A stretch of DNA of 64,000 bases from Acutalibacter sp. 1XD8-36 (GTDB lineage: Bacteria; Bacillota; Clostridia; Oscillospirales; Acutalibacteraceae): positions 1 to 64,000 of the forward strand of contig NZ_QZDU01000003.1 in NCBI RefSeq assembly GCF_009917525.1, in the 5' to 3' direction. The position numbers and the translations under genes are program-made. The notes under the pieces were generated by a model that was not told the DNA's origin, searched no databases, and was given only the letters and a program-made list of their open reading frames with translations. This document shows positions 1-64,000 of this stretch, piece by piece (position 1 is the first letter of the stretch; every line of letters begins with the position of its first letter).

Positions 1-31
1 TGGATATATTTCCATCACAAATGACGGTCAT
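1..31 (-). CDS. Possible start of a minus-strand gene (partial)
   Basis: On the minus strand an ATG at 31..29 opens a frame that runs off the window after ten codons (MTVICDGNIS). A ribosome-binding motif AGGAG lies at 46..42, ten bases upstream. The plus-strand helicase homology begins just beyond this point, so this could be the first gene of something inserted into the helicase. Product unknown; ten codons are too few to identify it. Confidence 0.25.
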   Translation of the reverse strand, partial: MTVICDGNIS

Positions 32-66
32 TTTTTTGTGTCTCCTGTTAGCCATATGTAAGGTAA

Positions 67-768
67 CACACGGGAAGCCGGATCGCGGTCAACGCGAAAG
101 CTATCCGCAAGGGCGTTCGTAGTCTGGAGTTCGGTGACGATTTCCAGTTTGTGGACTCGCCTGACATAGCAGCGTCCGCAGACAAGGTGGTAACGCTATA
201 TCTGCAGGAGGTCAAGAAATATGGCCTGGACAATGTTGCTCTGCTTACCCCCTACCGCAAAAAGACGGAGACCGGGGCCAACGCACTCAACCTCCGTCTG
301 CGCGACTTGGTGAACCCGCCCGCGCCCGGCAAGCCTGAGGCTGCACATGGCAAGCGGGTATTCCGGGTTGGCGACAGAGTGATGCAAACCAAAAATCTGG
401 GCGAAGTGAACAATGGCGACGTGGGTTATATCAAGGATATATTCCGCGATACCGATGGTACCACTATCCGGGTCAACTTTGGCGGCGGCAGAGAGATGGA
501 GTACGACTCCACTCAGCTTCCCATGCTGGACTTGGGATATGCCTCCACTGTCCACAAGTCCCAGGGCTCGGAGTACCAATCGGTCATTGTCAACCTACAG
601 CGCTCCCACTACATCATGCTGACCCGCCCACTGGTCTATACGGCCATTACCCGGGGTAAGAGCCGGGTGATTCTGGTGGGAGAAAAGCGGGCGCTGTACA
701 CTGCCATCAGCCGGACGGACGCGGAAAAGCGCGGCACCTGCCTTGCAAAAAGAATCCGAAATTCATAA
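67..768 (+). pseudogene. RecD2-like SF1B helicase, 5'-truncated fragment
   Basis: The open frame from 67 matches the C-terminal third of RecD2/TraA-type superfamily 1B DNA helicases. It shows a GDRVMQ segment followed by a small SH3-like region, the motif ASTVHKSQGSEY, and the motif VI-like YTAITRGKSRVI. The P-loop and central ATPase motifs are absent. In-frame stops occur at 22, 49 and 64, and sequence before about 75 no longer resembles a helicase, so the 5' part was lost or displaced. A GTG at 151 could start a 205-residue product, but it would lack ATPase activity. It lies upstream of a run of same-strand element genes. Confidence 0.75.
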
Positions 769-781
769 AGGAGAGTCGAAA

Positions 782-1249
782 ATGAGTGTTCTCACAACCT
801 TCAAGGAGAAGCAGTCTGAGTACAATTCGCGGATTGCGGCGCATATCATCCAGCCCAGAGAAAACCTGGTCCTGCAGGAGCTGAACTACCGTATTTGCGT
901 GCTTGAGACGTTCCAGGCGTTTTCCAAAAGCGCCCCCATGGGCATGAAAGGGGACGCTCTGAGCTATCACTATCAGTTGGTGGATGCCTATGTTAAGTCT
1001 GTGCTCAGCGAGCGGCAGTTTGGAGCCAAAACGGATGCCGATGGCAAGAAGCGCCGGGAGGCGGCTCACCAGTCCCTGGAAAAGGTGGTAGAGTCCGGGC
1101 GCAAGCAGTTCTCCAGTTTCTCCCCCAGTAAGCCCGAGCAGTACAGCCAAGCGGTTAGCAAGTATATCAACGCGCTGCTGCCGGTCTGGATGCAGTACCG
1201 GGACACATACATCAATCTGCAGGAGGTTTTCCAGAATGGAAAGCAATAG
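782..1249 (+). CDS. Hypothetical element protein
   Basis: A 155-residue, mostly helical, charged soluble protein with no signal peptide or membrane segment. I do not recognise the family. The ATG at 782 is preferred to the in-frame start at 743 because AAAGGAGAG at 768-775 sits directly upstream. It overlaps the next gene by 14 bases, so the two are probably translationally coupled. It follows the helicase fragment, which suggests a role in element maintenance or DNA processing, but no function can be assigned. Confidence 0.6.
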   Translation: MSVLTTFKEKQSEYNSRIAAHIIQPRENLVLQELNYRICVLETFQAFSKSAPMGMKGDALSYHYQLVDAYVKSVLSERQFGAKTDADGKKRREAAHQSLEKVVESGRKQFSSFSPSKPEQYSQAVSKYINALLPVWMQYRDTYINLQEVFQNGKQ

Positions 1250-1913
1250 TATTCTATACACAATCAATGCCGTGGAAGGCTTCGACCCGACACCCTATGC
1301 GGTGGATTATACCGATTTGACCACCAACGAAACCCGCAAGCGCCTGCCTGTTATGGCGCAGATAGCCTGGTTCCGCTTGAGGTATCCAGAGGGGAAAATC
1401 TCTGTGCAGGCTAATCCTGGCAAGGACTGCTTCGTGGCGACGGCTAAGGTATACCCCAGTTACAAAGACCCCGCAGACTGCTTTCTGGCAGAGGCCACGG
1501 CTTCCCGGGGGTTTTTGGAGGACAAGCCGTCCGTTTCGCCCAGAGAGTGGGCACAGACTGCGGCAGTTGGTATTGCCCTGAGAAATGCGGGCTTTGGCCT
1601 GCAGTTCTCCATGGCTGGGGACGAGTTCCCGGACACGGTTTCCGAGGGTGCGCCAATGACTAATGCGGCGGCACCCGCCGAGCCCTATGCCGTTGAGGAA
1701 CCCACTCCTCCTGAGCTGACCCCGGAGGAAAAGCTGGCGCAGGCCATGAAGGTGCCTTGCCCCATTACCAAGTTCAAAGGCAAGACCCTGGGCGAGGTTC
1801 TTCAGCTTGACCCCGGAGCCATAAAGTGGGTCGCGGAGAAGTTCCCCGCAACAGAGAAAGTGGGGGCAGCCGCCCAGCTCATCCGGGACTTTGCTCTGCA
1901 GCAGTCTGCATAA
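1236..1913 (+). CDS. Hypothetical protein with ExoX-like C-terminal motif
   Basis: A 225-residue protein. Residues 1-135 have no family I recognise. A Pro/Ala/Glu-rich linker follows, and the C-terminus (about 170-215) contains PITKFKGKTLGEVLQLDPG and then IKWV, which resembles the short domain found after exonuclease X-type nucleases and in many element proteins. No nuclease catalytic residues are present in the rest of the protein, so a DNA-binding or accessory role is more likely than catalysis. It overlaps the preceding gene by 14 bases. Family-level call only. Confidence 0.55.
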   Translation: MESNSILYTINAVEGFDPTPYAVDYTDLTTNETRKRLPVMAQIAWFRLRYPEGKISVQANPGKDCFVATAKVYPSYKDPADCFLAEATASRGFLEDKPSVSPREWAQTAAVGIALRNAGFGLQFSMAGDEFPDTVSEGAPMTNAAAPAEPYAVEEPTPPELTPEEKLAQAMKVPCPITKFKGKTLGEVLQLDPGAIKWVAEKFPATEKVGAAAQLIRDFALQQSA

Positions 1914-1930
1914 CATAGGAGGAAATCAAA

Positions 1931-2287
1931 ATGGGTCTTAGAATAAAAGATAATATACCGATAGGTCGGCTTCGTGAGTTCGGGTTTGCGCCCGGCAAAG
2001 AGCTTGCGCAAAATCGGATGTTCCAGGGTGAGTTCGAGGGCGCTGCGTATAGTCTGACATGGTGGCACAAATTTGCGTGCGATGGCGGTGAGATCTGCCG
2101 GAACGAGAATGAAATTCCCATGGTCCATGCTTGGATTGATACCCGGAACGGAAAAAATTTGCTTTGGTTTGATGTAGCCCCATGCTGTACTTACCACATT
2201 GAGATGGAGGAGCTGGATATGGTGACAGAAACTGTCTTTGAGCTTACAAAAGCTGGACTACTGGAGAAAAGCGAGCATAAATACTAA
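1931..2287 (+). CDS. Hypothetical element protein
   Basis: A 118-residue soluble protein preceded by AGGAGG (1918-1923). It has three Cys, two of them adjacent (APCCTY), and an aromatic WWHKF segment. I do not recognise a family. It sits between the ExoX-C-like protein and the primase with short gaps, so it is probably part of the same element transcript. Confidence 0.55.
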   Translation: MGLRIKDNIPIGRLREFGFAPGKELAQNRMFQGEFEGAAYSLTWWHKFACDGGEICRNENEIPMVHAWIDTRNGKNLLWFDVAPCCTYHIEMEELDMVTETVFELTKAGLLEKSEHKY

Positions 2288-2311
2288 AGAATAGGAACGG
2301 GGGTATTTTGC

Positions 2312-3373
2312 ATGGAACGAATCCGTATGACGGACGTGGTGTCCCTGCTGGGCCTGCCCCAGCCCCCTGCCAGCCGGAGATCCTACTATGTCCGCTGCCC
2401 CTGCTGTGACGGAGAGCATAACAGGCACCTGAACATCAACCTGAAAAAGGAGGTGTTCCGGTGCGCGAAATGCGGGGTGTCAGGCGGAATTTTTGACCTG
2501 TATGCCCTGTTCACCGGCACAGACCGTGACAGGGTATGGCGGGAGCTGACAGAGCGGCTGCGTCTGAACGAGCGGCCCCCGCTGCCGGAGCAGAGAGGTT
2601 ATCAGCGGCACGCTGATACTGTCCTGGCAGACGCCGGCGCCCGCCACCGTACCTACTCGGCGCTCCTCTCCATGCTGGGGCTGGCGAATGCTCACCGGGA
2701 TAATCTTCACAGGCGCGGCCTTAGTAACCGTGATATAGCCCAGCTGGGCTACAAGTCCATGCCAATGGTGAACAACTCCGAGCTGGTTCAGCATGTGCTG
2801 GAAACCGGCGCTGACCCTCAAGGGGTGCCGGGATTCTTCCGCACGAAAGCCGGATGGTGGTCGTTCGTCCATCAGCGGTCGGGGGTTCTCATTCCGGTCA
2901 GAGATATGCGGGGAATGATTCAAGGCTTACAGCTGCGGCTGGATAACACAGAGAACCGGAAATTTCGATGGATTTCCAGCGTGGAGCTGGCAGGCGGCTG
3001 TGGGTCGCCTGCCTGGACACACTTGGCCGGAAAGCCGGGTAAGATGGTAGTTCTCACCGAAGGCCCTATGAAAGCCGACGTTATCCATGCCCTCTCCGGG
3101 CTGACAGTTCTGGCGGTGCCGGGAGTGAACGCTTTGCAGCGGCTGGAAGAATCCCTGACAGAGCTGCGGGCGCAGGGCGTTCGGGAAATCAAGACGGCGT
3201 TTGATATGGACTACATCACCAATTTCCATGTGCAGAGCGCTTACGACAAGCTCATGGCCCTGCTGGGCCGGATGGGGTTCCGGTATGGAACCTATGTCTG
3301 GGATTCGAGATATAAGGGGCTGGATGATTTTATCTGGGCTAAGCTGAAAGCAAATCTGGATAGGAATCGTTGA
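2312..3373 (+). CDS. CHC2 zinc-finger / Toprim DNA primase-like protein
   Basis: A 353-residue protein. Residues 25-65 form a CHC2-type zinc ribbon (CPCC ... CAKCG with HLNIN between). The C-terminal half (about 240-345) resembles a Toprim domain: TEGPMKADVIHAL followed by VPGVNAL and later FDMDY. This layout matches primase-like proteins of plasmids and integrative elements, which make or process primers for element replication. The RNA-polymerase core of DnaG is not evident, and the protein is shorter than DnaG (about 600 residues). Zinc and Toprim calls rest on visible motifs; primase activity is inferred. Confidence 0.75.
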   Translation: MERIRMTDVVSLLGLPQPPASRRSYYVRCPCCDGEHNRHLNINLKKEVFRCAKCGVSGGIFDLYALFTGTDRDRVWRELTERLRLNERPPLPEQRGYQRHADTVLADAGARHRTYSALLSMLGLANAHRDNLHRRGLSNRDIAQLGYKSMPMVNNSELVQHVLETGADPQGVPGFFRTKAGWWSFVHQRSGVLIPVRDMRGMIQGLQLRLDNTENRKFRWISSVELAGGCGSPAWTHLAGKPGKMVVLTEGPMKADVIHALSGLTVLAVPGVNALQRLEESLTELRAQGVREIKTAFDMDYITNFHVQSAYDKLMALLGRMGFRYGTYVWDSRYKGLDDFIWAKLKANLDRNR

Positions 3374-3492
3374 CAAACGAGGGGTGACGCATTGCGCCGC
3401 CCCTTTGATTATGAAAAATTTGCGTATTTCGGTTGCAAATGCGCACAGTAATGGGTGTAATCCCAGCAAATGAAATCTTTGGAGGTATACTT

Positions 3493-4410
3493 ATGCTAAT
3501 CGCTATCGACCATGGCAACTACGCCATCAAGACGCCCCGGTTCACCTTTGTGTCCGGTCTGACCGAGCACTCAGTCAAGCCGCCCATGACCGACGAGATT
3601 CTGGAATACGGCGGCCGGTTCTGGACACTTTCCAGCAAGCGACTGCCTTATATGCGCGATAAGACCCAAGACGAACGTTTCTTTATCCTGACTCTGTTCG
3701 CCATAGCCAAGGAGCTGGAGCGCAAGGGCCAGTATTCGCCCAATGAGCACATCCAGCTGGCAGTGGGCCTGCCGCCCGAGCACTACGGCGGGCTGAAAGA
3801 GAAGTTCGCAAACTATTTCAAGCGTAGTGCCCCAGTGCGTTTCAGTTATCGGGACAAACCGTACTCGGCTCTTATCACTCAGGTGATGGTGTTCCCCCAG
3901 GCTTTCGCGGCAGTAGTGCCCCAGAGCGGCATGGTGCTTAACACCTCCCGGCTCTTTATCATCGACATCGGCGGCTATACCACGGACGTGCTGCTCCTGC
4001 AAAACGGCAAGCCAGACCTGCAGTTCTGCCGGTCTCTGGAGACTGGCGTTATCACCATGAACAACGAGGTCATCCGCAAGGTCAGCTCCCAATACGACAT
4101 GAAGATTGACGATGAACACATTACCAATGTCTTGCAAGGTAAAGAAAAGTATCTGCCTGATGAAGTGAAAGAGGAGATTTTCACCGCCGCCCGGCACCAC
4201 GCCAACGACATTCTGAACCAGCTCCGGGAGCTGCAGGTTGACCTGCGCTCCAATCCGGCTGTCTTTATCGGCGGGGGCAGCATCCTCCTGCAGCCATATT
4301 TAAGCGGGTCTCCGCTGGCTGGCAAGGCGGAGTTTATCGACTCGCCCAACGCAAACGCTGTGGGCTATGAGATGCTGGGTGAGAAGCAGCTGGCAAGATT
4401 GCGGGGGTAG
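3493..4410 (+). CDS. ParM/StbA-like actin-family segregation ATPase
   Basis: A 305-residue actin-fold ATPase. It shows the N-terminal phosphate-1 motif (IAIDHGNYAIK), a phosphate-2 motif FIIDIGGYTTDVLLL near residue 160, and a C-terminal adenosine-type motif FIGGGS. Such proteins form filaments that partition low-copy plasmids or excised elements. The start at 3493 is chosen because GGAGGT lies at 3481-3486; an upstream in-frame ATG at 3433 lacks this. The next gene, 3 bases away, encodes a ribbon-helix-helix protein, which fits a ParM-ParR pair. Confidence 0.85.
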   Translation: MLIAIDHGNYAIKTPRFTFVSGLTEHSVKPPMTDEILEYGGRFWTLSSKRLPYMRDKTQDERFFILTLFAIAKELERKGQYSPNEHIQLAVGLPPEHYGGLKEKFANYFKRSAPVRFSYRDKPYSALITQVMVFPQAFAAVVPQSGMVLNTSRLFIIDIGGYTTDVLLLQNGKPDLQFCRSLETGVITMNNEVIRKVSSQYDMKIDDEHITNVLQGKEKYLPDEVKEEIFTAARHHANDILNQLRELQVDLRSNPAVFIGGGSILLQPYLSGSPLAGKAEFIDSPNANAVGYEMLGEKQLARLRG

Positions 4411-4413
4411 CGT

Positions 4414-4761
4414 ATGCGCAAGAATGGGAAGTACAGGTTCTCTCTCCAATTCCCTGCTGAGACCGAGGAGCAGATACAAGCCGGGGAACTGCTGGAAAGG
4501 CTGGGCAACCGAAAGAGCGCCGTCGTGGTGGCGGCGCTGGGGGAGTATTTGGCTGCCCACCCGGCCTTGCTCAGCCCGGAGTGCAGGGTCGAAATCAAGA
4601 CGGTACAGAGCCTTTCGTCAGACTCACTGAGGGAAATGGTCCGTAATTTGTTGGAAGAACAGCTTGCGGCAACTCCAAAAACGGAGGTAAATACTGAAGA
4701 TGGTGTGGATTTTAATGGCAAGATAACAGAAATGCTGGATAATTTAGATATGTTTCAGTAA
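4414..4761 (+). CDS. Ribbon-helix-helix ParR-like partner protein
   Basis: A 115-residue protein. Its first half reads as a ribbon-helix-helix: a short strand (YRFSLQFPAE) followed by two helices (EEQIQAGELLERL and KSAVVVAALGEYL). The C-terminal part is acidic and probably flexible, ending in LDMFQ. ParR proteins bind parC repeats with the N-terminal domain and touch ParM with the C-terminus; synteny three bases after the actin-like gene supports this. No obvious direct-repeat parC is visible nearby, so the pairing is inferred from position and fold. Confidence 0.7.
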   Translation: MRKNGKYRFSLQFPAETEEQIQAGELLERLGNRKSAVVVAALGEYLAAHPALLSPECRVEIKTVQSLSSDSLREMVRNLLEEQLAATPKTEVNTEDGVDFNGKITEMLDNLDMFQ

Positions 4762-4914
4762 AACACACGATTTCTTTATCGCTTAATCTAAAGAGATTAT
4801 AAGTGCTCCTTTACAACACTTTCTTTTTGAAAATGAAAGCAGTAAAATTATTGTGCAGTAAGAAATAGCTTTTCTGTATATCTGCTGATACTTCTATTTC
4901 GGACTGCTCGCATG

Positions 4915-4949
4915 AAGGCCGTTCTACAGAAATGTAGCCCGGCCTTTTT
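4915..4949 (+). terminator. Intrinsic terminator after parMR-like genes
   Basis: AAGGCCG (4915-4921) pairs with CGGCCTT (4940-4946), with an inner CTACA/TGTAG stem, followed by a T-run at 4945-4949. Confidence 0.7.
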
Positions 4950-4969
4950 GTCTTTTTATATCATTTTGT

Positions 4970-5002
4970 CCAGGCATACCATTCAGGTGTGTCTGGTTTT
5001 TT
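4970..5002 (+). terminator. Second tandem intrinsic terminator
   Basis: An imperfect stem, CCAGGCA..ACC (4970-4980) against GGTGTGTCTGG (4986-4996), is followed directly by six T. With the upstream hairpin it insulates the sigma-factor gene from the parMR transcript. Confidence 0.65.
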
Positions 5003-5021
5003 CGTTCCGCGCTTTGCCCTG

Positions 5022-5053
5022 ATGGTGTGCTCTGGGAGAAAGGAGCGCACCAT
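5022..5053 (+). promoter_or_regulatory. Hairpin covering the sigma-gene start codon
   Basis: ATGGTGTGCTC (5022-5032) pairs over 11 positions with GAGCGCACCAT (5043-5053), with one G-U pair and a 10-base loop. The right arm contains two bases of the ATG at 5052 and part of the AAAGGAG ribosome site (5039-5045). Folding would hide the start region, so translation is probably controlled or inefficient. This is inference from pairing alone. Confidence 0.5.
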
Positions 5054-5459
5054 GCGCGAGAAAAATCAGGAACGAGATGAACTGAGGGCGAGTTTTACGG
5101 TTTGGATGAAAACCATAGCTTAGCGGACGAGAAAGAAGTATTTGGCAGCCCGATCCAACGAGGCAAACCGTGTACCTCTGGAAAATGTCCCGGAGGAAAA
5201 CTTCATTTCAACTGACACACCGGAGACAGCTTTATTTGAAGCAGAGTTTGACTTTGAGGAGGAGACGCTTGCAAAAGCATTTTATCAGCTGCCATACCGG
5301 AAGCAAGAGGTGCTGATAAAGATTTTTGTCTTAGATTTGACTCCGGACGAAATTGCCAGGGAATGGGACTGCCAGATCCATAACGTATATAAGCAGCAGT
5401 CTTTGGCTCTCAAAAGCCTTCGGGAATTTCTGAAAGAGGGTGAGACGCATGAACCGTGA
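5052..5459 (+). pseudogene. Element sigma-70 family factor, amber-interrupted
   Basis: The natural frame starts at ATG 5052 (ribosome site AAAGGAG at 5039-5045) and reads 23 codons, ending ASFTVWMKTIA, before an in-frame TAG at 5121-5123. The same frame then continues to 5459. The downstream part carries a sigma region-4 helix-turn-helix (LPYRKQEVLIKIF ... TPDEIAREWDCQIHNVYKQQ). This is the short sigma-like regulator of Tn916-type elements (orf7-like), usually about 135-140 residues. A TTG at 5142 could restart 105 residues, still with region 4 but without the N-terminal part. Probably inactivated, or a sequencing error. Confidence 0.75.
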
Positions 5460-5676
5460 AGAATTTCGCACGACACTCTCCCTGGCGGTTTCAGGCAATA
5501 TTGACGCATTGGCTGATTTGACAGAACTCTATATGCCGCTAATCAATAAGTATAGTTATGTCAACGGAAAACTTGACGAGGATCTGCGCCAAAACATTCT
5601 CTTGGAGCTAGTGCGGAGCATCTCTCGTTTTGAAATAAAACTTTTGAGTGAAGGGAACATTTCGCGTTACGAATAG
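5449..5676 (+). CDS. Small HTH-domain protein, Tn916 orf8-like
   Basis: A 75-residue protein (MNREEFRTTLSLAVSGNIDA...) of the kind that follows the sigma-like gene in Tn916-type elements. The repeated feature of the family is an N-terminal helical segment with AVSGNIDALADLTELYMPLI. Its ATG at 5449 overlaps the end of the sigma gene by 11 bases, which implies coupled translation. Function in the family is regulatory but not well defined. Confidence 0.65.
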   Translation: MNREEFRTTLSLAVSGNIDALADLTELYMPLINKYSYVNGKLDEDLRQNILLELVRSISRFEIKLLSEGNISRYE

Positions 5677-6074
5677 CATTTTATCTTTTTGAAAGGCATT
5701 TCCCCATGCCCCGAACCTTGACAATCTCATAATCTGACCCGGTACATATCCATGTGGGTGAGCGGCTATCCGTCAGTTTGGCAAGCTGAACAAGAGCACT
5801 CATAGGGCAGCGGCACCGCCCCAACGCGATGATGCCCGCAGAGGATATGGGAGAACCGACCACTCCACAGTCCGCCAGCCACGGACATCGGGAAAGATAT
5901 TTTTCTTTTTTAGTTGCAAGTAATACTCAATCTCTGTGTAATATCAGTGTTAATCAGAACCCAACTAAATAATTCAGAAAACTGTAGCCATAACCGGGCA
6001 GCATAGTGTATAATGGAACTCAATGGAGGGCCAAGCCGTGCTACCAGCTTCAGGCTGCAGGGAAAGGAGAAATC
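5677..6074 (+). other. Intergenic region before xis
   Basis: About 400 bases with no supportable gene. The first 220 bases are GC-richer and contain no convincing frame; the last 170 are AT-rich and hold the xis promoter. Noncoding regulatory content is possible, but no known RNA motif is recognised. Confidence 0.4.
5985..6014 (+). promoter_or_regulatory. Probable promoter of xis
   Basis: TAGCCA (5985-5990), 18 bp, then TATAAT (6009-6014) preceded by TG (extended -10). It lies 60 bases upstream of the excisionase start. Confidence 0.5.
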
Positions 6075-6287
6075 ATGGCAGCCGAGAATTATCAAAATAC
6101 CAACGTCTGTCAGGTCTATCAGGAGAAGCGAACCTATTCCGTTCAAGAGGTGGCGGATATGCTGCAAATCAGCAAAAGCAGAGCTTACGCCCTGTGCAAG
6201 CAGGCCCAGTTTAAGACCGTTAAGATTGGGAAGTATGTGCGTATCTCTAAAACCTCCTTCGATAACTGGCTTGACAGCGCTGAATAA
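6075..6287 (+). CDS. xis: Excisionase-family DNA-binding protein
   Basis: A 70-residue protein with a MerR/excisionase-type winged helix: YSVQEVADMLQISKSRAYALC followed by VKIGKYVRISKTSFDNWL. This is the standard HTH found in Tn916-type excisionases, which bend DNA at the element ends and direct the integrase toward excision. AAAGGAG (6064-6070) precedes the ATG at 6075. It lies 15 bases upstream of the integrase and is intact, although its partner is broken. Confidence 0.85.
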   Translation: MAAENYQNTNVCQVYQEKRTYSVQEVADMLQISKSRAYALCKQAQFKTVKIGKYVRISKTSFDNWLDSAE

Positions 6288-6302
6288 AAAGGAGCAATCA
6301 GC

Positions 6303-7677
6303 ATGGCATCAATTATCAAACGAGGCAAATCATATTCAGTTGTTCATTATGAAGGCGAGGGTAAAGACCGGCATCAAGTCTGGGAATCCGGTTTGAGTTA
6401 TTCCGCCGCCAAGACCCGCAAGGTGCAGTTAGAGATGGAAGAAGCTAACAACACCCACATCGACCAGAACAACATCACCGTCTGCGAGTTCCTGCATGAG
6501 TTTTTGCAGAAGTATGGGGAGAAAAAGTGGGTGGCCTCCACTTACGACGGCAACGTGGGACTGCTGGAGAACTATGTCTACCCCTACCTAGGAGACAAGA
6601 AGCTGCGGTCTATCCGCGGTGGATGATTACTACCACTTCCTGCTCACCGAGGCCGAACCTGCTATGAACCCCGGCAGGCCGAAGCGGGAGCACATCTCTC
6701 CGTCCACTATCCACGACATCCACAAGGTGCTTCGCTGTGCCTTTAACCAGGCCAAGCACTGGGAACTGATTGCCAAGAACCCATTTCTGGACGCCACTCT
6801 GCCTGAACATAAGGAGCGTAAGCGCGGTGCTTGGACCCCGGAACAACTCTATAAGGTTCTGGAGTTCACCGACCGGCCGGAAATCTATGACCGGTTTCTT
6901 ATCCACTGCGCTATTCACCTGGCCCTGCCCTGCACCATGCGGGGCGGGGAAGTGGGTGGTCTCCAGTGGGACCGGGTATCCATCGAGCACCAAGCCATCT
7001 ACATCGACAGAGTGATTGACCGGGTTGATAAGAAACTCATCGAGAAGCTATCAAAGATGGACATTATCTACACCTTCCCGAATCTTATGATGGGCACAAG
7101 AACCGTCATCGTGCTGAAGCAGCCAAAGACCGAGGGCAGTATCCGCACGGCCTATCTACCGGAAACAGTAGTCCATAAGCTGGAAACCTTGAAACAGCTA
7201 CAAAACCAGCTCAAGAAAGATTTTGGGGAGGACGGCTATATGGACTACGGGCTGGTGATCTGCCAGGCCAACGGCAGACCGCTGATGACCGAGCACCTAA
7301 ACAAGCGGTTCAAGGAAGTGCTGGCTGACATGAACGACCCGGATATCGACGTGGATGACATCGTGTTCCACAGTATTCGTCACACCAGCGCCAGCACCAA
7401 GTTGGTGCTCTCCGGCGGTGACCTAAAGGCTGTCCAAGGTGACGGCGGGTGGAATACTCCGGATATGGTCACCAAGCGCTATGCCCATATCCTGGACGAG
7501 AACCGCCGGATGATAGCGGACAAGATGGAGACGGAGTCCTATGGCAAAAACCGAGAGAAAAACGAGCCCCAAGAGAGTCAAACTGCTCAAGTAGATACTC
7601 TCTTAAAGCTCGTTCAAGACAACCCGGATTTGTTGCAACAATTCCTACAGTCCGTCCAGCTTGCTAATAAACCTTAA
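6303..7677 (+). pseudogene. int: Tyrosine integrase, frameshifted
   Basis: Two adjoining frames together make one phage/Tn916-type integrase. Frame A (6303-6626) holds the arm-binding and start of the core-binding domain, ending KLRSIRGG then stop. Frame B (from about 6610, first start GTG 6619) holds the rest of the core-binding domain and the catalytic domain. Catalytic residues are visible: Arg in TMRGGEVGG, HSIRHTS, a Trp in place of the second His in GGWNTPDM, and the nucleophile Tyr in TKRYAHI. A few bases appear missing near 6612-6620, between KLRSI and VDDYY. Unless the shift is a sequence error or is bypassed, no active integrase is made. Confidence 0.88.
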
Positions 7678-7843
7678 ATTATTAGCAAAGAAATCCGACC
7701 GGCAGGAAAATCGTATTAGCAAGTGTGATTGCAAAATCACGAAATCCGCTCCAATCGGGGCCGCTGTATTAGCAAGCTCTTTTGCTAATACAAGGGGATA
7801 AGTTACTCCAATCTGCTAATACCAAGGTGAAAGTTATTAGCAG
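7661..7843. repeat. Seven copies of TTGCTAATA / TATTAGCAA
   Basis: Copies lie at 7661-7669, 7680-7688, 7714-7722, 7767-7775, 7782-7790, 7813-7821 (CTGCTAATA) and 7835-7843 (TATTAGCAG). Orientation alternates, and two pairs form palindromes, one around 7661-7688 and one at 7766-7791 with 10-bp arms. Placement between integrase and tRNA suggests integrase arm-type or excisionase binding sites. Confidence 0.7.
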
Positions 7844-7881
7844 AGGGAAAAGCTAGGAACCCGCATAAAATCTGGGTTTTT

Positions 7882-7905
7882 TGGCACCCCCTGGGGGAAT
7901 CGAAC
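7882..7905. other. Putative attachment site (tRNA-Arg 3' end)
   Basis: The integrase end of the element abuts the 3' end of tRNA-Arg, the normal target for this integrase class. The exact core cannot be fixed because the other att site is outside the window. The T-stem mismatch places the exchange within the 3' half of the tRNA. Confidence 0.5.
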
Positions 7906-7956
7906 CCTCAACCCGCCCTTAGGAGGGGCGTATTATATCCATTTAACTAAGGAGGC
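7882..7956 (-). tRNA. tRNA-Arg (anticodon CCT)
   Basis: A 75-nt cloverleaf on the minus strand with encoded CCA (7884..7882). Acceptor GCCTCCT pairs with AGGGGGT, the anticodon stem CGCCC/GGGCG encloses loop CTCCTAA, and the anticodon CCT lies at 7923..7921, reading AGG. The T-stem GAGGG/CCCCC contains one A-C mismatch, and the 3' half is the side facing the integrase. That half was probably supplied by the element's attachment site. No other tRNA adjoins it. Confidence 0.95.
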
Positions 7957-8036
7957 TTCTGCTCCACTATTGTACCCTATTTGGGGGCGTTTGTCAAATG
8001 AAATTCTTAAAAATCTGAAATTTTTGAAAAATTTAC

Positions 8037-8085
8037 CTTTCTGGGCAAAATACTCCTTTCTTTCTGGGCAGGTATGAGTTATAAT
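8037..8085 (+). promoter_or_regulatory. Probable promoter/operator of GH130 gene
   Basis: TATAAT at 8080-8085 with a weak -35 (TTTCTT, 8057-8062). An 11-bp direct repeat CTTTCTGGGCA occurs at 8037-8047 and 8060-8070, 23 bases apart, overlapping the -35, as an activator or repressor site might. Confidence 0.45.
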
Positions 8086-8124
8086 AGCCCTAAGCCCGGA
8101 TTATTTATTTTAGGAGTGATTTCT

Positions 8125-9126
8125 ATGGCAAAGATAATCGGCAGGCCCGCTCTGCCCAATATGCCCTGGCAGGACAAGCCCGCAGGGTATGAGAAACCCG
8201 TATGGCGCTATACGGAGAATCCGATTATAAAGCGCGACGCCATCCCCACCTCAAACAGTGTTTTCAACTCCGCGGTGGTGCCCTTCGGGGACAGCTATGC
8301 CGGGGTCTTCCGCTGCGATAACAGGGGCGTGGAAATGGATATCTTCGCCGGCTTCTCCAAGGACGGCATTCACTGGGACATAAACCATGAGCCCATCGTG
8401 TTCGAGGGGGAGAAGGACGTTATCCGTAAGGAGTATCGCTATGACCCTCGGGTATGCCTTATTGACGGCAAATACTATATCACCTGGTGCAACGGCTACC
8501 ATGGCCCCACCATCGGCATTGCCTGGACCGAGGACTTTAAGACCTTCCACCAGCTTGAAAACGCCTTTTTGCCCTATAACCGCAACGGCGTGCTGTTCCC
8601 CAGGAAGATAAACGGGAACTACGCCATGGTGAGCCGCCCAAGCGACACAGGCCATACCCCATTCGGCGACATATTCTACAGCGAGAGCCCGGACCTCTGC
8701 TACTGGGGCCGCCACCGCTGGCTCTTCGGCACCGCCAACGGCTGGCAGAGTAAGAAGGTAGGCCCAGGGCCAACCCCCATTGAGACCGACGAGGGCTGGC
8801 TGATGATTTATCACGGGGTGCTCAATTCCTGCAACGGCTTTGTGTACCGCTTCGGCACGGCCCTTTTGGACATTGACCGCCCCTGGATAGTGAAGGAGCG
8901 CGGGAGCTTCTATGTGTTTGGCCCCGAGGTGGATTACGAGCTCACCGGCGACGTGCCCAATGTAACCTTCCCCTGCGCCACGCTGACCGACCCCGAGACC
9001 GGGCGCATTACCATCTACTACGGCGCCGCGGACACTGTTACAGGCCTTGCCTTTACCACGGTGGACGAGCTGTTTGCCTATATGCGCAAGTACCCCATGG
9101 AGGTCGGGGACCAGGAGAACAAGTAA
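8125..9126 (+). CDS. GH130 beta-1,4-mannooligosaccharide phosphorylase-like
   Basis: A 333-residue five-bladed propeller enzyme of glycoside hydrolase family 130. Enzymes of this family phosphorolyse beta-mannosides to mannose-1-phosphate. Family features visible are WRYTENPII near residue 31, the segment [14 protein letters not shown], the central [20 protein letters not shown], and [15 protein letters not shown] near the C-terminus. The sequence suggests the RaMP2-type subgroup rather than mannosylglucose phosphorylase, but subgroup is a judgement by eye. ATG 8125 has TAGGAG at 8111-8116. It stands alone, with no transporter or epimerase beside it. Cytoplasmic; no signal peptide. Confidence 0.85.
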
Positions 9127-9144
9127 AGCTTTGCCCTATTGGGC

Positions 9145-9173
9145 TTGACTTTTTTCGACATATATGCTATGCT
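9145..9173 (+). promoter_or_regulatory. Sigma-A promoter of GNAT-DUF3795 gene
   Basis: TTGACT (9145-9150), 17 bp, TATGCT (9168-9173), about 43 bases before the start codon. Confidence 0.7.
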
Positions 9174-9176
9174 CTT

Positions 9177-9196
9177 TATAGAACGCACGTTCTATA
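9177..9196. promoter_or_regulatory. LexA/DinR-type operator
   Basis: The perfect 20-bp palindrome TATAGAACGCACGTTCTATA contains GAACGCACGTTC, which fits the Gram-positive LexA consensus GAACRNRYGTTC at every position. It begins 3 bases after the -10, over the transcription start, where bound LexA would block initiation. Confidence 0.65.
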
Positions 9197-9216
9197 TTTG
9201 AAAGGAGCGTAAGCAT

Positions 9217-10113
9217 ATGCCGAAAGACCAGTGCAGGGACTACAGCTATGAGAGCGAGCATTTCATTCTGCGCCAGGTAAAGAAGGAGGACGCGCCAGAG
9301 CTGCTCCGGTGCTACAGCGACCCTGCCGCCGTGGAGCTGATGAACAGCGACAACTGCGTGAGCGGGTTTCTCTTTCAGACCCTTGAGGAGATGGAGCGGG
9401 CTATCCATTTTTGGAATAACGACGTTTGGGCCTACGCCCGCCCCGCCGTTATAGACAGGGCGTCCGGTGAGGCCGTGGGCACACTGGAGGTATTCGGCGG
9501 GGACACAGGGGTGCTCCGGGTGGATTTGCGCCGGGACTACGAGAGGCCGGAAGTGCTTCGGGAGCTCTATACCCTGGCAGTCGAGCGGTTCCCCGGGGAT
9601 TTCCCCATGGGGGCCATGGTCACGAAGGCTGTGCCTGAGGCCGTAGCAAGGCGCGAGGTGCTGAAGGAGCTGGGGTTCTCAGGTCCTGAGGGGTTCCGGG
9701 AGTATGAGGACTACTACCGGAAGGCTTTCCCCACGGTGAGGCGGGAGCTGGGGATAGCCTATTGCGGCCTGGCCTGCTGTATATGCAGCGAAAATGCGGG
9801 CTGTCCAGGCTGTAAGCAGAACGGCTGCGCGGCGTATGCCGAGTGCGCGAACTATGGCTGCGTGACTGGGCGGGAACTTGAAGGCTGTTGGGAGTGCAGG
9901 GAGTTCCCTTGCGGAAGGGGGCTGCTTCAGAAGCCAAAGGCGCGCGCCTTTGCAGCCTTTGCCAAGGAGCATGGCGTGGAGAGGCTTATGGACTGCCTTG
10001 AGAGAAACCAGCGGGCGGGGATAGTCTATCATTATCCCGGGGGATTTACCGGGGATTATGACCTGCCCACAGAGGAGGAGGTACTGGACCTGCTGGAGAA
10101 CGGCAGGAGGTGA
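9217..10113 (+). CDS. GNAT acetyltransferase / DUF3795 fusion
   Basis: A 298-residue two-domain protein. Residues 1-165 follow the GNAT acetyltransferase layout (EHFILRQVKKEDAPELLRCYSD at the start, weak acetyl-CoA loop). Residues 180-290 are a DUF3795 domain, Cys-rich with at least 13 Cys in about 60 residues (CGLACCICSENAGCPGC ... CWECREFPCG), probably binding zinc or an iron-sulfur centre. Substrate unknown. The ATG at 9217 has AAAGGAG nine bases upstream. The LexA-type box at its promoter suggests DNA-damage induction, which is inference. Confidence 0.75.
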   Translation: MPKDQCRDYSYESEHFILRQVKKEDAPELLRCYSDPAAVELMNSDNCVSGFLFQTLEEMERAIHFWNNDVWAYARPAVIDRASGEAVGTLEVFGGDTGVLRVDLRRDYERPEVLRELYTLAVERFPGDFPMGAMVTKAVPEAVARREVLKELGFSGPEGFREYEDYYRKAFPTVRRELGIAYCGLACCICSENAGCPGCKQNGCAAYAECANYGCVTGRELEGCWECREFPCGRGLLQKPKARAFAAFAKEHGVERLMDCLERNQRAGIVYHYPGGFTGDYDLPTEEEVLDLLENGRR

Positions 10114-10137
10114 CCTCCATGGAAGAAAACAACTGCG

Positions 10138-10164
10138 GAGGACGCGCCGGGCTTGCGCGTCCTC
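10138..10164. other. Strong hairpin between GNAT-DUF3795 and kinase genes
   Basis: GAGGACGCGC (10138-10147) and GCGCGTCCTC (10155-10164) form a perfect 10-bp stem with a 7-base loop, followed by only a short T-rich run (TTGACTTC). It could be a weak terminator or an mRNA processing or stability element. Confidence 0.5.
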
Positions 10165-10190
10165 TTGACTTCTAGCGAAAGGGGGAGGCT

Positions 10191-11027
10191 ATGGTACAGC
10201 ATATTGACGGCGTGGCTTTTCAGATGGGGGAGCCCTTCGACTTCGGATTCCTCTCGAAATACGGCAGGGTGTTTAAGGTATTTGACGACCAGGACTCCGG
10301 TAATATCTGCTTTGGCACAGAGATGGACGGACAGCGGTACTTCGTGAAGTTTGCCGGGGCCCCCACAGCACGGTGCCCGGGTGAGCCGGAGGAGGCTGTT
10401 AAGCGGCTCAAGGCCTCGCTGCCGGTATACAAGGACTTGAGCCACCCAAACCTTATCCGGCTGATTGAGGCGGAGGATATGGGCGGGGGCTTTGGGATGG
10501 TGTTTCGCTGGGCAGAGGGGGACTGCATGGGCAGGATGTACCAGGAGGAGCACAGGCGCTTTATGGCCCTGCCTATTGGGGGCAGGCTGGAGGTTTTTGA
10601 CAGGGTGCTGGACTTCCTCGGGCATGTGCACTCCATGGGTTATCTGGCGGTGGATTTTTATGACGGCAGCATTATGTATGATTTTGCCAGCGGCAAAACC
10701 ACCTTCTGTGATGTGGATTTCTTTGTGAAGAAGCCCTATATTAACACAATGGGCCGCATGTGGGGTAGCTCGAGGTTTATGTCGCCGGAGGAGTTCCGGC
10801 TGGGAGCGGAGATAGACGAGGTGACGAATGTGTACACCGCCGGGGCCATGGCCTTTGCCCTCCTGGGCAATTACAGCCGGGAGCAGAAGGACTGGACCCT
10901 GGGGGAGGGGCTCTTTAAGCTGGCGCGCAGGGCGGTAAGTGACAACAGGGCCGAAAGGCCCGGGACCATCCGGGAGCTGCGGGAGCTTTGGCAGGAGCAG
11001 CTCGAGCTGTACAATAATCAAAAATAA
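10191..11027 (+). CDS. Protein-kinase-like protein
   Basis: A 278-residue Hanks-type kinase fold. Visible elements are the lysine of the ATP site (RYFVKFAG near residue 50), a HRD-like catalytic loop written LAVDFYDGSIMYD near 155 with Asp kept and His/Arg lost, and a DFG-like DVDFF near 180. Later come SSRFMSPEEF as an APE-like segment and a C-lobe ending RPGTIRELRELW. It lacks membrane or PASTA domains, so it is cytoplasmic. Key Lys and both Asp are present, so activity is plausible, possibly on a small molecule or tRNA-related target. The start has GGGGGAGG immediately upstream. Confidence 0.7.
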   Translation: MVQHIDGVAFQMGEPFDFGFLSKYGRVFKVFDDQDSGNICFGTEMDGQRYFVKFAGAPTARCPGEPEEAVKRLKASLPVYKDLSHPNLIRLIEAEDMGGGFGMVFRWAEGDCMGRMYQEEHRRFMALPIGGRLEVFDRVLDFLGHVHSMGYLAVDFYDGSIMYDFASGKTTFCDVDFFVKKPYINTMGRMWGSSRFMSPEEFRLGAEIDEVTNVYTAGAMAFALLGNYSREQKDWTLGEGLFKLARRAVSDNRAERPGTIRELRELWQEQLELYNNQK

Positions 11028-11076
11028 TTATTAATTAAATTATAAATTAAACTTAACGGAAAGGAAGACTGATGAT

Positions 11077-11640
11077 ATGAGAGAAAAAGCCCTGGCGCTT
11101 TTAAGAGAATATAACGGGAGCGAGGACCTTGTAAAGCACGGAATGCAGGTGGAGGCTATAATGCGGTACTATGCCAGGGAGGCCGGGGAGGACCTTGCAC
11201 CGGAAGGGGCCGAGTATTGGGGCTGCGTAGGGCTGCTCCACGACGTGGACTATGAGAAGTACCCGGAGGAGCACTGCAGGAAGGCCGTTGAAATATTGGA
11301 AGCGGCGGGGTATGACGGGGCTTTCATACATGCGGTTGTGAGCCATGGCTATGGGCTTGTCAGCGACGTGAAGCCGGAGCTTTATATGGAAAAGGTGCTG
11401 TATACTATTGACGAGCTCAGCGGGCTGATAAACGCCACGGCTATTATGCGGCCATCAAAGTCCGTGATGGATTTGGAGGTAAAGAGCGTGAAGAAGAAAT
11501 TTAAGGACAAGAAGTTTGCCGCCGGGGTGGACAGGCAGTTAATTTTGGACGGCTGCGAAATGCTCGGCACGGACATAGATACGGTTATCGGACAGTGCAT
11601 TATGGGTATGCGGGAAAACCATGACGAGATTGGGCTTTAA
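11077..11640 (+). CDS. HD-domain phosphohydrolase
   Basis: A 187-residue HD-superfamily protein. His in LVKHGMQVEAIM and the HD pair in LLHDVDYEKYPEEH supply the metal ligands, and a later HAVVSHGYG adds two more His. Proteins of this clostridial type are predicted metal-dependent phosphohydrolases acting on nucleotides or second messengers; substrate unknown. Cytoplasmic. It is 11 bases upstream of the NYN gene and probably cotranscribed with it. An AT-rich stretch (11027-11055) precedes it and may hold a promoter. Confidence 0.75.
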   Translation: MREKALALLREYNGSEDLVKHGMQVEAIMRYYAREAGEDLAPEGAEYWGCVGLLHDVDYEKYPEEHCRKAVEILEAAGYDGAFIHAVVSHGYGLVSDVKPELYMEKVLYTIDELSGLINATAIMRPSKSVMDLEVKSVKKKFKDKKFAAGVDRQLILDGCEMLGTDIDTVIGQCIMGMRENHDEIGL

Positions 11641-11651
11641 GGGTGGATAAT

Positions 11652-12452
11652 ATGGCAAACAACGACAGCCGCTTTGCGGTGCTCATAGACGCGGACAATG
11701 TTTCTGTCAGGTATATAAAGCTTATAATGGACGAGATTTCAAAGGAGGGTATAGCCACCTATAAGCGGATATACGGCGACTGGACCAACCCGGCGCTTAT
11801 CTCCTGGAAGAGCACATTGCTTGACAACTCCGTGCTGCCCATACAGCAGTACAGCTATACCACCGGGAAGAACTCGACGGACTCGGCAATGATAATCGAC
11901 GCCATGGACATACTGTATTCCGGCAATGTGGACGGCTTCTGCCTGGTGTCCTCGGACAGCGACTTTACAAGGCTCGCCGCAAGGCTTAGGGAGTCCGGCA
12001 TGATAGTGGTGGGCATGGGGGAGAGCAAGACGCCCAACTCCTTTATCGCCGCATGCAACTCCTTCAAATATCTGGACATTTTACATGCCGCCGAGGAGGA
12101 GGAGCCCGAGGAGCCCCAGAAGCCTGCTGCGAAGAAAAAGCCTGCGGTACAGAAAAAGGCTCCTCAGAAGCCCGTGAAGGCTAAGGAGGAGCCGAAGGAA
12201 GAGCCTAAGACCAGCCTCAAAACCATACGGAAGGCCCTTAGGAGCATTGTAAGGGAGAACTCCGACGAGGAGGACTGGATATTTATCGGCAAGGTGGGGA
12301 ATATCCTTGGAAAGCGGTATCCTGACTTTGACGTGAGGAACTTCGGCTTCTCTAAGCTCACGCCCTTCCTCGACTCCCTGGACATGTTCGAGATAAAGTC
12401 TGAGCGCAAGGATAAGGACAGCTCGCCGCAGATGTACGTGCGCCTGAAGTGA
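11652..12452 (+). CDS. NYN-domain RNase with OST-HTH/LOTUS domain
   Basis: A 266-residue protein. Residues 1-140 form a LabA/NYN PIN-like domain: VLIDADNVS with paired acidic residues, DSAMIIDAMD and SSDSDFTRLA give the metal-binding Asp set. A Lys/Pro/Glu-rich linker (about 145-185) leads to a C-terminal OST-HTH (LOTUS) domain (KVGNILGKRYPDFDVRNFGFSKLTPFL, quoted in part across residues 215-245). LabA-like NYN proteins are thought to be RNA-binding nucleases. ATG 11652 follows a GGGTGG ribosome site; a GTG at 11643 is less likely. Confidence 0.8.
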   Translation: MANNDSRFAVLIDADNVSVRYIKLIMDEISKEGIATYKRIYGDWTNPALISWKSTLLDNSVLPIQQYSYTTGKNSTDSAMIIDAMDILYSGNVDGFCLVSSDSDFTRLAARLRESGMIVVGMGESKTPNSFIAACNSFKYLDILHAAEEEEPEEPQKPAAKKKPAVQKKAPQKPVKAKEEPKEEPKTSLKTIRKALRSIVRENSDEEDWIFIGKVGNILGKRYPDFDVRNFGFSKLTPFLDSLDMFEIKSERKDKDSSPQMYVRLK

Positions 12453-12473
12453 TATTATAGTTAAATGTTCTTG

Positions 12474-12863
12474 CTATTGCTTTAGGTCCTGCTTTATCTG
12501 GGTGGTGGATATTTCGGGGGTGCGAGGCAGGTAGACAACCTTGCAGTAGTCCTTCAAAAAGTCGAACTTGCCCTCCCAGTCGTCGCCCATTACAAAGGTG
12601 TCCACCTTATAGAGCTGCACGTCCGTGACCTTCTGCTCCCAGTTCTCCTCGGGAATCACCAGGTCCACGTAGCGTATCGCCTCAAGGAGCCGCTCCCGCT
12701 CCTCGTAGGTGAAGTAGCATTTTTTATTCTTGCTGTTCCAGTTGAATTCATCTGTTGACAGGGCGACTATAAGGTAGTCGCCCAATTCTTTTGCCCTCTT
12801 CAGAAGGTTGATATGTCCGTAGTGTATCAGGTCGAAGGTGCCGTAGGTTATTACTCGCTTCAT
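12474..12863 (-). CDS. tagD: Glycerol-3-phosphate cytidylyltransferase
   Basis: A 129-residue nucleotidyltransferase that makes CDP-glycerol from CTP and glycerol-3-phosphate for teichoic-acid or related polymer synthesis. The CTP-binding GTFDLIHYGHINLL and the C-terminal RTPEISTTQIK motif are both intact. The length equals B. subtilis TagD. It lies 24 bases downstream of polA on the same strand and likely shares its transcript, although the functions are unrelated. Other tag/tar genes are not in the window. FAD synthetase or ethanolamine-phosphate specificity is less likely given the motif spacing. Confidence 0.88.
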   Translation of the reverse strand: MKRVITYGTFDLIHYGHINLLKRAKELGDYLIVALSTDEFNWNSKNKKCYFTYEERERLLEAIRYVDLVIPEENWEQKVTDVQLYKVDTFVMGDDWEGKFDFLKDYCKVVYLPRTPEISTTQIKQDLKQ

Positions 12864-12887
12864 ACTGTTATTCTCCTCTCCGGGCGC

Positions 12888-15455
12888 TCAGCCCTTTGCG
12901 TCGTACCAGGTCTTGCCGGCGTTGGCCTCAGCTACCATGGGCACGCTGAGATTTACCGCCTGCTCCATCTCCTCTGTGAGCAGGGCCCGGACCTGCTCCT
13001 GTTCATCCTCCGGGCACTCCACTATCAGCTCATCGTGGACCTGGAGTATCATCCGGGCCCGAAGGCCCTCCCGCTCCAGGCGGCGGCTCACCCGAATCAT
13101 GGCTATCTTGATGATGTCGGCTGCCGCGCCCTGTATGGGCATGTTACGGGCCACGCGCTCGCCGAAGGAGCGCATATTGAAGTTGCTGCTCTTGAGCTCG
13201 GGCAGGTACCGGCGCCGCCCGAACATGTCCTCAACATAGCCGCGCTCACGGGCGGAATCGGCCACCTCCTTCATGTAGGCGTCCACGCCGGAGTAGTTGC
13301 GCAGGTACTCCTTGATATAGGCGTCGGCCTCCTTCACGCTGACGCCTATATCCTGGGAAAGGGAGTAGGCGCCGATACCGTAGACAATGCCGAAGTTCAC
13401 GGCCTTGGCCCGGCTGCGAAGCTGGGAGGTGATGAGCTCCTGGGGCATATTGAACACTCTTGCGGCGGTGGAGGCGTGAATGTCGTGGCCTTTTAGGAAA
13501 TCCTCACGCATAGCCGGGTCGTTGGCCACGTGGGCCAGTACCCTGAGCTCTATCTGGCTGTAGTCCGCGTCCACCAGCACGCCATGCTCGGCTGCGAAGA
13601 ACTTGCGCAGCTCCCGGCCTATGGGGGTGCGCACGGGGATGTTCTGCATATTCGGCTCGGTGCTGGATATGCGCCCGGTGCGGGTCTCGGTCTGGTTAAA
13701 GCTGGAATGTATGCGCCCGTCGGGGCCTATCACCTTAAGGAGCCCGTCGCAGTAGGTGGATTTCAGCTTTGCTACGGTGCGGTAGCGGAGTATCTCGTCA
13801 ACTACCGGGTTCATGAGCCGCAGAGACTCCAGCACGTCGGCGCTGGTGGACCAGCCGGACTTGGTCTTCTTGCCGTGGGGCAGGCCGAGCTTTTCAAAAA
13901 GGGCCTCGCCAAGCTGCTTTGGGGAGTTGATGTTAAAGTCATAGCCCACCTGCTGGATTATAGAGCCATGTAGGGCCTCGACCTCGGCCTGGAGCTTTTC
14001 GCCGTACTCCCTGATACTCACGCTGTCCACATAGAAGCCGGTATGCTCCATCTGGGCCAGTACGAAGCTCAGGGGTATCTCGATGTTCTCCAAAAGCTCC
14101 TGCTGGTTATTGCCATCTATGGCCTTATGCAGGGCTTCGCAGAGCCCGGGCATTACGGCGGCGCAGTTATACTCCTCCTCCTCAAAGTCCGGCAGAGGCA
14201 CGGAGTATTCCGCGGCAAGGCGCAGCAGGTCGTAGCCTGAGGCCGAGGGATTCAGAAGGTAGGCGGCAAGGGCCGTGTCCATAGCCACGGACTCTATCCG
14301 GCATCCCATGGCAAGGGCCAGCCGGTGCAGGGGCTTGACGTCGTGGGTGTGCTTTTTAATGAGCGGGTTGGTGAAGAAGGCCAGCAGAAAGGCGCTGTCG
14401 GGAGTTACGCGCCAGAGGATGTCCTTATGGGCGAATACAATGGACTCTAGCTCCCCGGACTTCCCCCACTGGCAGAAGAAATAGGCGGCTCCCGCGTCCT
14501 CAAGTCTTGCCAGCATGGGCGCGCCGTCGGGAAGCTCTATGGTTTCGGGACGTCCGGCAGTTGCCGCGGCCTTCTGCACGGGGGCGGCGGTGAGGCCAAA
14601 TTTCTCTATAAGTGAGAAGAGCTCAAGGCGGACCATCGCGGCCCCGGCGCGCTGGGGGTCCCCGGAGGTGGGAATGTATTTTTCAAGCTCCGTATCAATA
14701 GGGGCGTCCCGGCGGATGGTGCCGAGCTCGTAGCTCATAAAGGCGTTTTCCCTTGAGGCCTCGAGCTTTTTGCGGGCGGCGGGCTTCATCTCCGGGTCGT
14801 CAAGACTGTTGTAAATGTTCGTGAGGGAGCCGTACTTCTGGACCAGCTCCCCGGCGCCTTTTGGTCCTATGCCGGCGACTCCCGGTATGCAGTCGGAGCT
14901 GTCCCCCTGGATGGCCTTCAGGTCTATCATCTGAATGGGGGTGACGCCGTACTCCTCCATTATCTTTGCCTCGTCGTATACGGTCACCTGGGGCTGGCCG
15001 AACTTGGTACTCATAAGCCGGATGGTGGTGGCGGGGGAGACAAGCTGCAGGCTGTCCCGGTCGCCGGTGGCTATGACGCAGGAATTGCCCTCCCGCTCAC
15101 AGGCGGCTGAGAGGGTGCCCAGGATGTCGTCGGCCTCCCAGCCCTCGCAGGTGACTATGCGGTAGCCAAGGTCCTGTAAAAGCTGCTGCAGAACAGGGAG
15201 CTGCTGGGCAAGCTCATCGGGCATGCCCTTGCGGTTTGACTTATAGCCGGCATACTGCCTGTGCCGGAAGGTAGGGGCGCGCATGTCGAAGGCGATGGCT
15301 ACGGCGTCGGGCGAGGTTTCGTCGTAGATTTTGCGGAACATGGTGAGGAAGCCGTAAATGCCGTTGGTGAAGTCGCCGGACTTGGTGGAGAGGAGCTTAA
15401 TGCCGAAAAAAGCCCGGTTAAGAATGCTGTTGCCGTCTAAAACCAGTAGTTTCAT
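12888..15455 (-). CDS. polA: DNA polymerase I
   Basis: An 855-residue family A polymerase for Okazaki-fragment processing and repair. The N-terminal 5'-3' exonuclease domain (MKLLVLDGNSILNRAFFG, then EADDILGTL) and the polymerase domain (DYSQIELRVLAHVA, KAVNFGIVYGIGAYSL, VHDELIVE) are complete. The middle domain keeps the fold but lacks the DxE metal ligands of a proofreading exonuclease, as in Bacillus and many Clostridia. The start at 15455 follows AAAGGAG; an upstream in-frame ATG at 15503 has none and falls in a repeat. Confidence 0.97.
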   Translation of the reverse strand: MKLLVLDGNSILNRAFFGIKLLSTKSGDFTNGIYGFLTMFRKIYDETSPDAVAIAFDMRAPTFRHRQYAGYKSNRKGMPDELAQQLPVLQQLLQDLGYRIVTCEGWEADDILGTLSAACEREGNSCVIATGDRDSLQLVSPATTIRLMSTKFGQPQVTVYDEAKIMEEYGVTPIQMIDLKAIQGDSSDCIPGVAGIGPKGAGELVQKYGSLTNIYNSLDDPEMKPAARKKLEASRENAFMSYELGTIRRDAPIDTELEKYIPTSGDPQRAGAAMVRLELFSLIEKFGLTAAPVQKAAATAGRPETIELPDGAPMLARLEDAGAAYFFCQWGKSGELESIVFAHKDILWRVTPDSAFLLAFFTNPLIKKHTHDVKPLHRLALAMGCRIESVAMDTALAAYLLNPSASGYDLLRLAAEYSVPLPDFEEEEYNCAAVMPGLCEALHKAIDGNNQQELLENIEIPLSFVLAQMEHTGFYVDSVSIREYGEKLQAEVEALHGSIIQQVGYDFNINSPKQLGEALFEKLGLPHGKKTKSGWSTSADVLESLRLMNPVVDEILRYRTVAKLKSTYCDGLLKVIGPDGRIHSSFNQTETRTGRISSTEPNMQNIPVRTPIGRELRKFFAAEHGVLVDADYSQIELRVLAHVANDPAMREDFLKGHDIHASTAARVFNMPQELITSQLRSRAKAVNFGIVYGIGAYSLSQDIGVSVKEADAYIKEYLRNYSGVDAYMKEVADSARERGYVEDMFGRRRYLPELKSSNFNMRSFGERVARNMPIQGAAADIIKIAMIRVSRRLEREGLRARMILQVHDELIVECPEDEQEQVRALLTEEMEQAVNLSVPMVAEANAGKTWYDAKG

Positions 15456-15486
15456 GAGGATACTCCTTTTGGGAAAATAGCGCGGT

Positions 15487-15551
15487 CCAGGTGCGCCAGG
15501 CACCTGGCAGGGTTCTTAGGGGCGGCGCCCCTAAGCTGCCGGAGGCCGTAA
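15487..15551 (+). repeat. Modular GC-rich dispersed repeat, copy 1
   Basis: Layout: hairpin CCAGGTGC/GCACCTGG, then CAGGG, then GGGGCGGCGCCCC, then GCCGGAGGCCGTAA. The last two modules recur at 30705-30765 with a different first hairpin. It lies between polA and dusB. This is the REP-like architecture seen scattered through many clostridial genomes. Confidence 0.65.
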
Positions 15552-15562
15552 ATATACCTATA

Positions 15563-15593
15563 CAAAGAAACCCCGGAGTGCCGTCTCCGGGGT
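15563..15593 (-). terminator. Terminator of yfbR-dusB transcript
   Basis: ACCCCGGAG (15570-15578) and CTCCGGGGT (15585-15593) form a perfect 9-bp stem. On the minus strand it is followed by TTTCTTT. Confidence 0.7.
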
Positions 15594-15661
15594 GAAGCCT
15601 TGCGCTTTACAAGTATATTTTAACACATATAAGCCCAAAATGCAAGGATAATTTTGGCAGT

Positions 15662-16636
15662 TTACTCCTCCTGTAGAGAGGAAATATACACATCCTGAAT
15701 GAGCCTATCAAGGTCCTCCATTGTGCAGAGCTCCCCGGAGCGCCGCCTGAACTCCGCAGCCCCGCGCATACCCTTTAAATACCAGCCCACGTGCTTGCGG
15801 GCCTCCAGCATGGCGCGGCGCTCGGTCTTGTATTCGCACATCATGGCGATATGCCTGCGCATGGTCAACAGGCGCTGGCTAAGGGGCGGGGGCGGCATGA
15901 TAAGGCCCGAGTCCCGGATATGGGCGTTGACGTCCCGGAATATCCACGGATTGCCAAGGGCCGCGCGGCCTATCATGAGCAGGTCGCAGCCGGTCTCGGA
16001 GAGCATACGGCTGGCTGAGAGGGGGTCTATAACGTCGCCGTTGCCTATTACCGGGACGGACACGGCATCCTTGACGGCCTTTATCACAGCCCAGTCGGCT
16101 GAGCCTGAGTAGAACTGCTCCCGGGTGCGGGCGTGGACGGCAATGGCGTCGGCCCCGGCCTCTTCACATATCCTTGCGACCTTTACGGCGTTTATGTGGT
16201 CCTTATCCCAGCCGGCGCGGAGCTTCACTGTTACGGGCAGGCCAGCCGCCTTAACAGCCCGGACTATCTCTCCGCACCTCTCGGGGTCCTTTAAGAGGGC
16301 GCTGCCCGCGCCCGAGCCCACTATCTTCGGGACTGGGCAGCCCATGTTTATGTCAAGGCCGGCGGGGGAGAACCGGGACATCCTCTCTGCGGCCCGGCCC
16401 ATACAGCCTGGGTCGTCGCCGAATATTTGGATGAACACCGGGCCCTCGTCGTGGGTGAGGTCCGCAAGCTCAAGGCTCTTGCGGTCGTTAAAGTCCAGGG
16501 CCCGGGAGCTTATCATCTCGGTGACGGTATATGCCGCGCCGATGTCCTCGCATATGCGCCGGAAGGCGGCGTCGGTGACCCCTGCCATGGGGGCCAGTGC
16601 CACCGGGCCGTTTATCTCTATGCTTCCTATCTTCAA
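15662..16636 (-). CDS. dusB: tRNA-dihydrouridine synthase
   Basis: A 324-residue FMN enzyme reducing uridine to dihydrouridine in tRNA. The TIM-barrel signature MAGVTDAAFRRI, the substrate motif DINMGCPVPKIV, the catalytic Cys in that motif, VHARTREQFYSG and the phosphate-binding GNGDV and MIGRAALGNPW are all present. Length and motifs match bacterial DusB. It starts 11 bases after yfbR and both probably end at the terminator near 15580. Confidence 0.95.
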   Translation of the reverse strand: MKIGSIEINGPVALAPMAGVTDAAFRRICEDIGAAYTVTEMISSRALDFNDRKSLELADLTHDEGPVFIQIFGDDPGCMGRAAERMSRFSPAGLDINMGCPVPKIVGSGAGSALLKDPERCGEIVRAVKAAGLPVTVKLRAGWDKDHINAVKVARICEEAGADAIAVHARTREQFYSGSADWAVIKAVKDAVSVPVIGNGDVIDPLSASRMLSETGCDLLMIGRAALGNPWIFRDVNAHIRDSGLIMPPPPLSQRLLTMRRHIAMMCEYKTERRAMLEARKHVGWYLKGMRGAAEFRRRSGELCTMEDLDRLIQDVYISSLQEE

Positions 16637-16647
16637 TGGGATACCTC

Positions 16648-17295
16648 CTATTTCAGGACCTTTGAGAACACCATCTGAGATGACTGGGAGAATTTGAGCC
16701 CGGCCTGGCGGGTATAGTCCTGCTCCTCGATGGTGAGGCCGTAGCTGGGCAGGAACTCCTCAAGGAAGTGGTCGGCCTCGGGAAGGTTCATGTCCCGGAT
16801 GTTCTGGATGATGGTGCCCTCGGCCTTGCTGAAATCCAGGTTGCCGCTCTGACGCTCCTCAACACATTTTATCACGGCTGAGATACGGTCCGCGGCCTTT
16901 AGGAGGGGCTTTAGGTCCTGGTCGCCGGGGGCGCTCATGGTCATTATCTCCCTGTAGGCGGGGCGAAGGTCCTCGGGGAGCATGGAGACAAGGTGCTCCA
17001 CAGCCAGGTCCTCCACCTCGGCGTATGCCTTCCTTATCTCCTCCGAGTGGTATTTTACGGGGGTGGGCATATCGCCGGTGATAATCTCAGAGGCGTCATG
17101 CAGCAGGGCCAGGGCGGCGGCGCGCTGGGGGTCGTAGCTTCTGCCGAAGCGCGTATTGCCTATGACGGCCAGGGCGTGGGCGATTATCGCCGTCTCTAAA
17201 GAGTGCTCGGAGAGATTCTCGCTGCGGGTGTTGCGCATGAGGCCCCAGCGGTTTATATACTTCATGCGGGAGAGCATGGCGAAAAAATGATACAT
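16648..17295 (-). CDS. YfbR-like HD-domain 5'-deoxynucleotidase
   Basis: A 215-residue HD protein close to E. coli YfbR, which dephosphorylates deoxynucleoside monophosphates. Family features are HFFAMLSRMKYINRWGLMRN at the N-terminus, the metal His in SEHSLE, and the HD pair in LLHDASEIITGDMPTPVK. The start at 17295 is preferred over the ATG at 17313, because AAGGAG lies just upstream of it and the N-terminus then matches YfbR. First gene of the yfbR-dusB pair. Confidence 0.88.
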   Translation of the reverse strand: MYHFFAMLSRMKYINRWGLMRNTRSENLSEHSLETAIIAHALAVIGNTRFGRSYDPQRAAALALLHDASEIITGDMPTPVKYHSEEIRKAYAEVEDLAVEHLVSMLPEDLRPAYREIMTMSAPGDQDLKPLLKAADRISAVIKCVEERQSGNLDFSKAEGTIIQNIRDMNLPEADHFLEEFLPSYGLTIEEQDYTRQAGLKFSQSSQMVFSKVLK

Positions 17296-17361
17296 TTTCA
17301 GAGGCTCCTTCATCTTTTTCTGCTTTCTTCTTCCTTTGGGCAGGTGTATTAGGCATATACT

Positions 17362-17389
17362 ATTATACTATTTTGCAGAGCCATGTCAA
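17362..17389 (-). promoter_or_regulatory. Promoter of yfbR-dusB
   Basis: On the minus strand TTGACA (17389..17384), 16 bp, TATAAT (17367..17362). Confidence 0.7.
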
Positions 17390-17419
17390 TGCGTGTTATA
17401 TGAAGTCAGTAAAAAAGGC

Positions 17420-17448
17420 TTCCCCCGGGAGGGAGATTGTGGTATAAT
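17420..17448 (+). promoter_or_regulatory. Probable promoter of yfhO-csbB pair
   Basis: TATAAT at 17443-17448 with a poor -35 (TTCCCC, 17420-17425), about 39 bases before the start codon. Confidence 0.45.
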
Positions 17449-17486
17449 ATAAAAATAAAATATGAAATTACTTCGGGGTTGATACT

Positions 17487-20150
17487 ATGGCGATACAGAC
17501 CGCGCGAAAGACCGGATGGCGGGATAACTATTTTCTAAAGGCTTTTCTGTTGGGGCTGGGGCTCTCCTTTACCATATTCCTGCCGTTTATACTGGTGGAC
17601 GGCGGGCGCTTCCTGTTTTACGGTGACTTCAACGTGCAGCAGGTGCCCTTCTACCGCCTGGCCCACGACGCCATACGCTCAGGCAGCTGGGGCTGGAACA
17701 GCCGCACGGACTTGGGGGCAAACTTCATAGGCTCATACTCTTTTTACCTTCTGGGCAGCCCCTTCTTCTGGCTGACAATACCCTTCCCCTCGGAGTGGGT
17801 GCAGTATTTTATGGGCCCGTTGCTCATACTGAAATTTGCCTGCGCTACATTGACCGGCTACATCTATATACACCGCTATACAAAGAGCGGCGACTCGGCG
17901 CTTATAGGAGCGGTGCTCTACGCCTTCTCGGGCTTTTCGGTGTATAATGTGTTCTTTAACCATTTCCATGAGGCCATAGTATTCTTCCCCCTTTTGCTGA
18001 GCGCCTTGGACGAGTATATGTACAGGCGGCGCAGGGGGGTGTTTGCCCTGGCGGTATTCGCCTGCTGCCTTGTGAACTATTATTTCTTTGTGGGCATGGT
18101 AACCTTTACTCTAATATACTTCTTCCTGCGGCTTATCTGCGGGAGCTGGCGGATATCCGTGCGCGATTTCCTGCTGCTGGGGCTGGAGGCCGTGCTGGGG
18201 GTGGCGCTGTCTGGGGTGCTGCTGGTGCCGTCCGTGCTGGCGGTGATACAGAATAACCGGGTATCGAACCCCATAAACGGCTGGAACGGAGTGCTCTATA
18301 ACCGCAACCAGAGGTACATGCACATAATCGAGTGCTTCTTCTTCCCGCCGGACCTTCCAGCAAGGCCGAACTTTACACCGGACTCCGAGTCAAAGTGGTC
18401 CTCATTAGGGGCCTGGCTGCCACTCTTTGGGATGACCGGTGTTATCGGCTGGCTCCAGCTTCGGCGGAAGCACTGGCTGAAGAAAATGCTGTGGGTGCTG
18501 TTTACCATGGCATTAGTACCGTTTTTAAACGCCTCCTTCCAGCTGATGAACTCGGCGTATTACGCCAGATGGTTTTATATGCTCACGCTGATGATGTCCC
18601 TGGCGACGGTGCTGGCCCTTGAGAATGAGAGGGTGAACTGGCGCAGGGCTGTTGTATGGAATTTCACTATTGTGACAGCCATAGCGGGGGTGATAGGCTT
18701 TATGCCCGCAAAGGAGAACGTGGACGGCGTTGAGAGCTGGTCATGGGGGCTGATGGACTACCCCACCCGATTCTGGAGCTATGTGGCTGTCTCCCTTATA
18801 TGCCTGGGGCTGGTGGTGTACCTGTTCATGTTCTGCAAGAGCCGCAAGGCCTTTAAGAGGGGGGCCTTCGGCTGCCTGTCCGTTGTGACGGTGCTCTACT
18901 CCATCTACTTTATATCCCTTGGCAAGACCCAGTCGGACTATACCTGGGACCACCTGATACCCTATCAGCTTAACGGCGGCGTAAACGTGCCGCTGACGGA
19001 CCTGCAGGTCTGCCGCTCGGATTTTTATGAGTCCATAGACAACGCGGCGATGTTCTGGCAGATACCCAGTATCCAGGCCTTCCACAGCATTGTGCCCGGG
19101 TCGGTGATGGAGTTCTATGATTCTATAGGTGTGCAGCGGGACGTGGGCTCGCGGCCCAAAGTGAGCCACTACGGTATAAGGGGCCTGCTCTCCGTGCACT
19201 GGCTCTTTGACGACGACTCCGACGGGGAGTATTTCGCCGGCAGGGAGATGGACGAGACCTCCATGCCCGGCTGGGCGTATTACGGCAATGCCAACGGATA
19301 TGATATATGGGAGAACGAATTCTATGTGCCCATGGGCTTTACCTATGAGTACTATCTCCCAAGAAGCGAGTATGAGGAGATGTCAAAGGGCAGCGACACC
19401 GCTGTGGGGCATAGGGAGCTCTCCATGCTCCGGGCGCTTGTAGTTGAGGATGAGGATGTGCCGAAGGTGGAGGGGCTTTTGGAGCTGCTGCCGGAGGATA
19501 TGCGGCACTTCAGCGAGCGGGGGTATATGGACGACTGCCTGGAGCGGGCCGCGGAAGCCTGTAAGGACTTCGGGTACAGCAGCTCGGGTTTCTCGGCGGA
19601 AATAGACACCCGGGGGGACGAGATGGTGTTCTTCAGCGTGCCATATGAGCCGGGCTGGAGCGCCAGGGTAAATGGCCAGGAGGCAGAGATACTGAGGGTG
19701 AACGTGGGCTTTATGGCCGTGGCCGTGCCCGGCGGGGAGAGCGTCAGGATAGACTTTACCTATGAGACCCCGGGGCTTGCCCTTGGGCTGGCCCTGAGCA
19801 TACTGGCCCTGATGGGTATAATCGCCTATTTCTCCATACTGAAGAGAATGCCGGAGCGCGGCGGGCCAAAGTACCCGAAGCTCATGCGGTCGGGGAACGT
19901 CCCGGGCTGGGCCAAGAAGAACGGCGTGGCGGCACAGAGGCCCATAAGATTGAGGCGCAAGCCAAAGCGGGCGCCGGCGCTGCCTCCCAGGGCACCGGCA
20001 CGGCCTGTGCGCCCGGAGCCGCCGAAGGAGCAGGAGGAGAAGAGAGAGCAGGCACCAAAAAGGCTGCAGCCAAGGCCCTGGCCCCAGTTCGACGGGCCGG
20101 AGCACGGGGAGGCCCCTGAGACTGAGCAGAAGGAGGACAACGAAGAATGA
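17487..20150 (+). CDS. YfhO-family membrane glycosyltransferase
   Basis: An 887-residue polytopic membrane protein with roughly a dozen hydrophobic segments over residues 18-490, a large extracytoplasmic domain (about 490-755), a last membrane helix near 758-780, and a Pro/Arg/Lys-rich cytoplasmic tail to the end. The start (FLLGLGLSFTIFLPF) and the FYGDFNVQQVPFYRLAHDAI loop are typical of YfhO. In B. subtilis YfhO works with CsbB to decorate lipoteichoic acid with GlcNAc. The next gene is a CsbB-like glycosyltransferase overlapping by 4 bases, which supports the same type of pathway here. The long tail is unusual. Confidence 0.8.
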   Translation: MAIQTARKTGWRDNYFLKAFLLGLGLSFTIFLPFILVDGGRFLFYGDFNVQQVPFYRLAHDAIRSGSWGWNSRTDLGANFIGSYSFYLLGSPFFWLTIPFPSEWVQYFMGPLLILKFACATLTGYIYIHRYTKSGDSALIGAVLYAFSGFSVYNVFFNHFHEAIVFFPLLLSALDEYMYRRRRGVFALAVFACCLVNYYFFVGMVTFTLIYFFLRLICGSWRISVRDFLLLGLEAVLGVALSGVLLVPSVLAVIQNNRVSNPINGWNGVLYNRNQRYMHIIECFFFPPDLPARPNFTPDSESKWSSLGAWLPLFGMTGVIGWLQLRRKHWLKKMLWVLFTMALVPFLNASFQLMNSAYYARWFYMLTLMMSLATVLALENERVNWRRAVVWNFTIVTAIAGVIGFMPAKENVDGVESWSWGLMDYPTRFWSYVAVSLICLGLVVYLFMFCKSRKAFKRGAFGCLSVVTVLYSIYFISLGKTQSDYTWDHLIPYQLNGGVNVPLTDLQVCRSDFYESIDNAAMFWQIPSIQAFHSIVPGSVMEFYDSIGVQRDVGSRPKVSHYGIRGLLSVHWLFDDDSDGEYFAGREMDETSMPGWAYYGNANGYDIWENEFYVPMGFTYEYYLPRSEYEEMSKGSDTAVGHRELSMLRALVVEDEDVPKVEGLLELLPEDMRHFSERGYMDDCLERAAEACKDFGYSSSGFSAEIDTRGDEMVFFSVPYEPGWSARVNGQEAEILRVNVGFMAVAVPGGESVRIDFTYETPGLALGLALSILALMGIIAYFSILKRMPERGGPKYPKLMRSGNVPGWAKKNGVAAQRPIRLRRKPKRAPALPPRAPARPVRPEPPKEQEEKREQAPKRLQPRPWPQFDGPEHGEAPETEQKEDNEE

Positions 20151-21121
20151 GCCCTACAGTATATTTCGTAATACCCTGCTATAACGAGGAGGAGGTGCTG
20201 CCGGAGACCGTGCGGCGGCTGACGGAGAAGCTGCGTTCGATGGAGGAGAGCGGCCTTGCCGGCAGTAAGAGCCGTATGCTTCTGGTGGACGACGGCAGCA
20301 AGGACAGTACCTGGGAAATAATCTCCGGGATGAACAGGGAAAACCCCTATGTCGAGGGGGTGAAGCTGGCGCATAACAGGGGGCACCAGAACGCCCTGCT
20401 CTGCGGGCTGATGACCGCCAAGGAATACTGCGATTGCGCCATAAGCCTGGACGCCGACCTGCAGGACGATGTGGACGCTCTGGACAGGTTTGTGGAGAAA
20501 TATCTTGAGGGCTGCGACGTTGTGTACGGAGTGAGGAACAAGCGGGAGACGGACACATGGTTTAAGCGCACCACGGCGGAGGGCTTCTATAAAGCCATGA
20601 AGCTTTTGGGGGTGGATATTGTCTTTAACCATGCGGACTACAGGCTTATGAGCAAAAGGGCGCTGGAGGGCCTTGGGGAGTACAGGGAGGTGAACCTGTT
20701 TTTAAGGGGCATTGTGCCCCTTATAGGCTACCGCAGCGACTATGTGTATTATGACAGGCACGAGAGGTTTGCGGGGGAGTCTAAGTACCCCTTAAAGAAG
20801 ATGATAGCCCTGGCTCTGGACGGCATTTCAAGCTTCAGCGTGAAGCCACTGAAGCTTATCTCAAACTTCGGGATACTGGTGTCGGTGCTCAGCGTGTTCG
20901 GGCTCCTGTATGCGCTGATATCCTATTTCGCAGGGCTCGCCGTGTCCGGCTGGACGGCTATTGTCTGCTCCATATGGCTTTTGGGCGGGCTTCAGATGCT
21001 GTGCCTTGGAGTTGTGGGCGGGTATATCGGCAAGATATACAGCGAGGTGAAGGCGAGGCCCAGGTACAGGGTAGAGGAGCATTTGAGAAATACTGAGAAA
21101 CCCCTTGACAAAGGGGAGTAA
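20147..21121 (+). CDS. CsbB/GtrB-like polyprenyl-phosphate glycosyltransferase
   Basis: A 324-residue family-2 glycosyltransferase. The N-terminal GT-A domain shows VIPCYNEEEVLP, LLVDDGSKDSTW and SLDADLQDD, and the metal/substrate segment continues with a late HERFAGESKYPLKK. Two C-terminal membrane helices span about residues 240-300. The family charges undecaprenyl phosphate with a sugar at the inner membrane face for later transfer outside. ATGA overlap with yfhO indicates coupled synthesis. Which sugar is used cannot be read from sequence. Confidence 0.85.
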   Translation: MSPTVYFVIPCYNEEEVLPETVRRLTEKLRSMEESGLAGSKSRMLLVDDGSKDSTWEIISGMNRENPYVEGVKLAHNRGHQNALLCGLMTAKEYCDCAISLDADLQDDVDALDRFVEKYLEGCDVVYGVRNKRETDTWFKRTTAEGFYKAMKLLGVDIVFNHADYRLMSKRALEGLGEYREVNLFLRGIVPLIGYRSDYVYYDRHERFAGESKYPLKKMIALALDGISSFSVKPLKLISNFGILVSVLSVFGLLYALISYFAGLAVSGWTAIVCSIWLLGGLQMLCLGVVGGYIGKIYSEVKARPRYRVEEHLRNTEKPLDKGE

Positions 21122-21133
21122 ATGGTGTAAAAT
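21105..21133 (+). promoter_or_regulatory. Promoter of infC-rpmI-rplT
   Basis: TTGACA (21105-21110), 17 bp, TAAAAT (21128-21133) with an upstream TG. The -35 lies inside the end of the glycosyltransferase gene. Confidence 0.8.
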
Positions 21134-21139
21134 ATTTGA

Positions 21140-21285
21140 GGAAAAGAAAGAGGGAGGTACTTCTTCCCCACCCCTGGCGCTTTCATGCGCCATAGGTCAA
21201 TACGGTATGAAGGCCCTGCTTTCGGGCCCTTATGTAATGTGTTGATTCTGCGGGTGGAGTGCGTTCCACCCGCTTTTTCCGTAAG
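21140..21285 (+). ncRNA. infC operon leader (L20 leader-like)
   Basis: A roughly 160-base 5' UTR with several short stems (GGCGC..GCGCC near 21174-21193, GGCCC..GGGCCC near 21210-21230) ends in a strong terminator before infC. In Firmicutes this position holds the L20 leader, where excess L20 promotes termination. Identity rests on position and the terminator; no covariance check was possible. Confidence 0.6.
21250..21278 (+). terminator. Attenuator in the infC leader
   Basis: GCGGGTGGA (21250-21258) pairs perfectly with TCCACCCGC (21265-21273), followed by TTTTT. It lies upstream of infC, so it is a regulatory terminator. Confidence 0.8.
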
Positions 21286-21303
21286 GACTGAGGATATCGC
21301 TTG

Positions 21304-21837
21304 ATGGAGGTGCTGAACATTAGCAGCAAGGAACTGCAGATTAACGAACAAATCCGCGACAGGGAAATCAGGGTCATCGATTCCGACGGCTCCCAGCTGG
21401 GGATAATGCCGTCGAAAAAGGCTATGGAGCTCGCGGAGCAGAAGAATCTGGACCTGGTGAAGATTGCCCCCCAGGCGACCCCGCCTGTGTGCAAGATTAT
21501 CGACTACGGCAAGTACCGCTTCGAGCAGAGCAAGCGGGAGAAGGAGCAGCGCAAGAACCAGAGGGTGGTGGAAATCAAAGAGGTGAGGCTGTCGCTGAAC
21601 ATCGACACCCACGACTTTGAGACAAAGAAAAACCATGCCCTGCGCTTTATTGCCGAGGGAAACAAGGTCAAGGCCTCTATCCGTTTCAGGGGCCGCGAGA
21701 TGGGCCATCCGGAGCTGGGGCAGGAGATAATGAAACGCTTCGCCGAGGCCATGGAGGAAGCTGCCAACGTGGAGCGCCAGCCGAAGCTGGAGGGGCGCAC
21801 CATGCTGATGTTCTTGGCGCCTAAGCCGACAAAGTAA
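21304..21837 (+). CDS. infC: Translation initiation factor IF-3
   Basis: IF-3, about 172-177 residues; it binds the 30S subunit and checks start-codon pairing. Family motifs are INEQIRDREIRVI, PPVCKIIDYGKYRFEQ and the C-terminal KKNHALRFIAEGNKVK. Start choice is open. TTG 21301/ATG 21304 have GAGGA at 21290-21294. A second ribosome site, GGAGGT (21306-21311), is 7 bases from ATT 21319, and an ATT start gives ISSKELQINE, like the AUU start of B. subtilis infC used for self-regulation. First gene of the infC-rpmI-rplT operon. Confidence 0.96.
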   Translation: MEVLNISSKELQINEQIRDREIRVIDSDGSQLGIMPSKKAMELAEQKNLDLVKIAPQATPPVCKIIDYGKYRFEQSKREKEQRKNQRVVEIKEVRLSLNIDTHDFETKKNHALRFIAEGNKVKASIRFRGREMGHPELGQEIMKRFAEAMEEAANVERQPKLEGRTMLMFLAPKPTK

Positions 21838-21893
21838 GCCGCCCGACCCCTTTAAGCCGGGGAGGGGCGCTTAAGATTAAGGAGGAATAAAGT

Positions 21894-22097
21894 ATGCCTA
21901 AACTGAAGACTCACAGCGGCGCTAAAAAGCGCTTCAAGCTCTCGAAAAACGGCAAGGTGATTCGCGCCCATGCGTTCACCAGCCACCTGTTCAACGGCCA
22001 CGGAAAGACCCCTAAGGTCAAGCGCCACGCAAGGGGCACCACTGTTACCGACAAGACCAACACTGCCGCTGTCAAGCGGATGCTGCCCTATAAATAA
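21894..22097 (+). CDS. rpmI: Ribosomal protein L35
   Basis: A 67-residue basic protein of the large subunit. MPKLKTHSGAKKRFK and the RAHAFTSHL segment are diagnostic. AAGGAGGAA precedes the ATG. Second gene of the operon, 56 bases after infC. Confidence 0.97.
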   Translation: MPKLKTHSGAKKRFKLSKNGKVIRAHAFTSHLFNGHGKTPKVKRHARGTTVTDKTNTAAVKRMLPYK

Positions 22098-22182
22098 GAG
22101 ACAGGGAAACTGCGAATCAAATTGGAACATGCTCCGGGCCGGATAAGGGGCCCCGGGCAGGCCGGGAAAGGATTGAGAAGCT

Positions 22183-22536
22183 ATGGCAAGAGTAAAGGGC
22201 GCGATGATGACGCGCAAGAGAAGGAAAAAGGTACTGAAGCTGGCGAAGGGATACTGGGGTGCAAAAAGCCGCCACTTTAAAATGGCCAAACAGGCCGTAA
22301 TGAAGTCCGGCAACTATGCCTACATCGGCCGCAAGCAGCGTAAGCGCGACTTTAGGCGCCTGTGGATTACCCGCATTTCCGCGGGCTGCCACATGAACGG
22401 CACTAACTACTCCACCTTTATGAACGGACTGAAGAAGGCCGGGGTAACGCTGAACCGGAAGATGCTTTCCGAGATCGCCATTGCCGACCCTCAGGGCTTT
22501 ACCGCCCTGGTGGAGAAGGCCAAGGCAGCACTGTAA
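22183..22536 (+). CDS. rplT: Ribosomal protein L20
   Basis: A 117-residue 23S-rRNA-binding assembly protein, with [34 protein letters not shown] and the C-terminal zinc-free globular domain. In Firmicutes L20 represses its own operon by binding the infC leader. The 85-base gap before it contains a GC-rich hairpin (CCGGGCC ... GGGGCCCCGGGC), a possible internal control site. Confidence 0.97.
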
Positions 22537-22563
22537 ATTGCCCGCCGCGCCATGCGGCACCCG

Positions 22564-22593
22564 CGCCTGAGGCTCTCTGCCTTGGGCGTTTGT
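22564..22593 (+). terminator. Possible terminator after rplT
   Basis: CGCCTGAGGC (22564-22573) pairs with GCCTTGGGCG (22579-22588), including two G-U pairs, followed by a short TTTGT. Confidence 0.4.
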
Positions 22594-22662
22594 ATTCCTG
22601 CCGGAAGGAGCGGGACTGCGCCGCGCCGGTTTCGGCTAGTTTCCTGAGGAAGGAGAAGGCCT

Positions 22663-23466
22663 ATGGAGACCATAACCAGCCGCCGCAACCCTGTTATAAG
22701 GGCCGCGGCGGGGCTGCTGGGTTCACCCAGGGAGCGCCGGGAGCGCCGGGAGTTCATCTGTGAGGGGGCCAGGCTCTGCCGTGACGCGGCGGCGTCTGGC
22801 GTAAGGATAAAGGCCTGCTTTTTTACACCGAAGGCCGGGGAAAAGTACAGGGAGTACCTTGAGCCGGTGCTGAAGGCTGCGGGGGCTGGATACATGATAG
22901 AGGAGCCGGTGGCGGCTCTGCTCTCGGACACCAAGCACCACCAGGGGGTTTTCTGCCTGTGCGCCTGGCCGGAATGGAAGCAGGCCGGTCCCGGGGGGCC
23001 GTGCCTGGTGCTTGAGAACATACAGGACCCGGGGAATCTGGGGACTATCCTCCGGACAGCCGAGGCTCTGGGGCGGTACAGGGTCTTCCTGCTGGGGGAC
23101 TGCTGCGACCCGCTTTCGCCGAAGGCCCTGCGTGCGTCTATGGGCGCGGCCTTCCGGCTGGGGCTTGGCGCTGAGAGCTCCGCCGGGAAGCTTTTAGGGC
23201 GGCTCAGAGCCGAGGGCTATAGAACCCACGGGGCGGTGCCTGACAGCGGGGCACTGCTGGTCACCGGCATAGACTTTGGAAGCGGGCTGCACGCGGTGCT
23301 CATCGGCAATGAGGGCAGCGGGCTTATGGAGGGGACCGCCGGACTCTGTGACGACCTTATCACCATACCCATGGGAGGGCGGGCAGAGTCCCTGAACGCG
23401 GCGGCTGCGGCTACGGTGCTCATGTGGGAGCTCAGCCGCGGCAGTATGAAGGGAGGCGTATCCTGA
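22663..23466 (+). CDS. TrmH/SpoU-family RNA 2'-O-methyltransferase
   Basis: A 267-residue SPOUT methyltransferase. The N-terminal substrate-binding part begins ITSRRNPVIRAAAGLL, and the catalytic part carries the three SpoU motifs: LENIQDPGNLGTILRTAEA, VLIGNEGSGL and IPMGGRAESLNAAAAATVL (split across about residues 120-255). It methylates a ribose in rRNA or tRNA; the exact target is not predictable. This gene commonly follows the rplT operon in Firmicutes. It ends 1 base before dprA starts. Confidence 0.9.
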   Translation: METITSRRNPVIRAAAGLLGSPRERRERREFICEGARLCRDAAASGVRIKACFFTPKAGEKYREYLEPVLKAAGAGYMIEEPVAALLSDTKHHQGVFCLCAWPEWKQAGPGGPCLVLENIQDPGNLGTILRTAEALGRYRVFLLGDCCDPLSPKALRASMGAAFRLGLGAESSAGKLLGRLRAEGYRTHGAVPDSGALLVTGIDFGSGLHAVLIGNEGSGLMEGTAGLCDDLITIPMGGRAESLNAAAAATVLMWELSRGSMKGGVS

Positions 23467-23467
23467 G

Positions 23468-24628
23468 TTGGAAAATATAGTATTTTGGATGTGGGCCCAG
23501 CAGGCCTTCGGGGTGGGGAGCGGCAGGCCATGGCATATTTATAAGAGCTTTCCCGGCGGGCTTGAGGGCTTCTATAGAGAGGGTGCAAGGTGCTGGAACA
23601 GGCTTGACTATGTGTCCGAGTCCCAGGCGGCGGCACTGGCGGCCTGCACCCTTGAGGAGGCCATGGTGCGCCTGGACTGCGCCATGAGGCTGGGCTGGCA
23701 GGTGGTAACGCCGGAGTGTGAGCAATATCCCGGGGAACTGAGGAATATTTCTGACCCTCCTGCGGTACTGTATAGTAAGGGCGCGAAGCTCGGGGAGCTT
23801 TCGGGGCCGAGGATAGCGGTGGTGGGCGCGAGAAAGGCCGTGCCCGAGAGCCTTGACGCTGCAAGGGGCATTTGCTACAGGATTTCAATGTCCGGCGGCA
23901 CGGTAGTCACCGGGGAGGCCTCGGGAGTGGACGGCTGCGCCATGGAGGGGGTCATAAGCGCCAGGGGCAGGGCGGCCTGCGTCCTGGCGGTGGACCTTAC
24001 AAGCTCCTATATGGCCACGACCAGCCATCTGCGAAAAAAGATTTTAGACCTGGGCGGAACGCTTATTACAGAGTATTTCTCCCAGAATAAGCCGGACAGG
24101 GGCGGGTTCCAGCTGCGCAACAGGCTGATAACCGGGCTCTGCCGGAAGGTGGTGCTTGTGCAGGCGGCTGAGAAAAGCGGCACGATGATATACGCCCGCC
24201 ACGCCGCGAAGCAGGGCCGGGAGCTTTTTGTGTTCCCGGGGCCTGAGGATGCTGAGGAATTTGCCGGGAGCAGGAGGCTGCTTAAAGAGGGGGCCTCCCC
24301 GGTAATTACAGGCGGCGAGGTGCTGGGGGCAGGCGCGCCGGCTGAAGGGCCCGGGCCAGCGATAGCCGAGCCGGCTTTTCAGGAGGCGCCGCCGGGCAGG
24401 GAGGAGCCTTCTGTGAAGGGGCTGCCTTCGGAGCAGCAGGCGGTGCTTGACATGCTATATGGCGGGGAACGGACCGTGGACGAGCTTGCAGAGGGCTGCG
24501 GCATGGAGGCCGGGAAGCTTTTAAGGCTGCTCACCCGCATGGAGCTTGCAGGGCAGATAGAGAGCGCACCGGGGCGCAGGTACCGGCGGCTGGCAGCCCG
24601 AAAATTTAAGAATAAAGGAAACGGATAG
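23468..24628 (+). CDS. dprA: DNA-processing protein DprA/Smf
   Basis: A 386-residue protein with a Rossmann-fold DprA domain (IAVVGARKAVPES, VVTGEASGVDGCAMEGVI, TEYFSQ, FQLRNRLITGLCRKVVLVQA) and a C-terminal winged-helix of the DprA type (about residues 325-380). It loads RecA on incoming single strands during transformation. The start is TTG 23468 with GGGAGG near 23452; no better ATG exists. In the usual DprA-topA order: topA follows 4 bases later. Confidence 0.93.
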   Translation: MENIVFWMWAQQAFGVGSGRPWHIYKSFPGGLEGFYREGARCWNRLDYVSESQAAALAACTLEEAMVRLDCAMRLGWQVVTPECEQYPGELRNISDPPAVLYSKGAKLGELSGPRIAVVGARKAVPESLDAARGICYRISMSGGTVVTGEASGVDGCAMEGVISARGRAACVLAVDLTSSYMATTSHLRKKILDLGGTLITEYFSQNKPDRGGFQLRNRLITGLCRKVVLVQAAEKSGTMIYARHAAKQGRELFVFPGPEDAEEFAGSRRLLKEGASPVITGGEVLGAGAPAEGPGPAIAEPAFQEAPPGREEPSVKGLPSEQQAVLDMLYGGERTVDELAEGCGMEAGKLLRLLTRMELAGQIESAPGRRYRRLAARKFKNKGNG

Positions 24629-24632
24629 ATAT

Positions 24633-26717
24633 ATGTCTAAACTAGTGATTGTGGAGTCGCCCTCAAAGGCGAAGACCATTCAGAAATATCTCGGGCCCGA
24701 CTATGAGGTAGTGGCCTCTATGGGCCATGTGCGGGACCTGCCGAAAGCCAGGCTCTGCGTGGATGTGAAGGACCATTTTAAGCCCAAGTACACCATAATA
24801 AAGGGCAAGGAGGCGCTGGTAAAGGAGCTGAAGGCGGCGGCGAAGAAGTCCGACGGCGTGCTGCTGGCTACCGACCCTGACAGAGAGGGCGAGGCCATCT
24901 CCTGGCATTTGGCGTACATTCTGGATTTGCCGGAGGACGCCCTTGACAGGGTGACGTTTAACGAGATAACCAAGACCGGGGTGGCCGACGGCATGGCTAA
25001 CCCCCGGGCCATTGACATGGACTTGGTAAACGCCCAGCAGGCCCGCAGGATTCTTGACAGGCTGGTGGGCTATACCCTAAGCCCATTTTTGGTGAAGACC
25101 ATCAGGAAGGGCCTCTCCGCCGGGCGGGTGCAGTCTGTGGCGGTGCGCATGATTGTGGACCGGGAGGAGGAGATAAGGGCCTTTGTGCCGAAGGAATACT
25201 GGAGCATTGACGCGAAGCTCACGGCCCCCCCGGCAAGGGTCGTGTTCCCCGCGGCTTTCTATGGGGATGAGAGCGGGGAGATTGAGATTGCCAATAAGGA
25301 GCAGGCGGACGGTATTTTAGCCGAGCTCCAAAATGAGGAGTTTATAGTGGGGCCGGTGAAGAAGGGCAGGCGCAGCCGCCAGCCCGCGCCGCCGTTTATC
25401 ACCTCTACCATGCAGCAGGAGGCCTCCAAGCGCCTGGGCTTCCAGGCCTACCGCACCATGCGGGCGGCCCAGGAACTCTATGAGGGCGTGGACATTGAAG
25501 GCCAGGGGGCTGTGGGCCTTATCACCTATATGCGTACCGACTCGCTGAGGGTTTCTGAGGACGCCATAAGGGACGCGGCCCAGTTCATAGAGGGGCGCTG
25601 GGGGGAGAAGTACCTGCCGCCAAAGCCCAGGCACTATAAGTCCCGGGCAGGGGCCCAGGACGGGCACGAGGCCATACGGCCCTCCACTATCAGCCTCACC
25701 CCCGAGCAGGTGAAGGACTCCCTCACTGCCGACCAGTATAAGCTGTATAAGCTCATATGGGAGAGGTTTATCTCCAGCCAGATGGCAAACTGCGTGCTGA
25801 ATACCACCCAGGCCACTATAAAAGCGGGGAGGTATATCTTTAAGGCCAGCGGCTTTAATGTGAACTTTGAGGGCTTCACGGCCTTGTATGAGGAGACCAA
25901 GGAGGACGACGAGAAGGCAGGGAAGGATTTGCCGCCGCTTGAGGAGGGGATGAAGCTCAGGGTGCGGGAGGTCTTGGGCAACCAGCACTTTACACAGCCG
26001 CCCCCAAGGTACACAGAGGCCTCGCTGATAAAGACCCTGGAGGAGAACGGAATCGGCAGGCCCTCCACCTATGCAGCCACCATCTCCACCATCACCATGC
26101 GGGAGTATGTGACAAGGGAGGGCAAGGCCTTTAAGCCCACAGAGCTGGGTGAGGTCATCACCGGGCTTATGAAGGAGCAGTTCCCGAAGATAGTGAACGT
26201 CCGGTTTACCGCCCAGGTGGAAGACGATTTGGATGCGGTACAGCGGGGGGACGAGGAGTGGGTGGACACCCTTCAGAGCTTCTATGACGACTTTGACAAG
26301 ACCGTGCAGAAGGCAAAGAAGGCCATGGACGGTGTGAAGATACACCTGAAGGAGGACGAGACCGACGAGATATGCGATAAGTGCGGGCGGCCAATGGTGG
26401 TAAAGCACGGGCGCTTCGGCAAGTTCATCGCCTGCTCGGGGTATCCGGAGTGCCAGAATATAAAGAAGATAGTGAAGCCCACCGGGGCGGAATGCCCCAA
26501 GTGCGGGGGGAATATTATAGAGCGCAAGTCCAAAAAGGGCAGGGTGTTCTACGGCTGCGACAGATACCCCGAGTGTGACTTTGTGAGCTGGGACCCGCCA
26601 AGCCGCGAGAAATGCCCGGTCTGCGGCAAGGTGCTTTTGCAGAAGAAGACTAAGGATAAGCGGCTCTACTGCGTAACAGAGGGCTGTACATTCCCGGGCA
26701 GGGAGCCCAAGGAGTAG
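24633..26717 (+). CDS. topA: DNA topoisomerase I
   Basis: A 694-residue type IA topoisomerase that relaxes negative supercoils. The Toprim domain (LVIVESPSKAKTIQKYL, TDPDREGEAISWH) is followed by the active-site tyrosine in GLITYMRTDSLR (near residue 299) and three C-terminal Cys4 zinc ribbons (CDKCGRPM..., CPKCGGNI..., CPVCGKVL...). Normal length. It forms an operon with dprA before it and trmFO three bases after it. Confidence 0.98.
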   Translation: MSKLVIVESPSKAKTIQKYLGPDYEVVASMGHVRDLPKARLCVDVKDHFKPKYTIIKGKEALVKELKAAAKKSDGVLLATDPDREGEAISWHLAYILDLPEDALDRVTFNEITKTGVADGMANPRAIDMDLVNAQQARRILDRLVGYTLSPFLVKTIRKGLSAGRVQSVAVRMIVDREEEIRAFVPKEYWSIDAKLTAPPARVVFPAAFYGDESGEIEIANKEQADGILAELQNEEFIVGPVKKGRRSRQPAPPFITSTMQQEASKRLGFQAYRTMRAAQELYEGVDIEGQGAVGLITYMRTDSLRVSEDAIRDAAQFIEGRWGEKYLPPKPRHYKSRAGAQDGHEAIRPSTISLTPEQVKDSLTADQYKLYKLIWERFISSQMANCVLNTTQATIKAGRYIFKASGFNVNFEGFTALYEETKEDDEKAGKDLPPLEEGMKLRVREVLGNQHFTQPPPRYTEASLIKTLEENGIGRPSTYAATISTITMREYVTREGKAFKPTELGEVITGLMKEQFPKIVNVRFTAQVEDDLDAVQRGDEEWVDTLQSFYDDFDKTVQKAKKAMDGVKIHLKEDETDEICDKCGRPMVVKHGRFGKFIACSGYPECQNIKKIVKPTGAECPKCGGNIIERKSKKGRVFYGCDRYPECDFVSWDPPSREKCPVCGKVLLQKKTKDKRLYCVTEGCTFPGREPKE

Positions 26718-26720
26718 ATT

Positions 26721-28028
26721 ATGGAGAGCATAACCGTTATAGGCGGGGGACTGGCAGGGTGTGAGGCCGCCTGGCAGATTGCGAGGCAGGGCGTGGGGGT
26801 GAGGCTGCTTGAGATGAAGCCGGAGAAATTTTCCCCCGCCCATAAGAGCCGGGGGCTGGCGGAGCTGGTCTGCTCAAACTCACTAAAGGCCGCGCGGACA
26901 GAGAGTGCGGCCGGGCTCCTCAAGGAGGAAATGCGGCGGCTGGGCTCTCTGCTGATGGACTGCGCCGGAAAATGCCAGGTGCCCGCAGGGGGTGCGCTGG
27001 CAGTGGACAGGGACGAGTTCTCAAGGCTGGCAACTGAAGCCATAGAGAATGAGCCGCTTATAGAGCTATGCAGGCAGGAGGCCGAGAGTCTGCCCGAAGG
27101 GGTGGCGGTCATAGCCAGCGGGCCCCTGACTTCGGACGGGCTGGCAGCCGGAATAGAGAGGCTCTGCGGCGGGAGGCTGAGCTTTTTTGACGCGGCAGCT
27201 CCTATTGTTACGGCGGAGAGTATAGATATGTCAAGGTGCTTTGCCGCCTCAAGGTACGGGCGGGGGGACAGCGACTATATCAACTGCCCTATGAACAAAG
27301 AGGAGTACGAGAGCTTTATGGGGGAGCTTTTGAAGGCGGAGAGGGCGCCCCTGCACGGCTGCGACACGGCCTCCCCAAAGGTCTATGAGGGCTGTATGCC
27401 CATAGAGGTGCTGGCCTCAAGGGGGCTCGACGCTGCCAGGTTCGGTCCGATGAAGCCGGTGGGGCTTGTGGATCCAAATACCGGGCACAGGCCCTGGGCC
27501 GTGGTGCAGCTGCGCACGGAGAACAGGGAGAAGACCCTTTATAACCTGGTGGGCTTCCAGACAAATTTGAAGTTCGGGGAGCAGAAGCGGGTGTTCGGAA
27601 TGATACCGGGGCTTGCAAACGCCGAGTTCATGCGCTATGGCGTAATGCACAGGAATACGTTCCTGGATTCCCCAAGGCTCCTGAACGGGGATTTTTCCAT
27701 GAGAGAGAGGCCGGAGCTTTTCTTTGCCGGGCAGATGACCGGCGTTGAAGGGTATATGGAGTCGGCGGCGTCGGGAATGCTGGCGGGGCTGAACGCCGTG
27801 AGAAGGCTTAGGGGGCAGGACAGCCTTGTGCTGCCAGATACCACCATGATGGGGGCGCTGAGCCGGTATATATCCGGGTATGAGGGGAAGGATTTCCAGC
27901 CTATGGGGGCGAACTTCGGCATACTGCCGCCCCTTGGCGCCCATATCAGGGACAAGCGGGAGAGGTACAGTGAGCTTGCACAGCGGGCTCTCAGGGACCT
28001 GGAAAGGAGCGTAATATGCGCATTATAG
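26721..28028 (+). CDS. trmFO: Folate/FAD-dependent tRNA-U54 methyltransferase
   Basis: A 435-residue flavoenzyme that makes m5U54 in the T-loop using methylenetetrahydrofolate. It shows the FAD motif VIGGGLAGCEAAWQIA, the ELVCSNSLKA segment, and late GYMESAASGMLAGLNA. Its ribosome site AAGGAG is inside the end of topA. It overlaps plsX by 13 bases. The topA-trmFO order is widespread in Firmicutes. Confidence 0.97.
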   Translation: MESITVIGGGLAGCEAAWQIARQGVGVRLLEMKPEKFSPAHKSRGLAELVCSNSLKAARTESAAGLLKEEMRRLGSLLMDCAGKCQVPAGGALAVDRDEFSRLATEAIENEPLIELCRQEAESLPEGVAVIASGPLTSDGLAAGIERLCGGRLSFFDAAAPIVTAESIDMSRCFAASRYGRGDSDYINCPMNKEEYESFMGELLKAERAPLHGCDTASPKVYEGCMPIEVLASRGLDAARFGPMKPVGLVDPNTGHRPWAVVQLRTENREKTLYNLVGFQTNLKFGEQKRVFGMIPGLANAEFMRYGVMHRNTFLDSPRLLNGDFSMRERPELFFAGQMTGVEGYMESAASGMLAGLNAVRRLRGQDSLVLPDTTMMGALSRYISGYEGKDFQPMGANFGILPPLGAHIRDKRERYSELAQRALRDLERSVICAL

Positions 28029-29020
28029 TTGACGGTTTCGGCGGGGACAACGCCCCGGGGGAGATACTGCTGGGCTGCGCCCGGGCGATGGATGTGCTGG
28101 GCATAGATATAAGCGTGTCGGGGGATAAGGACAAGCTTTTGAGGAGCGCAAGGGAGCTGGGGATTGAGGGCAGCTTTAACAAAATGGAGGTCCTGCACTG
28201 CACGGATGTGCTCACCATGGAGGACGACCCGGAGAGCGTACTCAAATCAAAGTCCGAAAGCTCCATGGCTGTGGGTATGCAGGCCCTGAGAGAGGGCAGG
28301 GGCGACGCCTTTGCCAGCGCCGGGAACAGCGGGGCCCTGGCCTTTGGGGCCACAATGATAGTCAAGAGGATTAAGGGCGTGAAGCGGATAGCCTTCGCGC
28401 CGGTGCTGCCCACGGCAGGCACGCCATTTATGATATCCGACGGCGGGGCGAACGTGGTGTGCCGGGCGGATATGCTGCTGCAGTTCGGGATTATGGGCTC
28501 GGTGTACATGGAGAAGGTCATGGGGGTCAGGAGCCCTCGGGTGGGCCTTGTGAACGTGGGCACAGAGGAGCATAAGGGGGACGACCTGAGAAGGGAGGCC
28601 CACGAGCTTTTGAAGGGCTGCGGCGGGATAAACTTTATCGGGAACATAGAGCCGAGGGACATTCCCTATGGCGTGTGCGACGTGGCTGTTGCCGACGGCT
28701 TTACTGGGAATACCGTGCTGAAGCTCTACGAGGGCACGGCCCTTGCCATGATGGGCATGGTGAAGGATATCTTCAAAAAGTCTTTAAAGAACAAGCTGGC
28801 CGCTGGTATGATATACGGGGATTTGCAGGGGCTCAAAAAGAATATGGACTATAACTCATATGGCGGCGCGCCCCTTATAGGGGCCTCGAAGCCGGTGTTT
28901 AAAATGCACGGCAACGCCAAGGCCTACGCGGTACAGAGCGCCCTGAAGCTTGTGCGGGATTGCACGGAGTCGGGGTTTGTGGAGGCTATAGCAGCGGAGC
29001 TTGGGAAGAAGGAGCAATAA
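28016..29020 (+). CDS. plsX: Phosphate acyltransferase PlsX
   Basis: A 334-residue enzyme forming acyl-phosphate from acyl-ACP for phospholipid synthesis. It begins IIVDGFGGDNAPGEIL and contains NSGALAFGATMIVKRIKGVKR, DGGANV and GFTGNTVLKLYEGTA. AAAGGAG is within the trmFO end. Unlike many Firmicutes, no acpP gene lies between plsX and rnc. Confidence 0.96.
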   Translation: MRIIVDGFGGDNAPGEILLGCARAMDVLGIDISVSGDKDKLLRSARELGIEGSFNKMEVLHCTDVLTMEDDPESVLKSKSESSMAVGMQALREGRGDAFASAGNSGALAFGATMIVKRIKGVKRIAFAPVLPTAGTPFMISDGGANVVCRADMLLQFGIMGSVYMEKVMGVRSPRVGLVNVGTEEHKGDDLRREAHELLKGCGGINFIGNIEPRDIPYGVCDVAVADGFTGNTVLKLYEGTALAMMGMVKDIFKKSLKNKLAAGMIYGDLQGLKKNMDYNSYGGAPLIGASKPVFKMHGNAKAYAVQSALKLVRDCTESGFVEAIAAELGKKEQ

Positions 29021-29038
29021 GTTTTGGGAGGTGCCGGG

Positions 29039-29719
29039 ATGAGGCCACTGGAGGAATACGAGAAGCTGATAGGCTATGAGTTCAGGGATAAAAAGCTGCT
29101 GGAGACGGCGCTGACCCATTCCTCATATGCCAACGAGCATAAGACCGACAGCTATGAGCGGCTGGAGTTTTTAGGGGACTCGGTGCTGGGATTTGTCACA
29201 GCTGAATATCTCTACGGGAACCTGGAGGGCCTTTCCGAGGGCCAGCTCACGAAAACCAGGGCGGCTTTGGTGTGCGAGAAATCCCTCTGCGGGTTTTCAA
29301 GGTCTCTGGAGGTGGGGAGCTTCCTGCGGCTGAGCCACGGCGAAATGCACTCCGGCGGGCGGGAGCGGTCCAGCATACTGGCGGATGTGTTCGAGTCCAC
29401 CACCGCCGCCATCTATCTTGACAGCGGGGGGATTACAGCCGCAAAGGAGTTTATTCTGCGATTTATAATCCCTGCCGCAAAGACCAGGGGGCAGAAGGCC
29501 TTTAAGGACTATAAGACCACCCTGCAGGAGATAATCCAGCAAAACCCGGAGGAGCGGCTTGTGTATGTGCTCACAGGGGAGAGCGGGCCGGACCATCAGA
29601 AGCATTTTACAGTTGAAGTGCACCTTAACAGCAACGTGATAGGCAAGGGCGGCGGCAGGAGCAAGAAGGAGGCCGAGCAGCAGGCCGCCCGGGAAGCCCT
29701 GGAGCTGATGGGCTACTGA
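29039..29719 (+). CDS. rnc: Ribonuclease III
   Basis: A 226-residue double-strand-specific RNase for rRNA and mRNA processing. The RNase III signature ERLEFLGDSVLGFV, the acidic catalytic set (E, D in that motif; DVFES near residue 120) and a C-terminal dsRNA-binding domain (YKTTLQEIIQQNPE ... GGGRSKKEAEQQAAREAL) are intact. ATG 29039 has GGGAGG at 29026-29031; the upstream TTG 29024 is unlikely. The stop overlaps the next start by one base. Confidence 0.97.
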   Translation: MRPLEEYEKLIGYEFRDKKLLETALTHSSYANEHKTDSYERLEFLGDSVLGFVTAEYLYGNLEGLSEGQLTKTRAALVCEKSLCGFSRSLEVGSFLRLSHGEMHSGGRERSSILADVFESTTAAIYLDSGGITAAKEFILRFIIPAAKTRGQKAFKDYKTTLQEIIQQNPEERLVYVLTGESGPDHQKHFTVEVHLNSNVIGKGGGRSKKEAEQQAAREALELMGY

Positions 29720-30765
29720 TGGGCAGGCACGCGAATATCGCAATATTTGTGCCCCATTTAGGCTGTCCGCGCCAGTGCAGCTTCTGCGAGCAGAGGACAA
29801 TCACCGGGCAGGTGAGGGAGCCGGGGCCGGAGGATGTGCTCTCGGCGGCAGATACGGCAGTCAGGTTCCTTAAGAACTGCTCAGAGGCCGAAATAGCCTT
29901 CTTTGGTGGGAGCTTTACTGCCATTGACCGGGGGTACATGCTCTCGCTGCTGGAGGCGGCCAAATTGGCCGTGGAGCGGTACGGCTTTAAGGGGGTCAGG
30001 TGCTCTACCCGACCGGACGCCATAGACCATGAGGTGCTGGACATCCTCAAGGAGCATAGGGTCACTGCCGTGGAGCTGGGGGCTCAGTCCATGGACGATG
30101 GCGTGCTCACAGCCAACAGGCGGGGGCATACCGCCGGGGATACAAAAAGGGCTGCCGGGCTTATACGCCGGGCGGGTCTGGAGCTGGGCCTTCAGATGAT
30201 GACCGGGCTCTATACCGATACGGACGAAAAAGCCCTTGAGACTGCCCGGGAGCTCATAGCGCTGGGGCCGGTGACCGCGAGGGTATACCCCACCATGGTG
30301 CTGCCGGGGACAGAGCTGTGCAGGCTCTATAATGAGGGGCTTTACAGGCCGCAGGAGCTGGGCGAAGCTGTGGAGCTCTGCGCGAAGCTCCTGGAGCTCT
30401 TTGAGGGCGCGGGAGTGAGTGTGATACGCATGGGCCTGCACCCCGGGCAGGAGCTGGAGGAGCGGATGGTGGCGGGGCCGTACCACCAGGCTTTCCGGCA
30501 GCTGGTGGAGAGCAGAAGGTTTCTTAAAAGGCTCCTTGCAGGGCTGGGAGAGCCGGGGGAGTATAGGGTGTCGGTAAACCCCAGGGACATCTCCACGGCG
30601 CTGGGCCAGGGCAAGGAGAACGTAAGGCGGCTGAAGGCCGAAGGTTACACGGTGACGTTTATACAGGACGAGAGCGTCCCGCGAAGCGGGGTAAAAGTTT
30701 CGTCAACCTTTTTAAAGGTTGCAGGGGTCTTGGGGGCAGAGCCCCCGAGCCGCCGGAGGCCGTAA
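29719..30765 (+). CDS. Radical SAM protein (Elp3-like fold)
   Basis: A 348-residue radical SAM protein. The cluster motif is CPRQCSFC near residue 16, followed by FFGGSFTAIDRGYM and STRPDAID, typical of the Elp3/HemN-like subclass that sits between rnc and smc in Clostridia. It lacks the acetyltransferase half of Elp3, so it is not a full tRNA elongator enzyme; substrate unknown. The last 20 or so residues (from about VSSTF to the stop) are encoded by a dispersed repeat (30705-30765) and look foreign to the family. Confidence 0.85.
   Translation: MGRHANIAIFVPHLGCPRQCSFCEQRTITGQVREPGPEDVLSAADTAVRFLKNCSEAEIAFFGGSFTAIDRGYMLSLLEAAKLAVERYGFKGVRCSTRPDAIDHEVLDILKEHRVTAVELGAQSMDDGVLTANRRGHTAGDTKRAAGLIRRAGLELGLQMMTGLYTDTDEKALETARELIALGPVTARVYPTMVLPGTELCRLYNEGLYRPQELGEAVELCAKLLELFEGAGVSVIRMGLHPGQELEERMVAGPYHQAFRQLVESRRFLKRLLAGLGEPGEYRVSVNPRDISTALGQGKENVRRLKAEGYTVTFIQDESVPRSGVKVSSTFLKVAGVLGAEPPSRRRP
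30705..30765 (+). repeat. Modular GC-rich dispersed repeat, copy 2
   Basis: Layout: hairpin AACCTTTTTAAAGGTT, GCAGGGG, hairpin GGGGGCAGAGCCCCC, then GCCGGAGGCCGTAA. The last two modules match copy 1 (15487-15551), but the first hairpin differs. The TAA of this repeat is the stop codon of the radical SAM gene. Confidence 0.65.
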
Positions 30766-30772
30766 CCCTACA

Positions 30773-30808
30773 CAAAAAATTCAGGCATTTCACAGAGTGA
30801 AATGCCTG
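30773..30808 (-). terminator. Terminator of the PNPOx-like gene
   Basis: CAGGCATTTCAC (30782-30793) pairs perfectly with GTGAAATGCCTG (30797-30808) around loop AGA. On the minus strand it runs into AATTTTTTG. It also separates this gene from the convergent radical SAM gene. Confidence 0.85.
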
Positions 30809-30817
30809 GCAGAAACC

Positions 30818-31252
30818 TTAAAACGCCCCTTTAACTTCCGTATAGTCCACCCATAAGCTATAGCTTTTAGTGGTGAACCTAAGCACCGCGAAATTCTCAG
30901 CCTCCGGCCCAGAGAAATGGTCTGCAAGGCCATCGTACCACATTTCGCGCTTGGTCTCTAGGTCGGTGCATACCTGGACCTCGCCCATAAGCGCGATGTG
31001 GTACATGTGGTCGCCGTCCAAGTTAAGGCATAAGCAGGCTTTAGGGTTTGCGCGGAAACGCACAGAACTGGGCGCGCCAACCCCGGTGCAGAGGGTGAGC
31101 CAGCGGATGCCGTCGTGCTTAGAGATACTGATGGTGGTGGTGGCCGGGCAGCCGTCGGAGTCTATGCCGGTAAGAGTGCAGTAGTTGGCAGCGCGGATGC
31201 GCTGGTCGATGATGGCTCCGGCTTTTTGGATGATTTCCTGAGTGTTTGGCAT
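30818..31252 (-). CDS. Pyridoxamine 5'-phosphate oxidase-like flavoprotein
   Basis: A 144-residue split-barrel FMN-binding protein of the PNPOx-like/general-stress class. Features: N-terminal helix EIIQKAGAIIDQRIRAAN, then YCTLTGIDSDGCPATTTIS, KHDGIRWLTLCTG and NPKACLCLNLD. Cofactor may be FMN, F420-like or heme; substrate unknown. It is a lone minus-strand gene placed between the radical SAM gene and smc, where rnc-smc regions are normally contiguous. Confidence 0.8.
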   Translation of the reverse strand: MPNTQEIIQKAGAIIDQRIRAANYCTLTGIDSDGCPATTTISISKHDGIRWLTLCTGVGAPSSVRFRANPKACLCLNLDGDHMYHIALMGEVQVCTDLETKREMWYDGLADHFSGPEAENFAVLRFTTKSYSLWVDYTEVKGAF

Positions 31253-31341
31253 TGTAATGCCCTCCTTTATGGGTTTATGCTTGTATTATAGAGGATGAAA
31301 CATGACAACAGTATGTCGTGTTTATGAGAGGAGAAAAAATA

Positions 31342-31839
31342 ATGGGCAGACAGAAGCTGATAATTTTAAGCGGCTCGCCCTGCGTGGGCAAGAGCACAGC
31401 GGGTGATTTGCTGTTTCAGATGTATGAGAACTCAGCGTATCTTGACGGGGACTGGTGCTGGTGCGTAAACCCTTTTAAGCTGGACGACCCCAGGCTCCGG
31501 GAGGGGGACAGGGCCATGTCCGCGGTGCTGTCCAACTATCTCAGGCTGAGCTTTGACTATGTGGTGTTCTGCTCAGTAGTTGCAATGTATGAGAATATCC
31601 GCGAGGGCATACTCGGGGATATCACTGAGGAGGGCTATCAGGTGATAGGCTTCACGCTGACCTGTTCGGAGGAGACCCTGAGGGAGCGGCACAAGCATAG
31701 GGGCGATAAGAACGAGTGCTCCATGGAGTGGCTGAGGCTGCCAAGCTATCCGGGGGACCATGTGATTTATACCGACGGAAAGTCCCCGAAGGAAGTGGCG
31801 CTGATGATGAAGGAAATAATTGACGGCTATGGAGATTAG
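31342..31839 (+). CDS. P-loop nucleotide kinase-like protein
   Basis: A 165-residue P-loop protein. The Walker A motif is GSPCVGKST near residue 10, and the lid region has RHKHRGDK. It resembles small nucleoside or antibiotic-type kinases of the AAA_33 group; substrate unknown. The ATG at 31342 follows GAGGAG (31328-31333). Starts at 31318 and 31324 are possible but lack a ribosome site. Its end overlaps the GNAT gene by 11 bases. Confidence 0.7.
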   Translation: MGRQKLIILSGSPCVGKSTAGDLLFQMYENSAYLDGDWCWCVNPFKLDDPRLREGDRAMSAVLSNYLRLSFDYVVFCSVVAMYENIREGILGDITEEGYQVIGFTLTCSEETLRERHKHRGDKNECSMEWLRLPSYPGDHVIYTDGKSPKEVALMMKEIIDGYGD

Positions 31840-32368
31840 GACCGGGGACCTTATCCTGCGCACAGCGGGGCCTGAGGATATAGGGGAGATATCCCGCATG
31901 TGGGACTTTGAGAAGGGGGCTATTTCCCGGGACGAGGCCGTGAAGGTGCTGGAGCGCATGGGGGAGAACCATAGGAGGAATACCCCCGGAAGCATATGGC
32001 ATTTATGCCTGGCGGTCACAAAAAGGGAGGAGTCCGGAAGGATAATAGGCTGGTGCGGGCTGGACGGCACATCGGGGGAGGAGCTGCACATTTTCTACTC
32101 CATTGAACCCGATTACAGGGGCAGGGGATATGCGTTCCAGGCCGCCCGGGCAGTGCTGGGCTATGCCTTTACCAAGGCCGGGGCGCCATTTGTGAACGGC
32201 GGCTGTGACAAGGACAACCGGGCCTCATACCGGGTGATGGAGAAGGCCGGTATGAGGCGGGCGGGGGAGAATGAGAACGGCGACCCGATTTTCTATTTGA
32301 GCAAGGAGACTTACCTAGATGATATTAAAATCGCTGGAGCTGCAGGGCTTCAAGACCTTCCCGGATAA
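31829..32368 (+). CDS. GNAT-family N-acetyltransferase
   Basis: A 179-residue acetyltransferase. The acetyl-CoA loop is IEPDYRGRGYAFQAAR, followed by NGGCDKDNRASYRVMEKAGM, the classic strand-helix ending of the RimJ/RimL-like group. Target unknown. It overlaps the kinase gene by 11 bases and runs 50 bases into smc, which starts in another frame. This long overlap suggests recent insertion upstream of smc. Confidence 0.85.
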   Translation: MEIRTGDLILRTAGPEDIGEISRMWDFEKGAISRDEAVKVLERMGENHRRNTPGSIWHLCLAVTKREESGRIIGWCGLDGTSGEELHIFYSIEPDYRGRGYAFQAARAVLGYAFTKAGAPFVNGGCDKDNRASYRVMEKAGMRRAGENENGDPIFYLSKETYLDDIKIAGAAGLQDLPG

Positions 32369-35300
32369 AACTACGCTCTCCTTTGAAAGGGGCATCACCT
32401 CGGTGGTGGGGCCTAACGGCAGCGGAAAGAGCAATATAAGCGACGCCATGCGCTGGGTGCTGGGGGAGCAGTCACTAAGGTCCCTGCGCTGCTCCAAGAT
32501 GGAGGATGTTATCTTCGGCGGCACGCCTGAGAGGAGGGCCCAGGGCTTTGCGGAGGTCACCCTCACCATAGACAACGCCGACCGGGCGCTGCCCTTTGAC
32601 AACGACCAGGTGGCTATAACCCGGCGTTACTACAGGTCCGGGGAGAGCGAGTATCTTATCAATAAGAGCACCGTAAGGCTTAGGGACATAAACGAGCTGT
32701 TTATGGACACGGGCCTTGGCCGGGACGGCTACTCCATCATAGGCCAGGGCAAGATTGACAGTATCGTGGCGGCGAAGTCCGAGGATAGGCGGGAGATATT
32801 TGAGGAGGCGGCGGGGATTTCCCGCTACCGCTACCGCAAGGAAGAGGCCGAGCGCAGGCTCTCGAGGGCCGAGGAAAACCTGGTGCGCCTAAGGGATATT
32901 CTCAGCGAGCTTGAGGGCCGGGTGGGCCCCCTTAAGGAGCAGGCGGAGAAGGCCGAGAAGTTTATAGAGTACGACAGCGAGAAGAAGGGCCTGGAGATAG
33001 GGATTTGGCTGGAGACCCTGCGGCGGTCCGCCCAGGGCATTAGGGAGCACCAGGACAAGATAGCCCTTGCCGGGTCCCAGCACAGGGAGATAGAGAAGGA
33101 GCTGGAGAGGATATCCCAGCGGGCCGAGGAAAACCTGCGGGAGGTCAACGGCTGTACGGCGGCTATGGACGAGGCGAGGACCCAGGCGGCCTCCTTGGAC
33201 GAGCAGGCTGTCAGGGCCGAGGGCGAGGTGGGGCTTCTTGAGAGCGAGATTGCCCATAACGCCCAGGACGTTTTGAGGCTTGAGGGGCAGATAGAGGCGG
33301 CAAGGCAGTCCAGGGCCGACACAGAGCGGGATATAGCCGGAAAGCGCGTCCAGGCCGGGGAGCAGGAGCGGCGCATAGCCGAGAGCCAGCAAAAGCTCAG
33401 CGATTTTACCCTCACCCTTGAGGAGCTTAGAAAGGGTGCGGACCAGGCCACAAGGGAGATAGAGCTGGCTGCGGCGAAGCTGGCGGGGGTCAACGCAAGC
33501 CTCTCTGAGGAGCGGGTGCGGATAAGCTCGGCCCAGTCCTCTATGGAGGAGATACTGCGAAGGGCCGAGGCCGTGGATGAGAGCGTCCGGCAGGCGAAGG
33601 AGCGTGAGGAGGCCGCCGAGAGGGAGGGCCGGGAGCTCACGGAACTGCTGGAGGGCATAGAGCGGGAGATAGCCGCAAAGGAAAACGCCGTTAAGGGCTA
33701 CCAGATGAGGCTTGAGAGCCGCAGAAGGAAGGTGCAGCAGAACAAGGACGAGGTGGACAGGCTGACCCTCGACACCAACGAACAGCTCCGCCGGGCAAAG
33801 CTCCTGGAGGACCTGGAGCGGAGCATGGAGGGCTTCGGGCAGAGCGTTAAGGCCGTTATGCGTGAGGCCGGGCGGGGAATGCTCAGAGGAATCTGTGGGC
33901 CGGTGACAAGGATAATCAAGGTGCCGGGGGAGTACGCGGTGGCTGTTGAGACTGCCCTTGGCGTGGCAATGCAGAATGTGGTGGTTGAGACCGAGCAGGA
34001 TGCCAAGGCAGCTATCGGGCTCTTGAAGCAGAGGGATTTGGGCAGGGCGACCTTCCTGCCGCTGACTACGGTGAAGGGCCGGACCATAGACGCCAGGGAG
34101 ATGGAGCAGATTCCGGGGTTTGTGGGCGTGGCCTCAGAGCTCTGCAGCTGTGAGGAGCGGTTTGCAGGGGTCAAGGACTCCCTGCTGGGCCGGGTGGCAG
34201 TTGCGGAGGATTTGGACAGCGCCGTTGCCATAGCCAGGCGCACCGGGTACAGGTACAGGGTGGTGAGCCTTGACGGCCAGGTGGTGAACGCAGGGGGCTC
34301 GCTGACAGGCGGCTCCAGGGCAAAGAACTCCGGACTGCTCAGCCGCGCCGGGGAGATTGAGAGAATTAGGGCGAAAGCGGCGGGGCTAAAAGAGCAGACG
34401 GATAAAGCTGCCCAGGCGTTGAAGGAGAGCCAGCAGGAGCTGTCCTCCTGCGAGGCCCAGCTGGACGCGGCCCAGGGTGAGCTTGGCACGCTGCAGGACG
34501 AGCGCACCAAGGTGGGCGCGGAGCTTGCCCAGGCCGGACGTGAGCTGGCGGCTGTGCGGCAGAGCGCGGGCGAGCTTCTGAAGGAGCGCTCCACTGCCCG
34601 GGAGCGTCTGGAGGCGCTGAATAAGTCCCAGGCCGAGAGCAGGGAGCGTCTGGAGGCGCTGGACAGGGAGGCGAGGGAATGGCAGGAGAGGAGCCAGGCC
34701 CTCACCGGCAACAGGCAGGAGCAGCTCGACAGGTGTGACGAGATAGGCGAGACTGTGCAGGCTTTGCGCATGGAGGAGTTTTCCGCGAGGAAGGACCGGG
34801 ACGCGCTGCTTGAGGGGATTGCGGAGCTTGAGGCCAGGCTGAAGGACTCCACCGGGGAGCAGGAACGGCTGAAGGCCGAGATAGCGGTCCTTGAGGAAAA
34901 GAGCAGCGGGCTCAGGGAGGATATCTCAAGGCGTAAGGAACAGATAGAGGACCTGAGGGGCTCAGCCAGGGACAGGCGGGCCCAAATCCAGCAGCAGGCC
35001 GAAAGGCGCGCGGAGCTTGAGCGGGAGTCCTCGGAGCTGAGAAATGCCGAGAGGGACACACTGGCCCGAAGGGAGAGCGCCGCCGGGGAGCTGGCAAGGC
35101 TCCAGGAGCGGGCGGGGAACCTTCAGAAGGAATATGACGGGCTGATGAACCGGCTCTGGGAGGAGTATGAGCTCACCAGAAGGGAGGCCGAGGAGGTCGC
35201 CGAGGAGATAGAGGACCTGCCGAAGGCACAGAGAAGGCTTTTGGAGCTCAAGAACATGATAAAGTCACTGGGCGCGGTGAACGTGGGCGCTGTGGTGGAA

Positions 35301-35882
35301 TATAAGGAGGTGTCGGAGCGCTATGACTTCCTCGGCAAGCAGGTGGGCGACGCAGAGAAGTCCAAAAAGGAGCTGCTGGATTTGATAACCCAGCTTACCG
35401 GGGCCATGCAGGAGCAGTTCATAGAGCGCTTCGGGAAGATAAATGAGAATTTCGGGCATATCTTCAGGGAGCTTTTCGGCGGGGGAGCGGCGGAGCTCAG
35501 CTTCTCCGACCCTGAAAATGTACTTACCTCGGGGATAGACATAAAGGTGCACCCGCCGGGGAAGATAGTCACACATATAGAGTCACTGTCCGGCGGTGAA
35601 AAGGCGCTGGTGGCAATATCCATATATTTTGCAATCATGCGGGTAAACCCGCCGCCTTTCTGTGTGCTGGACGAAATAGAGGCGGCCCTTGACGATGTGA
35701 ACGTCACAAGGTTCGCCCAGTACCTGAGGAGGATGACAGGCAAGAGCCAGTTTATCACCATCACCCACAGGCGCGGCACTATGGAGGGGTCGGACATGCT
35801 CTATGGGGTGACTATGCAGGACCAGGGCATATCAAAGCTTCTGGCGCTGAGGACGGACGAGGCGGCGGAGTACGGGTCGTAG
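32319..35882 (+). CDS. smc: Chromosome condensation ATPase SMC
   Basis: A 1187-residue condensin subunit organising the nucleoid with ScpA/B. The N-terminal half-ATPase has GPNGSGKSN (Walker A), long coiled coils span about 170-500 and 680-1010, the hinge lies near 510-670 (GICGPVTRIIKVPGEYAVAV...), and the C-terminus carries the signature LSGGEKALVAISIYFAIMR and Walker B CVLDEIEAALDD. Complete. It is translationally linked to the GNAT gene and lies 26 bases upstream of ftsY, the usual order. Confidence 0.98.
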   Translation: MILKSLELQGFKTFPDKTTLSFERGITSVVGPNGSGKSNISDAMRWVLGEQSLRSLRCSKMEDVIFGGTPERRAQGFAEVTLTIDNADRALPFDNDQVAITRRYYRSGESEYLINKSTVRLRDINELFMDTGLGRDGYSIIGQGKIDSIVAAKSEDRREIFEEAAGISRYRYRKEEAERRLSRAEENLVRLRDILSELEGRVGPLKEQAEKAEKFIEYDSEKKGLEIGIWLETLRRSAQGIREHQDKIALAGSQHREIEKELERISQRAEENLREVNGCTAAMDEARTQAASLDEQAVRAEGEVGLLESEIAHNAQDVLRLEGQIEAARQSRADTERDIAGKRVQAGEQERRIAESQQKLSDFTLTLEELRKGADQATREIELAAAKLAGVNASLSEERVRISSAQSSMEEILRRAEAVDESVRQAKEREEAAEREGRELTELLEGIEREIAAKENAVKGYQMRLESRRRKVQQNKDEVDRLTLDTNEQLRRAKLLEDLERSMEGFGQSVKAVMREAGRGMLRGICGPVTRIIKVPGEYAVAVETALGVAMQNVVVETEQDAKAAIGLLKQRDLGRATFLPLTTVKGRTIDAREMEQIPGFVGVASELCSCEERFAGVKDSLLGRVAVAEDLDSAVAIARRTGYRYRVVSLDGQVVNAGGSLTGGSRAKNSGLLSRAGEIERIRAKAAGLKEQTDKAAQALKESQQELSSCEAQLDAAQGELGTLQDERTKVGAELAQAGRELAAVRQSAGELLKERSTARERLEALNKSQAESRERLEALDREAREWQERSQALTGNRQEQLDRCDEIGETVQALRMEEFSARKDRDALLEGIAELEARLKDSTGEQERLKAEIAVLEEKSSGLREDISRRKEQIEDLRGSARDRRAQIQQQAERRAELERESSELRNAERDTLARRESAAGELARLQERAGNLQKEYDGLMNRLWEEYELTRREAEEVAEEIEDLPKAQRRLLELKNMIKSLGAVNVGAVVEYKEVSERYDFLGKQVGDAEKSKKELLDLITQLTGAMQEQFIERFGKINENFGHIFRELFGGGAAELSFSDPENVLTSGIDIKVHPPGKIVTHIESLSGGEKALVAISIYFAIMRVNPPPFCVLDEIEAALDDVNVTRFAQYLRRMTGKSQFITITHRRGTMEGSDMLYGVTMQDQGISKLLALRTDEAAEYGS

Positions 35883-35908
35883 GGTAAAATCGGAAAAGGA
35901 GAGTCATT

Positions 35909-37105
35909 ATGGGAATCTTTGAAAAAATACGGCAGGGCCTTAAAAAGACCCGGGACAGCATATCCGGGCAGATAGCCCAGATGGTGAACTCGTTCACCAG
36001 GATTGACGAGGAGCTTTTTGAGGAGCTGGAGGAGCTTCTGGTCATGGGGGACGTGGGCATGGACACCGCGGAGTTTATCACCGGGGAGCTGAGAAGGGTG
36101 ATAAAGGAGAAGGGTATCACGGACCCGGCGCTGATTATGGACGAGCTGCAGGGGATAGTGGCGGAGATGCTTTCCGGGGACTGCTCCCTGCATACAGACA
36201 CAAAGCCCTCGGTGATACTGGTGATAGGCGTGAACGGCGTGGGCAAGACCACGGCTATAGGCAAGCTCTCGGCAATGCTGAAGGTCCAGGGGAAGTCTGT
36301 GATACTTGGCGCCGCCGACACATTCAGGGCGGCAGCTATAGAGCAGCTTGAGGTATGGGCACAGCGGGCAGGGGTGCCTATGATAAAGCAGGGTGAGGGC
36401 TCGGACCCGGCCGCGGTGGTGTTCGACACCATAGCCGCCGCGAAGGCCCGGGGCTGCGATGTGGTCATCTGCGACACGGCGGGCAGGCTGCACAATAAGA
36501 AAAACCTTATGGACGAGCTGGGCAAGATTTCCAGGATAATCGATAGGGAGCTGCCCGGCTGTGACAGGGAAAACCTGCTGGTGCTGGACGCGGCTACAGG
36601 GCAGAACGCCGTAAACCAGGCCAGGGAGTTCATGGGCGCGGCGGGGATAACCGGAATCGTGCTCACAAAGCTGGACGGCACCCCGAAGGGCGGCGTGGTG
36701 CTGCCAATAAAAAGGGAGCTGGGCCTGCCGGTAAAGTTTATCGGCGTTGGGGAGCAGATAGACGATTTGCAGCCCTTTGACCCCGGGGCATTTGCGGCGG
36801 GGCTCTTTAATATGGAGGAGCCGAAGGCGGCGGAGCCTGCCGCCGTACAGGAGGCCGTGGAGGTCCGGGAAGAGCCCGCCCAAGCTGAGCCGGAGCCGGT
36901 GCCTGCTGAAGCCGAGAGCCCTGAGGAGAGGCACGCCCGCTTCAGGCGGTTTGCCGAGGCGCTTATGGCGCGGCTGGATGAAAATGAGGGCGTCCGGGAT
37001 ATGCTGCCGGAGCTCAGGTCCTGGCGGGACGACAGGGAGCTTGACAGGGACGACCAGAGGCTTGTGAGGAATCTGCTGCTCACGGCTGAGAAGCGTGAGC
37101 GGTAA
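35909..37105 (+). CDS. ftsY: SRP receptor FtsY with C-terminal tail
   Basis: A 398-residue SRP GTPase that docks ribosome-nascent-chain complexes at the membrane. The N domain and G domain (about residues 1-300) are complete, with GVNGVGKTTAIGKL, DTFRAAAIEQLEVWA, CDTAGRLHNKKNLM, TKLDGTPKGG and the closing DLQPFDPGAF. Instead of the acidic A domain that usually precedes the N domain, this protein starts almost directly at the N domain. It has an acidic Pro/Glu-rich stretch plus a charged helical segment after the G domain (about 305-398). Confidence 0.95.
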   Translation: MGIFEKIRQGLKKTRDSISGQIAQMVNSFTRIDEELFEELEELLVMGDVGMDTAEFITGELRRVIKEKGITDPALIMDELQGIVAEMLSGDCSLHTDTKPSVILVIGVNGVGKTTAIGKLSAMLKVQGKSVILGAADTFRAAAIEQLEVWAQRAGVPMIKQGEGSDPAAVVFDTIAAAKARGCDVVICDTAGRLHNKKNLMDELGKISRIIDRELPGCDRENLLVLDAATGQNAVNQAREFMGAAGITGIVLTKLDGTPKGGVVLPIKRELGLPVKFIGVGEQIDDLQPFDPGAFAAGLFNMEEPKAAEPAAVQEAVEVREEPAQAEPEPVPAEAESPEERHARFRRFAEALMARLDENEGVRDMLPELRSWRDDRELDRDDQRLVRNLLLTAEKRER

Positions 37106-37124
37106 TATAGAGGAGGGTGATTTC

Positions 37125-37700
37125 ATGAAATATGTTATAGCGACACATAATAAGGGAAAGCTCGTAGAGTTCCAGCGGCTGCTGGAGCCCATGGGCATAG
37201 AGGCCGTGACCATGGACATTGAGGAGCCAGAGGAGACCGGGACTACCTTTAGGGAGAACGCCTTTATAAAGGCAGAGGCCGCCTGCCGGGAGACCGGCCT
37301 GCCGGCTGTTGCGGACGACTCCGGGCTGTGCGTGGACTATCTGGACGGCGCGCCGGGGATATACTCGGCAAGGTTCGCCGAGCCGGGAAAGAGAAGGCTG
37401 ACTGTGCTGGAGAAGCTTAAGGGCGTGCCGGAGGAGCAGCGGGGGGCCCACTTTGTGAGCGCGGTATGCTGTGTGTTCCCCAACGGCGACAGGATAGAGG
37501 CCGAGGGGAAGTGCTTTGGCAAAATAGCCTTTGAGAGCCGGGGTGAGAACGGCTTTGGCTACGACTCCATCTTCCAGCAGGGGGAGGTCACCTTCGGGGA
37601 GCTGAGTGCAGAGGAGAAGGACGAGCGCAGCCATAGGGGGCATGCCTTTGCGGAATTTGAGAGGAAGCTGAGGGAATACCTTGGGAAAACTGAGAAATGA
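37125..37700 (+). CDS. rdgB: XTP/dITP pyrophosphatase
   Basis: A 191-residue Ham1/RdgB house-cleaning enzyme that hydrolyses inosine and xanthosine triphosphates. Motifs: IATHNKGKLVEFQRLL, VADDSGLCVDYLDGAPGIYS, GFGYDSIF, and SHRGHAF. ATG 37125 is preceded by AGGAGGGTG; the in-frame ATG-like start at 37095 is inside the ftsY end. It overlaps nothing essential and is followed 10 bases later by yhbY. Confidence 0.95.
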   Translation: MKYVIATHNKGKLVEFQRLLEPMGIEAVTMDIEEPEETGTTFRENAFIKAEAACRETGLPAVADDSGLCVDYLDGAPGIYSARFAEPGKRRLTVLEKLKGVPEEQRGAHFVSAVCCVFPNGDRIEAEGKCFGKIAFESRGENGFGYDSIFQQGEVTFGELSAEEKDERSHRGHAFAEFERKLREYLGKTEK

Positions 37701-37710
37701 GGGATATATT

Positions 37711-38004
37711 TTGACAAGCAAGCAGCGGGCGTATCTGCGCTCATTGGCCGTAAACGAGGATACGATACTCTATGTGGGCAAGGCGGGGCTGGGCCCGGAG
37801 GTCTTTAAGGAGGCCGGGGACGCTCTGAAAAAGCGGGAGCTCATAAAGGGCCGGGTGCTGCCGGAGACCTGCCCCAGCTCGCCCAGGGAGGCCGCCGAGG
37901 AGATAGCGGGGGCCACAGGCAGCGAGGTCGTCCAGGTGATAGGCAGCCGGTTTGTGCTCTATAAGCCGGACCCGAAAGAGCCTAAAATAAAGCTGCCCAA
38001 ATGA
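37711..38004 (+). CDS. yhbY: YhbY-type CRM-domain RNA-binding protein
   Basis: A 97-residue single CRM domain that associates with pre-50S particles. It starts LTSKQRAYLRSLA, contains VGKAGLGPEVFKEAGDAL and ends with QVIGSRFVLYK. The start is TTG 37711 with GAGGG 7 bases upstream, giving the standard family length; a TTG at 37681 would overlap rdgB. It overlaps nadD by 4 bases. Confidence 0.9.
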   Translation: MTSKQRAYLRSLAVNEDTILYVGKAGLGPEVFKEAGDALKKRELIKGRVLPETCPSSPREAAEEIAGATGSEVVQVIGSRFVLYKPDPKEPKIKLPK

Positions 38005-38603
38005 GAATAGGGGTTTACGGCGGGACATTTAACCCCATACACCTGGGGCATTTGCATATTTTAAGGGAGTTCATAAAGCGGCTGGAGCTACAGAAGGTGC
38101 TGCTCATCCCCGACGGCACGCCCCCCCATAAGGCGGCGGAGGACCTTGCGGCTCCTGAGGACAGGCTGGAGATGTGCAGGATAGCCACAAGAGAGCTTCG
38201 CATAGTTGAGGTAAGCCCTATGGAGCTGGAGCGCCCGGGGAAAAGCTATACAAGCGACACACTGACAGAGCTCCATAGGCTCTGCCCCGGGGACGAGATG
38301 TACTTCCTCATGGGGGAGGACATGTTCCTGACGGTGGACAGATGGCACGACGCGGGGACGATACTCCGGCTGGCGGTGCTCTGCGCCTCCCCCAGAAGTC
38401 CCGAGGGCCTTGGGCGGCTGCTTGGGAAGGAGCGGGAGCTCATTGAGCTGGGTGCAAGGTGCAGGGTGGAGGATATACCGTTTCTGGATGTGTCGTCAAC
38501 TAGGGTGAGGGAGCTTGCCGGGGCCGGCGGGGATATATCCGGGCTTGTGCCTGATGGCGTGGCGCGGTATATCAGGGAGAAGAGGATATATGGAGGTATA
38601 TAA
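38001..38603 (+). CDS. nadD: Nicotinate-nucleotide adenylyltransferase
   Basis: A 200-residue NAD-synthesis enzyme joining ATP and nicotinate mononucleotide. Motifs: GGTFNPIHLGHLHI, IPDGTPPHKA, and the C-terminal ISSTR-like VSSTRVREL. ATGA overlap with yhbY indicates coupling. The nadD-yqeK-rsfS order is standard for Firmicutes. Confidence 0.96.
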   Translation: MRIGVYGGTFNPIHLGHLHILREFIKRLELQKVLLIPDGTPPHKAAEDLAAPEDRLEMCRIATRELRIVEVSPMELERPGKSYTSDTLTELHRLCPGDEMYFLMGEDMFLTVDRWHDAGTILRLAVLCASPRSPEGLGRLLGKERELIELGARCRVEDIPFLDVSSTRVRELAGAGGDISGLVPDGVARYIREKRIYGGI

Positions 38604-38606
38604 ATT

Positions 38607-39551
38607 ATGAAGCTTGAGGAATATGAGCCGAGGGTAAAGGAGCGGCTGAGCGAGGGCAGGTTCTACCACAGCCAGTGCGTGGCTGAGTGCGCGGCACGGC
38701 TTGCGGAGAAATACGGCGCGGACGTGGAGAAGGCGCGGCTTGCGGGGATACTCCACGACGTGATGAAGGACACGGAGCCTGGGGAACAGTTGAAAATCAT
38801 AGAGCAGTCTGGTATAATACTCACAGAGGCCCAGCGGCGCAACACGAAGCTCTGGCACGCCATATCCGGCGCGGCCTACGCTGAGCACGTTCTGGGGGTC
38901 TCCGACAGGGAGGTTCTGGACGCCATTGCCTGCCATACCGGCGGCAAGGCCGGAATGACTGTTTTGGACAAGGTGCTCTTTGTGGCGGACTATATCTCCG
39001 ACGACCGGGACTATGATGGCGTTGAGGAGATGAGGATGGACGCTGAGAGCAGCCTTGAGGAGGCGATGGTTGAGGGGATTACCTTCACCATGCAGGAGCG
39101 CATGGGGGAGCGTATGACTATGGAGCCCAGGTCCATTGACGCTTATAATGAGGCGGTATGGATACTGGAGGAAAGAGAAAGGATTAAGCAGATGGAAGGC
39201 TATGAGATTGCAAAGAACGCGGCCAGGCTCCTGGACGAAAAGAAGGCGGAGGACATCGTAGTGATAAAGATAGACGACATTACGAGCCTTGCGGATTATT
39301 TCGTCATAGCCAGCGGGCGCAGCAGCACACATATGCACAGCCTCTCCGACGAGCTGGAGGAGAAGCTGAAGATGAGGAAGGTTGAGCCCCTGAGGGTGGA
39401 GGGCTACCGCTCGGACAACTGGGTGCTGATGGACTATAATAATGTTGTGGTGCACATATTCACCCAGGAGGGCAGGGATTTTTACAGTATAGACAGGCTG
39501 TGGTCCGACGGGGAAAAAATGAAGTGGCAGGATATTTGTAATGAGGACTGA
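38607..39551 (+). CDS. YqeK-RsfS fusion protein
   Basis: A single 314-residue frame joining two normally separate proteins. Residues 1-190 are the YqeK HD phosphohydrolase (HSQCVAECAARL, GILHDVMKD, HAISGAAYAEHVL, VADYISDDRDYDGVEEMR), a symmetrical Ap4A hydrolase in Firmicutes. From residue 196 the sequence is RsfS, the ribosomal silencing factor that binds L14 (KNAARLLDEKKAEDIVVI, DYFVIASGRSSTHM, VHIFTQEGRDFYSIDRLW). No stop lies between them. An AAAGGA (39178-39183) eight bases before ATG 39192 could also start RsfS alone. The HD and RsfS residues look intact. Confidence 0.9.
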   Translation: MKLEEYEPRVKERLSEGRFYHSQCVAECAARLAEKYGADVEKARLAGILHDVMKDTEPGEQLKIIEQSGIILTEAQRRNTKLWHAISGAAYAEHVLGVSDREVLDAIACHTGGKAGMTVLDKVLFVADYISDDRDYDGVEEMRMDAESSLEEAMVEGITFTMQERMGERMTMEPRSIDAYNEAVWILEERERIKQMEGYEIAKNAARLLDEKKAEDIVVIKIDDITSLADYFVIASGRSSTHMHSLSDELEEKLKMRKVEPLRVEGYRSDNWVLMDYNNVVVHIFTQEGRDFYSIDRLWSDGEKMKWQDICNED

Positions 39552-40056
39552 GAAGCAGCGGGAGCTGGTAGAGAGCCTCTTGGAGCCGCTGGACCCTTCG
39601 GCCAGGGACGTTTATATGGAGCTTATATCTCACCTGTCGGGCATGGGGTACAGCCCGAAAAAGCAGAGGGCTGCAATAGTGTTCACCTGCAAGGAGCATA
39701 ATAAGCAGCTGGTGAAGATAGGCCATGACAAAAAGGGGGAATTGTATTTCGCCCTGAGGTTTTCGGCCTGCAAGGGGTACTCGGAGCGCTTTGGGGAGAT
39801 AGTGAAAAAGGTCCTGGGCGGGGAAAACTATAAGGCCCCGGGCTGTATGGAAAATGGCGAGGACTTCTGCAAGGGCCCGATAGAGCAGCGGCTGTATACC
39901 TATGAGCTCCCCGACGGCAGCAAGCGGTATTACTGTGGGGCGAAGGCCCTGGCAATACCGGATATTTCCAGGGAGGACATCCCGGAGATAGAGCGGCTGA
40001 TGGAGGAGGAGCACAGGTTTTTGATGAAGTACGAGGCGGCAGGGAAGGATTTATGA
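39541..40056 (+). CDS. Uncharacterised protein after yqeK-rsfS
   Basis: A 171-residue soluble protein I cannot assign to a named family. It has a helical first third (QRELVESLLEPLDPSARDVYMEL), a basic middle (CKEHNKQLVKIGHDKKGELYF) and two Cys-containing turns (SACKGYSERFG, APGCMENGEDFCKGP). The ATG at 39541 overlaps the previous gene by 11 bases, and the end overlaps the next by 4, so all three are coupled. It may act in RNA or nucleotide metabolism by context only. Confidence 0.6.
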   Translation: MRTEKQRELVESLLEPLDPSARDVYMELISHLSGMGYSPKKQRAAIVFTCKEHNKQLVKIGHDKKGELYFALRFSACKGYSERFGEIVKKVLGGENYKAPGCMENGEDFCKGPIEQRLYTYELPDGSKRYYCGAKALAIPDISREDIPEIERLMEEEHRFLMKYEAAGKDL

Positions 40057-40607
40057 CGGAAAGGGAATTTTACCATGTAGTGACGGAGCGGCCCATGAAG
40101 CCGGGCAAGCTCATACTGTTTGAGGGCACAGGGCACAGCGGGGTGTATACCCGGGTTATGGACAAGCTGGGGATGGTGGAGAAAATATACGCCGACCCCA
40201 GGGCCTTCAATGGTGTGGAGCTGGAGCACCACACGGCGGTGGCCCTTAGGGAGCTTGCAATGGAGCAGGTGCGAAAGGAGTCCTTTCCGCAGTACCCGTC
40301 CAGGATGGCCTGCCTGTATGTCTCCGAGACCCTGAAGGAGGCGGAGGATTGGGCGGAGTTTTTCGCCGGGGACTGCCAGCGGCCCACCTACAGTATAGTG
40401 AGGCTGACTGTCCGGGGCAGGATATTTGCGGGGGATGCCTGCAACTGCTTTGACGGCACGCCTGACAGGGAGCGGAACCTGGAGCTTGCCAGGAACTACT
40501 GGCTCAATGGGCCGAATAGCGCGGGCAGGCCGGTCAAGGAGCTGCTGGTGGACGGAGACATCGAGGTGGCAGAGATTGTCCGGGAGATAAACAGGAATAT
40601 TCCATAG
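40053..40607 (+). CDS. DUF2441 protein
   Basis: A 184-residue protein matching the DUF2441 pattern: YHVVTERPMKPGKLI at the start, ALRELAMEQVRKESFPQYPS, RMACLYVSETLKEAEDWA, and a C-terminal EIVREINRNI. These proteins are thought to resemble ADP-ribosyl-transferase-like or macrodomain-type folds only distantly; function is unknown. Coupled by ATGA to the preceding gene. It is the last gene before the leuS promoter. Confidence 0.7.
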   Translation: MTEREFYHVVTERPMKPGKLILFEGTGHSGVYTRVMDKLGMVEKIYADPRAFNGVELEHHTAVALRELAMEQVRKESFPQYPSRMACLYVSETLKEAEDWAEFFAGDCQRPTYSIVRLTVRGRIFAGDACNCFDGTPDRERNLELARNYWLNGPNSAGRPVKELLVDGDIEVAEIVREINRNIP

Positions 40608-40664
40608 AGAAGGGGCCCGGGGCAGGGGACTGCCGCGGCGTTCCGGTCTCCATCTATTTGCAGC

Positions 40665-40693
40665 TTGACAAACTCCGCGGAGTAGTGTATAAT
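40665..40693 (+). promoter_or_regulatory. Consensus promoter of leuS
   Basis: TTGACA (40665-40670), exactly 17 bp, TATAAT (40688-40693), with TG before the -10. It lies about 350 bases before leuS because of the T-box leader. Confidence 0.9.
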
Positions 40694-40699
40694 CATGAA

Positions 40700-40996
40700 A
40701 ATAGTTAAAGACTGTGATGGGAAGAAGGCGCCGGGGGCCGCTTTTCAGAGAGCCTGCGGAGGGTGCGAGCAGGCAGGGGGCGCGGCGCGTATACTGGTCC
40801 CTGAGTCTCCCTACCCAAAGGCACGCCTGTCTTAGGCTTCGCTTAGTAGGTTTGGGACGCGTGGCGGCGTTATTGGCCCAGCCTTGTTTGAGGCTATGAG
40901 GGGACATGTGTGAGCGTGTTCCGAAATCACGGGTGGTACCGCGAGATTTGTAATTTTTCGCCCCGGATGCTTTTGTTAGCGTCCGAGGCTTTTCTT
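40700..40996 (+). ncRNA. T-box riboswitch controlling leuS
   Basis: The conserved T-box GGGTGGTACCGCG is at 40931-40943, followed by a terminator: CGGATGC (40964-40970) with GCGTCCG (40979-40985), extended by GCC/GGC, then CTTTTC. Stem I features such as AGAGAG near 40747 are visible. Uncharged tRNA-Leu should stabilise the antiterminator and allow leuS transcription. The specifier codon was not resolved; CTG or CTC near 40795-40812 are candidates. Confidence 0.9.
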
Positions 40997-41049
40997 CTGC
41001 CGCCCGTCCCCAGAGCGGGGGTGAAATTTATAAGGAAGGATGATACAGG

Positions 41050-43581
41050 ATGAAATACGACCACAGGGCTGCGGAGTCCAAATGGCAGAAAAAATGGGAG
41101 GAAAAGGGGGTGTTCCACGCCTCCAACGAGTCTGATAAGGAGAAGTTTTTCGCGCTTATCGAATTCCCTTATCCATCGGGAGCGGGCCTGCATGTGGGGC
41201 ACCCAAGGCCATATATCGGTCTGGACGTGGTGGCTAGGAAGCGGCGGCTGCAGGGGTATAATGTGCTGTACCCCATCGGCTGGGACGCCTTCGGCCTGCC
41301 CGCTGAAAACTACGCCATAAAAAACCATGTGCACCCGGAGGGGATTACCCGGCAGAATATCGCAAGGTATAAGAGCCAGATACAGTCCCTTGGAATCTCC
41401 TTTGACTGGAGCCGGGAGATAAGCACTATCGACCCGGAATATTATAAGTGGACCCAGTGGATATTTTTACAGCTCTATAAGCATGGGCTGGCCTATAAGA
41501 AGGAGATGAATGTCAACTGGTGCACAAGCTGCAAGTGTGTGCTGGCAAATGAGGAGGTCGTCAACGGCGTATGCGAGCGCTGCGGCAGCGAGGTGGTCCA
41601 CAGGGTGAAGAGCCAGTGGATGCTGAAAATCACCGAGTACGCCCAGCGGCTTATAGACGATTTGGAGCTGGTGGACTATCCCGAGCGGGTGCGCACACAG
41701 CAGAAGAACTGGATAGGCCGCTCCACCGGCGCGGAGGTTGACTTTGAGACCAGCGCAGGGGATAAGCTGACGATTTATACTACCAGGCCGGATACCCTCT
41801 ATGGCGCGACATATATGGTCATCTCCCCGGAGCACCCCTATATAGAGAAGTGGGCCGGTAAGCTCACCAATATGGAGGAGGTGAGGGAGTACCAGGCGCA
41901 GGCGGCAAGGAAGTCAGACTTTGAGCGCACGGAGGTCGCCAAGGAGAAGACTGGCGTGAGGCTCCAGGGGGTCACCGCTATAAACCCGGTGACCGGCGGG
42001 GAGATACCGGTTTTTATCTCGGATTACGTGCTTGTAAGCTACGGCACCGGGGCAATTATGGCTGTGCCCGCCCACGACGACAGGGACTGGGATTTTGCCA
42101 AGAAGTTCCGGCTGCCCATTATAGAGGTGGTAAAGGGCGGCGACGTACAGGCGGCCGCGTTTACGGACTGTGAGACCGGAGTGATGGTGAACTCCGGGAT
42201 TCTGGACGGCCTGAGCGTTGAAGAAGCTAAAGCCAAGATAACCGGGTTCCTGGAGGAGAAGGGCATAGGCCACGCGAAAGTGAACTATAAGCTCCGGGAC
42301 TGGGTATTCTCCCGCCAGAGGTACTGGGGCGAGCCCATCCCCATGGTGTATTGTGAGAAGTGCGGATGGCAGCCCATCCCTGAGAGCGAGCTGCCGTTGA
42401 AGCTGCCACAGGTGGAGAGCTATGAGCCCACGGACACAGGCGAGTCGCCCCTGGCTAAGATGACCGAGTGGGTGAACACCACCTGTCCCTGCTGCGGCGG
42501 ACCCGCCAAGAGAGAGACGGACACAATGCCCCAGTGGGCGGGCTCCTCCTGGTACTTCCTAAGGTATATGGACCCACACAATGACGGGGCGCTGGCCTCT
42601 AAGGAGGCCCTTGAATACTGGTCCCCGGTGGACTGGTACAACGGCGGCATGGAGCACACCACCCTGCACCTGCTGTACAGCCGCTTCTGGCATAAGTTCC
42701 TCTATGATATCGGCGTTACGCCTACGCCGGAGCCCTATGCCAAGCGCACCAGCCACGGCATGATACTGGGCTTAAACCCCCATAATTTCCAGAACCTGCC
42801 GGCGGCTGAGCAGAAGAAAATGCTTGAGGAATACGGCAGCCGTGAGAAGGCCCAGGCGGCCCTTAGGGAGCAGTACGGCGAAATGGCCGACCACCCCATT
42901 GTCAAGATGAGCAAGTCCCTCAACAACGTGGTAAACCCCGACGGCCTGGTGGAGGAGGTGGGCGCGGACACTGTGCGCCTCTATGAGATGTTCATAGGTG
43001 ACTTTGAGAAGGCCGCCCCCTGGAGCACGGCAGGCATGAAGGGGTGCAGGAGGCTTGTGGACAGATACTGGGCTCTGCAGGACAATGTCACCGGCAGCGA
43101 CAGTATCAGCCCGGAGCTTGAGGCCTCCTTCCATAAGGCCATAAAGAAGGTGGGCGAGGATATAGAGACACTGAAGTTCAACACCGCTATCGCTACCCTT
43201 ATGGCCCTTATAAACGAGATAGGCCAGAACGGTAAGGGGATAACTCGGGAGGAGCTGAGGGTGTTCACCCTGCTGCTGAACCCATTTGCGCCCCATGTCA
43301 CCGAGGAGGTCTGGGAGGCCTGTAAGCTGGGCGGGGGCATGGCCTGCGAACAGGCCTGGCCCAAGTATGATGAAGCCAAGACCAAGGACAGCATGATTGA
43401 GATTGTAGTGCAGATAAAGGGCAAGGTCCGCTCCAGGATAAACGTGCCCGCGGATATGGGCAAGGAGGAGGTTATTGCCGCGGCAAAGGCCGAGGAAAAG
43501 ATAGCCGCTGAGCTCTCGGGCAAGGACATAGTCAAGGAGATATATGTGCCCGGCAAGCTGGTAAACCTTGTGACAAAGTAA
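41050..43581 (+). CDS. leuS: Leucyl-tRNA synthetase
   Basis: An 843-residue class I synthetase charging tRNA-Leu. The HIGH-like [10 protein letters not shown], the CP1 editing domain ([19 protein letters not shown], with [18 protein letters not shown]), zinc-ribbon Cys (CPCCGG), the KMSKS motif ([10 protein letters not shown]) and anticodon-binding C-terminus are all intact. Normal length. Transcription is under the T-box upstream and ends at the terminator at 43592. Confidence 0.98.
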
Positions 43582-43591
43582 TAGAGATAAG

Positions 43592-43618
43592 ACCCCCGGT
43601 TTGGAGCCGGGGGTTTTT
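43592..43618 (+). terminator. leuS terminator
   Basis: ACCCCCGG (43592-43599) pairs with CCGGGGGT (43607-43614), followed by five T. Confidence 0.9.
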
Positions 43619-43663
43619 ATCTGGAAATATTTCTGTATTTTCTAAAATTTTCGCGGGACACGG

Positions 43664-43692
43664 TTGACACCCCGGCTTTTATCATATATAAT
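43664..43692 (+). promoter_or_regulatory. tRNA-Pro promoter
   Basis: TTGACA (43664-43669), 17 bp, TATAAT (43687-43692). It lies 32 bases before the tRNA. Confidence 0.88.
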
Positions 43693-43724
43693 AGTAAAGC
43701 CCCTGTAAAGGGGGCATGAAATAT

Positions 43725-43800
43725 CGGGGTATAGCGCAGTTGGTAGCGCGCGGCATTTGGGATGCTGAGGCCGGGAGTTCGAGTCTCCCTACTCCGACCA
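43725..43800 (+). tRNA. tRNA-Pro (anticodon TGG)
   Basis: A 76-nt cloverleaf. Acceptor CGGGGTA pairs with TACTCCG, the anticodon stem CGGCA/TGCTG encloses loop TTTGGGA, and the anticodon TGG is at 43758-43760. CCA is encoded (43798-43800). Its last ten bases, ACTCCGACCA, recur at 45127-45136, which marks it as an integration target. Confidence 0.97.
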
Positions 43801-43843
43801 AAAATCGACGAGTTTCGACAGAGGCTTGTCGATTTTACTTTTT
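43801..43843 (+). terminator. Terminator after tRNA-Pro
   Basis: AAAATCGAC (43801-43809) pairs with GTCGATTTT (43828-43836) and is followed by ACTTTTTC. If 43801-45136 is an insert, this is the element's terminator and the original one is at 45145. Confidence 0.65.
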
Positions 43844-43990
43844 CACTCTTCACTATCTCCGGGAATGATTTTTGGAGGGAATAGGTAATAGTGAAAAGTG
43901 AAGAGGTTCGTGTCCCTGCGGGACAATTGAAATTGTCGCCTACGGGCGGGACGGGGACTGCTCTGAATGGGTGCATCTAAAGTGTTGATG
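43838..43990. repeat. Nested palindromic repeats
   Basis: A 17-base arm (TTTTCACTCTTCACTAT, near 43840-43857) is nearly complementary to one near 43886-43904. Beyond it lie GTCCCTGCGGGAC, GACAATTGAAATTGTC (43922-43937, perfect) and CGCCTACGGGCG. This is the style of dispersed noncoding repeats common in Clostridia. From 43990 to 44158 nothing further is seen apart from AT-rich sequence and the ribosome site of the next gene. Confidence 0.6.
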
Positions 43991-44158
43991 AAACACAACC
44001 AAAAGTGAGTCCTTATTGGACTCACCTTCTTTCTCGAGATTTAGGTGGTTATGCAAGGCTTTTATACTTATTCGGAAATTAATTGACTTTAAATCAAATC
44101 TATTGTAAACTTATTGCAAACGAATAATTGAATTGATAGTAACATAGAGGTGAACAAC

Positions 44159-45049
44159 ATGTATACGCCCTCAAAAGAATGGTGTGAACCCTTTATACTG
44201 CAAGAGCAGCATATTCGGAAGATTATTGAAATTATAGAGAATAGAAGGATTGAAAATGCTAGTTCTGAATATGATCCCATTTATAAGTATAAACGTTTAG
44301 ATGATTATGAGCGTAAAACTAATGATATTAACGATCTTTTTAAAGAAGATAATTGTGGCAGAGTCCGCATAACAAGTTTGAAAATTTCATGCAAAGATTA
44401 TTTATTTGCGGGCTCCGGTTTAAATTATGAAATAGAATTTAATAGTTGTGAAGGCTCAGAAACATTTGATATGGGATTCATGTTTTTTAAGAGTATTTCT
44501 TTAGGAGTTAAAGGAGAAGACCGCGATATAAGCGAATTGCTTTTCAATGAATTAGATGCTTATATTACCAATACAATCATTTCCCATAAGCATCGATGGC
44601 TGGTTAGAATTTTAAAGAGAATAACGCCCTTGGGTTTTATGTCTGTTATGATGTTTTTTCTGATTATATCTTCGTTTACTTCGCTCCTTTTAAAAAAGGG
44701 ACCAAGCAATCGACAGGAAATTATCAATAATGCTGTTTCATCTAAAGATATTTCTCAAAAGTTAGACACGCTTCTACAATTACAACAAAGCGAAGACGTT
44801 TCAAATGGAGTACGACCTTTTATTGTAATTGCGCTTTTAATAACGCTTGTTGTATTTTTTGTACTTATGTCCAAAAAAATTAGGAAGAAAATTTATTCTT
44901 ATTATCCTTTCGTTTTTGACTTTGGAGTGTCTTCAGAAGATTATAAAACACGCACCAGTAAAATTAAGTGGTTAATAGGTATTATTGGAACTTTGGCTTT
45001 AAGCGTATTGGCAAATTTTTTGTATAACATTATTTCAAGTGGTTTGTGA
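44159..45049 (+). CDS. Hypothetical three-helix membrane protein, AT-rich
   Basis: A 296-residue protein not recognised as any family. Residues 1-155 look cytoplasmic and globular, with a Lys/Glu-rich helix (KIIEIIENRRIEN) and strands (VRITSLKISCKDYLF). Three membrane helices follow: about 165-185 (GFMSVMMFFLIISSFTSLLL), 222-242 and 268-292. The codon use is strongly AT-rich (AAA, ATT, TTT) against GC-rich neighbours, which indicates transfer. AGAGG then ATG 44159 is preferred to GTG 44150. It is the only gene in the tRNA-Pro island. Confidence 0.7.
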   Translation: MYTPSKEWCEPFILQEQHIRKIIEIIENRRIENASSEYDPIYKYKRLDDYERKTNDINDLFKEDNCGRVRITSLKISCKDYLFAGSGLNYEIEFNSCEGSETFDMGFMFFKSISLGVKGEDRDISELLFNELDAYITNTIISHKHRWLVRILKRITPLGFMSVMMFFLIISSFTSLLLKKGPSNRQEIINNAVSSKDISQKLDTLLQLQQSEDVSNGVRPFIVIALLITLVVFFVLMSKKIRKKIYSYYPFVFDFGVSSEDYKTRTSKIKWLIGIIGTLALSVLANFLYNIISSGL

Positions 45050-45144
45050 TAAAACTCAGATAAACCCTCTTATTGACGGCCAGTAAACCGTTGATATTAC
45101 TGCATTTCTTTAAGTCATATAATTCCACTCCGACCAGCGGCGTG

Positions 45145-45169
45145 AGAGTTGGCAAAGCCAACTCTTTTT
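45145..45169 (+). terminator. Strong terminator, probably the original tRNA-Pro one
   Basis: AGAGTTGGC (45145-45153) pairs perfectly with GCCAACTCT (45157-45165), loop AAA, followed by TTTTT. It sits 8 bases after the second ACTCCGACCA. Confidence 0.85.
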
Positions 45170-45232
45170 GTCTGTGCCGGGCAAGCTTTTTCTGTCTGAC
45201 TGGCAAAACCAGGTTTTGGGGAAATAAGGGGC

Positions 45233-45261
45233 TTGACACACGGCACAAGATATGCTATAAT
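45233..45261 (+). promoter_or_regulatory. rplJ-rplL promoter
   Basis: TTGACA (45233-45238), 17 bp, TATAAT (45256-45261) with TGC before it, giving an extended consensus. Confidence 0.92.
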
Positions 45262-45267
45262 ATTACA

Positions 45268-45435
45268 GCTGTCAGACCATAGACAGCAGGTGCGCCCGGG
45301 GTACCGGGAGCTGAAACGGATGTTTCCGGCCTGCCGAGGAAAGATGAGCGTTTGATTTCGGGTGCAGCCCATGCGGCTGTGCCGTTTATCCAGCGTTTCG
45401 CGCCTTTCCGCGGTCTTTCCCCGGAAAGGCGTTTT
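45268..45435 (+). ncRNA. L10 leader
   Basis: The 200-base leader has the L10-leader look near 45285-45345 (GCAGGTGCGCC ... CGGATGTTTCCGGCCTGC) and ends in an attenuator: CGCCTTTCCG (45401-45410) with CGGAAAGGCG (45422-45431) then TTTTC. The L10/L12 complex is known to bind such leaders and reduce rplJ-rplL expression. Confidence 0.8.
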
Positions 45436-45466
45436 CATTTGATTTTGAGTACGGAGGTGAAAGAAT

Positions 45467-46003
45467 TTGCCCAGCGAGAAGATTTTAGAGCAGAAGAAGC
45501 AGCAGGTGGCTGAGCTCAGCGAGGCTTTTAAGGCGGCTAACGTAGGCGTGCTGGTGGACTATACCGGCATCAGCGTTGAGAAGGACACAAAGCTCCGCAA
45601 GCAGCTGCGCGAGGCCGGCTGTGAGTACAAGGTGGTCAAGAACACCCTGCTGTCCCGCGCCTTTAAGGAGGCGGGTATTGACGGGCTGGACGAGGTGCTC
45701 AACGGCGCCACGGCTATTGCCTACAGCGACAAGGGTTACACCGAGGCCCCCAAGATTTTTGCCGACTACGTAAAGGCCAACCCCACAGGGAAGTTTGCCA
45801 TTAAGGCGGGCTTTATCGACGGCGGCGCGGTTGACGCGAAGGGTATCGACCAGCTTGCAAAGCTGCCTCCCAAGGAGGTTCTGGTGGCCCAGGTGCTTGG
45901 CGGCCTGAATGGGCCCATCCAGGGCTTCGCCAATGTGTGCAGCGGCGTAATGCGCGGCCTGGTGATAGCGCTGAACGCTATCGCGGAGAAGCAGGGTGCA
46001 TAA
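45467..46003 (+). CDS. rplJ: Ribosomal protein L10
   Basis: A 178-residue stalk-base protein. It begins SEKILEQKKQQVAELSEAFK, with VLVDYTGISVEKDTKLRKQL and a C-terminal helix for L7/L12 dimers. The start is TTG 45467, eight bases after GGAGGT (45453-45458); no ATG is suitable. First gene after the L10 leader. Confidence 0.96.
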   Translation: MPSEKILEQKKQQVAELSEAFKAANVGVLVDYTGISVEKDTKLRKQLREAGCEYKVVKNTLLSRAFKEAGIDGLDEVLNGATAIAYSDKGYTEAPKIFADYVKANPTGKFAIKAGFIDGGAVDAKGIDQLAKLPPKEVLVAQVLGGLNGPIQGFANVCSGVMRGLVIALNAIAEKQGA

Positions 46004-46087
46004 GTTTTGTGCCTGAGTTTCTTGTAAAGCTACAAGGTTTTTGTATGAATAGCTAGAAAACAACTATAAAAATTGGAGGAAATTACA

Positions 46088-46468
46088 ATGTCTGAGAAAG
46101 TAACAAACCTGATTGAAGAAGTAAAGGCTCTTACCGTTCTGGAGCTTTCCGAGCTGGTAAAGGCCCTGGAGGAGGAGTTCGGCGTGTCCGCTGCCGCTCC
46201 CGCCGCTGTTGCCGTGGCTGCCGCCCCTGCCGGCGACGCTCCCGCTGCTGAGGAGAAGACCGAGTTTGACGTTATCCTGAAGGCCCCCGGCGCCAACAAG
46301 ATTAACGTCATCAAGGTTGTTAAGGAAGCCACCGGCCTTGGCCTGAAGGAGGCCAAGGAGCTGGTTGACGGCGCTCCCAAGGCTGTTAAGGAGGGCATCT
46401 CCAAGGACGACGCCGAGGCTCTGAAGACCAAGCTGACCGAGGCCGGCGCTGAGGTTGAGCTGAAGTAA
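46088..46468 (+). CDS. rplL: Ribosomal protein L7/L12
   Basis: A 126-residue acidic stalk protein: an N-terminal dimerisation domain ([20 protein letters not shown]), an Ala/Pro hinge, and a C-terminal factor-binding domain ([36 protein letters not shown]). GGAGGAAATT lies before ATG 46088. Normal length. Confidence 0.98.
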
Positions 46469-46502
46469 GATAGGCCAGCAGGCAAGGTATACTGTATATA
46501 GT

Positions 46503-46541
46503 AGCAGGTCGGAAGTCAAACACATCCGGCCTGCTTTATTT
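46503..46541 (+). terminator. rplJ-rplL terminator
   Basis: AGCAGGTCGGA (46503-46513) pairs with TCCGGCCTGCT (46525-46535), one G-U pair, followed by TTTATTTT. Confidence 0.85.
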
Positions 46542-46582
46542 TACCGTAGTTGTGAACAAATTGTGAATCTTTCAAATAACAC

Positions 46583-46611
46583 TTGCTTTTTCAGAAAAAT
46601 GGAGCTATAAT
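46583..46611 (+). promoter_or_regulatory. Promoter of the small membrane protein
   Basis: TTGCTT (46583-46588), 17 bp, TATAAT (46606-46611). Confidence 0.65.
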
Positions 46612-46696
46612 GTAACCAAATTGTAACACTTGAGATTAAAATGTAATTTTCAATAGACATAATCGGGCCGTCAAAGGGATGGCGGGAGGACATAAT

Positions 46697-47047
46697 ATGG
46701 GTAAGAAGGCAAGGTTTCTGATATCGTTTCTCTTGGTGCTGGCGGGGACGCTGGCGTTGGTAGCTGTGCTGAGCGCTATGACCCAGGACAGCCCCCAGGC
46801 TGCCGCCGACAAGTACATGGAGGAGCTGCACAGCCGGCAGCAGGTGCAGGAGCTCTCCGCGCCGGCTACAGGCCAGCAGGGTATACCGTTCTTCGCAAGC
46901 ATGGGGGGCTTTATCTTCATCCTGCTCATACCTGCGGCGGGCTGGCTGATGATAGCAAAGGCCAGGCGCACCAGCCAGCGGGCACAGGAGCGTAGGCGCT
47001 CAAGGCCCCGGAGGGCGGTGTCTGAGGCACTAAAACTTCGCGTATAA
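46697..47047 (+). CDS. Small two-helix membrane protein, unknown
   Basis: A 116-residue protein. The first helix is residues 7-28 (FLISFLLVLAGTLALVAVLS), followed by an extracytoplasmic Gln/Ala-rich loop, a second helix near 66-86 (GGFIFILLIPAAGWLMIA), and a very basic C-terminal tail (RRTSQRAQERRRSRPRR). ATG 46697 has GGGAGG seven bases upstream. Its own promoter precedes it. No family recognised. Confidence 0.6.
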   Translation: MGKKARFLISFLLVLAGTLALVAVLSAMTQDSPQAAADKYMEELHSRQQVQELSAPATGQQGIPFFASMGGFIFILLIPAAGWLMIAKARRTSQRAQERRRSRPRRAVSEALKLRV

Positions 47048-47082
47048 GGGTTTTCGTCCTTTCATATTTTACCTCGAATTGG

Positions 47083-47108
47083 GCCGGCGTAACTGCCGGT
47101 CCGATTTT
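47083..47108 (+). terminator. Possible terminator before pot operon
   Basis: GGGCCGGC and GCCGGTCC flank a short GTAACT loop (near 47081-47101) and are followed by GATTTTTGG. Stem is short but GC-rich. Confidence 0.55.
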
Positions 47109-47146
47109 TGGTTTTTGGGAGGGAGAGTCCCCTGTAAAAATAAGTC

Positions 47147-47175
47147 TTGACAAAATGCCGCTTTTTTCGTATAGT
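47147..47175 (+). promoter_or_regulatory. potABCD promoter
   Basis: TTGACA (47147-47152), 17 bp, TATAGT (47170-47175). Confidence 0.85.
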
Positions 47176-47182
47176 AAGGGTA

Positions 47183-47385
47183 TTGCGTTTGCATCTGAAA
47201 ACGGCCGTGCGTTCAGGAGGTCACGGCTATAAAAGCGGCCCGGTTTACGCTGCTCCGGCCTGCCCCAGGTATGGGGAGGACCTAAAATCCTTTGCGGGAG
47301 GCAGCGGGTGACCGTCCGGGCTGGGTTATGTTGTGAATAACGAAAGACACGCAACTAATTTTTTCGCAAAGGGGATGCACCCAAG
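47183..47385 (+). ncRNA. Long structured leader of potA, unidentified
   Basis: A roughly 200-base leader with several GC-rich stems (GGCCGTG...CACGGC near 47203-47228; CCCCAGGTATGGGG near 47264-47277). Just before potA, GTTGTG (47330-47335) can pair with CGCAAC (47350-47355), followed by TAATTTTTTCG, a weak terminator. This arrangement suggests an attenuator or riboswitch. It matches none of the known motifs I could recall. Confidence 0.45.
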
Positions 47386-48537
47386 ATGAACAATCCAAAC
47401 AGCACTATCATTTCGCTTAAAGACATCACCGTTTCCTACGACGGCGAGCAGGTGCTGTCAAGCTTTTGCCTTGACATCCACGACGGCGAGTTCCTCACCC
47501 TGCTGGGACCCTCCGGCTGTGGCAAGACCACCGTGCTCAGGACCATCGGCGGCTTTATTAAGCCGGACGCGGGGGACGTCTTTTTTTATGGCGAAAACAT
47601 CACAGCCCTGCCCCCCCATAAGCGGGAGGTGAACACCATCTTCCAGAAGTATGCCCTGTTCCCACACCTGAATGTCTATGACAATATTGCCTTCGGCATG
47701 AGGCTGAAGGGCAGGAGCGAGCGTGAGGTGAAGGAGACCGTGCACCAGATGCTTTCAATGGTGAACCTCTCGGGCTACGCCCATAGGGGCATTGGGCAGC
47801 TCTCCGGCGGGCAGCAGCAGCGGGTGGCCATGGCAAGGGCCCTGGCAAACGAGCCGAAGGTCCTGCTGTTGGACGAGCCCTTGTCGGCGCTGGATTTGAA
47901 GCTCCGCAAGGATATGCAGGTGGAGCTGAAGAAGATTCAGCAGCAGACGGGGATAACCTTCGTCTTTGTCACCCACGACCAGGAGGAGGCGCTGTCTATG
48001 TCTGACCGGGTGGTCGTGATGGACGGGGGGAATATCCAGCAGATTGGCATGCCTACGGACATCTATAATGAGCCTGAAAACGCTTTTGTGGCGGACTTTA
48101 TCGGCGAGTCAAATATCCTCGATGGCCTGATGCTGGAGGATTTTGAGGTCAGGTTTGCCGGGCATAAGTTCAGGTGCCTTGATAAGGGCTTCGGAAACAA
48201 CACCCCGGTAGATGTGGTAATACGCCCTGAGGACATCGACGTAGTTGCGCCGGACTCCACCCATATCACCGGTGAGGTTACAAATGTCACCTTTAAGGGG
48301 GTGCATTACGAGATAATCGTGGACGTGGCCGGGTTTAAGTGGATGATACAGTCCACGGACTACAGGGCTGTGGGGGACCGGATAGGCCTGTCGCTGACGC
48401 CGGACGATATACATGTTATGGGGAAATCGGAATACTCCGGCATGTTCGGCGACTACAGCACCTTCTCCGACGAGATGGAGGAGGATATCATCGCCACCGA
48501 GGAGGCGCAGCAGGAGGTGGTTGGGGATGAAGACTAA
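47386..48537 (+). CDS. potA: Spermidine/putrescine ABC transporter ATPase
   Basis: A 383-residue ABC ATPase. Walker A GPSGCGKTT, Q-loop IFQKYALFPHL, signature LSGGQQQRVAMARAL, Walker B VLLLDEPLSALD and H-loop THDQEEAL are intact, with a C-terminal TOBE-type regulatory domain (about 240-350) and an acidic tail. It energises uptake by PotBCD at the membrane. It overlaps potB by 11 bases. Confidence 0.94.
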   Translation: MNNPNSTIISLKDITVSYDGEQVLSSFCLDIHDGEFLTLLGPSGCGKTTVLRTIGGFIKPDAGDVFFYGENITALPPHKREVNTIFQKYALFPHLNVYDNIAFGMRLKGRSEREVKETVHQMLSMVNLSGYAHRGIGQLSGGQQQRVAMARALANEPKVLLLDEPLSALDLKLRKDMQVELKKIQQQTGITFVFVTHDQEEALSMSDRVVVMDGGNIQQIGMPTDIYNEPENAFVADFIGESNILDGLMLEDFEVRFAGHKFRCLDKGFGNNTPVDVVIRPEDIDVVAPDSTHITGEVTNVTFKGVHYEIIVDVAGFKWMIQSTDYRAVGDRIGLSLTPDDIHVMGKSEYSGMFGDYSTFSDEMEEDIIATEEAQQEVVGDED

Positions 48538-49354
48538 CTCCAAGCTCCTGTCGGCCCCATATACTGTGTGGATGACCATATTTATAGTGCTGCCCATGGT
48601 GCTTGTGGCGTACTTTGCATTTACCGACAAGCAGGGGAGCTTTACACTTGAGAATATACTCAGCGTGGGGCAGTATTCAAACGTGTTCCTGCGCTCCATC
48701 TGGCTGGGGGCGGTGGCGACGGCTATATGCCTGGTGCTGGGCTATCCCCTGGCGTACATAATCGCAAAGCTCCCGGCGAAGCGCCAGAGTGTGATGGTCA
48801 TGCTGGTAATGCTGCCCATGTGGATGAACTTCCTCCTTCGGACCTATGCCTGGATGACACTCCTTGAGGATAACGGGCTGATAAACGCGGCGCTGAACGC
48901 TGTGGGGATGCCGAAGGTGCATATGATAAACACTGCGGGTGCTGTAGTGCTGGGGATGGTGTACAACTATATACCGTATATGGTGCTTCCCCTCTACAGT
49001 GTGTTGACGAAGATAGACCAGAGCGTGATAGAGGCTGCACAGGATTTGGGGGCCAGCGATAGCAAGGTGTTCCTGAAAGTGGTGGTGCCCATGAGTATGC
49101 CCGGGGTGATAAGCGGGGTTACAATGGTGTTTGTGCCGGCGGTCTCCACCTTTATCATCTCAAAAATGCTGGGCGGCGGGGGGAACCTGCTTATAGGCGA
49201 CCTTATAGATATGCAGTTTCTGGGCAGCGCCTATAACCCCAACCTGGGCTCAGCCATCTCACTGGTGCTAATGGTGATAATCCTTATCTGTATGGGCATT
49301 ATGAACCAGTTTGATGACGGGGAGGACAGCGGGAAAGGGGGTATAATGCTATGA
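48527..49354 (+). CDS. potB: Spermidine/putrescine permease PotB
   Basis: A 275-residue inner-membrane permease with six helices. The ABC-interaction EAA motif is near residue 165-185 (EAAQDLGASDSKVFLKVVVP). ATG 48527 is chosen by homology (MKTNSKLLSAPYTVWMTIF) and lies inside the potA end. A four-base overlap links it to potC. Confidence 0.92.
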   Translation: MKTNSKLLSAPYTVWMTIFIVLPMVLVAYFAFTDKQGSFTLENILSVGQYSNVFLRSIWLGAVATAICLVLGYPLAYIIAKLPAKRQSVMVMLVMLPMWMNFLLRTYAWMTLLEDNGLINAALNAVGMPKVHMINTAGAVVLGMVYNYIPYMVLPLYSVLTKIDQSVIEAAQDLGASDSKVFLKVVVPMSMPGVISGVTMVFVPAVSTFIISKMLGGGGNLLIGDLIDMQFLGSAYNPNLGSAISLVLMVIILICMGIMNQFDDGEDSGKGGIML

Positions 49355-50166
49355 GCCGTACAGTAGGCAGGCTTTACACCTTCTTGATATTCCTCTTCCT
49401 ATACGCGCCTATTTTGGTGCTGATAGTGTTCTCCTTTAACGATACCGAGACCGCCAGCCGGACGGTGTTCAGCGGTTTCTCCCTGAAATGGTATGAGAAG
49501 CTATTTGAGGACAGGCTGATACTGGAGGCACTGAGGAACACGCTGATAATAGCGGTAGCTGCGGCTGCGGCTTCCACGGTGCTGGGGACCATGGCGGCTA
49601 TCGGGATAAACTCTTTAAAGCGGCTGCCCAAAAGAGTGATGATGAATATTACCAATTTCCCGATGGTTAACCCGGAGATAGTAACAGGCGTGTCCATGAT
49701 GCTGCTTTTCGTGTTTGCGGTGGGGGTGTTCGGCGGAAGGAGCCTGGGGATGGGCTCTATAATTGCGGCACATATCACCTTCTGCCTGCCCTATGTGATA
49801 CTCCAGGTGCTGCCAAAGCTCAGGCAGATGGACCCGGCGCTGTATGAGGCGGCCCAGGATTTAGGGTGCCCTCCGGTAAAGGCTTTCTTTAAGGTGGTGC
49901 TGCCGGAGATAATGCCGGGGATAGTCACCGGGATGATTATGGCCTTTACGCTGTCTATAGACGACTTTGTAATAAGCTATTTCACCAGCGGAACTACCCA
50001 GACGCTGCCAATTTACATCTACTCCATGACCCGCAAGCGGGTGAGCCCGGAGATAAACGCCCTCTCCACAGTGATGTTCGCGGCGGTGATGGTGCTGCTT
50101 ATTATTGTGAACGTGCGCTCCTCAAACAGCGGGGAGCGGGCCGGGAAAGGGGGCGGGCAGGGGTGA
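49351..50166 (+). CDS. potC: Spermidine/putrescine permease PotC
   Basis: A 271-residue permease with six helices and the EAA motif EAAQDLGCPPVKAFFKVVLP. It starts MSRTVGRLYTFLIFLFLYAP. Pairs with PotB. ATGA overlap on one side and GTGA overlap with potD on the other mean the four genes are translated together. Confidence 0.93.
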   Translation: MSRTVGRLYTFLIFLFLYAPILVLIVFSFNDTETASRTVFSGFSLKWYEKLFEDRLILEALRNTLIIAVAAAAASTVLGTMAAIGINSLKRLPKRVMMNITNFPMVNPEIVTGVSMMLLFVFAVGVFGGRSLGMGSIIAAHITFCLPYVILQVLPKLRQMDPALYEAAQDLGCPPVKAFFKVVLPEIMPGIVTGMIMAFTLSIDDFVISYFTSGTTQTLPIYIYSMTRKRVSPEINALSTVMFAAVMVLLIIVNVRSSNSGERAGKGGGQG

Positions 50167-51323
50167 AAAGGATTTTTGCTTTACTGCTGGCTATGCTCCT
50201 GCTGGCGCCTGGGGCCGCGGCTGCTGAATACGACCCGGATGTGACTATAAATGTATACAGCTGGGGGGAGTACATCGCCAACGGCACGGACGGCTCGATG
50301 GATATAAACGCTGAGTTTACCAGGCGCACGGGAATCAAGGTGAACTATACTACCTTTGACAGCAACGAGTCTTTGTACTCCAAGCTGGTGGGCGGGGGCG
50401 CGGATTACGACGTGATAGTGCCCTCGGACTATATGGTGTCAAGGCTGATTGACGAGGGAATGCTGCTCCCGCTGGACTATGAGAATATCCCGAACTATCA
50501 GTATATTGACGAGCAGTTCAGGAGCCCGGGGTATGACCCTGAGGAGAAATACTCTGTGCCGTACACCTGGGGCGTGGTGGGGGTGTTCTATAATACCCGG
50601 TATATTGACGAGGTCACCAGCTGGGAGAGCCTGTGGAACGATGAATATGCCGGGAAGATACTCATGTTTGACAACCCTCGGGACAGCTTTGCCATAGCCC
50701 AGTTCCTGCTGGGCCAGGACGTGAACACCACGGACCCTGAGGAGTGGCGGGCGGCGGCGGACCTTCTCAAGGCCCAGAAGCCCCTGGTGCAGGCCTATGT
50801 TATGGACCAAATCTTTGACAAGATGGAGAGCGGCGAGGCGTGGATAGCGCCATATTATGCCGGGGACGCGGCAATTTTGGTGGACAACTCAGAGGACATA
50901 GACTTCGCCGTGCCAAAGGAGGGAACAAACTTCTTTGTGGACGCAATGTGCGTGCCAAAGACCGCCAGCCATAAGCGGGAGGCTGAGGAGTACATCAACT
51001 TCCTGTGTGAGCCTGAGATATCCGGGGCCAATATGGACTATGTGGGCTACTCCACGCCTGAGACGGCGGCCCGGGAGTATCTGGACCCGGAGGTGGCTGA
51101 GAGCCCCTTGCACTACCCGGATGCGGAGACCATAGCCCGCACGCAGATTTTTGTAAACCTGCCGGGGGAGACGTCAAAGCAGGTGGACCAGCTCTGGGCA
51201 GAGGTGAAGATGGGCGGCCCGGGTGAGTCGGCGGTGCTGGTGGCGATAATCCTGGGGTTCCTGGGGGTATATATTGCCATAATTGTTTATAAAAGGCGTA
51301 AGAGGAAAAGAGAGCTGGCGTAG
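50163..51323 (+). CDS. potD: Polyamine-binding protein PotD with C-terminal anchor
   Basis: A 386-residue periplasmic-binding-type protein. It has an N-terminal signal peptide (RIFALLLAMLLLAPGAAAA), then the mature domain with NVYSWGEYI, YDVIVPSDYMVSRLI and PYTWGVVGVFYNTR, the usual PotD/PotF pattern. There is no lipobox Cys, so it is not a standard lipoprotein. Instead a C-terminal membrane helix (about 356-376, SAVLVAIILGFLGVYIAIIV) and basic tail (KRRKRKREL) would hold it outside. Start codon GTG 50163. Overlaps potC by 4 bases. Confidence 0.9.
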   Translation: MKRIFALLLAMLLLAPGAAAAEYDPDVTINVYSWGEYIANGTDGSMDINAEFTRRTGIKVNYTTFDSNESLYSKLVGGGADYDVIVPSDYMVSRLIDEGMLLPLDYENIPNYQYIDEQFRSPGYDPEEKYSVPYTWGVVGVFYNTRYIDEVTSWESLWNDEYAGKILMFDNPRDSFAIAQFLLGQDVNTTDPEEWRAAADLLKAQKPLVQAYVMDQIFDKMESGEAWIAPYYAGDAAILVDNSEDIDFAVPKEGTNFFVDAMCVPKTASHKREAEEYINFLCEPEISGANMDYVGYSTPETAAREYLDPEVAESPLHYPDAETIARTQIFVNLPGETSKQVDQLWAEVKMGGPGESAVLVAIILGFLGVYIAIIVYKRRKRKRELA

Positions 51324-51334
51324 AATATAAGAAA

Positions 51335-51369
51335 CAAAAAGGGCCTCCGGAAAATTCTTCCGGGGGCCC
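51335..51369 (-). terminator. Terminator of dtd/acyltransferase operon
   Basis: GGGCCTCCGGAA (51341-51352) pairs with TTCCGGGGGCCC (51358-51369), one G-U pair. On the minus strand it runs into TTTTTG. It may also stop potABCD. Confidence 0.8.
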
Positions 51370-51384
51370 AAGCTGTTGGAGCCG

Positions 51385-52272
51385 TTACTTTAAGAGACGC
51401 TCTCCGTCAAACACCAGCACCCCAAGGGCGCTGCCGTTCTTTCCTCCGGTCAGCAGGTGCTTTTTAAAGGCGCGCTGCATACTGGTGTCCTCGGGAAGCT
51501 GAGCGGTGGGGCCGTCGGCGGCGGGACCGAAGACCCGCCAGGCGTCGTCGAAGGCGCCGTCATCTATCTCCAGGATAGTGAAATCGTCCTGGAAGCCGAT
51601 GATGTTTGAGGCGTCGGAGAGCACCTTGCGGTACTCGGGGTAGAGCAGCCAGGAGTGACAGATACAGACTAAGGGACCGCCCTGCCGCAGGTCTTTAAAG
51701 AAGTCGTAGGCCAGTTTATAGGACTGGAGGCGGGCATTGAGGTCGAAGGGCTCGCCGCTGGAGGGGATATGGATGTTTGCAATTTTCTGCCCCGGGCGCA
51801 GGGTGACTCCGGCAACCTCCCGGGCGGGATGGTCGTAGGTGATGGTCTCGTACTCCAGCCTGCCGAGCTTCACGATGTCGCAGCGGTAGAAGATGGGGTA
51901 CCAGAACTGAACGAAGGTGCCGTAAACACCCTTATTATGCATACACTCAATGGCCTTGTACCGCAGGTCGCTGAAGGTGGCGAAGAAGACCTCCTCGCTG
52001 ATACCCTGGGCGAGATAGTCACCCCGGGCGCGCTCAGCGGCAAAGGCCAGGAAAAGGCCCCAGACAGTATGTACGCTTACGCCGGAGGTTTCGGCAATGT
52101 CCTCGATTAGAGGGGTGAGCTGGGCAATGTCAAAGTCGTTTTCATAGAAAAAACTGATTGCGCCGTCCACAGCCCCGGGGTCCAGCCTGCCGGCGGCCTC
52201 CATATAGGCGGTCTTGGCCTCGTCGGGGAAGCCTGTGCGCTCCATTAGCAGCTGCAAAAAATCCTTGTTCAT
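51385..52272 (-). CDS. Acyltransferase-domain protein (NAT_N/GNAT_C-like)
   Basis: A 295-residue protein that appears to match the two-domain acyltransferase family (N-terminal helical domain, C-terminal GNAT-like). Recognisable segments are FLLQ-like start, TVWGLFLAFAAERARGDYLAQGI, YGTFVQFWYPIFYRCDIVKLGRLEYE and VCICHSWLLYPEYRKVL. Function is unknown. Its start lies within the dtd end (overlap 4 bases), so the two are coupled. Call is medium confidence because motifs are weak. Confidence 0.6.
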   Translation of the reverse strand: MNKDFLQLLMERTGFPDEAKTAYMEAAGRLDPGAVDGAISFFYENDFDIAQLTPLIEDIAETSGVSVHTVWGLFLAFAAERARGDYLAQGISEEVFFATFSDLRYKAIECMHNKGVYGTFVQFWYPIFYRCDIVKLGRLEYETITYDHPAREVAGVTLRPGQKIANIHIPSSGEPFDLNARLQSYKLAYDFFKDLRQGGPLVCICHSWLLYPEYRKVLSDASNIIGFQDDFTILEIDDGAFDDAWRVFGPAADGPTAQLPEDTSMQRAFKKHLLTGGKNGSALGVLVFDGERLLK

Positions 52273-52727
52273 TTTGTGCCTCCTAATTTTTCAGTATCGA
52301 GAATGATGGTGACAGGTCCGTCGTTTTCCACAGGCACCCGCATATCCGCGCCAAACTCCCCTGTGACTACTGGCACGCCCAGGCCGGAGAGATAGTCCGC
52401 AAAATAGAGGAACAGCTCACGGGCCGCAGCGGGCGGGGCGGCCAGGTCGAAGGAGGGCCTGCGGCCCTTTTTGCAGTCGGTGCCCAGGGTGAAGTTGGGG
52501 ATAAGGAGCACCTGTCCGCCGGTGTCGGAGAGGGAGAGGTTCATCTTATCCTCTGAATCGGAGAAAATGCGCAGGCCTGCAAGCTTGTCTGCAAGCTGGC
52601 GGGCCTCAGGCTGGGCGTCGCCCTTCACAACGCCCAGGAATACGGCAAGGCCCGGGCCGATGGAGCGGGTCTCGCCGCCGTTTATTGTGACTGAAGCGGA
52701 CAGGGCCCGCTGGATTACTGCACGCAT
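52269..52727 (-). CDS. dtd: D-aminoacyl-tRNA deacylase
   Basis: A 152-residue enzyme clearing D-amino acids (and Gly mischarges) from tRNA. It begins MRAVIQRALSASVTI and contains the family segment FTLGTDCKKGRRPSFDLAA, with a C-terminal NDGPVTIILDTEK. The usual -SQFTL- cross-subunit motif is written PNFTLGTD here. Coupled to the downstream acyltransferase gene. Confidence 0.94.
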   Translation of the reverse strand: MRAVIQRALSASVTINGGETRSIGPGLAVFLGVVKGDAQPEARQLADKLAGLRIFSDSEDKMNLSLSDTGGQVLLIPNFTLGTDCKKGRRPSFDLAAPPAAARELFLYFADYLSGLGVPVVTGEFGADMRVPVENDGPVTIILDTEKLGGTK

Positions 52728-52793
52728 ATTTTATACCTCCGGAGTGTTCTTGCTATAGTTTAGCATATATTTTGGAAAAGGTAAAGGGCAAGG

Positions 52794-52822
52794 TTGCATA
52801 TTCAGAGGCATTTTGTTATAAT
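52794..52822 (+). promoter_or_regulatory. Promoter of epimerase-MazG gene
   Basis: TTGCAT (52794-52799), 17 bp, TATAAT (52817-52822). Confidence 0.7.
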
Positions 52823-52854
52823 GTAGGAAAATCTTCCGCGAAAGGGGCGGCAGC

Positions 52855-54042
52855 ATGATTTACGAGATTAGCAACGGAGTCTTTACGGCAAAGGTGGACA
52901 GCCTGGGGGCGCAGCTTGTGTCGTTGAAGGGGACAGATGGTTTTGAACTCTTATGGGTCGGGGACCCGGGGTACTGGCGTGAGCACGCGCCGGTGCTGTT
53001 CCCCATTGTGGGCGCGCTGAGGGATGGGCGCACCCGCATAGACGGCAGGTGGTACGAGATGTCCCGCCACGGCTTTGCCAAGAATATGGAGTTTGCCCTG
53101 GAGGAGCAGGGGGAGGGGTATTTGTCGCTGGCCCTCAGCGCTAGTGACGAGACCAGGAAGGAGTACCCCTTTGACTTTGAGTTTGCCGTTACATATGAGC
53201 TGAGCAGTGAGGGGATTACCACGCGGTTTACTGTGCGCAATACCGGAAGCCTGCCGCTGCCCTACTCTGTGGGCGGGCACCCGGGGTTTAACCTGCCGAT
53301 GGGGGAGGACGCCCGGTTTGAGGATTACACCATACAGTTCCCGGAGCAGGAGCGCCAGGAATGTCCGGCGATAGATTTGGAGACCGGGCTAATACACGGG
53401 GATAAGAAGGCCTTCCGGCTGGATGGAAAGGAGATACCTTTACAGCACTCCCTTTTCTATCAGGACGCCCTGGTGTTTGAGGGGCTGAAATCCAACTCGG
53501 TGCGGGTGGTGAACAAAAAGTCCGGCAGAGGGGTGGAGATGGATTTTACAGGCTTCCCCATGCTGGGTATCTGGTCAGCGGTGAACGACGGGCCCTATGT
53601 GTGCCTGGAGCCCTGGACAGGCTGCGCGACCCTGACTACAGAGGGCGACGAGTTCGTTGAGAAGAAGGGCATGGCACAGCTGGCTCCGGGCCGTGAGGCT
53701 GAGCACAGCTTTACGGTGCGCTTTCTGGGGATGGATAAGAACGTGAGCTGGAAGCAGCTGCAGAAGGATGTGTACAGGAACAAGCTGGACCACGGCTTTA
53801 ATGTGACAGACGTGAATCTGGAGTTCTGCTACCTATACGGCGAGCTCTCCGAGGCCCATGCTGCCTGGCGCACTAAGGACGAGGGGCTGGGGCAGGAACT
53901 GGCGGATGTTGCCATATATCTGCTGGGGCTCAGCGAGATACTTGGCTATGATTTGGACGCAGAGGTCAGGAAGAAGATGGAGATAAACAAAAAGCGCCGC
54001 TATACCTCTGTGGATGGTGTGATGCGCCGGGTGGAGGAGTAG
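52855..54042 (+). CDS. Aldose 1-epimerase / MazG-like fusion
   Basis: A 395-residue two-domain protein. Residues 1-290 are a galactose-mutarotase-type (LacX-like) sugar epimerase with HGFAKNMEF, GGHPGFNLPM and EPWTGCA around the usual catalytic His/Glu positions. After a short linker, residues about 305-390 form a MazG-like all-alpha NTP pyrophosphohydrolase: ELSEAHAAWR, ELADVAIYLLGLSEIL and EINKKRRY contain the E..E and E..D metal ligands. The two are separate proteins in the families I know. It lies 2 bases before the HAD gene. Confidence 0.85.
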   Translation: MIYEISNGVFTAKVDSLGAQLVSLKGTDGFELLWVGDPGYWREHAPVLFPIVGALRDGRTRIDGRWYEMSRHGFAKNMEFALEEQGEGYLSLALSASDETRKEYPFDFEFAVTYELSSEGITTRFTVRNTGSLPLPYSVGGHPGFNLPMGEDARFEDYTIQFPEQERQECPAIDLETGLIHGDKKAFRLDGKEIPLQHSLFYQDALVFEGLKSNSVRVVNKKSGRGVEMDFTGFPMLGIWSAVNDGPYVCLEPWTGCATLTTEGDEFVEKKGMAQLAPGREAEHSFTVRFLGMDKNVSWKQLQKDVYRNKLDHGFNVTDVNLEFCYLYGELSEAHAAWRTKDEGLGQELADVAIYLLGLSEILGYDLDAEVRKKMEINKKRRYTSVDGVMRRVEE

Positions 54043-54044
54043 GG

Positions 54045-54899
54045 ATGGATATAAGGCTGCTGGCCTTTGATTTGGACGGCACCACGCTGCTGAAAAACGC
54101 CGTGCTGCCGGAGAGGAACCGGGAGGCCCTGCTGGAGGCACACAGGAGGGGGGCTGTACTTGTGCCCGCCACGGGCCGTATGCGGGGATTTATACCCCAC
54201 TGTATAACTGAGTTGCCGGTCAGGTATATCATAACCTCAAATGGGGGAGTGGTGTACGATATGGCTAATAATGAGCATATTATAGAAAATCTGATAGATA
54301 ACGAAACTGCCATAGACGTGCAAAATATTTTGGACAGCTACGATGTGTACATAGAGTACTATACCGGCGGCGAGGCCATTACGAAGACGGGGATGCCGGA
54401 GAAGTCCCGGACACATTACGGTATGCCTGAGGTGAAGTGGACCTTTGTGGACAGTAAAGGCTATACCTTTACAGACGACTTCGGGCGGATGCTGGTGGAG
54501 ACGGGGCTCTGCCCGGAGAAAATAAACCTGCCATACCTGCCGAAGCGGGTGCGCGGGGAGATATGGAAAAGGCTGTCCAGAATAGATGGTATACGCCTCA
54601 CGTCTTCTGTGCCGGATAATATAGAGATAAACAGCGCAGCTGCCAATAAGGGCGGGGCCCTGAGGGAGCTCTGCCGGATGCTGGATATCCCCATGGAGCA
54701 GGTGATGGCCCTGGGGGATAACGGCAACGATGTGACAATGCTGGAGGCTGCCGGGGTGTCTGCGGCTATGAAGGACGGCAGCGAGGACGCTAAAGCGGCG
54801 GCAACACTTGTTACCGCCGCGCACGATGATAGCGGGCTTGCAGAGGCTGTATGTAAAGTGTTTGGCTTTACAGTGACTTCATCGGCTCACCCCATTTAG
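54045..54899 (+). CDS. Cof-type HAD phosphatase
   Basis: A 284-residue HAD hydrolase of the Cof/IIB cap class. Motif I FDLDGTTLL, motif II TSNGG (Ser/Thr of motif II), Lys in AANKGGAL and motif IV ALGDNGNDVTMLEAAG are intact. Such enzymes dephosphorylate sugar or cofactor phosphates; the link to the epimerase gene two bases upstream suggests sugar phosphate. It converges with the flavin reductase gene, overlapping 32 bases. Confidence 0.9.
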   Translation: MDIRLLAFDLDGTTLLKNAVLPERNREALLEAHRRGAVLVPATGRMRGFIPHCITELPVRYIITSNGGVVYDMANNEHIIENLIDNETAIDVQNILDSYDVYIEYYTGGEAITKTGMPEKSRTHYGMPEVKWTFVDSKGYTFTDDFGRMLVETGLCPEKINLPYLPKRVRGEIWKRLSRIDGIRLTSSVPDNIEINSAAANKGGALRELCRMLDIPMEQVMALGDNGNDVTMLEAAGVSAAMKDGSEDAKAAATLVTAAHDDSGLAEAVCKVFGFTVTSSAHPI

Positions 54900-55482
54900 C
54901 AAGCTCCTGCCCAAAGAAGTTTACATAGGCCTCCTCAGCCATAGAGCTGACAGGCTGGGAGAGCTTCATGCGCTCAATAACCGGCAGGGACTTGTCCGTC
55001 AGCCTCTCGTCGATGGTAACATTGACCACCTCACAGAGGAACAGTGTGCTTTCGGAACATTCCGGGCCGAGCCGCCCCTTTGACAAGGACTCCTCCTTTA
55101 CAACCTTTAACTCAAGGCTCACCGGGCTCTCGGCTATGGTGGGCACATCCAGCGCCTGCCCGCGCTCAACAGTGGGAAGGCGCTTCATCTTGTCCGGGAC
55201 GTCCCGGCCGCTGACACAGCCGTAGTAGTCGGCCAGGGGGAGCAGGGGCTCGTTTACCAGGTTAGCCGAGAACATGCCGGTCCTGCGGATAAGGTCCTTT
55301 GTGCGTTTTTCCTCGCCGATGCAGGCCATTACACCCAATTTTCCGTTGCCCTCGCCCAGCCAGCACCAGCCGTACCAGCAGAAAAGGCCGAAATGGGGTG
55401 TGCCGTCCTCTTCGTAGTTGCCGTAGAGGTAGAGGGCCTGGGGGCAGAAATCATTGCTTATCTCACCTTTTATCTTTGCCAT
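54868..55482 (-). CDS. Flavin reductase-like protein
   Basis: A 204-residue FMN-binding split-barrel protein. It has GLFCWYGWCWLGEGNGKLGVMACIG, close to the flavin-reductase start, and RRTGMFSANLVNEPLL. Function likely redox or xenobiotic-related. It is second in the marR operon, 38 bases behind. It overlaps the HAD gene at its 3' end. Confidence 0.82.
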   Translation of the reverse strand: MAKIKGEISNDFCPQALYLYGNYEEDGTPHFGLFCWYGWCWLGEGNGKLGVMACIGEEKRTKDLIRRTGMFSANLVNEPLLPLADYYGCVSGRDVPDKMKRLPTVERGQALDVPTIAESPVSLELKVVKEESLSKGRLGPECSESTLFLCEVVNVTIDERLTDKSLPVIERMKLSQPVSSMAEEAYVNFFGQELAKWGEPMKSL

Positions 55483-55520
55483 TGTAATTATCTCCTTCCT
55501 AAATGTAAAGCAGGTGGACT

Positions 55521-55952
55521 TTACAGAAGCTTTTGCAGGTTTGCCAGAATGCGGTCTAAAAGGGCGTCAAGTGTGCAGGCGTCCTCCTGGGTCATGCCAT
55601 CATAAAACAGGCTGTTCATCTGCTGGGAGACCTGGTCATACTTCTGCCGGAGCCCCCGGGCCCTGGGGGTGAGCTTGATGATGACCTGTCTGCCGTCGCT
55701 TTCGCCGGGGCCGCGGGTTATGAGCGACGCCGACTCCATCCGGGCCAGCATTGCTGTGAGGGTGCTCTTTGCAAGGCCCGTCTGCTGGACCAGCCTGGCG
55801 ATGGGCACGCCGTCTTCCTGCCAGAGCACATAGAGAATGCGCCCCTGTGGGCCGTTGAACTCCTCCACGCCGCTCTCCGTGAGCAGCCGCTGGAACACCC
55901 GCCCCTGGAGCTGCTTTATCTGGGTTATGAGAAAACCTGTCCTGGTCTCCAT
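55521..55952 (-). CDS. MarR-family regulator
   Basis: A 143-residue winged-helix repressor. Helices QGRILYVLWQEDGVPIARLVQQ and STLTAMLARMESASLITR with the DGRQVIIKLT wing are standard. ATG 55952 follows AAAGGAGG; a GTG/ATG further up is unlikely. It lies in front of the flavin reductase and its own promoter holds two symmetrical sites, so it is probably autoregulated. Confidence 0.9.
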   Translation of the reverse strand: METRTGFLITQIKQLQGRVFQRLLTESGVEEFNGPQGRILYVLWQEDGVPIARLVQQTGLAKSTLTAMLARMESASLITRGPGESDGRQVIIKLTPRARGLRQKYDQVSQQMNSLFYDGMTQEDACTLDALLDRILANLQKLL

Positions 55953-55969
55953 AAGTCCTCCTTTCAAAG

Positions 55970-56015
55970 ATATAGTACTATATAAAACTAATCTTGTCAA
56001 GTACTATATAGAACT
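55970..56015 (-). promoter_or_regulatory. marR promoter with two palindromic operators
   Basis: Minus-strand TTGACA (56000..55995), 17 bp, TACTAT (55977..55972). Perfect palindrome ATATAGTACTATAT (55970-55983) covers the -10, and AGTACTATATAGAACT (56000-56015, one mismatched pair) covers the -35 side. Both share the core TATATAGTAC or its complement, as MarR operators do. Confidence 0.7.
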
Positions 56016-56131
56016 TTTTTGCTAAGTATTCCTGTAATGATTATATACCAGAGCGGCGTCCCATGCAAGTACCGCGCACACATAACGGCTTCGGGCATAG
56101 TATAAGGTAGAACTCAAAAGGAGGAGATATC

Positions 56132-56935
56132 ATGCCAGAAATGGAAGGCTTCCCTGAGGTTGAGGGCAGGGATTGCTTTAAGGAAGCGGTCTGTATCGAC
56201 GCTATGAGGATATATGACTCATGCGGTGATAAGGACTGTGTCGAGGACATACGAGTGCTGTTCCCCACCGCCCGGCAGCCGATGATAGATAGCGCTACCA
56301 ACGTGCGAATCAAGGACGTGAGCGTTATCACCGTGTATATCGACCTGCAGCCCATACCGTTTAATAAGGGCTTTTACTCGGTGGATATGACCTACTTCTT
56401 TGATGTTTGCGTGGAACTGTTCGGCGGGCCTGCCGCCTGCCCGGTGCCGGTGAATGGTGTGGCGGTGTTCAACAAGAAGGTGGTGCTCTACGGGAGCGAG
56501 GGGAATGTGAAGGTGTTCTCCTCGGGAGCGTGCACGGATGAATACGCGCCGGTGGACGACGCGAGGGCGCTGCCAAAGGCCACGGTACAGGTGGCTGAGC
56601 CCATAGCCCTGTCGGCGAAGCTCTGCGACAGGCCCTGCACCTGCGAGCCCTACTGCCGGATACCTGACAGTATCTGCCAGAGGTACGGCGGGGAGTTCGA
56701 CTCGGCCCCACAGCGCAACAATGTGTACGTGACCATAGGCCTATTTACCATCGTGCAGATAGTGCGCAGCGTGCCGATGATGATACCGGCCTGTGATTTC
56801 TGCGTGCCGGATAAGGAGTGTGTGTCCACCAGCGACAACCCCTGCGAGCTCTTTAGGCGTATCGACTTCCCTATGGGTGAGTTTTTCCCGCCGAGAGCCG
56901 GGGAACTGGGTGACTGCGGTTGTGAGAAACATTAG
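56132..56935 (+). CDS. Conserved Cys-rich clostridial protein, unknown function
   Basis: A 267-residue protein with 19 Cys, mostly in pairs near CFKEAVCIDAMRIYDSCGDKDC, LCDRPCTCEPYC and near the end CDFCVPDKEC. I recall a family in spore-forming Clostridia with the same skeleton (KEAVCID, DSCxDKDC, FNRGFYxV, LFGSEGNV, VPDKEC, FPxxEFFPP). No function is known. The ATG has AGGAGGAGA in front. No signal peptide; a structural role, possibly in a coat, is only a guess. Confidence 0.75.
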   Translation: MPEMEGFPEVEGRDCFKEAVCIDAMRIYDSCGDKDCVEDIRVLFPTARQPMIDSATNVRIKDVSVITVYIDLQPIPFNKGFYSVDMTYFFDVCVELFGGPAACPVPVNGVAVFNKKVVLYGSEGNVKVFSSGACTDEYAPVDDARALPKATVQVAEPIALSAKLCDRPCTCEPYCRIPDSICQRYGGEFDSAPQRNNVYVTIGLFTIVQIVRSVPMMIPACDFCVPDKECVSTSDNPCELFRRIDFPMGEFFPPRAGELGDCGCEKH

Positions 56936-56950
56936 GGGATGCTGAATAGG

Positions 56951-56988
56951 AAATCCCCCCGGAGGTTTGGGGCTTCCGGGGGGATTTT
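56951..56988 (+). terminator. Terminator after the Cys-rich gene
   Basis: AAATCCCCCCGGA (56951-56963) pairs perfectly with TCCGGGGGGATTT (56975-56987), followed by T. Confidence 0.9.
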
Positions 56989-57087
56989 GCTGGTTTGATT
57001 TTTCTTGCGTCATGCTCCATATGGTGGTACACAGTGGCCTTTTGGAGCAGGATTATTCTTTTTCAGTTAGGGTATTGAGGACCGAAC

Positions 57088-57297
57088 TTACTCTATCCCC
57101 AGCACCTTATAGTCCTGGGCCTCAACAGCGGCCTTCAGCTCGCTGTCGCTTATATTCCCGCTGAGGGTCACCGCCGCTGTGCCGGATTCGTGGCTCACGT
57201 CGGCGCTCTCCACCTGGGCCAGGGCTTCCAGGGCCTTTTTTACCCGGGCCTCGCAGTGTCCGCACATCATGCCTTCGATTTTCATGGTCTTAGTCAT
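57088..57297 (-). CDS. Possible internally started CopZ-like chaperone
   Basis: In frame with copA, ATG 57297..57295 is preceded by AAGGAG (57312..57307) with a 9-base spacer. Translation from here would give a free 69-residue protein with GMMCGHCEARVKKAL, the size and motif of CopZ. Whether it is produced separately is inference. Confidence 0.45.
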   Translation of the reverse strand: MTKTMKIEGMMCGHCEARVKKALEALAQVESADVSHESGTAAVTLSGNISDSELKAAVEAQDYKVLGIE

Positions 57298-59622
57298 AGC
57301 TTTTGTCTCCTTTGTGATAGTATTATTTTTAACACGCTTTTTAAAGCGGTGGTCGTGCCTTGGGTCGTAGAGCTTGAAAAGGTTGAGCCTGAGGGCGTTG
57401 CTCACCACGCAGAAGCTGGACAGGCTCATGGCCGCAGCGCCAAACATGGGGTTCAGGGTGAGGCCGAGGGGGATGAGCAGGCCCATGGCGAGGGGAATGC
57501 CGATGGTGTTATAGAAGAAGGCCCAGAACAGGTTTTGGTGGATGTTCACCAGGGTCGCGCGGCTCAGGCGCAGGGCTGCGGGCACATCTTTAAGGGAGCT
57601 TTTCATCAGCACCACATCAGCGGCGTCCAGGGCAACGTCGGTGCCGGCTCCTATGGCTATGCCGGTGTCGGCACGGGTGAGGGCGGGGGCGTCGTTTATT
57701 CCGTCGCCAACCATGGCGACCTTGCCCTGGGTTTTCAGCTGTCTGATAACGGCCTCCTTACCGTCGGGAAGCACCCCGGCGATTACCTCGTCAACCCCGG
57801 CCTGGGAGCCGATAGCCTGGGCGGTGCGCTGGTTGTCGCCGGTTAGCATTACCACCCGCAGGCCCATGGCCTGCATTTCCCTTATGGCTTCGGGGCTGTC
57901 TTCCTTCACGGTATCAGCTACGGCTATCAGCCCCAGCACCTGCTTATTGGTCTCGCTTGCAAAGAACATGGGGGTTTTTCCCTCGCCGGAGAGCCTTAGG
58001 GCTTCACTATCCAGGGTGCCAATGGCTATGCCACTCTCCTCAAGCATTGGGCGGTTGCCGGCGATATATGTGCCGCCGTTAAGCTCGGCGCGTACCCCGC
58101 GGCCGTGTATGGCGGTGAAGCCCTCCACCGGCTGTAGGGGGATATCTTTTGACAGGGCCTCCTGTACTATGGCGGCGCCCAGGGGGTGCTGTGACGGATT
58201 TTCAAGGGCGGCGGCTATAGTGAGCAGCTCCGGCCCGGAGGTACTGCCGGCAGGTATAACGTCGGTGACCTTGGGCTCGCCGGAGGTGATGGTGCCGGTC
58301 TTATCCAGCACGACAATATCAGTGCGCCCGGCGGCCTCAAGGGAGACGGCTGTTTTAAACAGTATGCCATTCTTGGCCCCCAGGCCGCTGCCCACCATTA
58401 TTGCCACCGGGGTAGCGAGCCCCAAAGCGCAGGGGCAGCTTATCACCAGCACGGAGATACCCCTGGCAAGGGCAAAACCGGCTCCGCTGCCCAGGATAAG
58501 CCATACGGCGGTGGTAACAATGGCAAGGGCAATTACAGTGGGCACGAAAATGCCCGATACCTTGTCGGCTACCTTGGCGATTGGGGCTTTGGTAGCCGCC
58601 GCGTCGCTTACCATCTGGATTATCTGGCTGAGGGTTGTGTCCTGGCCCACCCGGGTGGCCTGACATTTCAGGTAGCCGGATTTGTTGAGGGTTGCGGCGG
58701 AAACCGGGTCCCCGGGGCCTTTGTCCACAGGGACGCTCTCGCCAGTTAGGGCGCTCTCGTCCACTGCCGCTGTGCCCTCCAGCACAATGCCGTCCACCGG
58801 TACGCTCTCACCGGGGCGCACGGCGAAGGCGTCCCCGGGCATGACCTGCTCGATGGGCACCTGGACCTCCTTGCCGTCGCGGATTAAGGCGGCGGTCTTG
58901 GGGGCCAGCTTCATCAGGCTTTTCAGGGCGTCGGTGGTGCGGCCCTTGGAGCGGGCCTCCAGTAATTTGCCCAGGGTTATGAGGGCAAGTATCATGCCCG
59001 CCGACTCAAAATAGAGCTCCATCATGTAGTCCATCACGGCGGCGCTGTCCCCGCGGAGCTGTGCGCCGGTCATGGCGAACAGGGCGTAGGTGCTGTAGAC
59101 AAAGGCCGCCGCCGCGCCCAGGGCCACCAGGGTGTCCATATTTGGCGACCGGTGCCAGAGGCTTTTGAAGCCGCTGATAAAGAAGCGCTGGTTTATTACC
59201 ATGATTATCCCTGTCAATAACAGCTGTATCAGGCCCACGGCAATATGGTTGCCGGCGAGAGCCCCGGGGAGGGGCCAGCCCCACATCATATGGCCCATGG
59301 AGAAGTACATAAGGACTATGAGGAAGCCCATGGACCAGAAGAGGCGCTTTTTGAGAAGGGGGGTCTGGGTGTCCTTCAGGCTGTCTTCGCTTACGGAGCT
59401 CTCCCGGGCGGCGGCATTGGCCTGACCCTTTTCAGTTGCGCCGTACCCGGCGGATTCCACTGCGGCTATTATCTCCCCGGGGGAGGCGCTGCCCTCCACG
59501 CCCATGGAGTTTGTGAGCAGGCTCACCGAGCAGCTGGTTACGCCCGGAAGCTTGCCCACGGCCTTTTCGACTCTGGCGCTGCACGCCGCGCAGGTCATGC
59601 CGGTGACATTGTATTGGTTCAT
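57088..59622 (-). CDS. copA: Copper P-type ATPase with C-terminal CopZ-like domain
   Basis: An 844-residue P1B-ATPase exporting Cu(I). N-terminal metal-binding domain with GMTCAACSARVEKA, eight membrane helices, the CPC motif (ISCPCALGLATP), DKTGTITSGEPK and the hinge MVGDGINDAPAL are complete. The last 69 residues (from 776, MTKTMKIEGMMCGHCEARV) form a second heavy-metal domain like the free chaperone CopZ. The linker NNTITKETKA reads through what looks like an old gap with ribosome site. csoR lies directly upstream. Confidence 0.93.
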   Translation of the reverse strand: MNQYNVTGMTCAACSARVEKAVGKLPGVTSCSVSLLTNSMGVEGSASPGEIIAAVESAGYGATEKGQANAAARESSVSEDSLKDTQTPLLKKRLFWSMGFLIVLMYFSMGHMMWGWPLPGALAGNHIAVGLIQLLLTGIIMVINQRFFISGFKSLWHRSPNMDTLVALGAAAAFVYSTYALFAMTGAQLRGDSAAVMDYMMELYFESAGMILALITLGKLLEARSKGRTTDALKSLMKLAPKTAALIRDGKEVQVPIEQVMPGDAFAVRPGESVPVDGIVLEGTAAVDESALTGESVPVDKGPGDPVSAATLNKSGYLKCQATRVGQDTTLSQIIQMVSDAAATKAPIAKVADKVSGIFVPTVIALAIVTTAVWLILGSGAGFALARGISVLVISCPCALGLATPVAIMVGSGLGAKNGILFKTAVSLEAAGRTDIVVLDKTGTITSGEPKVTDVIPAGSTSGPELLTIAAALENPSQHPLGAAIVQEALSKDIPLQPVEGFTAIHGRGVRAELNGGTYIAGNRPMLEESGIAIGTLDSEALRLSGEGKTPMFFASETNKQVLGLIAVADTVKEDSPEAIREMQAMGLRVVMLTGDNQRTAQAIGSQAGVDEVIAGVLPDGKEAVIRQLKTQGKVAMVGDGINDAPALTRADTGIAIGAGTDVALDAADVVLMKSSLKDVPAALRLSRATLVNIHQNLFWAFFYNTIGIPLAMGLLIPLGLTLNPMFGAAAMSLSSFCVVSNALRLNLFKLYDPRHDHRFKKRVKNNTITKETKAMTKTMKIEGMMCGHCEARVKKALEALAQVESADVSHESGTAAVTLSGNISDSELKAAVEAQDYKVLGIE

Positions 59623-59667
59623 AGTAGCTCCTTTCTAATCTAAATAATATATAAGTGTGTTTGCCGG

Positions 59668-59961
59668 CTATCTCATCAGCTTTTGCAGCGCGGCGGTGAG
59701 CTCATCCACGGTGCTGTCGTCACCGCGCCGCAGATCCTCTGCAACGCAGGTGCGCAGGTGCTGGGACAGGAGCTCCCTTGAGAAGGCGTTCAGAGCCGCC
59801 CCTACCGCTGCCACCTGGGCCAGGACGTCAATGCAGTACGCGTCCTTTTCGAGCATTCCCCGGATACCCCGCACCTGTCCCTCAATACGGCTCAGCCGGT
59901 TTATCAGGCGCTTGTATTCGTCGTCGGAGCGCTCCCTGGTCTTATGGCATTCCTCGCACAT
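59668..59961 (-). CDS. csoR: CsoR-type copper-sensing repressor
   Basis: A 97-residue four-helix DNA-binding protein. The metal-site residues are Cys in DAYCIDV and His/Cys in QHLRTCV, with the N-terminal RLSRIEGQVRGIRGML typical of DUF156. Cu(I) should release it from DNA. It is the first gene of csoR-copA, and its promoter contains two matching sites. Homologous nickel or formaldehyde sensors differ in the C-H-C pattern, so copper is the better call. Confidence 0.9.
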   Translation of the reverse strand: MCEECHKTRERSDDEYKRLINRLSRIEGQVRGIRGMLEKDAYCIDVLAQVAAVGAALNAFSRELLSQHLRTCVAEDLRRGDDSTVDELTAALQKLMR

Positions 59962-59983
59962 GATTGAGGCCTCCTTTTTGCAG

Positions 59984-60034
59984 TATACCCACAGGGGGTA
60001 TATTTATTATATACCAGGGAGGGGTATTTGTCAA
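59984..60034 (-). promoter_or_regulatory. csoR-copA promoter with two CsoR sites
   Basis: On the minus strand TTGACA (60034..60029), 17 bp, TATAAT (60011..60006), full consensus. Site 1, TATACCC/GGGTATA (arms 59984-59990 and 59996-60002, spacer 5), lies just past the -10. Site 2, ATACC/GGTAT (60011-60015 and 60023-60027), lies between -35 and -10. Confidence 0.85.
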
Positions 60035-60038
60035 GAGT

Positions 60039-60070
60039 AAAAAAAGCCGGGGCAGAAGCCATGCCCCGGC
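60039..60070 (-). terminator. Terminator of MazG-like gene
   Basis: GCCGGGGCA (60046-60054) pairs with TGCCCCGGC (60062-60070). On the minus strand it runs into seven T. It ends serC-serA-MazG transcription before csoR. Confidence 0.9.
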
Positions 60071-60076
60071 TGCGGC

Positions 60077-60412
60077 TCACCACCGCTTCATATTCCTCTC
60101 ATGCTTCTCCCGGTAGACCTTCTCCAGCTCCTGGGGAGTGATGTTATAGCACAGCAGCACATCGTTAAAATACATCATCACGTCGCACATCTCCTCGATA
60201 AAGTGCCTGCGTTCCGGGGTATCTGCCAGCAGTTTCTCAGTGGGGGTCTTCTTCATCACATCGGCGGCCTCTCCCGCCTCACAGAACATCCACAGCAGCA
60301 TCCGCACGGCCTTCTCCGGGTACAGCCCGCCCCACTGGTCATAGTATTTTTCCTGCAGCTCCTTCTGGATAGCCTGCATATCATCAAAGCCGAAATTTGC
60401 CAACTCACCCAC
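60077..60412 (-). CDS. MazG-like nucleotide pyrophosphohydrolase
   Basis: A 111-residue all-alpha MazG-type protein. LLWMFCEAGEAADVM and EEMCDVMMYFNDVLL provide the E..E and E..D metal ligands, and the C-terminal KVYREKHERNMKRW is typical. It likely hydrolyses non-canonical or dNTPs. It follows serA by about 66 bases and may be cotranscribed. Also seen fused to the epimerase gene at 52855 as a different paralogue. Confidence 0.85.
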   Translation of the reverse strand: MGELANFGFDDMQAIQKELQEKYYDQWGGLYPEKAVRMLLWMFCEAGEAADVMKKTPTEKLLADTPERRHFIEEMCDVMMYFNDVLLCYNITPQELEKVYREKHERNMKRW

Positions 60413-60478
60413 TCCTATACTATTTCAAAATAAAAATAAATATGGGTAAAGTATATCACCGGGGGCGAAGGTTGTCAA

Positions 60479-61645
60479 CTAATCGATTACCCGCACGCGG
60501 ATGTTGGCCTCAAGGGTGGAGAGCTCCCGGACGGCAGGGGAGACGTCGCCGCCGGTCACATCCAGGACGGTGTAGGCGTAGTCGCCGCGGGACTTGCTCT
60601 GCATGTTCTCAATGTTTATGCCGGCCCTGCCGCAGACGCTGGTGAAGTCGGCAATGGCCCCGGGGACGTTCCTGTGTATCACGCAGATACGCCTGGTGCC
60701 GGGCTCCCGAGCCATGGAAAGGTTTGGCAGGTTTACAGAGTTTATAATATTGCCGTTTTCAATATACTCCTTTATCTGGTCCACAGCCATCTGAGCGCAG
60801 TTGTCCTCGCTCTCGGGGGTGGAGGCTCCGAGATGGGGCAGGGGTATCACGTTCTCGGTGCAGAGCATTTCGTCAGAGGGGAAGTCCGTGGCGTAGGCGG
60901 CGCACTTGCCGGACTGCAGCGCCGACAGCAGGGAGGGGGAGTCCACCAGCTCGCCCCTGGCAAAGTTCAGCAGCCGCACACCGTCCCTCATCTTATTGAG
61001 GGTATGGGAGTCTATCATGCCCTTGGTCTCGGCGGTGGCAGGCAGGTGCAGGGTGATATAGTCGCAGTTCTGGTATATCTCGTCCAGAGACATGGAGCGG
61101 TGCACCGAGCGGGAGAGCCTCCAGGCGGCGTCTACTGATAGGAAAGGGTCGTAGCCGTAGACCTCCATGCCTAGGGAGTGGGCGGCGTTGGCGACTAAAA
61201 TGCCGATGGCCCCAAGACCCACTACGCCGAGGGCCTTGCCCTGTATCTCAGGCCCGGCAAACTGCCCCTTGCCCTTCTCCACCAGCTTTGAGACCTCGGC
61301 GCCCTGGCCCTTGAGGATCTTCACCCAGTCCATAGCGGCGGGTATCTTCCGGGAGCTCATAAACAGCGCGCAGAGCACCAGCTCCTTCACGGCGTTGGCG
61401 TTGGCGCCGGGTGTGTTGAACACCGCGATACCCTTTTTGGCGCAGTCCCCGGCGGGTATATTATTAGTTCCGGCCCCGGCCCTTGCTATAGCCAGAAGGC
61501 TCTCGGGCAGCTCCATATCGTGCATAGAAGCGGAGCGCACCAGTATGCCGTCTGGGTCCTTCATCTCCGGGGAGAAGGTGTAGCTCTCACCAAAGCGCTT
61601 TGTGCCGGTGGGGCTTATTTTGTTCAGGCAGAGTATTTTATACAT
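60479..61645 (-). CDS. serA: D-3-phosphoglycerate dehydrogenase
   Basis: A 388-residue NAD-dependent dehydrogenase, the first step of serine synthesis. The Rossmann GVVGLGAIGILVANAAHSLG, the catalytic Arg in NFARGELVD, the Glu, and His in PHLGASTPES, and a C-terminal ACT domain (RICVIHRNVPGAIADF) are present. ATG 61645 has AAAGGA eight bases upstream; the ATG at 61654 overlaps that site. serC lies upstream, with a toxin-like locus between. Confidence 0.94.
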   Translation of the reverse strand: MYKILCLNKISPTGTKRFGESYTFSPEMKDPDGILVRSASMHDMELPESLLAIARAGAGTNNIPAGDCAKKGIAVFNTPGANANAVKELVLCALFMSSRKIPAAMDWVKILKGQGAEVSKLVEKGKGQFAGPEIQGKALGVVGLGAIGILVANAAHSLGMEVYGYDPFLSVDAAWRLSRSVHRSMSLDEIYQNCDYITLHLPATAETKGMIDSHTLNKMRDGVRLLNFARGELVDSPSLLSALQSGKCAAYATDFPSDEMLCTENVIPLPHLGASTPESEDNCAQMAVDQIKEYIENGNIINSVNLPNLSMAREPGTRRICVIHRNVPGAIADFTSVCGRAGINIENMQSKSRGDYAYTVLDVTGGDVSPAVRELSTLEANIRVRVID

Positions 61646-61678
61646 GGGAATCATCCTTTCAAAATTGTTGGAGGGCTA

Positions 61679-61706
61679 TTGACATAAATGTGAAACGTGG
61701 TATAAT
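61679..61706 (+). promoter_or_regulatory. Promoter of the antisense RNA
   Basis: TTGACA (61679-61684), 16 bp, TATAAT (61701-61706). No gene follows on this strand for 350 bases, which suggests an RNA product. Confidence 0.8.
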
Positions 61707-61712
61707 ATAAAC

Positions 61713-61803
61713 ATAAAGAGGCGCTGAACGGATTAAGGATTCGAACGGTTGGCCTTTATCTGGTAAGTAACCGCGTTCCTTGGCCGGGGGCGGTTACTTT
61801 TTT
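61713..61803 (+). ncRNA. Candidate type I antitoxin RNA (RatA-like)
   Basis: A roughly 90-nt transcript predicted from the promoter at 61679 and a terminator, AGTAACCGC (61766-61774) with GCGGTTACT (61790-61798) and a T-run to 61803. It runs toward and overlaps the stop codon (61794-61796) of the minus-strand toxin gene, so its 3' end is complementary to the toxin mRNA tail, as for txpA/RatA. Confidence 0.65.
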
Positions 61804-61880
61804 GTGTGCAGGGCAATGAGTAAATCCACGATGATGTGAAGTACCATCACCATAGCTATCAATGCTTCATAAGCACTCAT
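61794..61880 (-). CDS. Holin-like type I toxin peptide
   Basis: A 28-residue peptide starting MSAYEAL, with a hydrophobic helix (IAMVMVLHIIVDLLIAL) and a basic end HTKK. The start matches the MSTYEAL-type start of the putative holin-like toxin family (Hol_Tox, TxpA/BsrG relatives), short membrane peptides whose mRNA is blocked by antisense RNA. A ribosome site AAGGAGG (61895..61889) lies eight bases upstream. It is nested between serC and serA on the same strand. Missed by length cutoffs. Confidence 0.7.
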   Translation of the reverse strand: MSAYEALIAMVMVLHIIVDLLIALHTKK

Positions 61881-62066
61881 AAGCGCGGCCTCCTTTCCGT
61901 GTGGATTTGCGACAGGGTCTCGCATATGTCCGGGCACGTACTTGTCGGCCAACCGTCCGCCGTTCTACTGGAATAATCCATTTGTGTTCAGCGCCGCCCC
62001 CTCGTTGGGGGGCGCTTCTATTTTGCAGTATAACCCAAATTATGTCAATAAGTTTGTAAAGGAGAA
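61881..62066 (-). promoter_or_regulatory. Toxin mRNA leader
   Basis: TTGACA (62048..62043) with a weak -10 CAAAAT (62025..62020, 17 bp) may start the toxin mRNA. The leader contains a strong stem GCGCCCCCC/GGGGGCGGCGC (about 62015-61990). Nothing else is seen here. The region also adjoins the serC stop. Confidence 0.4.
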
Positions 62067-63152
62067 TCAGCCGTTGCTGCTCTCAAACTCCCTCATAAAG
62101 GCCACCAGCTTATCCACGCCCTCGGGGGGCATGGCGTTATAGATGGAGGCGCGCATACCGCCTACGCTGCGGTGTCCCTTTAGGTTTACAAAGCCTGCGG
62201 CTGCGGCCTCTTTTACGAACTTTGCGTCAAGGTCCTTGTCGCCGGTGACGAAGGTCACGTTCATGATGGAGCGGCTGTCCTTCCGGGCGCAGGGCTTGAA
62301 AAGCTTGGAATTGTCCAGGAAATCGTAGAGGACCTGGGCTTTTTTCTCGTTGCGCTCCTGCATTTTCTGGAGGCCGCCTATGTCGTTCTTTATCCACTCC
62401 AGCACCAGCTTGCACATGTAGATGGGCCAGCAGGGAGGGGTGTTGTACATGGAGTCGTTGTCTGCCATGACCTTATAGTCGAACATGGTGGGGGTGCCGG
62501 GGAGGGTGGAGCCTATAAGGTCCTCGCGGACTATGACGATGGTGAGCCCGGCGGGGGCCACATTCTTCTGGGCGCCGGCATATAGTAAACCAAACCTGGT
62601 TATGTCAATCGGACGGCTTAGGATACAGGAGGAGATATCCGCCACAAGGGGCACGCTGCCGGTGTCGGGGAGCTCATGCCAGAAGGTGCCGTATATGGTA
62701 TTGTTCATGCAGATATGCAGGTAGTCGGCGTCGGGGCGCAGCTCGTTTTTGTCGATGGCGGGGATATGGCTGAAGGTATCGTCCTTTGAGGAGGCCACGA
62801 CCTTGCAGTCGCCGTAATTGCAGGCCTCTTTATAGGCCTTGGTGGAGAACTGGCCGGAGAGGACGTAGTCTGCCTTGCGGTTTTTTACCATCAGGTTCAT
62901 GGGCACGGCTGCAAACTGGCTGGAGGCACCGCCCTGCAAAAACAGCACCTTATAGTTGTCGGGTATGCACATGACTTCCCGCAGAAGGGCCTGAGCCTCG
63001 GCTATAATGGGCTCGAAGGCGGCGGAGCGGTGGGACATCTCCATTACCGACTGGCCCGTGGAGCCGTACTCAAGCAGCTCGCCGGCGGCTTTCTCCAGGA
63101 CCGGCACCGGCAACATGGAGGGTCCGGCGGAAAAATTGTAGACTCTTGACAT
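62067..63152 (-). CDS. serC: Phosphoserine aminotransferase
   Basis: A 361-residue PLP enzyme converting phosphohydroxypyruvate to phosphoserine. It begins RVYNFSAGPSMLPVPVLE, contains GGASSQFAAVPMNL, the Lys-PLP segment YAGAQKNVAPAGLTIVIV, and the C-terminal GGMRASIYNAMP. Normal length. First gene of serC-(toxin)-serA. Confidence 0.96.
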   Translation of the reverse strand: MSRVYNFSAGPSMLPVPVLEKAAGELLEYGSTGQSVMEMSHRSAAFEPIIAEAQALLREVMCIPDNYKVLFLQGGASSQFAAVPMNLMVKNRKADYVLSGQFSTKAYKEACNYGDCKVVASSKDDTFSHIPAIDKNELRPDADYLHICMNNTIYGTFWHELPDTGSVPLVADISSCILSRPIDITRFGLLYAGAQKNVAPAGLTIVIVREDLIGSTLPGTPTMFDYKVMADNDSMYNTPPCWPIYMCKLVLEWIKNDIGGLQKMQERNEKKAQVLYDFLDNSKLFKPCARKDSRSIMNVTFVTGDKDLDAKFVKEAAAAGFVNLKGHRSVGGMRASIYNAMPPEGVDKLVAFMREFESSNG

Positions 63153-63210
63153 GGTTTCTTACCTCCTAATATTTCATCAGACTAATATAATAAAAAGTAT
63201 GCTTTTCATT

Positions 63211-63239
63211 ATTATAGCGTTTGGGGAGCCAAAATGCAA
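63211..63239 (-). promoter_or_regulatory. serC promoter
   Basis: On the minus strand TTGCAT (63239..63234), 17 bp, TATAAT (63216..63211). An AT-rich leader of about 60 bases follows. Confidence 0.75.
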
Positions 63240-63296
63240 GAAAAAACGGCGGCCAATTCATTTTGTAGGAAAAATGCGGCGAATTTCATAAAATGT

Positions 63297-63325
63297 TTGC
63301 CCTCATGATAAATTTATGATATAAT
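63297..63325 (+). promoter_or_regulatory. Promoter of the DRTGG operon
   Basis: TTGCCC (63297-63302), 17 bp, TATAAT (63320-63325). The 10-bp palindrome ATAAATTTAT (63308-63317) lies in the spacer. Confidence 0.65.
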
Positions 63326-63365
63326 GTTGGATACAGACCCTAAGTGAATATTAGGAGGTAAAACT

Positions 63366-63716
63366 ATGCAGGTAAAAGACATCGTAGACATACTTAAATG
63401 CCAGATACTGGTGGAGGGGGACCTTAATCAGGAGGTGAAAACGGCCTGCGGCAGCGACATGATGAGCGACGTGCTGGCCTTTGTCAAGGACCAGTCGGTG
63501 CTGCTGACAGGGCTTATGAACCCCCAGGTGGTGCGCACGGCGGAGATGATGGATATGCACTGCATCGTGTTCGTAAGGGGCAAGCCGGTAAACCAGCAGG
63601 TGCTGGATTTGGCGGAGATGAAGGATATGACGGTTTTAAGCTCACCCTACCGCATGTTCACCGCCTGCGGGCTGTTGTTTGAAAACGGTCTGAGAGGAGG
63701 CTGTGACATATCATGA
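63366..63716 (+). CDS. DRTGG-domain protein
   Basis: A 116-residue DRTGG-type domain (MQVKDIVDILKCQILVEGDL, VLAFVKDQSVLLTGLMNPQVVRTAEMM split over residues 36-62). In Clostridia such genes are first in a set with an anti-sigma-like ATPase and hydrogenase iron-sulfur proteins. AGGAGGTAAAA lies before the ATG. It overlaps the next gene by 4 bases. Ligand unknown. Confidence 0.78.
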   Translation: MQVKDIVDILKCQILVEGDLNQEVKTACGSDMMSDVLAFVKDQSVLLTGLMNPQVVRTAEMMDMHCIVFVRGKPVNQQVLDLAEMKDMTVLSSPYRMFTACGLLFENGLRGGCDIS

Positions 63717-64000
63717 GTATGCTGCATCTTGAGTACCAGGTGCCCGGCGACGACTTTACCCGGGCGGGAGAGGCCTCCGGGGACGTGAAGCACAAGCTGA
63801 AAAAGCTGGGCTATGAGCCGGACGCCATACGCAGGGTCGCTATTGCAATGTATGAAGGGGAGATAAACCTTGTGATACATGGCGGCGGCGGGGAGGCCGT
63901 GGTGGACGTGGACCCGGACAGGGTGGACATAGCCCTTATAGACCAGGGCCCGGGTATCCCCGACGTGGAGCAGGCTATGCAGGCGGGCTGGTCCACGGCC
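63713..64000 (+). CDS. Anti-sigma-like HATPase protein (partial)
   Basis: The frame starts MSMLHLEYQVPGDDFTRAGE and is cut by the window end after 96 codons. It carries the N-box and G1-like parts of a GHKL ATPase (AIAMYEGEINLVIHGGGG, then IALIDQGPGIPDV), as in RsbW-type regulators. Coupled to the DRTGG gene by ATGA. Clostridial neighbours are often [FeFe]-hydrogenase components, but none is visible here. Confidence 0.8.
   Translation, partial: MSMLHLEYQVPGDDFTRAGEASGDVKHKLKKLGYEPDAIRRVAIAMYEGEINLVIHGGGGEAVVDVDPDRVDIALIDQGPGIPDVEQAMQAGWSTA

Follow-up and report, generated by a model that had tools for sequence, protein, structure and literature searches.

The copA gene of Acutalibacter sp. 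1XD8-36 raises the question of whether a single reading frame can supply both a copper pump and a free copper chaperone. Within the window, by which we mean the whole stretch of 64,000 nucleotides that was analyzed, the copA frame continues free of stop codons through an N-terminal HMA domain (GMTCAAC), a P1B core in which the SCPC metal motif is present (SCPCALG), a linker reading ...KNNTITKETKA, and a C-terminal HMA domain of 69 residues counted from M776 (MTKTMKIEGMMCGHC...). The translation matched TIGR01511, the profile for copper-translocating P-type ATPases, at 587.7 bits against a cut-off of 397, and thus qualifies as a CopA-type protein. In mRNA sense, the linker presents a Shine-Dalgarno (SD) sequence, AAAGGAG, followed after a 9-nt spacer by an ATG in the copA frame (Table 1). 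The original prediction, that copA reads without a stop into a C-terminal HMA domain and that an SD, a nine-base spacer, an in-frame ATG, and an MMCGHC domain of 69 residues lie at this place, was confirmed in both coordinates and sequence. The gene just upstream has RicR as its top profile match, at 75.9 bits, which is under the RicR cut-off of 175.

Table 1. Features of the copA locus, numbered from the first nucleotide of the window.
Feature	Position	Strand	Remarks
copA, Cu(I) P1B-type ATPase	57088..59622	minus	844 aa; N-terminal HMA (CAAC) and C-terminal HMA (CGHC)
Linker, last transmembrane segment to C-terminal HMA	57298..57357	minus	upstream limit approximate
Internal Shine-Dalgarno, AAAGGAG	57307..57313	minus	within the copA frame (ACA AAG GAG = T K E)
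Internal ATG start codon, M776	57295..57297	minus	in frame with copA
Internal in-frame ORF, predicted free CopZ-like chaperone	57088..57297	minus	69 aa, from M776 to the common stop codon
CsoR/RicR-type repressor gene, just upstream of copA	59668..59961	minus	profile match

The locus was compared with relatives, all from the phylum of the window genome; other phyla are not in the sample. A scan of named genomes took the 80 top-scoring relatives out of at least 592, is for that reason skewed toward close kin, and gave a fused copA in 80 of 80. A family search produced matches in 123 of 150 genomes, from which 109 loci were read besides the window, and a phylum search produced matches in 201 of 398 genomes, from which 69 loci were read, nearly all of them top-ranked and one (G497) from lower down. 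Among 190 loci, the window included, 157 were fused, 32 lacked a C-terminal HMA domain in frame, and 1 was cut off; of 69 further loci, 48 were fused and 21 were not. This gives a fused total of 205/259 loci, and 203 fused loci were left after removal of two near-copies with greater than 95% identity (L037 and L091). The window's own copy (L114) and a locus whose contig ends just past the internal Met (L133) were also left out. A sequencing error that hides a stop codon, the caveat attached to the fusion when it was first noticed, is excluded as its cause because the fusion recurs in 157/190 and 48/69 loci.

The C-terminal domain of the window matched PF00403 at 55.3 bits over positions 1–58 of 62 (cut-off 24.8), meeting the test for a complete HMA domain with a CxxC motif (MMCGHC). 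The 69-amino-acid domain did not reach the curated NCBIfam cut-offs for CopZ, scoring 58.2 against 85 for NF047957 and 50.9 against 91 for NF033795, and we therefore refer to it as CopZ-like rather than CopZ. Solved structures matching the domain were, in order, a domain of Copper-transporting ATPase 2 (7xuk), free CopZ (6ff2), and domains of CopA, so that CopZ is the nearest free chaperone among them. The domain is identical at 42/69 positions to the separate CopZ of one relative (L152), compared to 23/57 for the N-terminal HMA domain of its own protein. Over the fused loci, the C-terminal motif is CxHC in at least 184/203, and the N-terminal motif is CAAC, CSAC, or CASC in 199 of the 200 N-terminal domains found. 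The C-terminal domain is thus CopZ-like, but its existence as a free protein and its carriage of Cu(I) are inferred from sequence. The window genome contains only one other HMA match in a PF00403 search, which is of the DCANCA type and not of the CopZ type. This 72-amino-acid protein (L003, G000:C21:464447-464614) adjoins what by eye appears to be an ArsR-type regulator gene. Similar small genes were found repeatedly in many relatives and may represent separate N-terminal-type domains of a Zn/Cd ATPase.

An SD-like sequence ahead of an in-frame ATG is not in itself unusual. In 155 fused ORFs, an SD-like tetramer, defined as GGAG, GAGG, or AGGA at −20 to −5 of the ATG, precedes 356 of the 3788 remaining in-frame ATGs (9.4%). 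The lone site in the window is not above chance, and the case consequently rests on comparison with relatives; what exceeds chance is the conservation of the site. We searched for an ATG located 5–14 codons before GMxCxxC and preceded at −20 to −5 by one of the three tetramers. An in-frame ATG was found in this slot in 192/203 fused loci, and all but five of these also had the SD, so that the complete site is present in 187/203. By comparison, only 3.1% of 10,150 random windows from the same fused ORFs satisfied the rule. In two loci (L053 and L123) the SD precedes a slightly earlier ATG, and these are counted under a wider slot rule but missed by a narrower one. The site occurs in 21 family-level groups by our own count from the kin codes of the family and phylum searches. 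Among three plasmid records with the fusion, GGAG or GAGG precedes an ATG in the usual place in Ruminococcus albus 7 (RUMAL_RS18915, which reads AAGGAGGATAATACA-ATG) and in Roseburia sp. 831b; in Butyrivibrio fibrisolvens D1, AGGA precedes an ATG that lies two codons closer to the motif.

The internal sites also resemble true gene starts in strength. The SD pairing energy averaged −9.49 kcal/mol over 192 internal starts and −9.55 kcal/mol over 191 copA gene starts, 149 of which pass the tetramer rule; the anti-SD used was the general one and not one read from the 16S end of this genome. The mean 60-nt MFE was −3.1 kcal/mol at the internal start compared to −14.2 kcal/mol at 1500 other internal ATGs, but this control was not matched for base composition and we give the accessibility result little weight.

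Several observations indicate what is being conserved. When codons were drawn according to each gene's own usage in a set of 145 loci having the ATG, the synonymous sequences contained an SD in a mean of 79.1 loci and a maximum of 92 over 200 draws, compared to 142/145 observed. At codon −4, GAG outnumbers GAA 96:6, whereas elsewhere in the same tails the ratio is 647:789 and GAA is the commoner codon. The SD is read in different frames, as xxG-GAx in 137 loci, as GGA (Gly) in 46, and as xGG-A in 2, with at least 25 changes of frame on the tree. The length and sequence of the linker vary among relatives, the SD excepted, and the SD-ATG spacing is tight, the GGA lying mostly 10, 12, or 13 nt ahead of the ATG. 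Linkers between tandem HMA domains, examined as a structural control, had no Met in the slot (0/19), which indicates that the HMA fold makes no demand for a Met at this position. The synonymous bias and the occurrence of the SD in differing frames point to conservation of nucleotides and not of peptide, and on this sequence evidence we consider the SD to be conserved at the RNA level. The test for an in-frame internal start, namely an SD and start codon at initiation spacing that are kept beyond coding need, is met.

In six relatives (L152, L167, L187, L212, L250, and L254) copA and copZ are split by a stop codon, and in these split forms the start of copZ is the sole evident route to CopZ. 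In L152, L167, L250, and L254, copZ is started on its own by an ATG that follows either an SD or an SD-like stretch rich in G. In L187 (GTGA) and L212 (TAATG) the copZ start and the copA stop overlap, and these junctions are likely to represent translational coupling and possibly intermediates between the separate and fused forms. The SD of L212 sits within the end of copA. Another locus (L284, G511:C26) has an unfused copA whose last codons overlap an out-of-frame copZ start, AAAGGAGATGATCAAA-ATG-GAAAAAACC; its copZ frame runs for 13 codons before it meets a stop, at the metal motif, and is apparently a copZ remnant.

We inferred the age of the fusion from a FastTree analysis of 253 CopA cores, of which 200 were fused, 25 had an adjacent separate HMA gene, and 28 had neither in the stretch fetched. 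Cores shorter than 450 amino acids were dropped, the root was placed at the midpoint, and deep support is weak. Fused forms account for 130/132 rows in the clade of the window (local support 88), 67/77 in another clade (39), and 0/38 in a third (100), and the core identity of fused relatives to the window extends down to about 46%. The fused state requires at least 11 changes on the tree, with some split or lost forms lying inside both of the mainly fused clades. For example, the fused L158 is joined by the split L167 and L250 (local support 99) and the fused L253 by the split L254 (100); support for placing the split L152 beside the fused L146 is weak (23). This distribution is most simply explained by an old fusion that was afterward split or lost in some relatives. 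The proposal that two genes merged here by loss of a stop does not hold as a local, recent event in this genome, being rejected by the predominance of fused forms in the two clades, on a tree whose root and deep branches are weakly supported.

The fused relatives that lack the site provide further information. No usable internal site was found in 12/203 fused loci, which requires 12 changes on the tree, and four more loci with a weak or GTG site (L170, L246, L253, and L244) were set apart. On re-examination of genomes, G036 (L123) proved to have the site and G103 (L170) a weak site. An HMA gene directly downstream of copA was found in 0/175 loci with the site and in 3/12 without it (L072, L085, and L106), and a further site-less locus (L234) has an HMA gene directly upstream. 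Upstream HMA genes are also present in at least 8/175 loci with the site, and several of these genes start with a membrane segment. Counts for the upstream side are minimum values, the flank being only about 200 nt in loci fetched by region. Flanking genes were identified by profile search, a motif scan having missed two downstream genes with a Gly before the first Cys. Eight loci (L058, L066, L074, L089, L092, L095, L102, and L110) have a small gene for an HMA protein with the motif GMHCxxCK just upstream of the fused copA. Several of these proteins have a membrane segment and a CC-rich stretch at their start, and they would be a second, possibly membrane-anchored, copper-binding protein of the cluster.

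Genome-wide, a separate CopZ-like gene, defined by GMxCxxC and a score of at least 45 bits, was found in 7/12 genomes without the site and in 0/40 with it (39 plus the window's own). The association gives a Fisher p of 6e-6 if kinship is ignored. Phylogenetically independent pairs showed the same direction, but few were informative and the result was not significant (median p 0.25 and 0.5 in two runs). The bit threshold was chosen after looking at the data, and one of the seven genes lies close to it at 46.0 bits (G545). Below 45 bits, genomes with the site also contain small ORFs with GMxCxxC, the highest-scoring of those seen at 43.3 bits (L334; the others are L337, L343, L344, L345, and L346). 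For genomes with the site, 20 of 41 rows of small-ORF matches were fetched, including all six of at least 45 bits, and these six have CANCA, CPNCA, or CGHCA after Leu-Asp or Leu-Cys and not GMxCxxC. By the same definition, no separate CopZ-like gene was found in five of the 12 site-less genomes (G001, G016, G397, G548, and G549), which indicates that a free CopZ is not indispensable everywhere. Loss of the site thus tends to accompany possession of a separate copZ-like gene. Fused relatives without a ribosome site, which had been named in advance as grounds for rejecting the original prediction, do therefore exist, but more than half of their genomes have a separate CopZ-like gene.

A potential concern is that the SD and ATG are a nonfunctional relic of once-separate copA and copZ genes, the fused protein being the sole product. 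The existence of split relatives does make it probable that the site originated as the genuine start of a gene. Decay would be expected of a relic, however, and the site instead persists through two clades of mainly fused forms whose core identity falls to about 46%, with an SD that shifts frame at least 25 times yet remains an SD and with GAG retained over GAA; we consider it very unlikely that the site is no more than a relic. Slightly less likely again is an action of the SD-like sequence upon elongation, for instance a pause that helps the last transmembrane helix to insert or the pump to fold. It has been proposed that SD-like sequences within coding regions make ribosomes pause, and the SD does sit shortly past the last transmembrane segment. 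An elongation pause would nevertheless require no ATG at initiation spacing, and it is the pair that is present in 187/203 loci; moreover, the length from membrane segment to SD varies widely, whereas the distance from SD to ATG is tight.

We give still less credence to conservation of a peptide, Lys-Glu-...-Met before the domain, in place of the RNA. KE is the commonest form (74/142), but the residue before Glu can be K, T, M, E, Q, A, L, P, or V, and the glycine-frame SDs replace the Glu form altogether. The bias among synonymous codons and the absence of a slot Met from tandem HMA linkers are likewise not accounted for by a peptide. The least likely of the alternatives is that free CopZ arises through programmed frameshifting, termination, and re-initiation, or that a frameshift truncates the pump. 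A scan of the 20 codons before the internal ATG, which covers only the linker before the C-terminal HMA domain, found in-frame XXXYYYZ heptamers in 36/192 loci, compared to a synonymous null with a mean of 24.1 and a maximum of 35 (100 draws), and an out-of-frame stop overlaps the ATG (ATGA) in 109/192. The ATGA overlap is, however, expected from ordinary A-rich second codons (ACA, AAA), and an SD and ATG work without any frameshift. With no such heptamer in 156/192 loci, frameshifting in the linker is not supported as a general explanation, the mild excess notwithstanding. That excess remains unexplained, and perhaps comes merely from A-rich linkers.

We therefore favor internal initiation, and consider that the conserved internal start very probably (probability roughly 0.86) yields a free CopZ-like protein besides the fused pump, expression being inferred. 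Ribosomes from the normal copA start would produce a pump with the CopZ-like domain tethered at its C-terminus, as follows from the open frame. Other ribosomes, to judge from conservation, would bind the SD in the linker and initiate at M776, so that the same mRNA also gives a free CopZ-like chaperone of 69 residues, which is inferred to accumulate. CopZ is known to deliver Cu(I) to CopA and to signal to the repressor, and by inference from this function the free protein may carry Cu(I) to CopA and perhaps also to the CsoR-type repressor. The relative amounts of the two products would depend on how strong the internal site is, and possibly also on elongating ribosomes clearing it. The comparison (the site in 187/203, its conservation at the nucleotide level, and the trend linking site loss with separate copZ) strongly supports the suggestion that one locus may give both a fused exporter and a free chaperone, with the 7-kDa product itself still an inference.

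It is also probable, if somewhat less so, that across much of the Clostridia copZ was absorbed into copA and persists there as a gene that is hidden and unannotated, expressed by way of a conserved internal ribosome-binding site, possibly tuning the chaperone-to-pump ratio; this would be a second origin of pump and chaperone from one gene, by internal initiation and not by frameshifting. If so, the copper chaperones seemingly missing from many gut Clostridia exist but are unannotated, and production of a pump plus a chaperone from one gene evolved by two different translational routes. It would also be an instance of in-frame internal initiation that is widely conserved and in which the short product has a gene of its own in related species, and it opens the question of why cells retain a tethered and a free chaperone alike. 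It also suggests that automatic annotation hides such internal products; for the three plasmid records with the fusion, the genes listed over the part inspected include one ATPase but no CopZ, in a gene table known to be incomplete.

One of the structure matches, 3fry, annotated as 'Probable copper-exporting P-type ATPase A', likewise has a C-terminal HMA domain fused to a copper ATPase, and we know of no internal start described for it. Among the open-licence titles listed, no publication dealt with internal initiation within copA or with a copZ contained in copA in Clostridia. The CopA(Z) of E. coli is an N-terminal domain that is released by frameshifting to a stop, the frameshift site being in the N-terminal region. 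Efficient frameshifting in E. coli copA is reported to result in a copper chaperone besides the pump (PMC9548414, citing Meydan et al. 2017; Drees et al. 2017). To that extent the systems are alike, with one copper-ATPase gene giving an exporter and a free HMA chaperone, but in E. coli it is the N-terminal domain that is obtained by frameshift and in Acutalibacter the C-terminal domain, by predicted in-frame internal initiation. A word search of a FEBS J. paper on terminal metal-binding domains (PMC11970713) found no instance of 'C-terminal MBD', 'C-terminal metal-binding', or 'alternative start'. The copZA operon of B. subtilis is regulated by CsoR (work cited in PMC7558416). The same parts are involved, a CsoR-type repressor, CopA, and CopZ; copZ is a separate gene there, whereas in the window the copZ-like unit is inside copA. 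In-frame internal starts are established in enteric bacteria, and bacterial pairs of this kind (infB, clpB, mrcB, and cheA) resemble the copA case in having an N-terminally truncated second product made from an internal start in the same frame (PMC11005335). In contrast to those pairs, the short product predicted for copA is a complete unit that has its own gene in other species.
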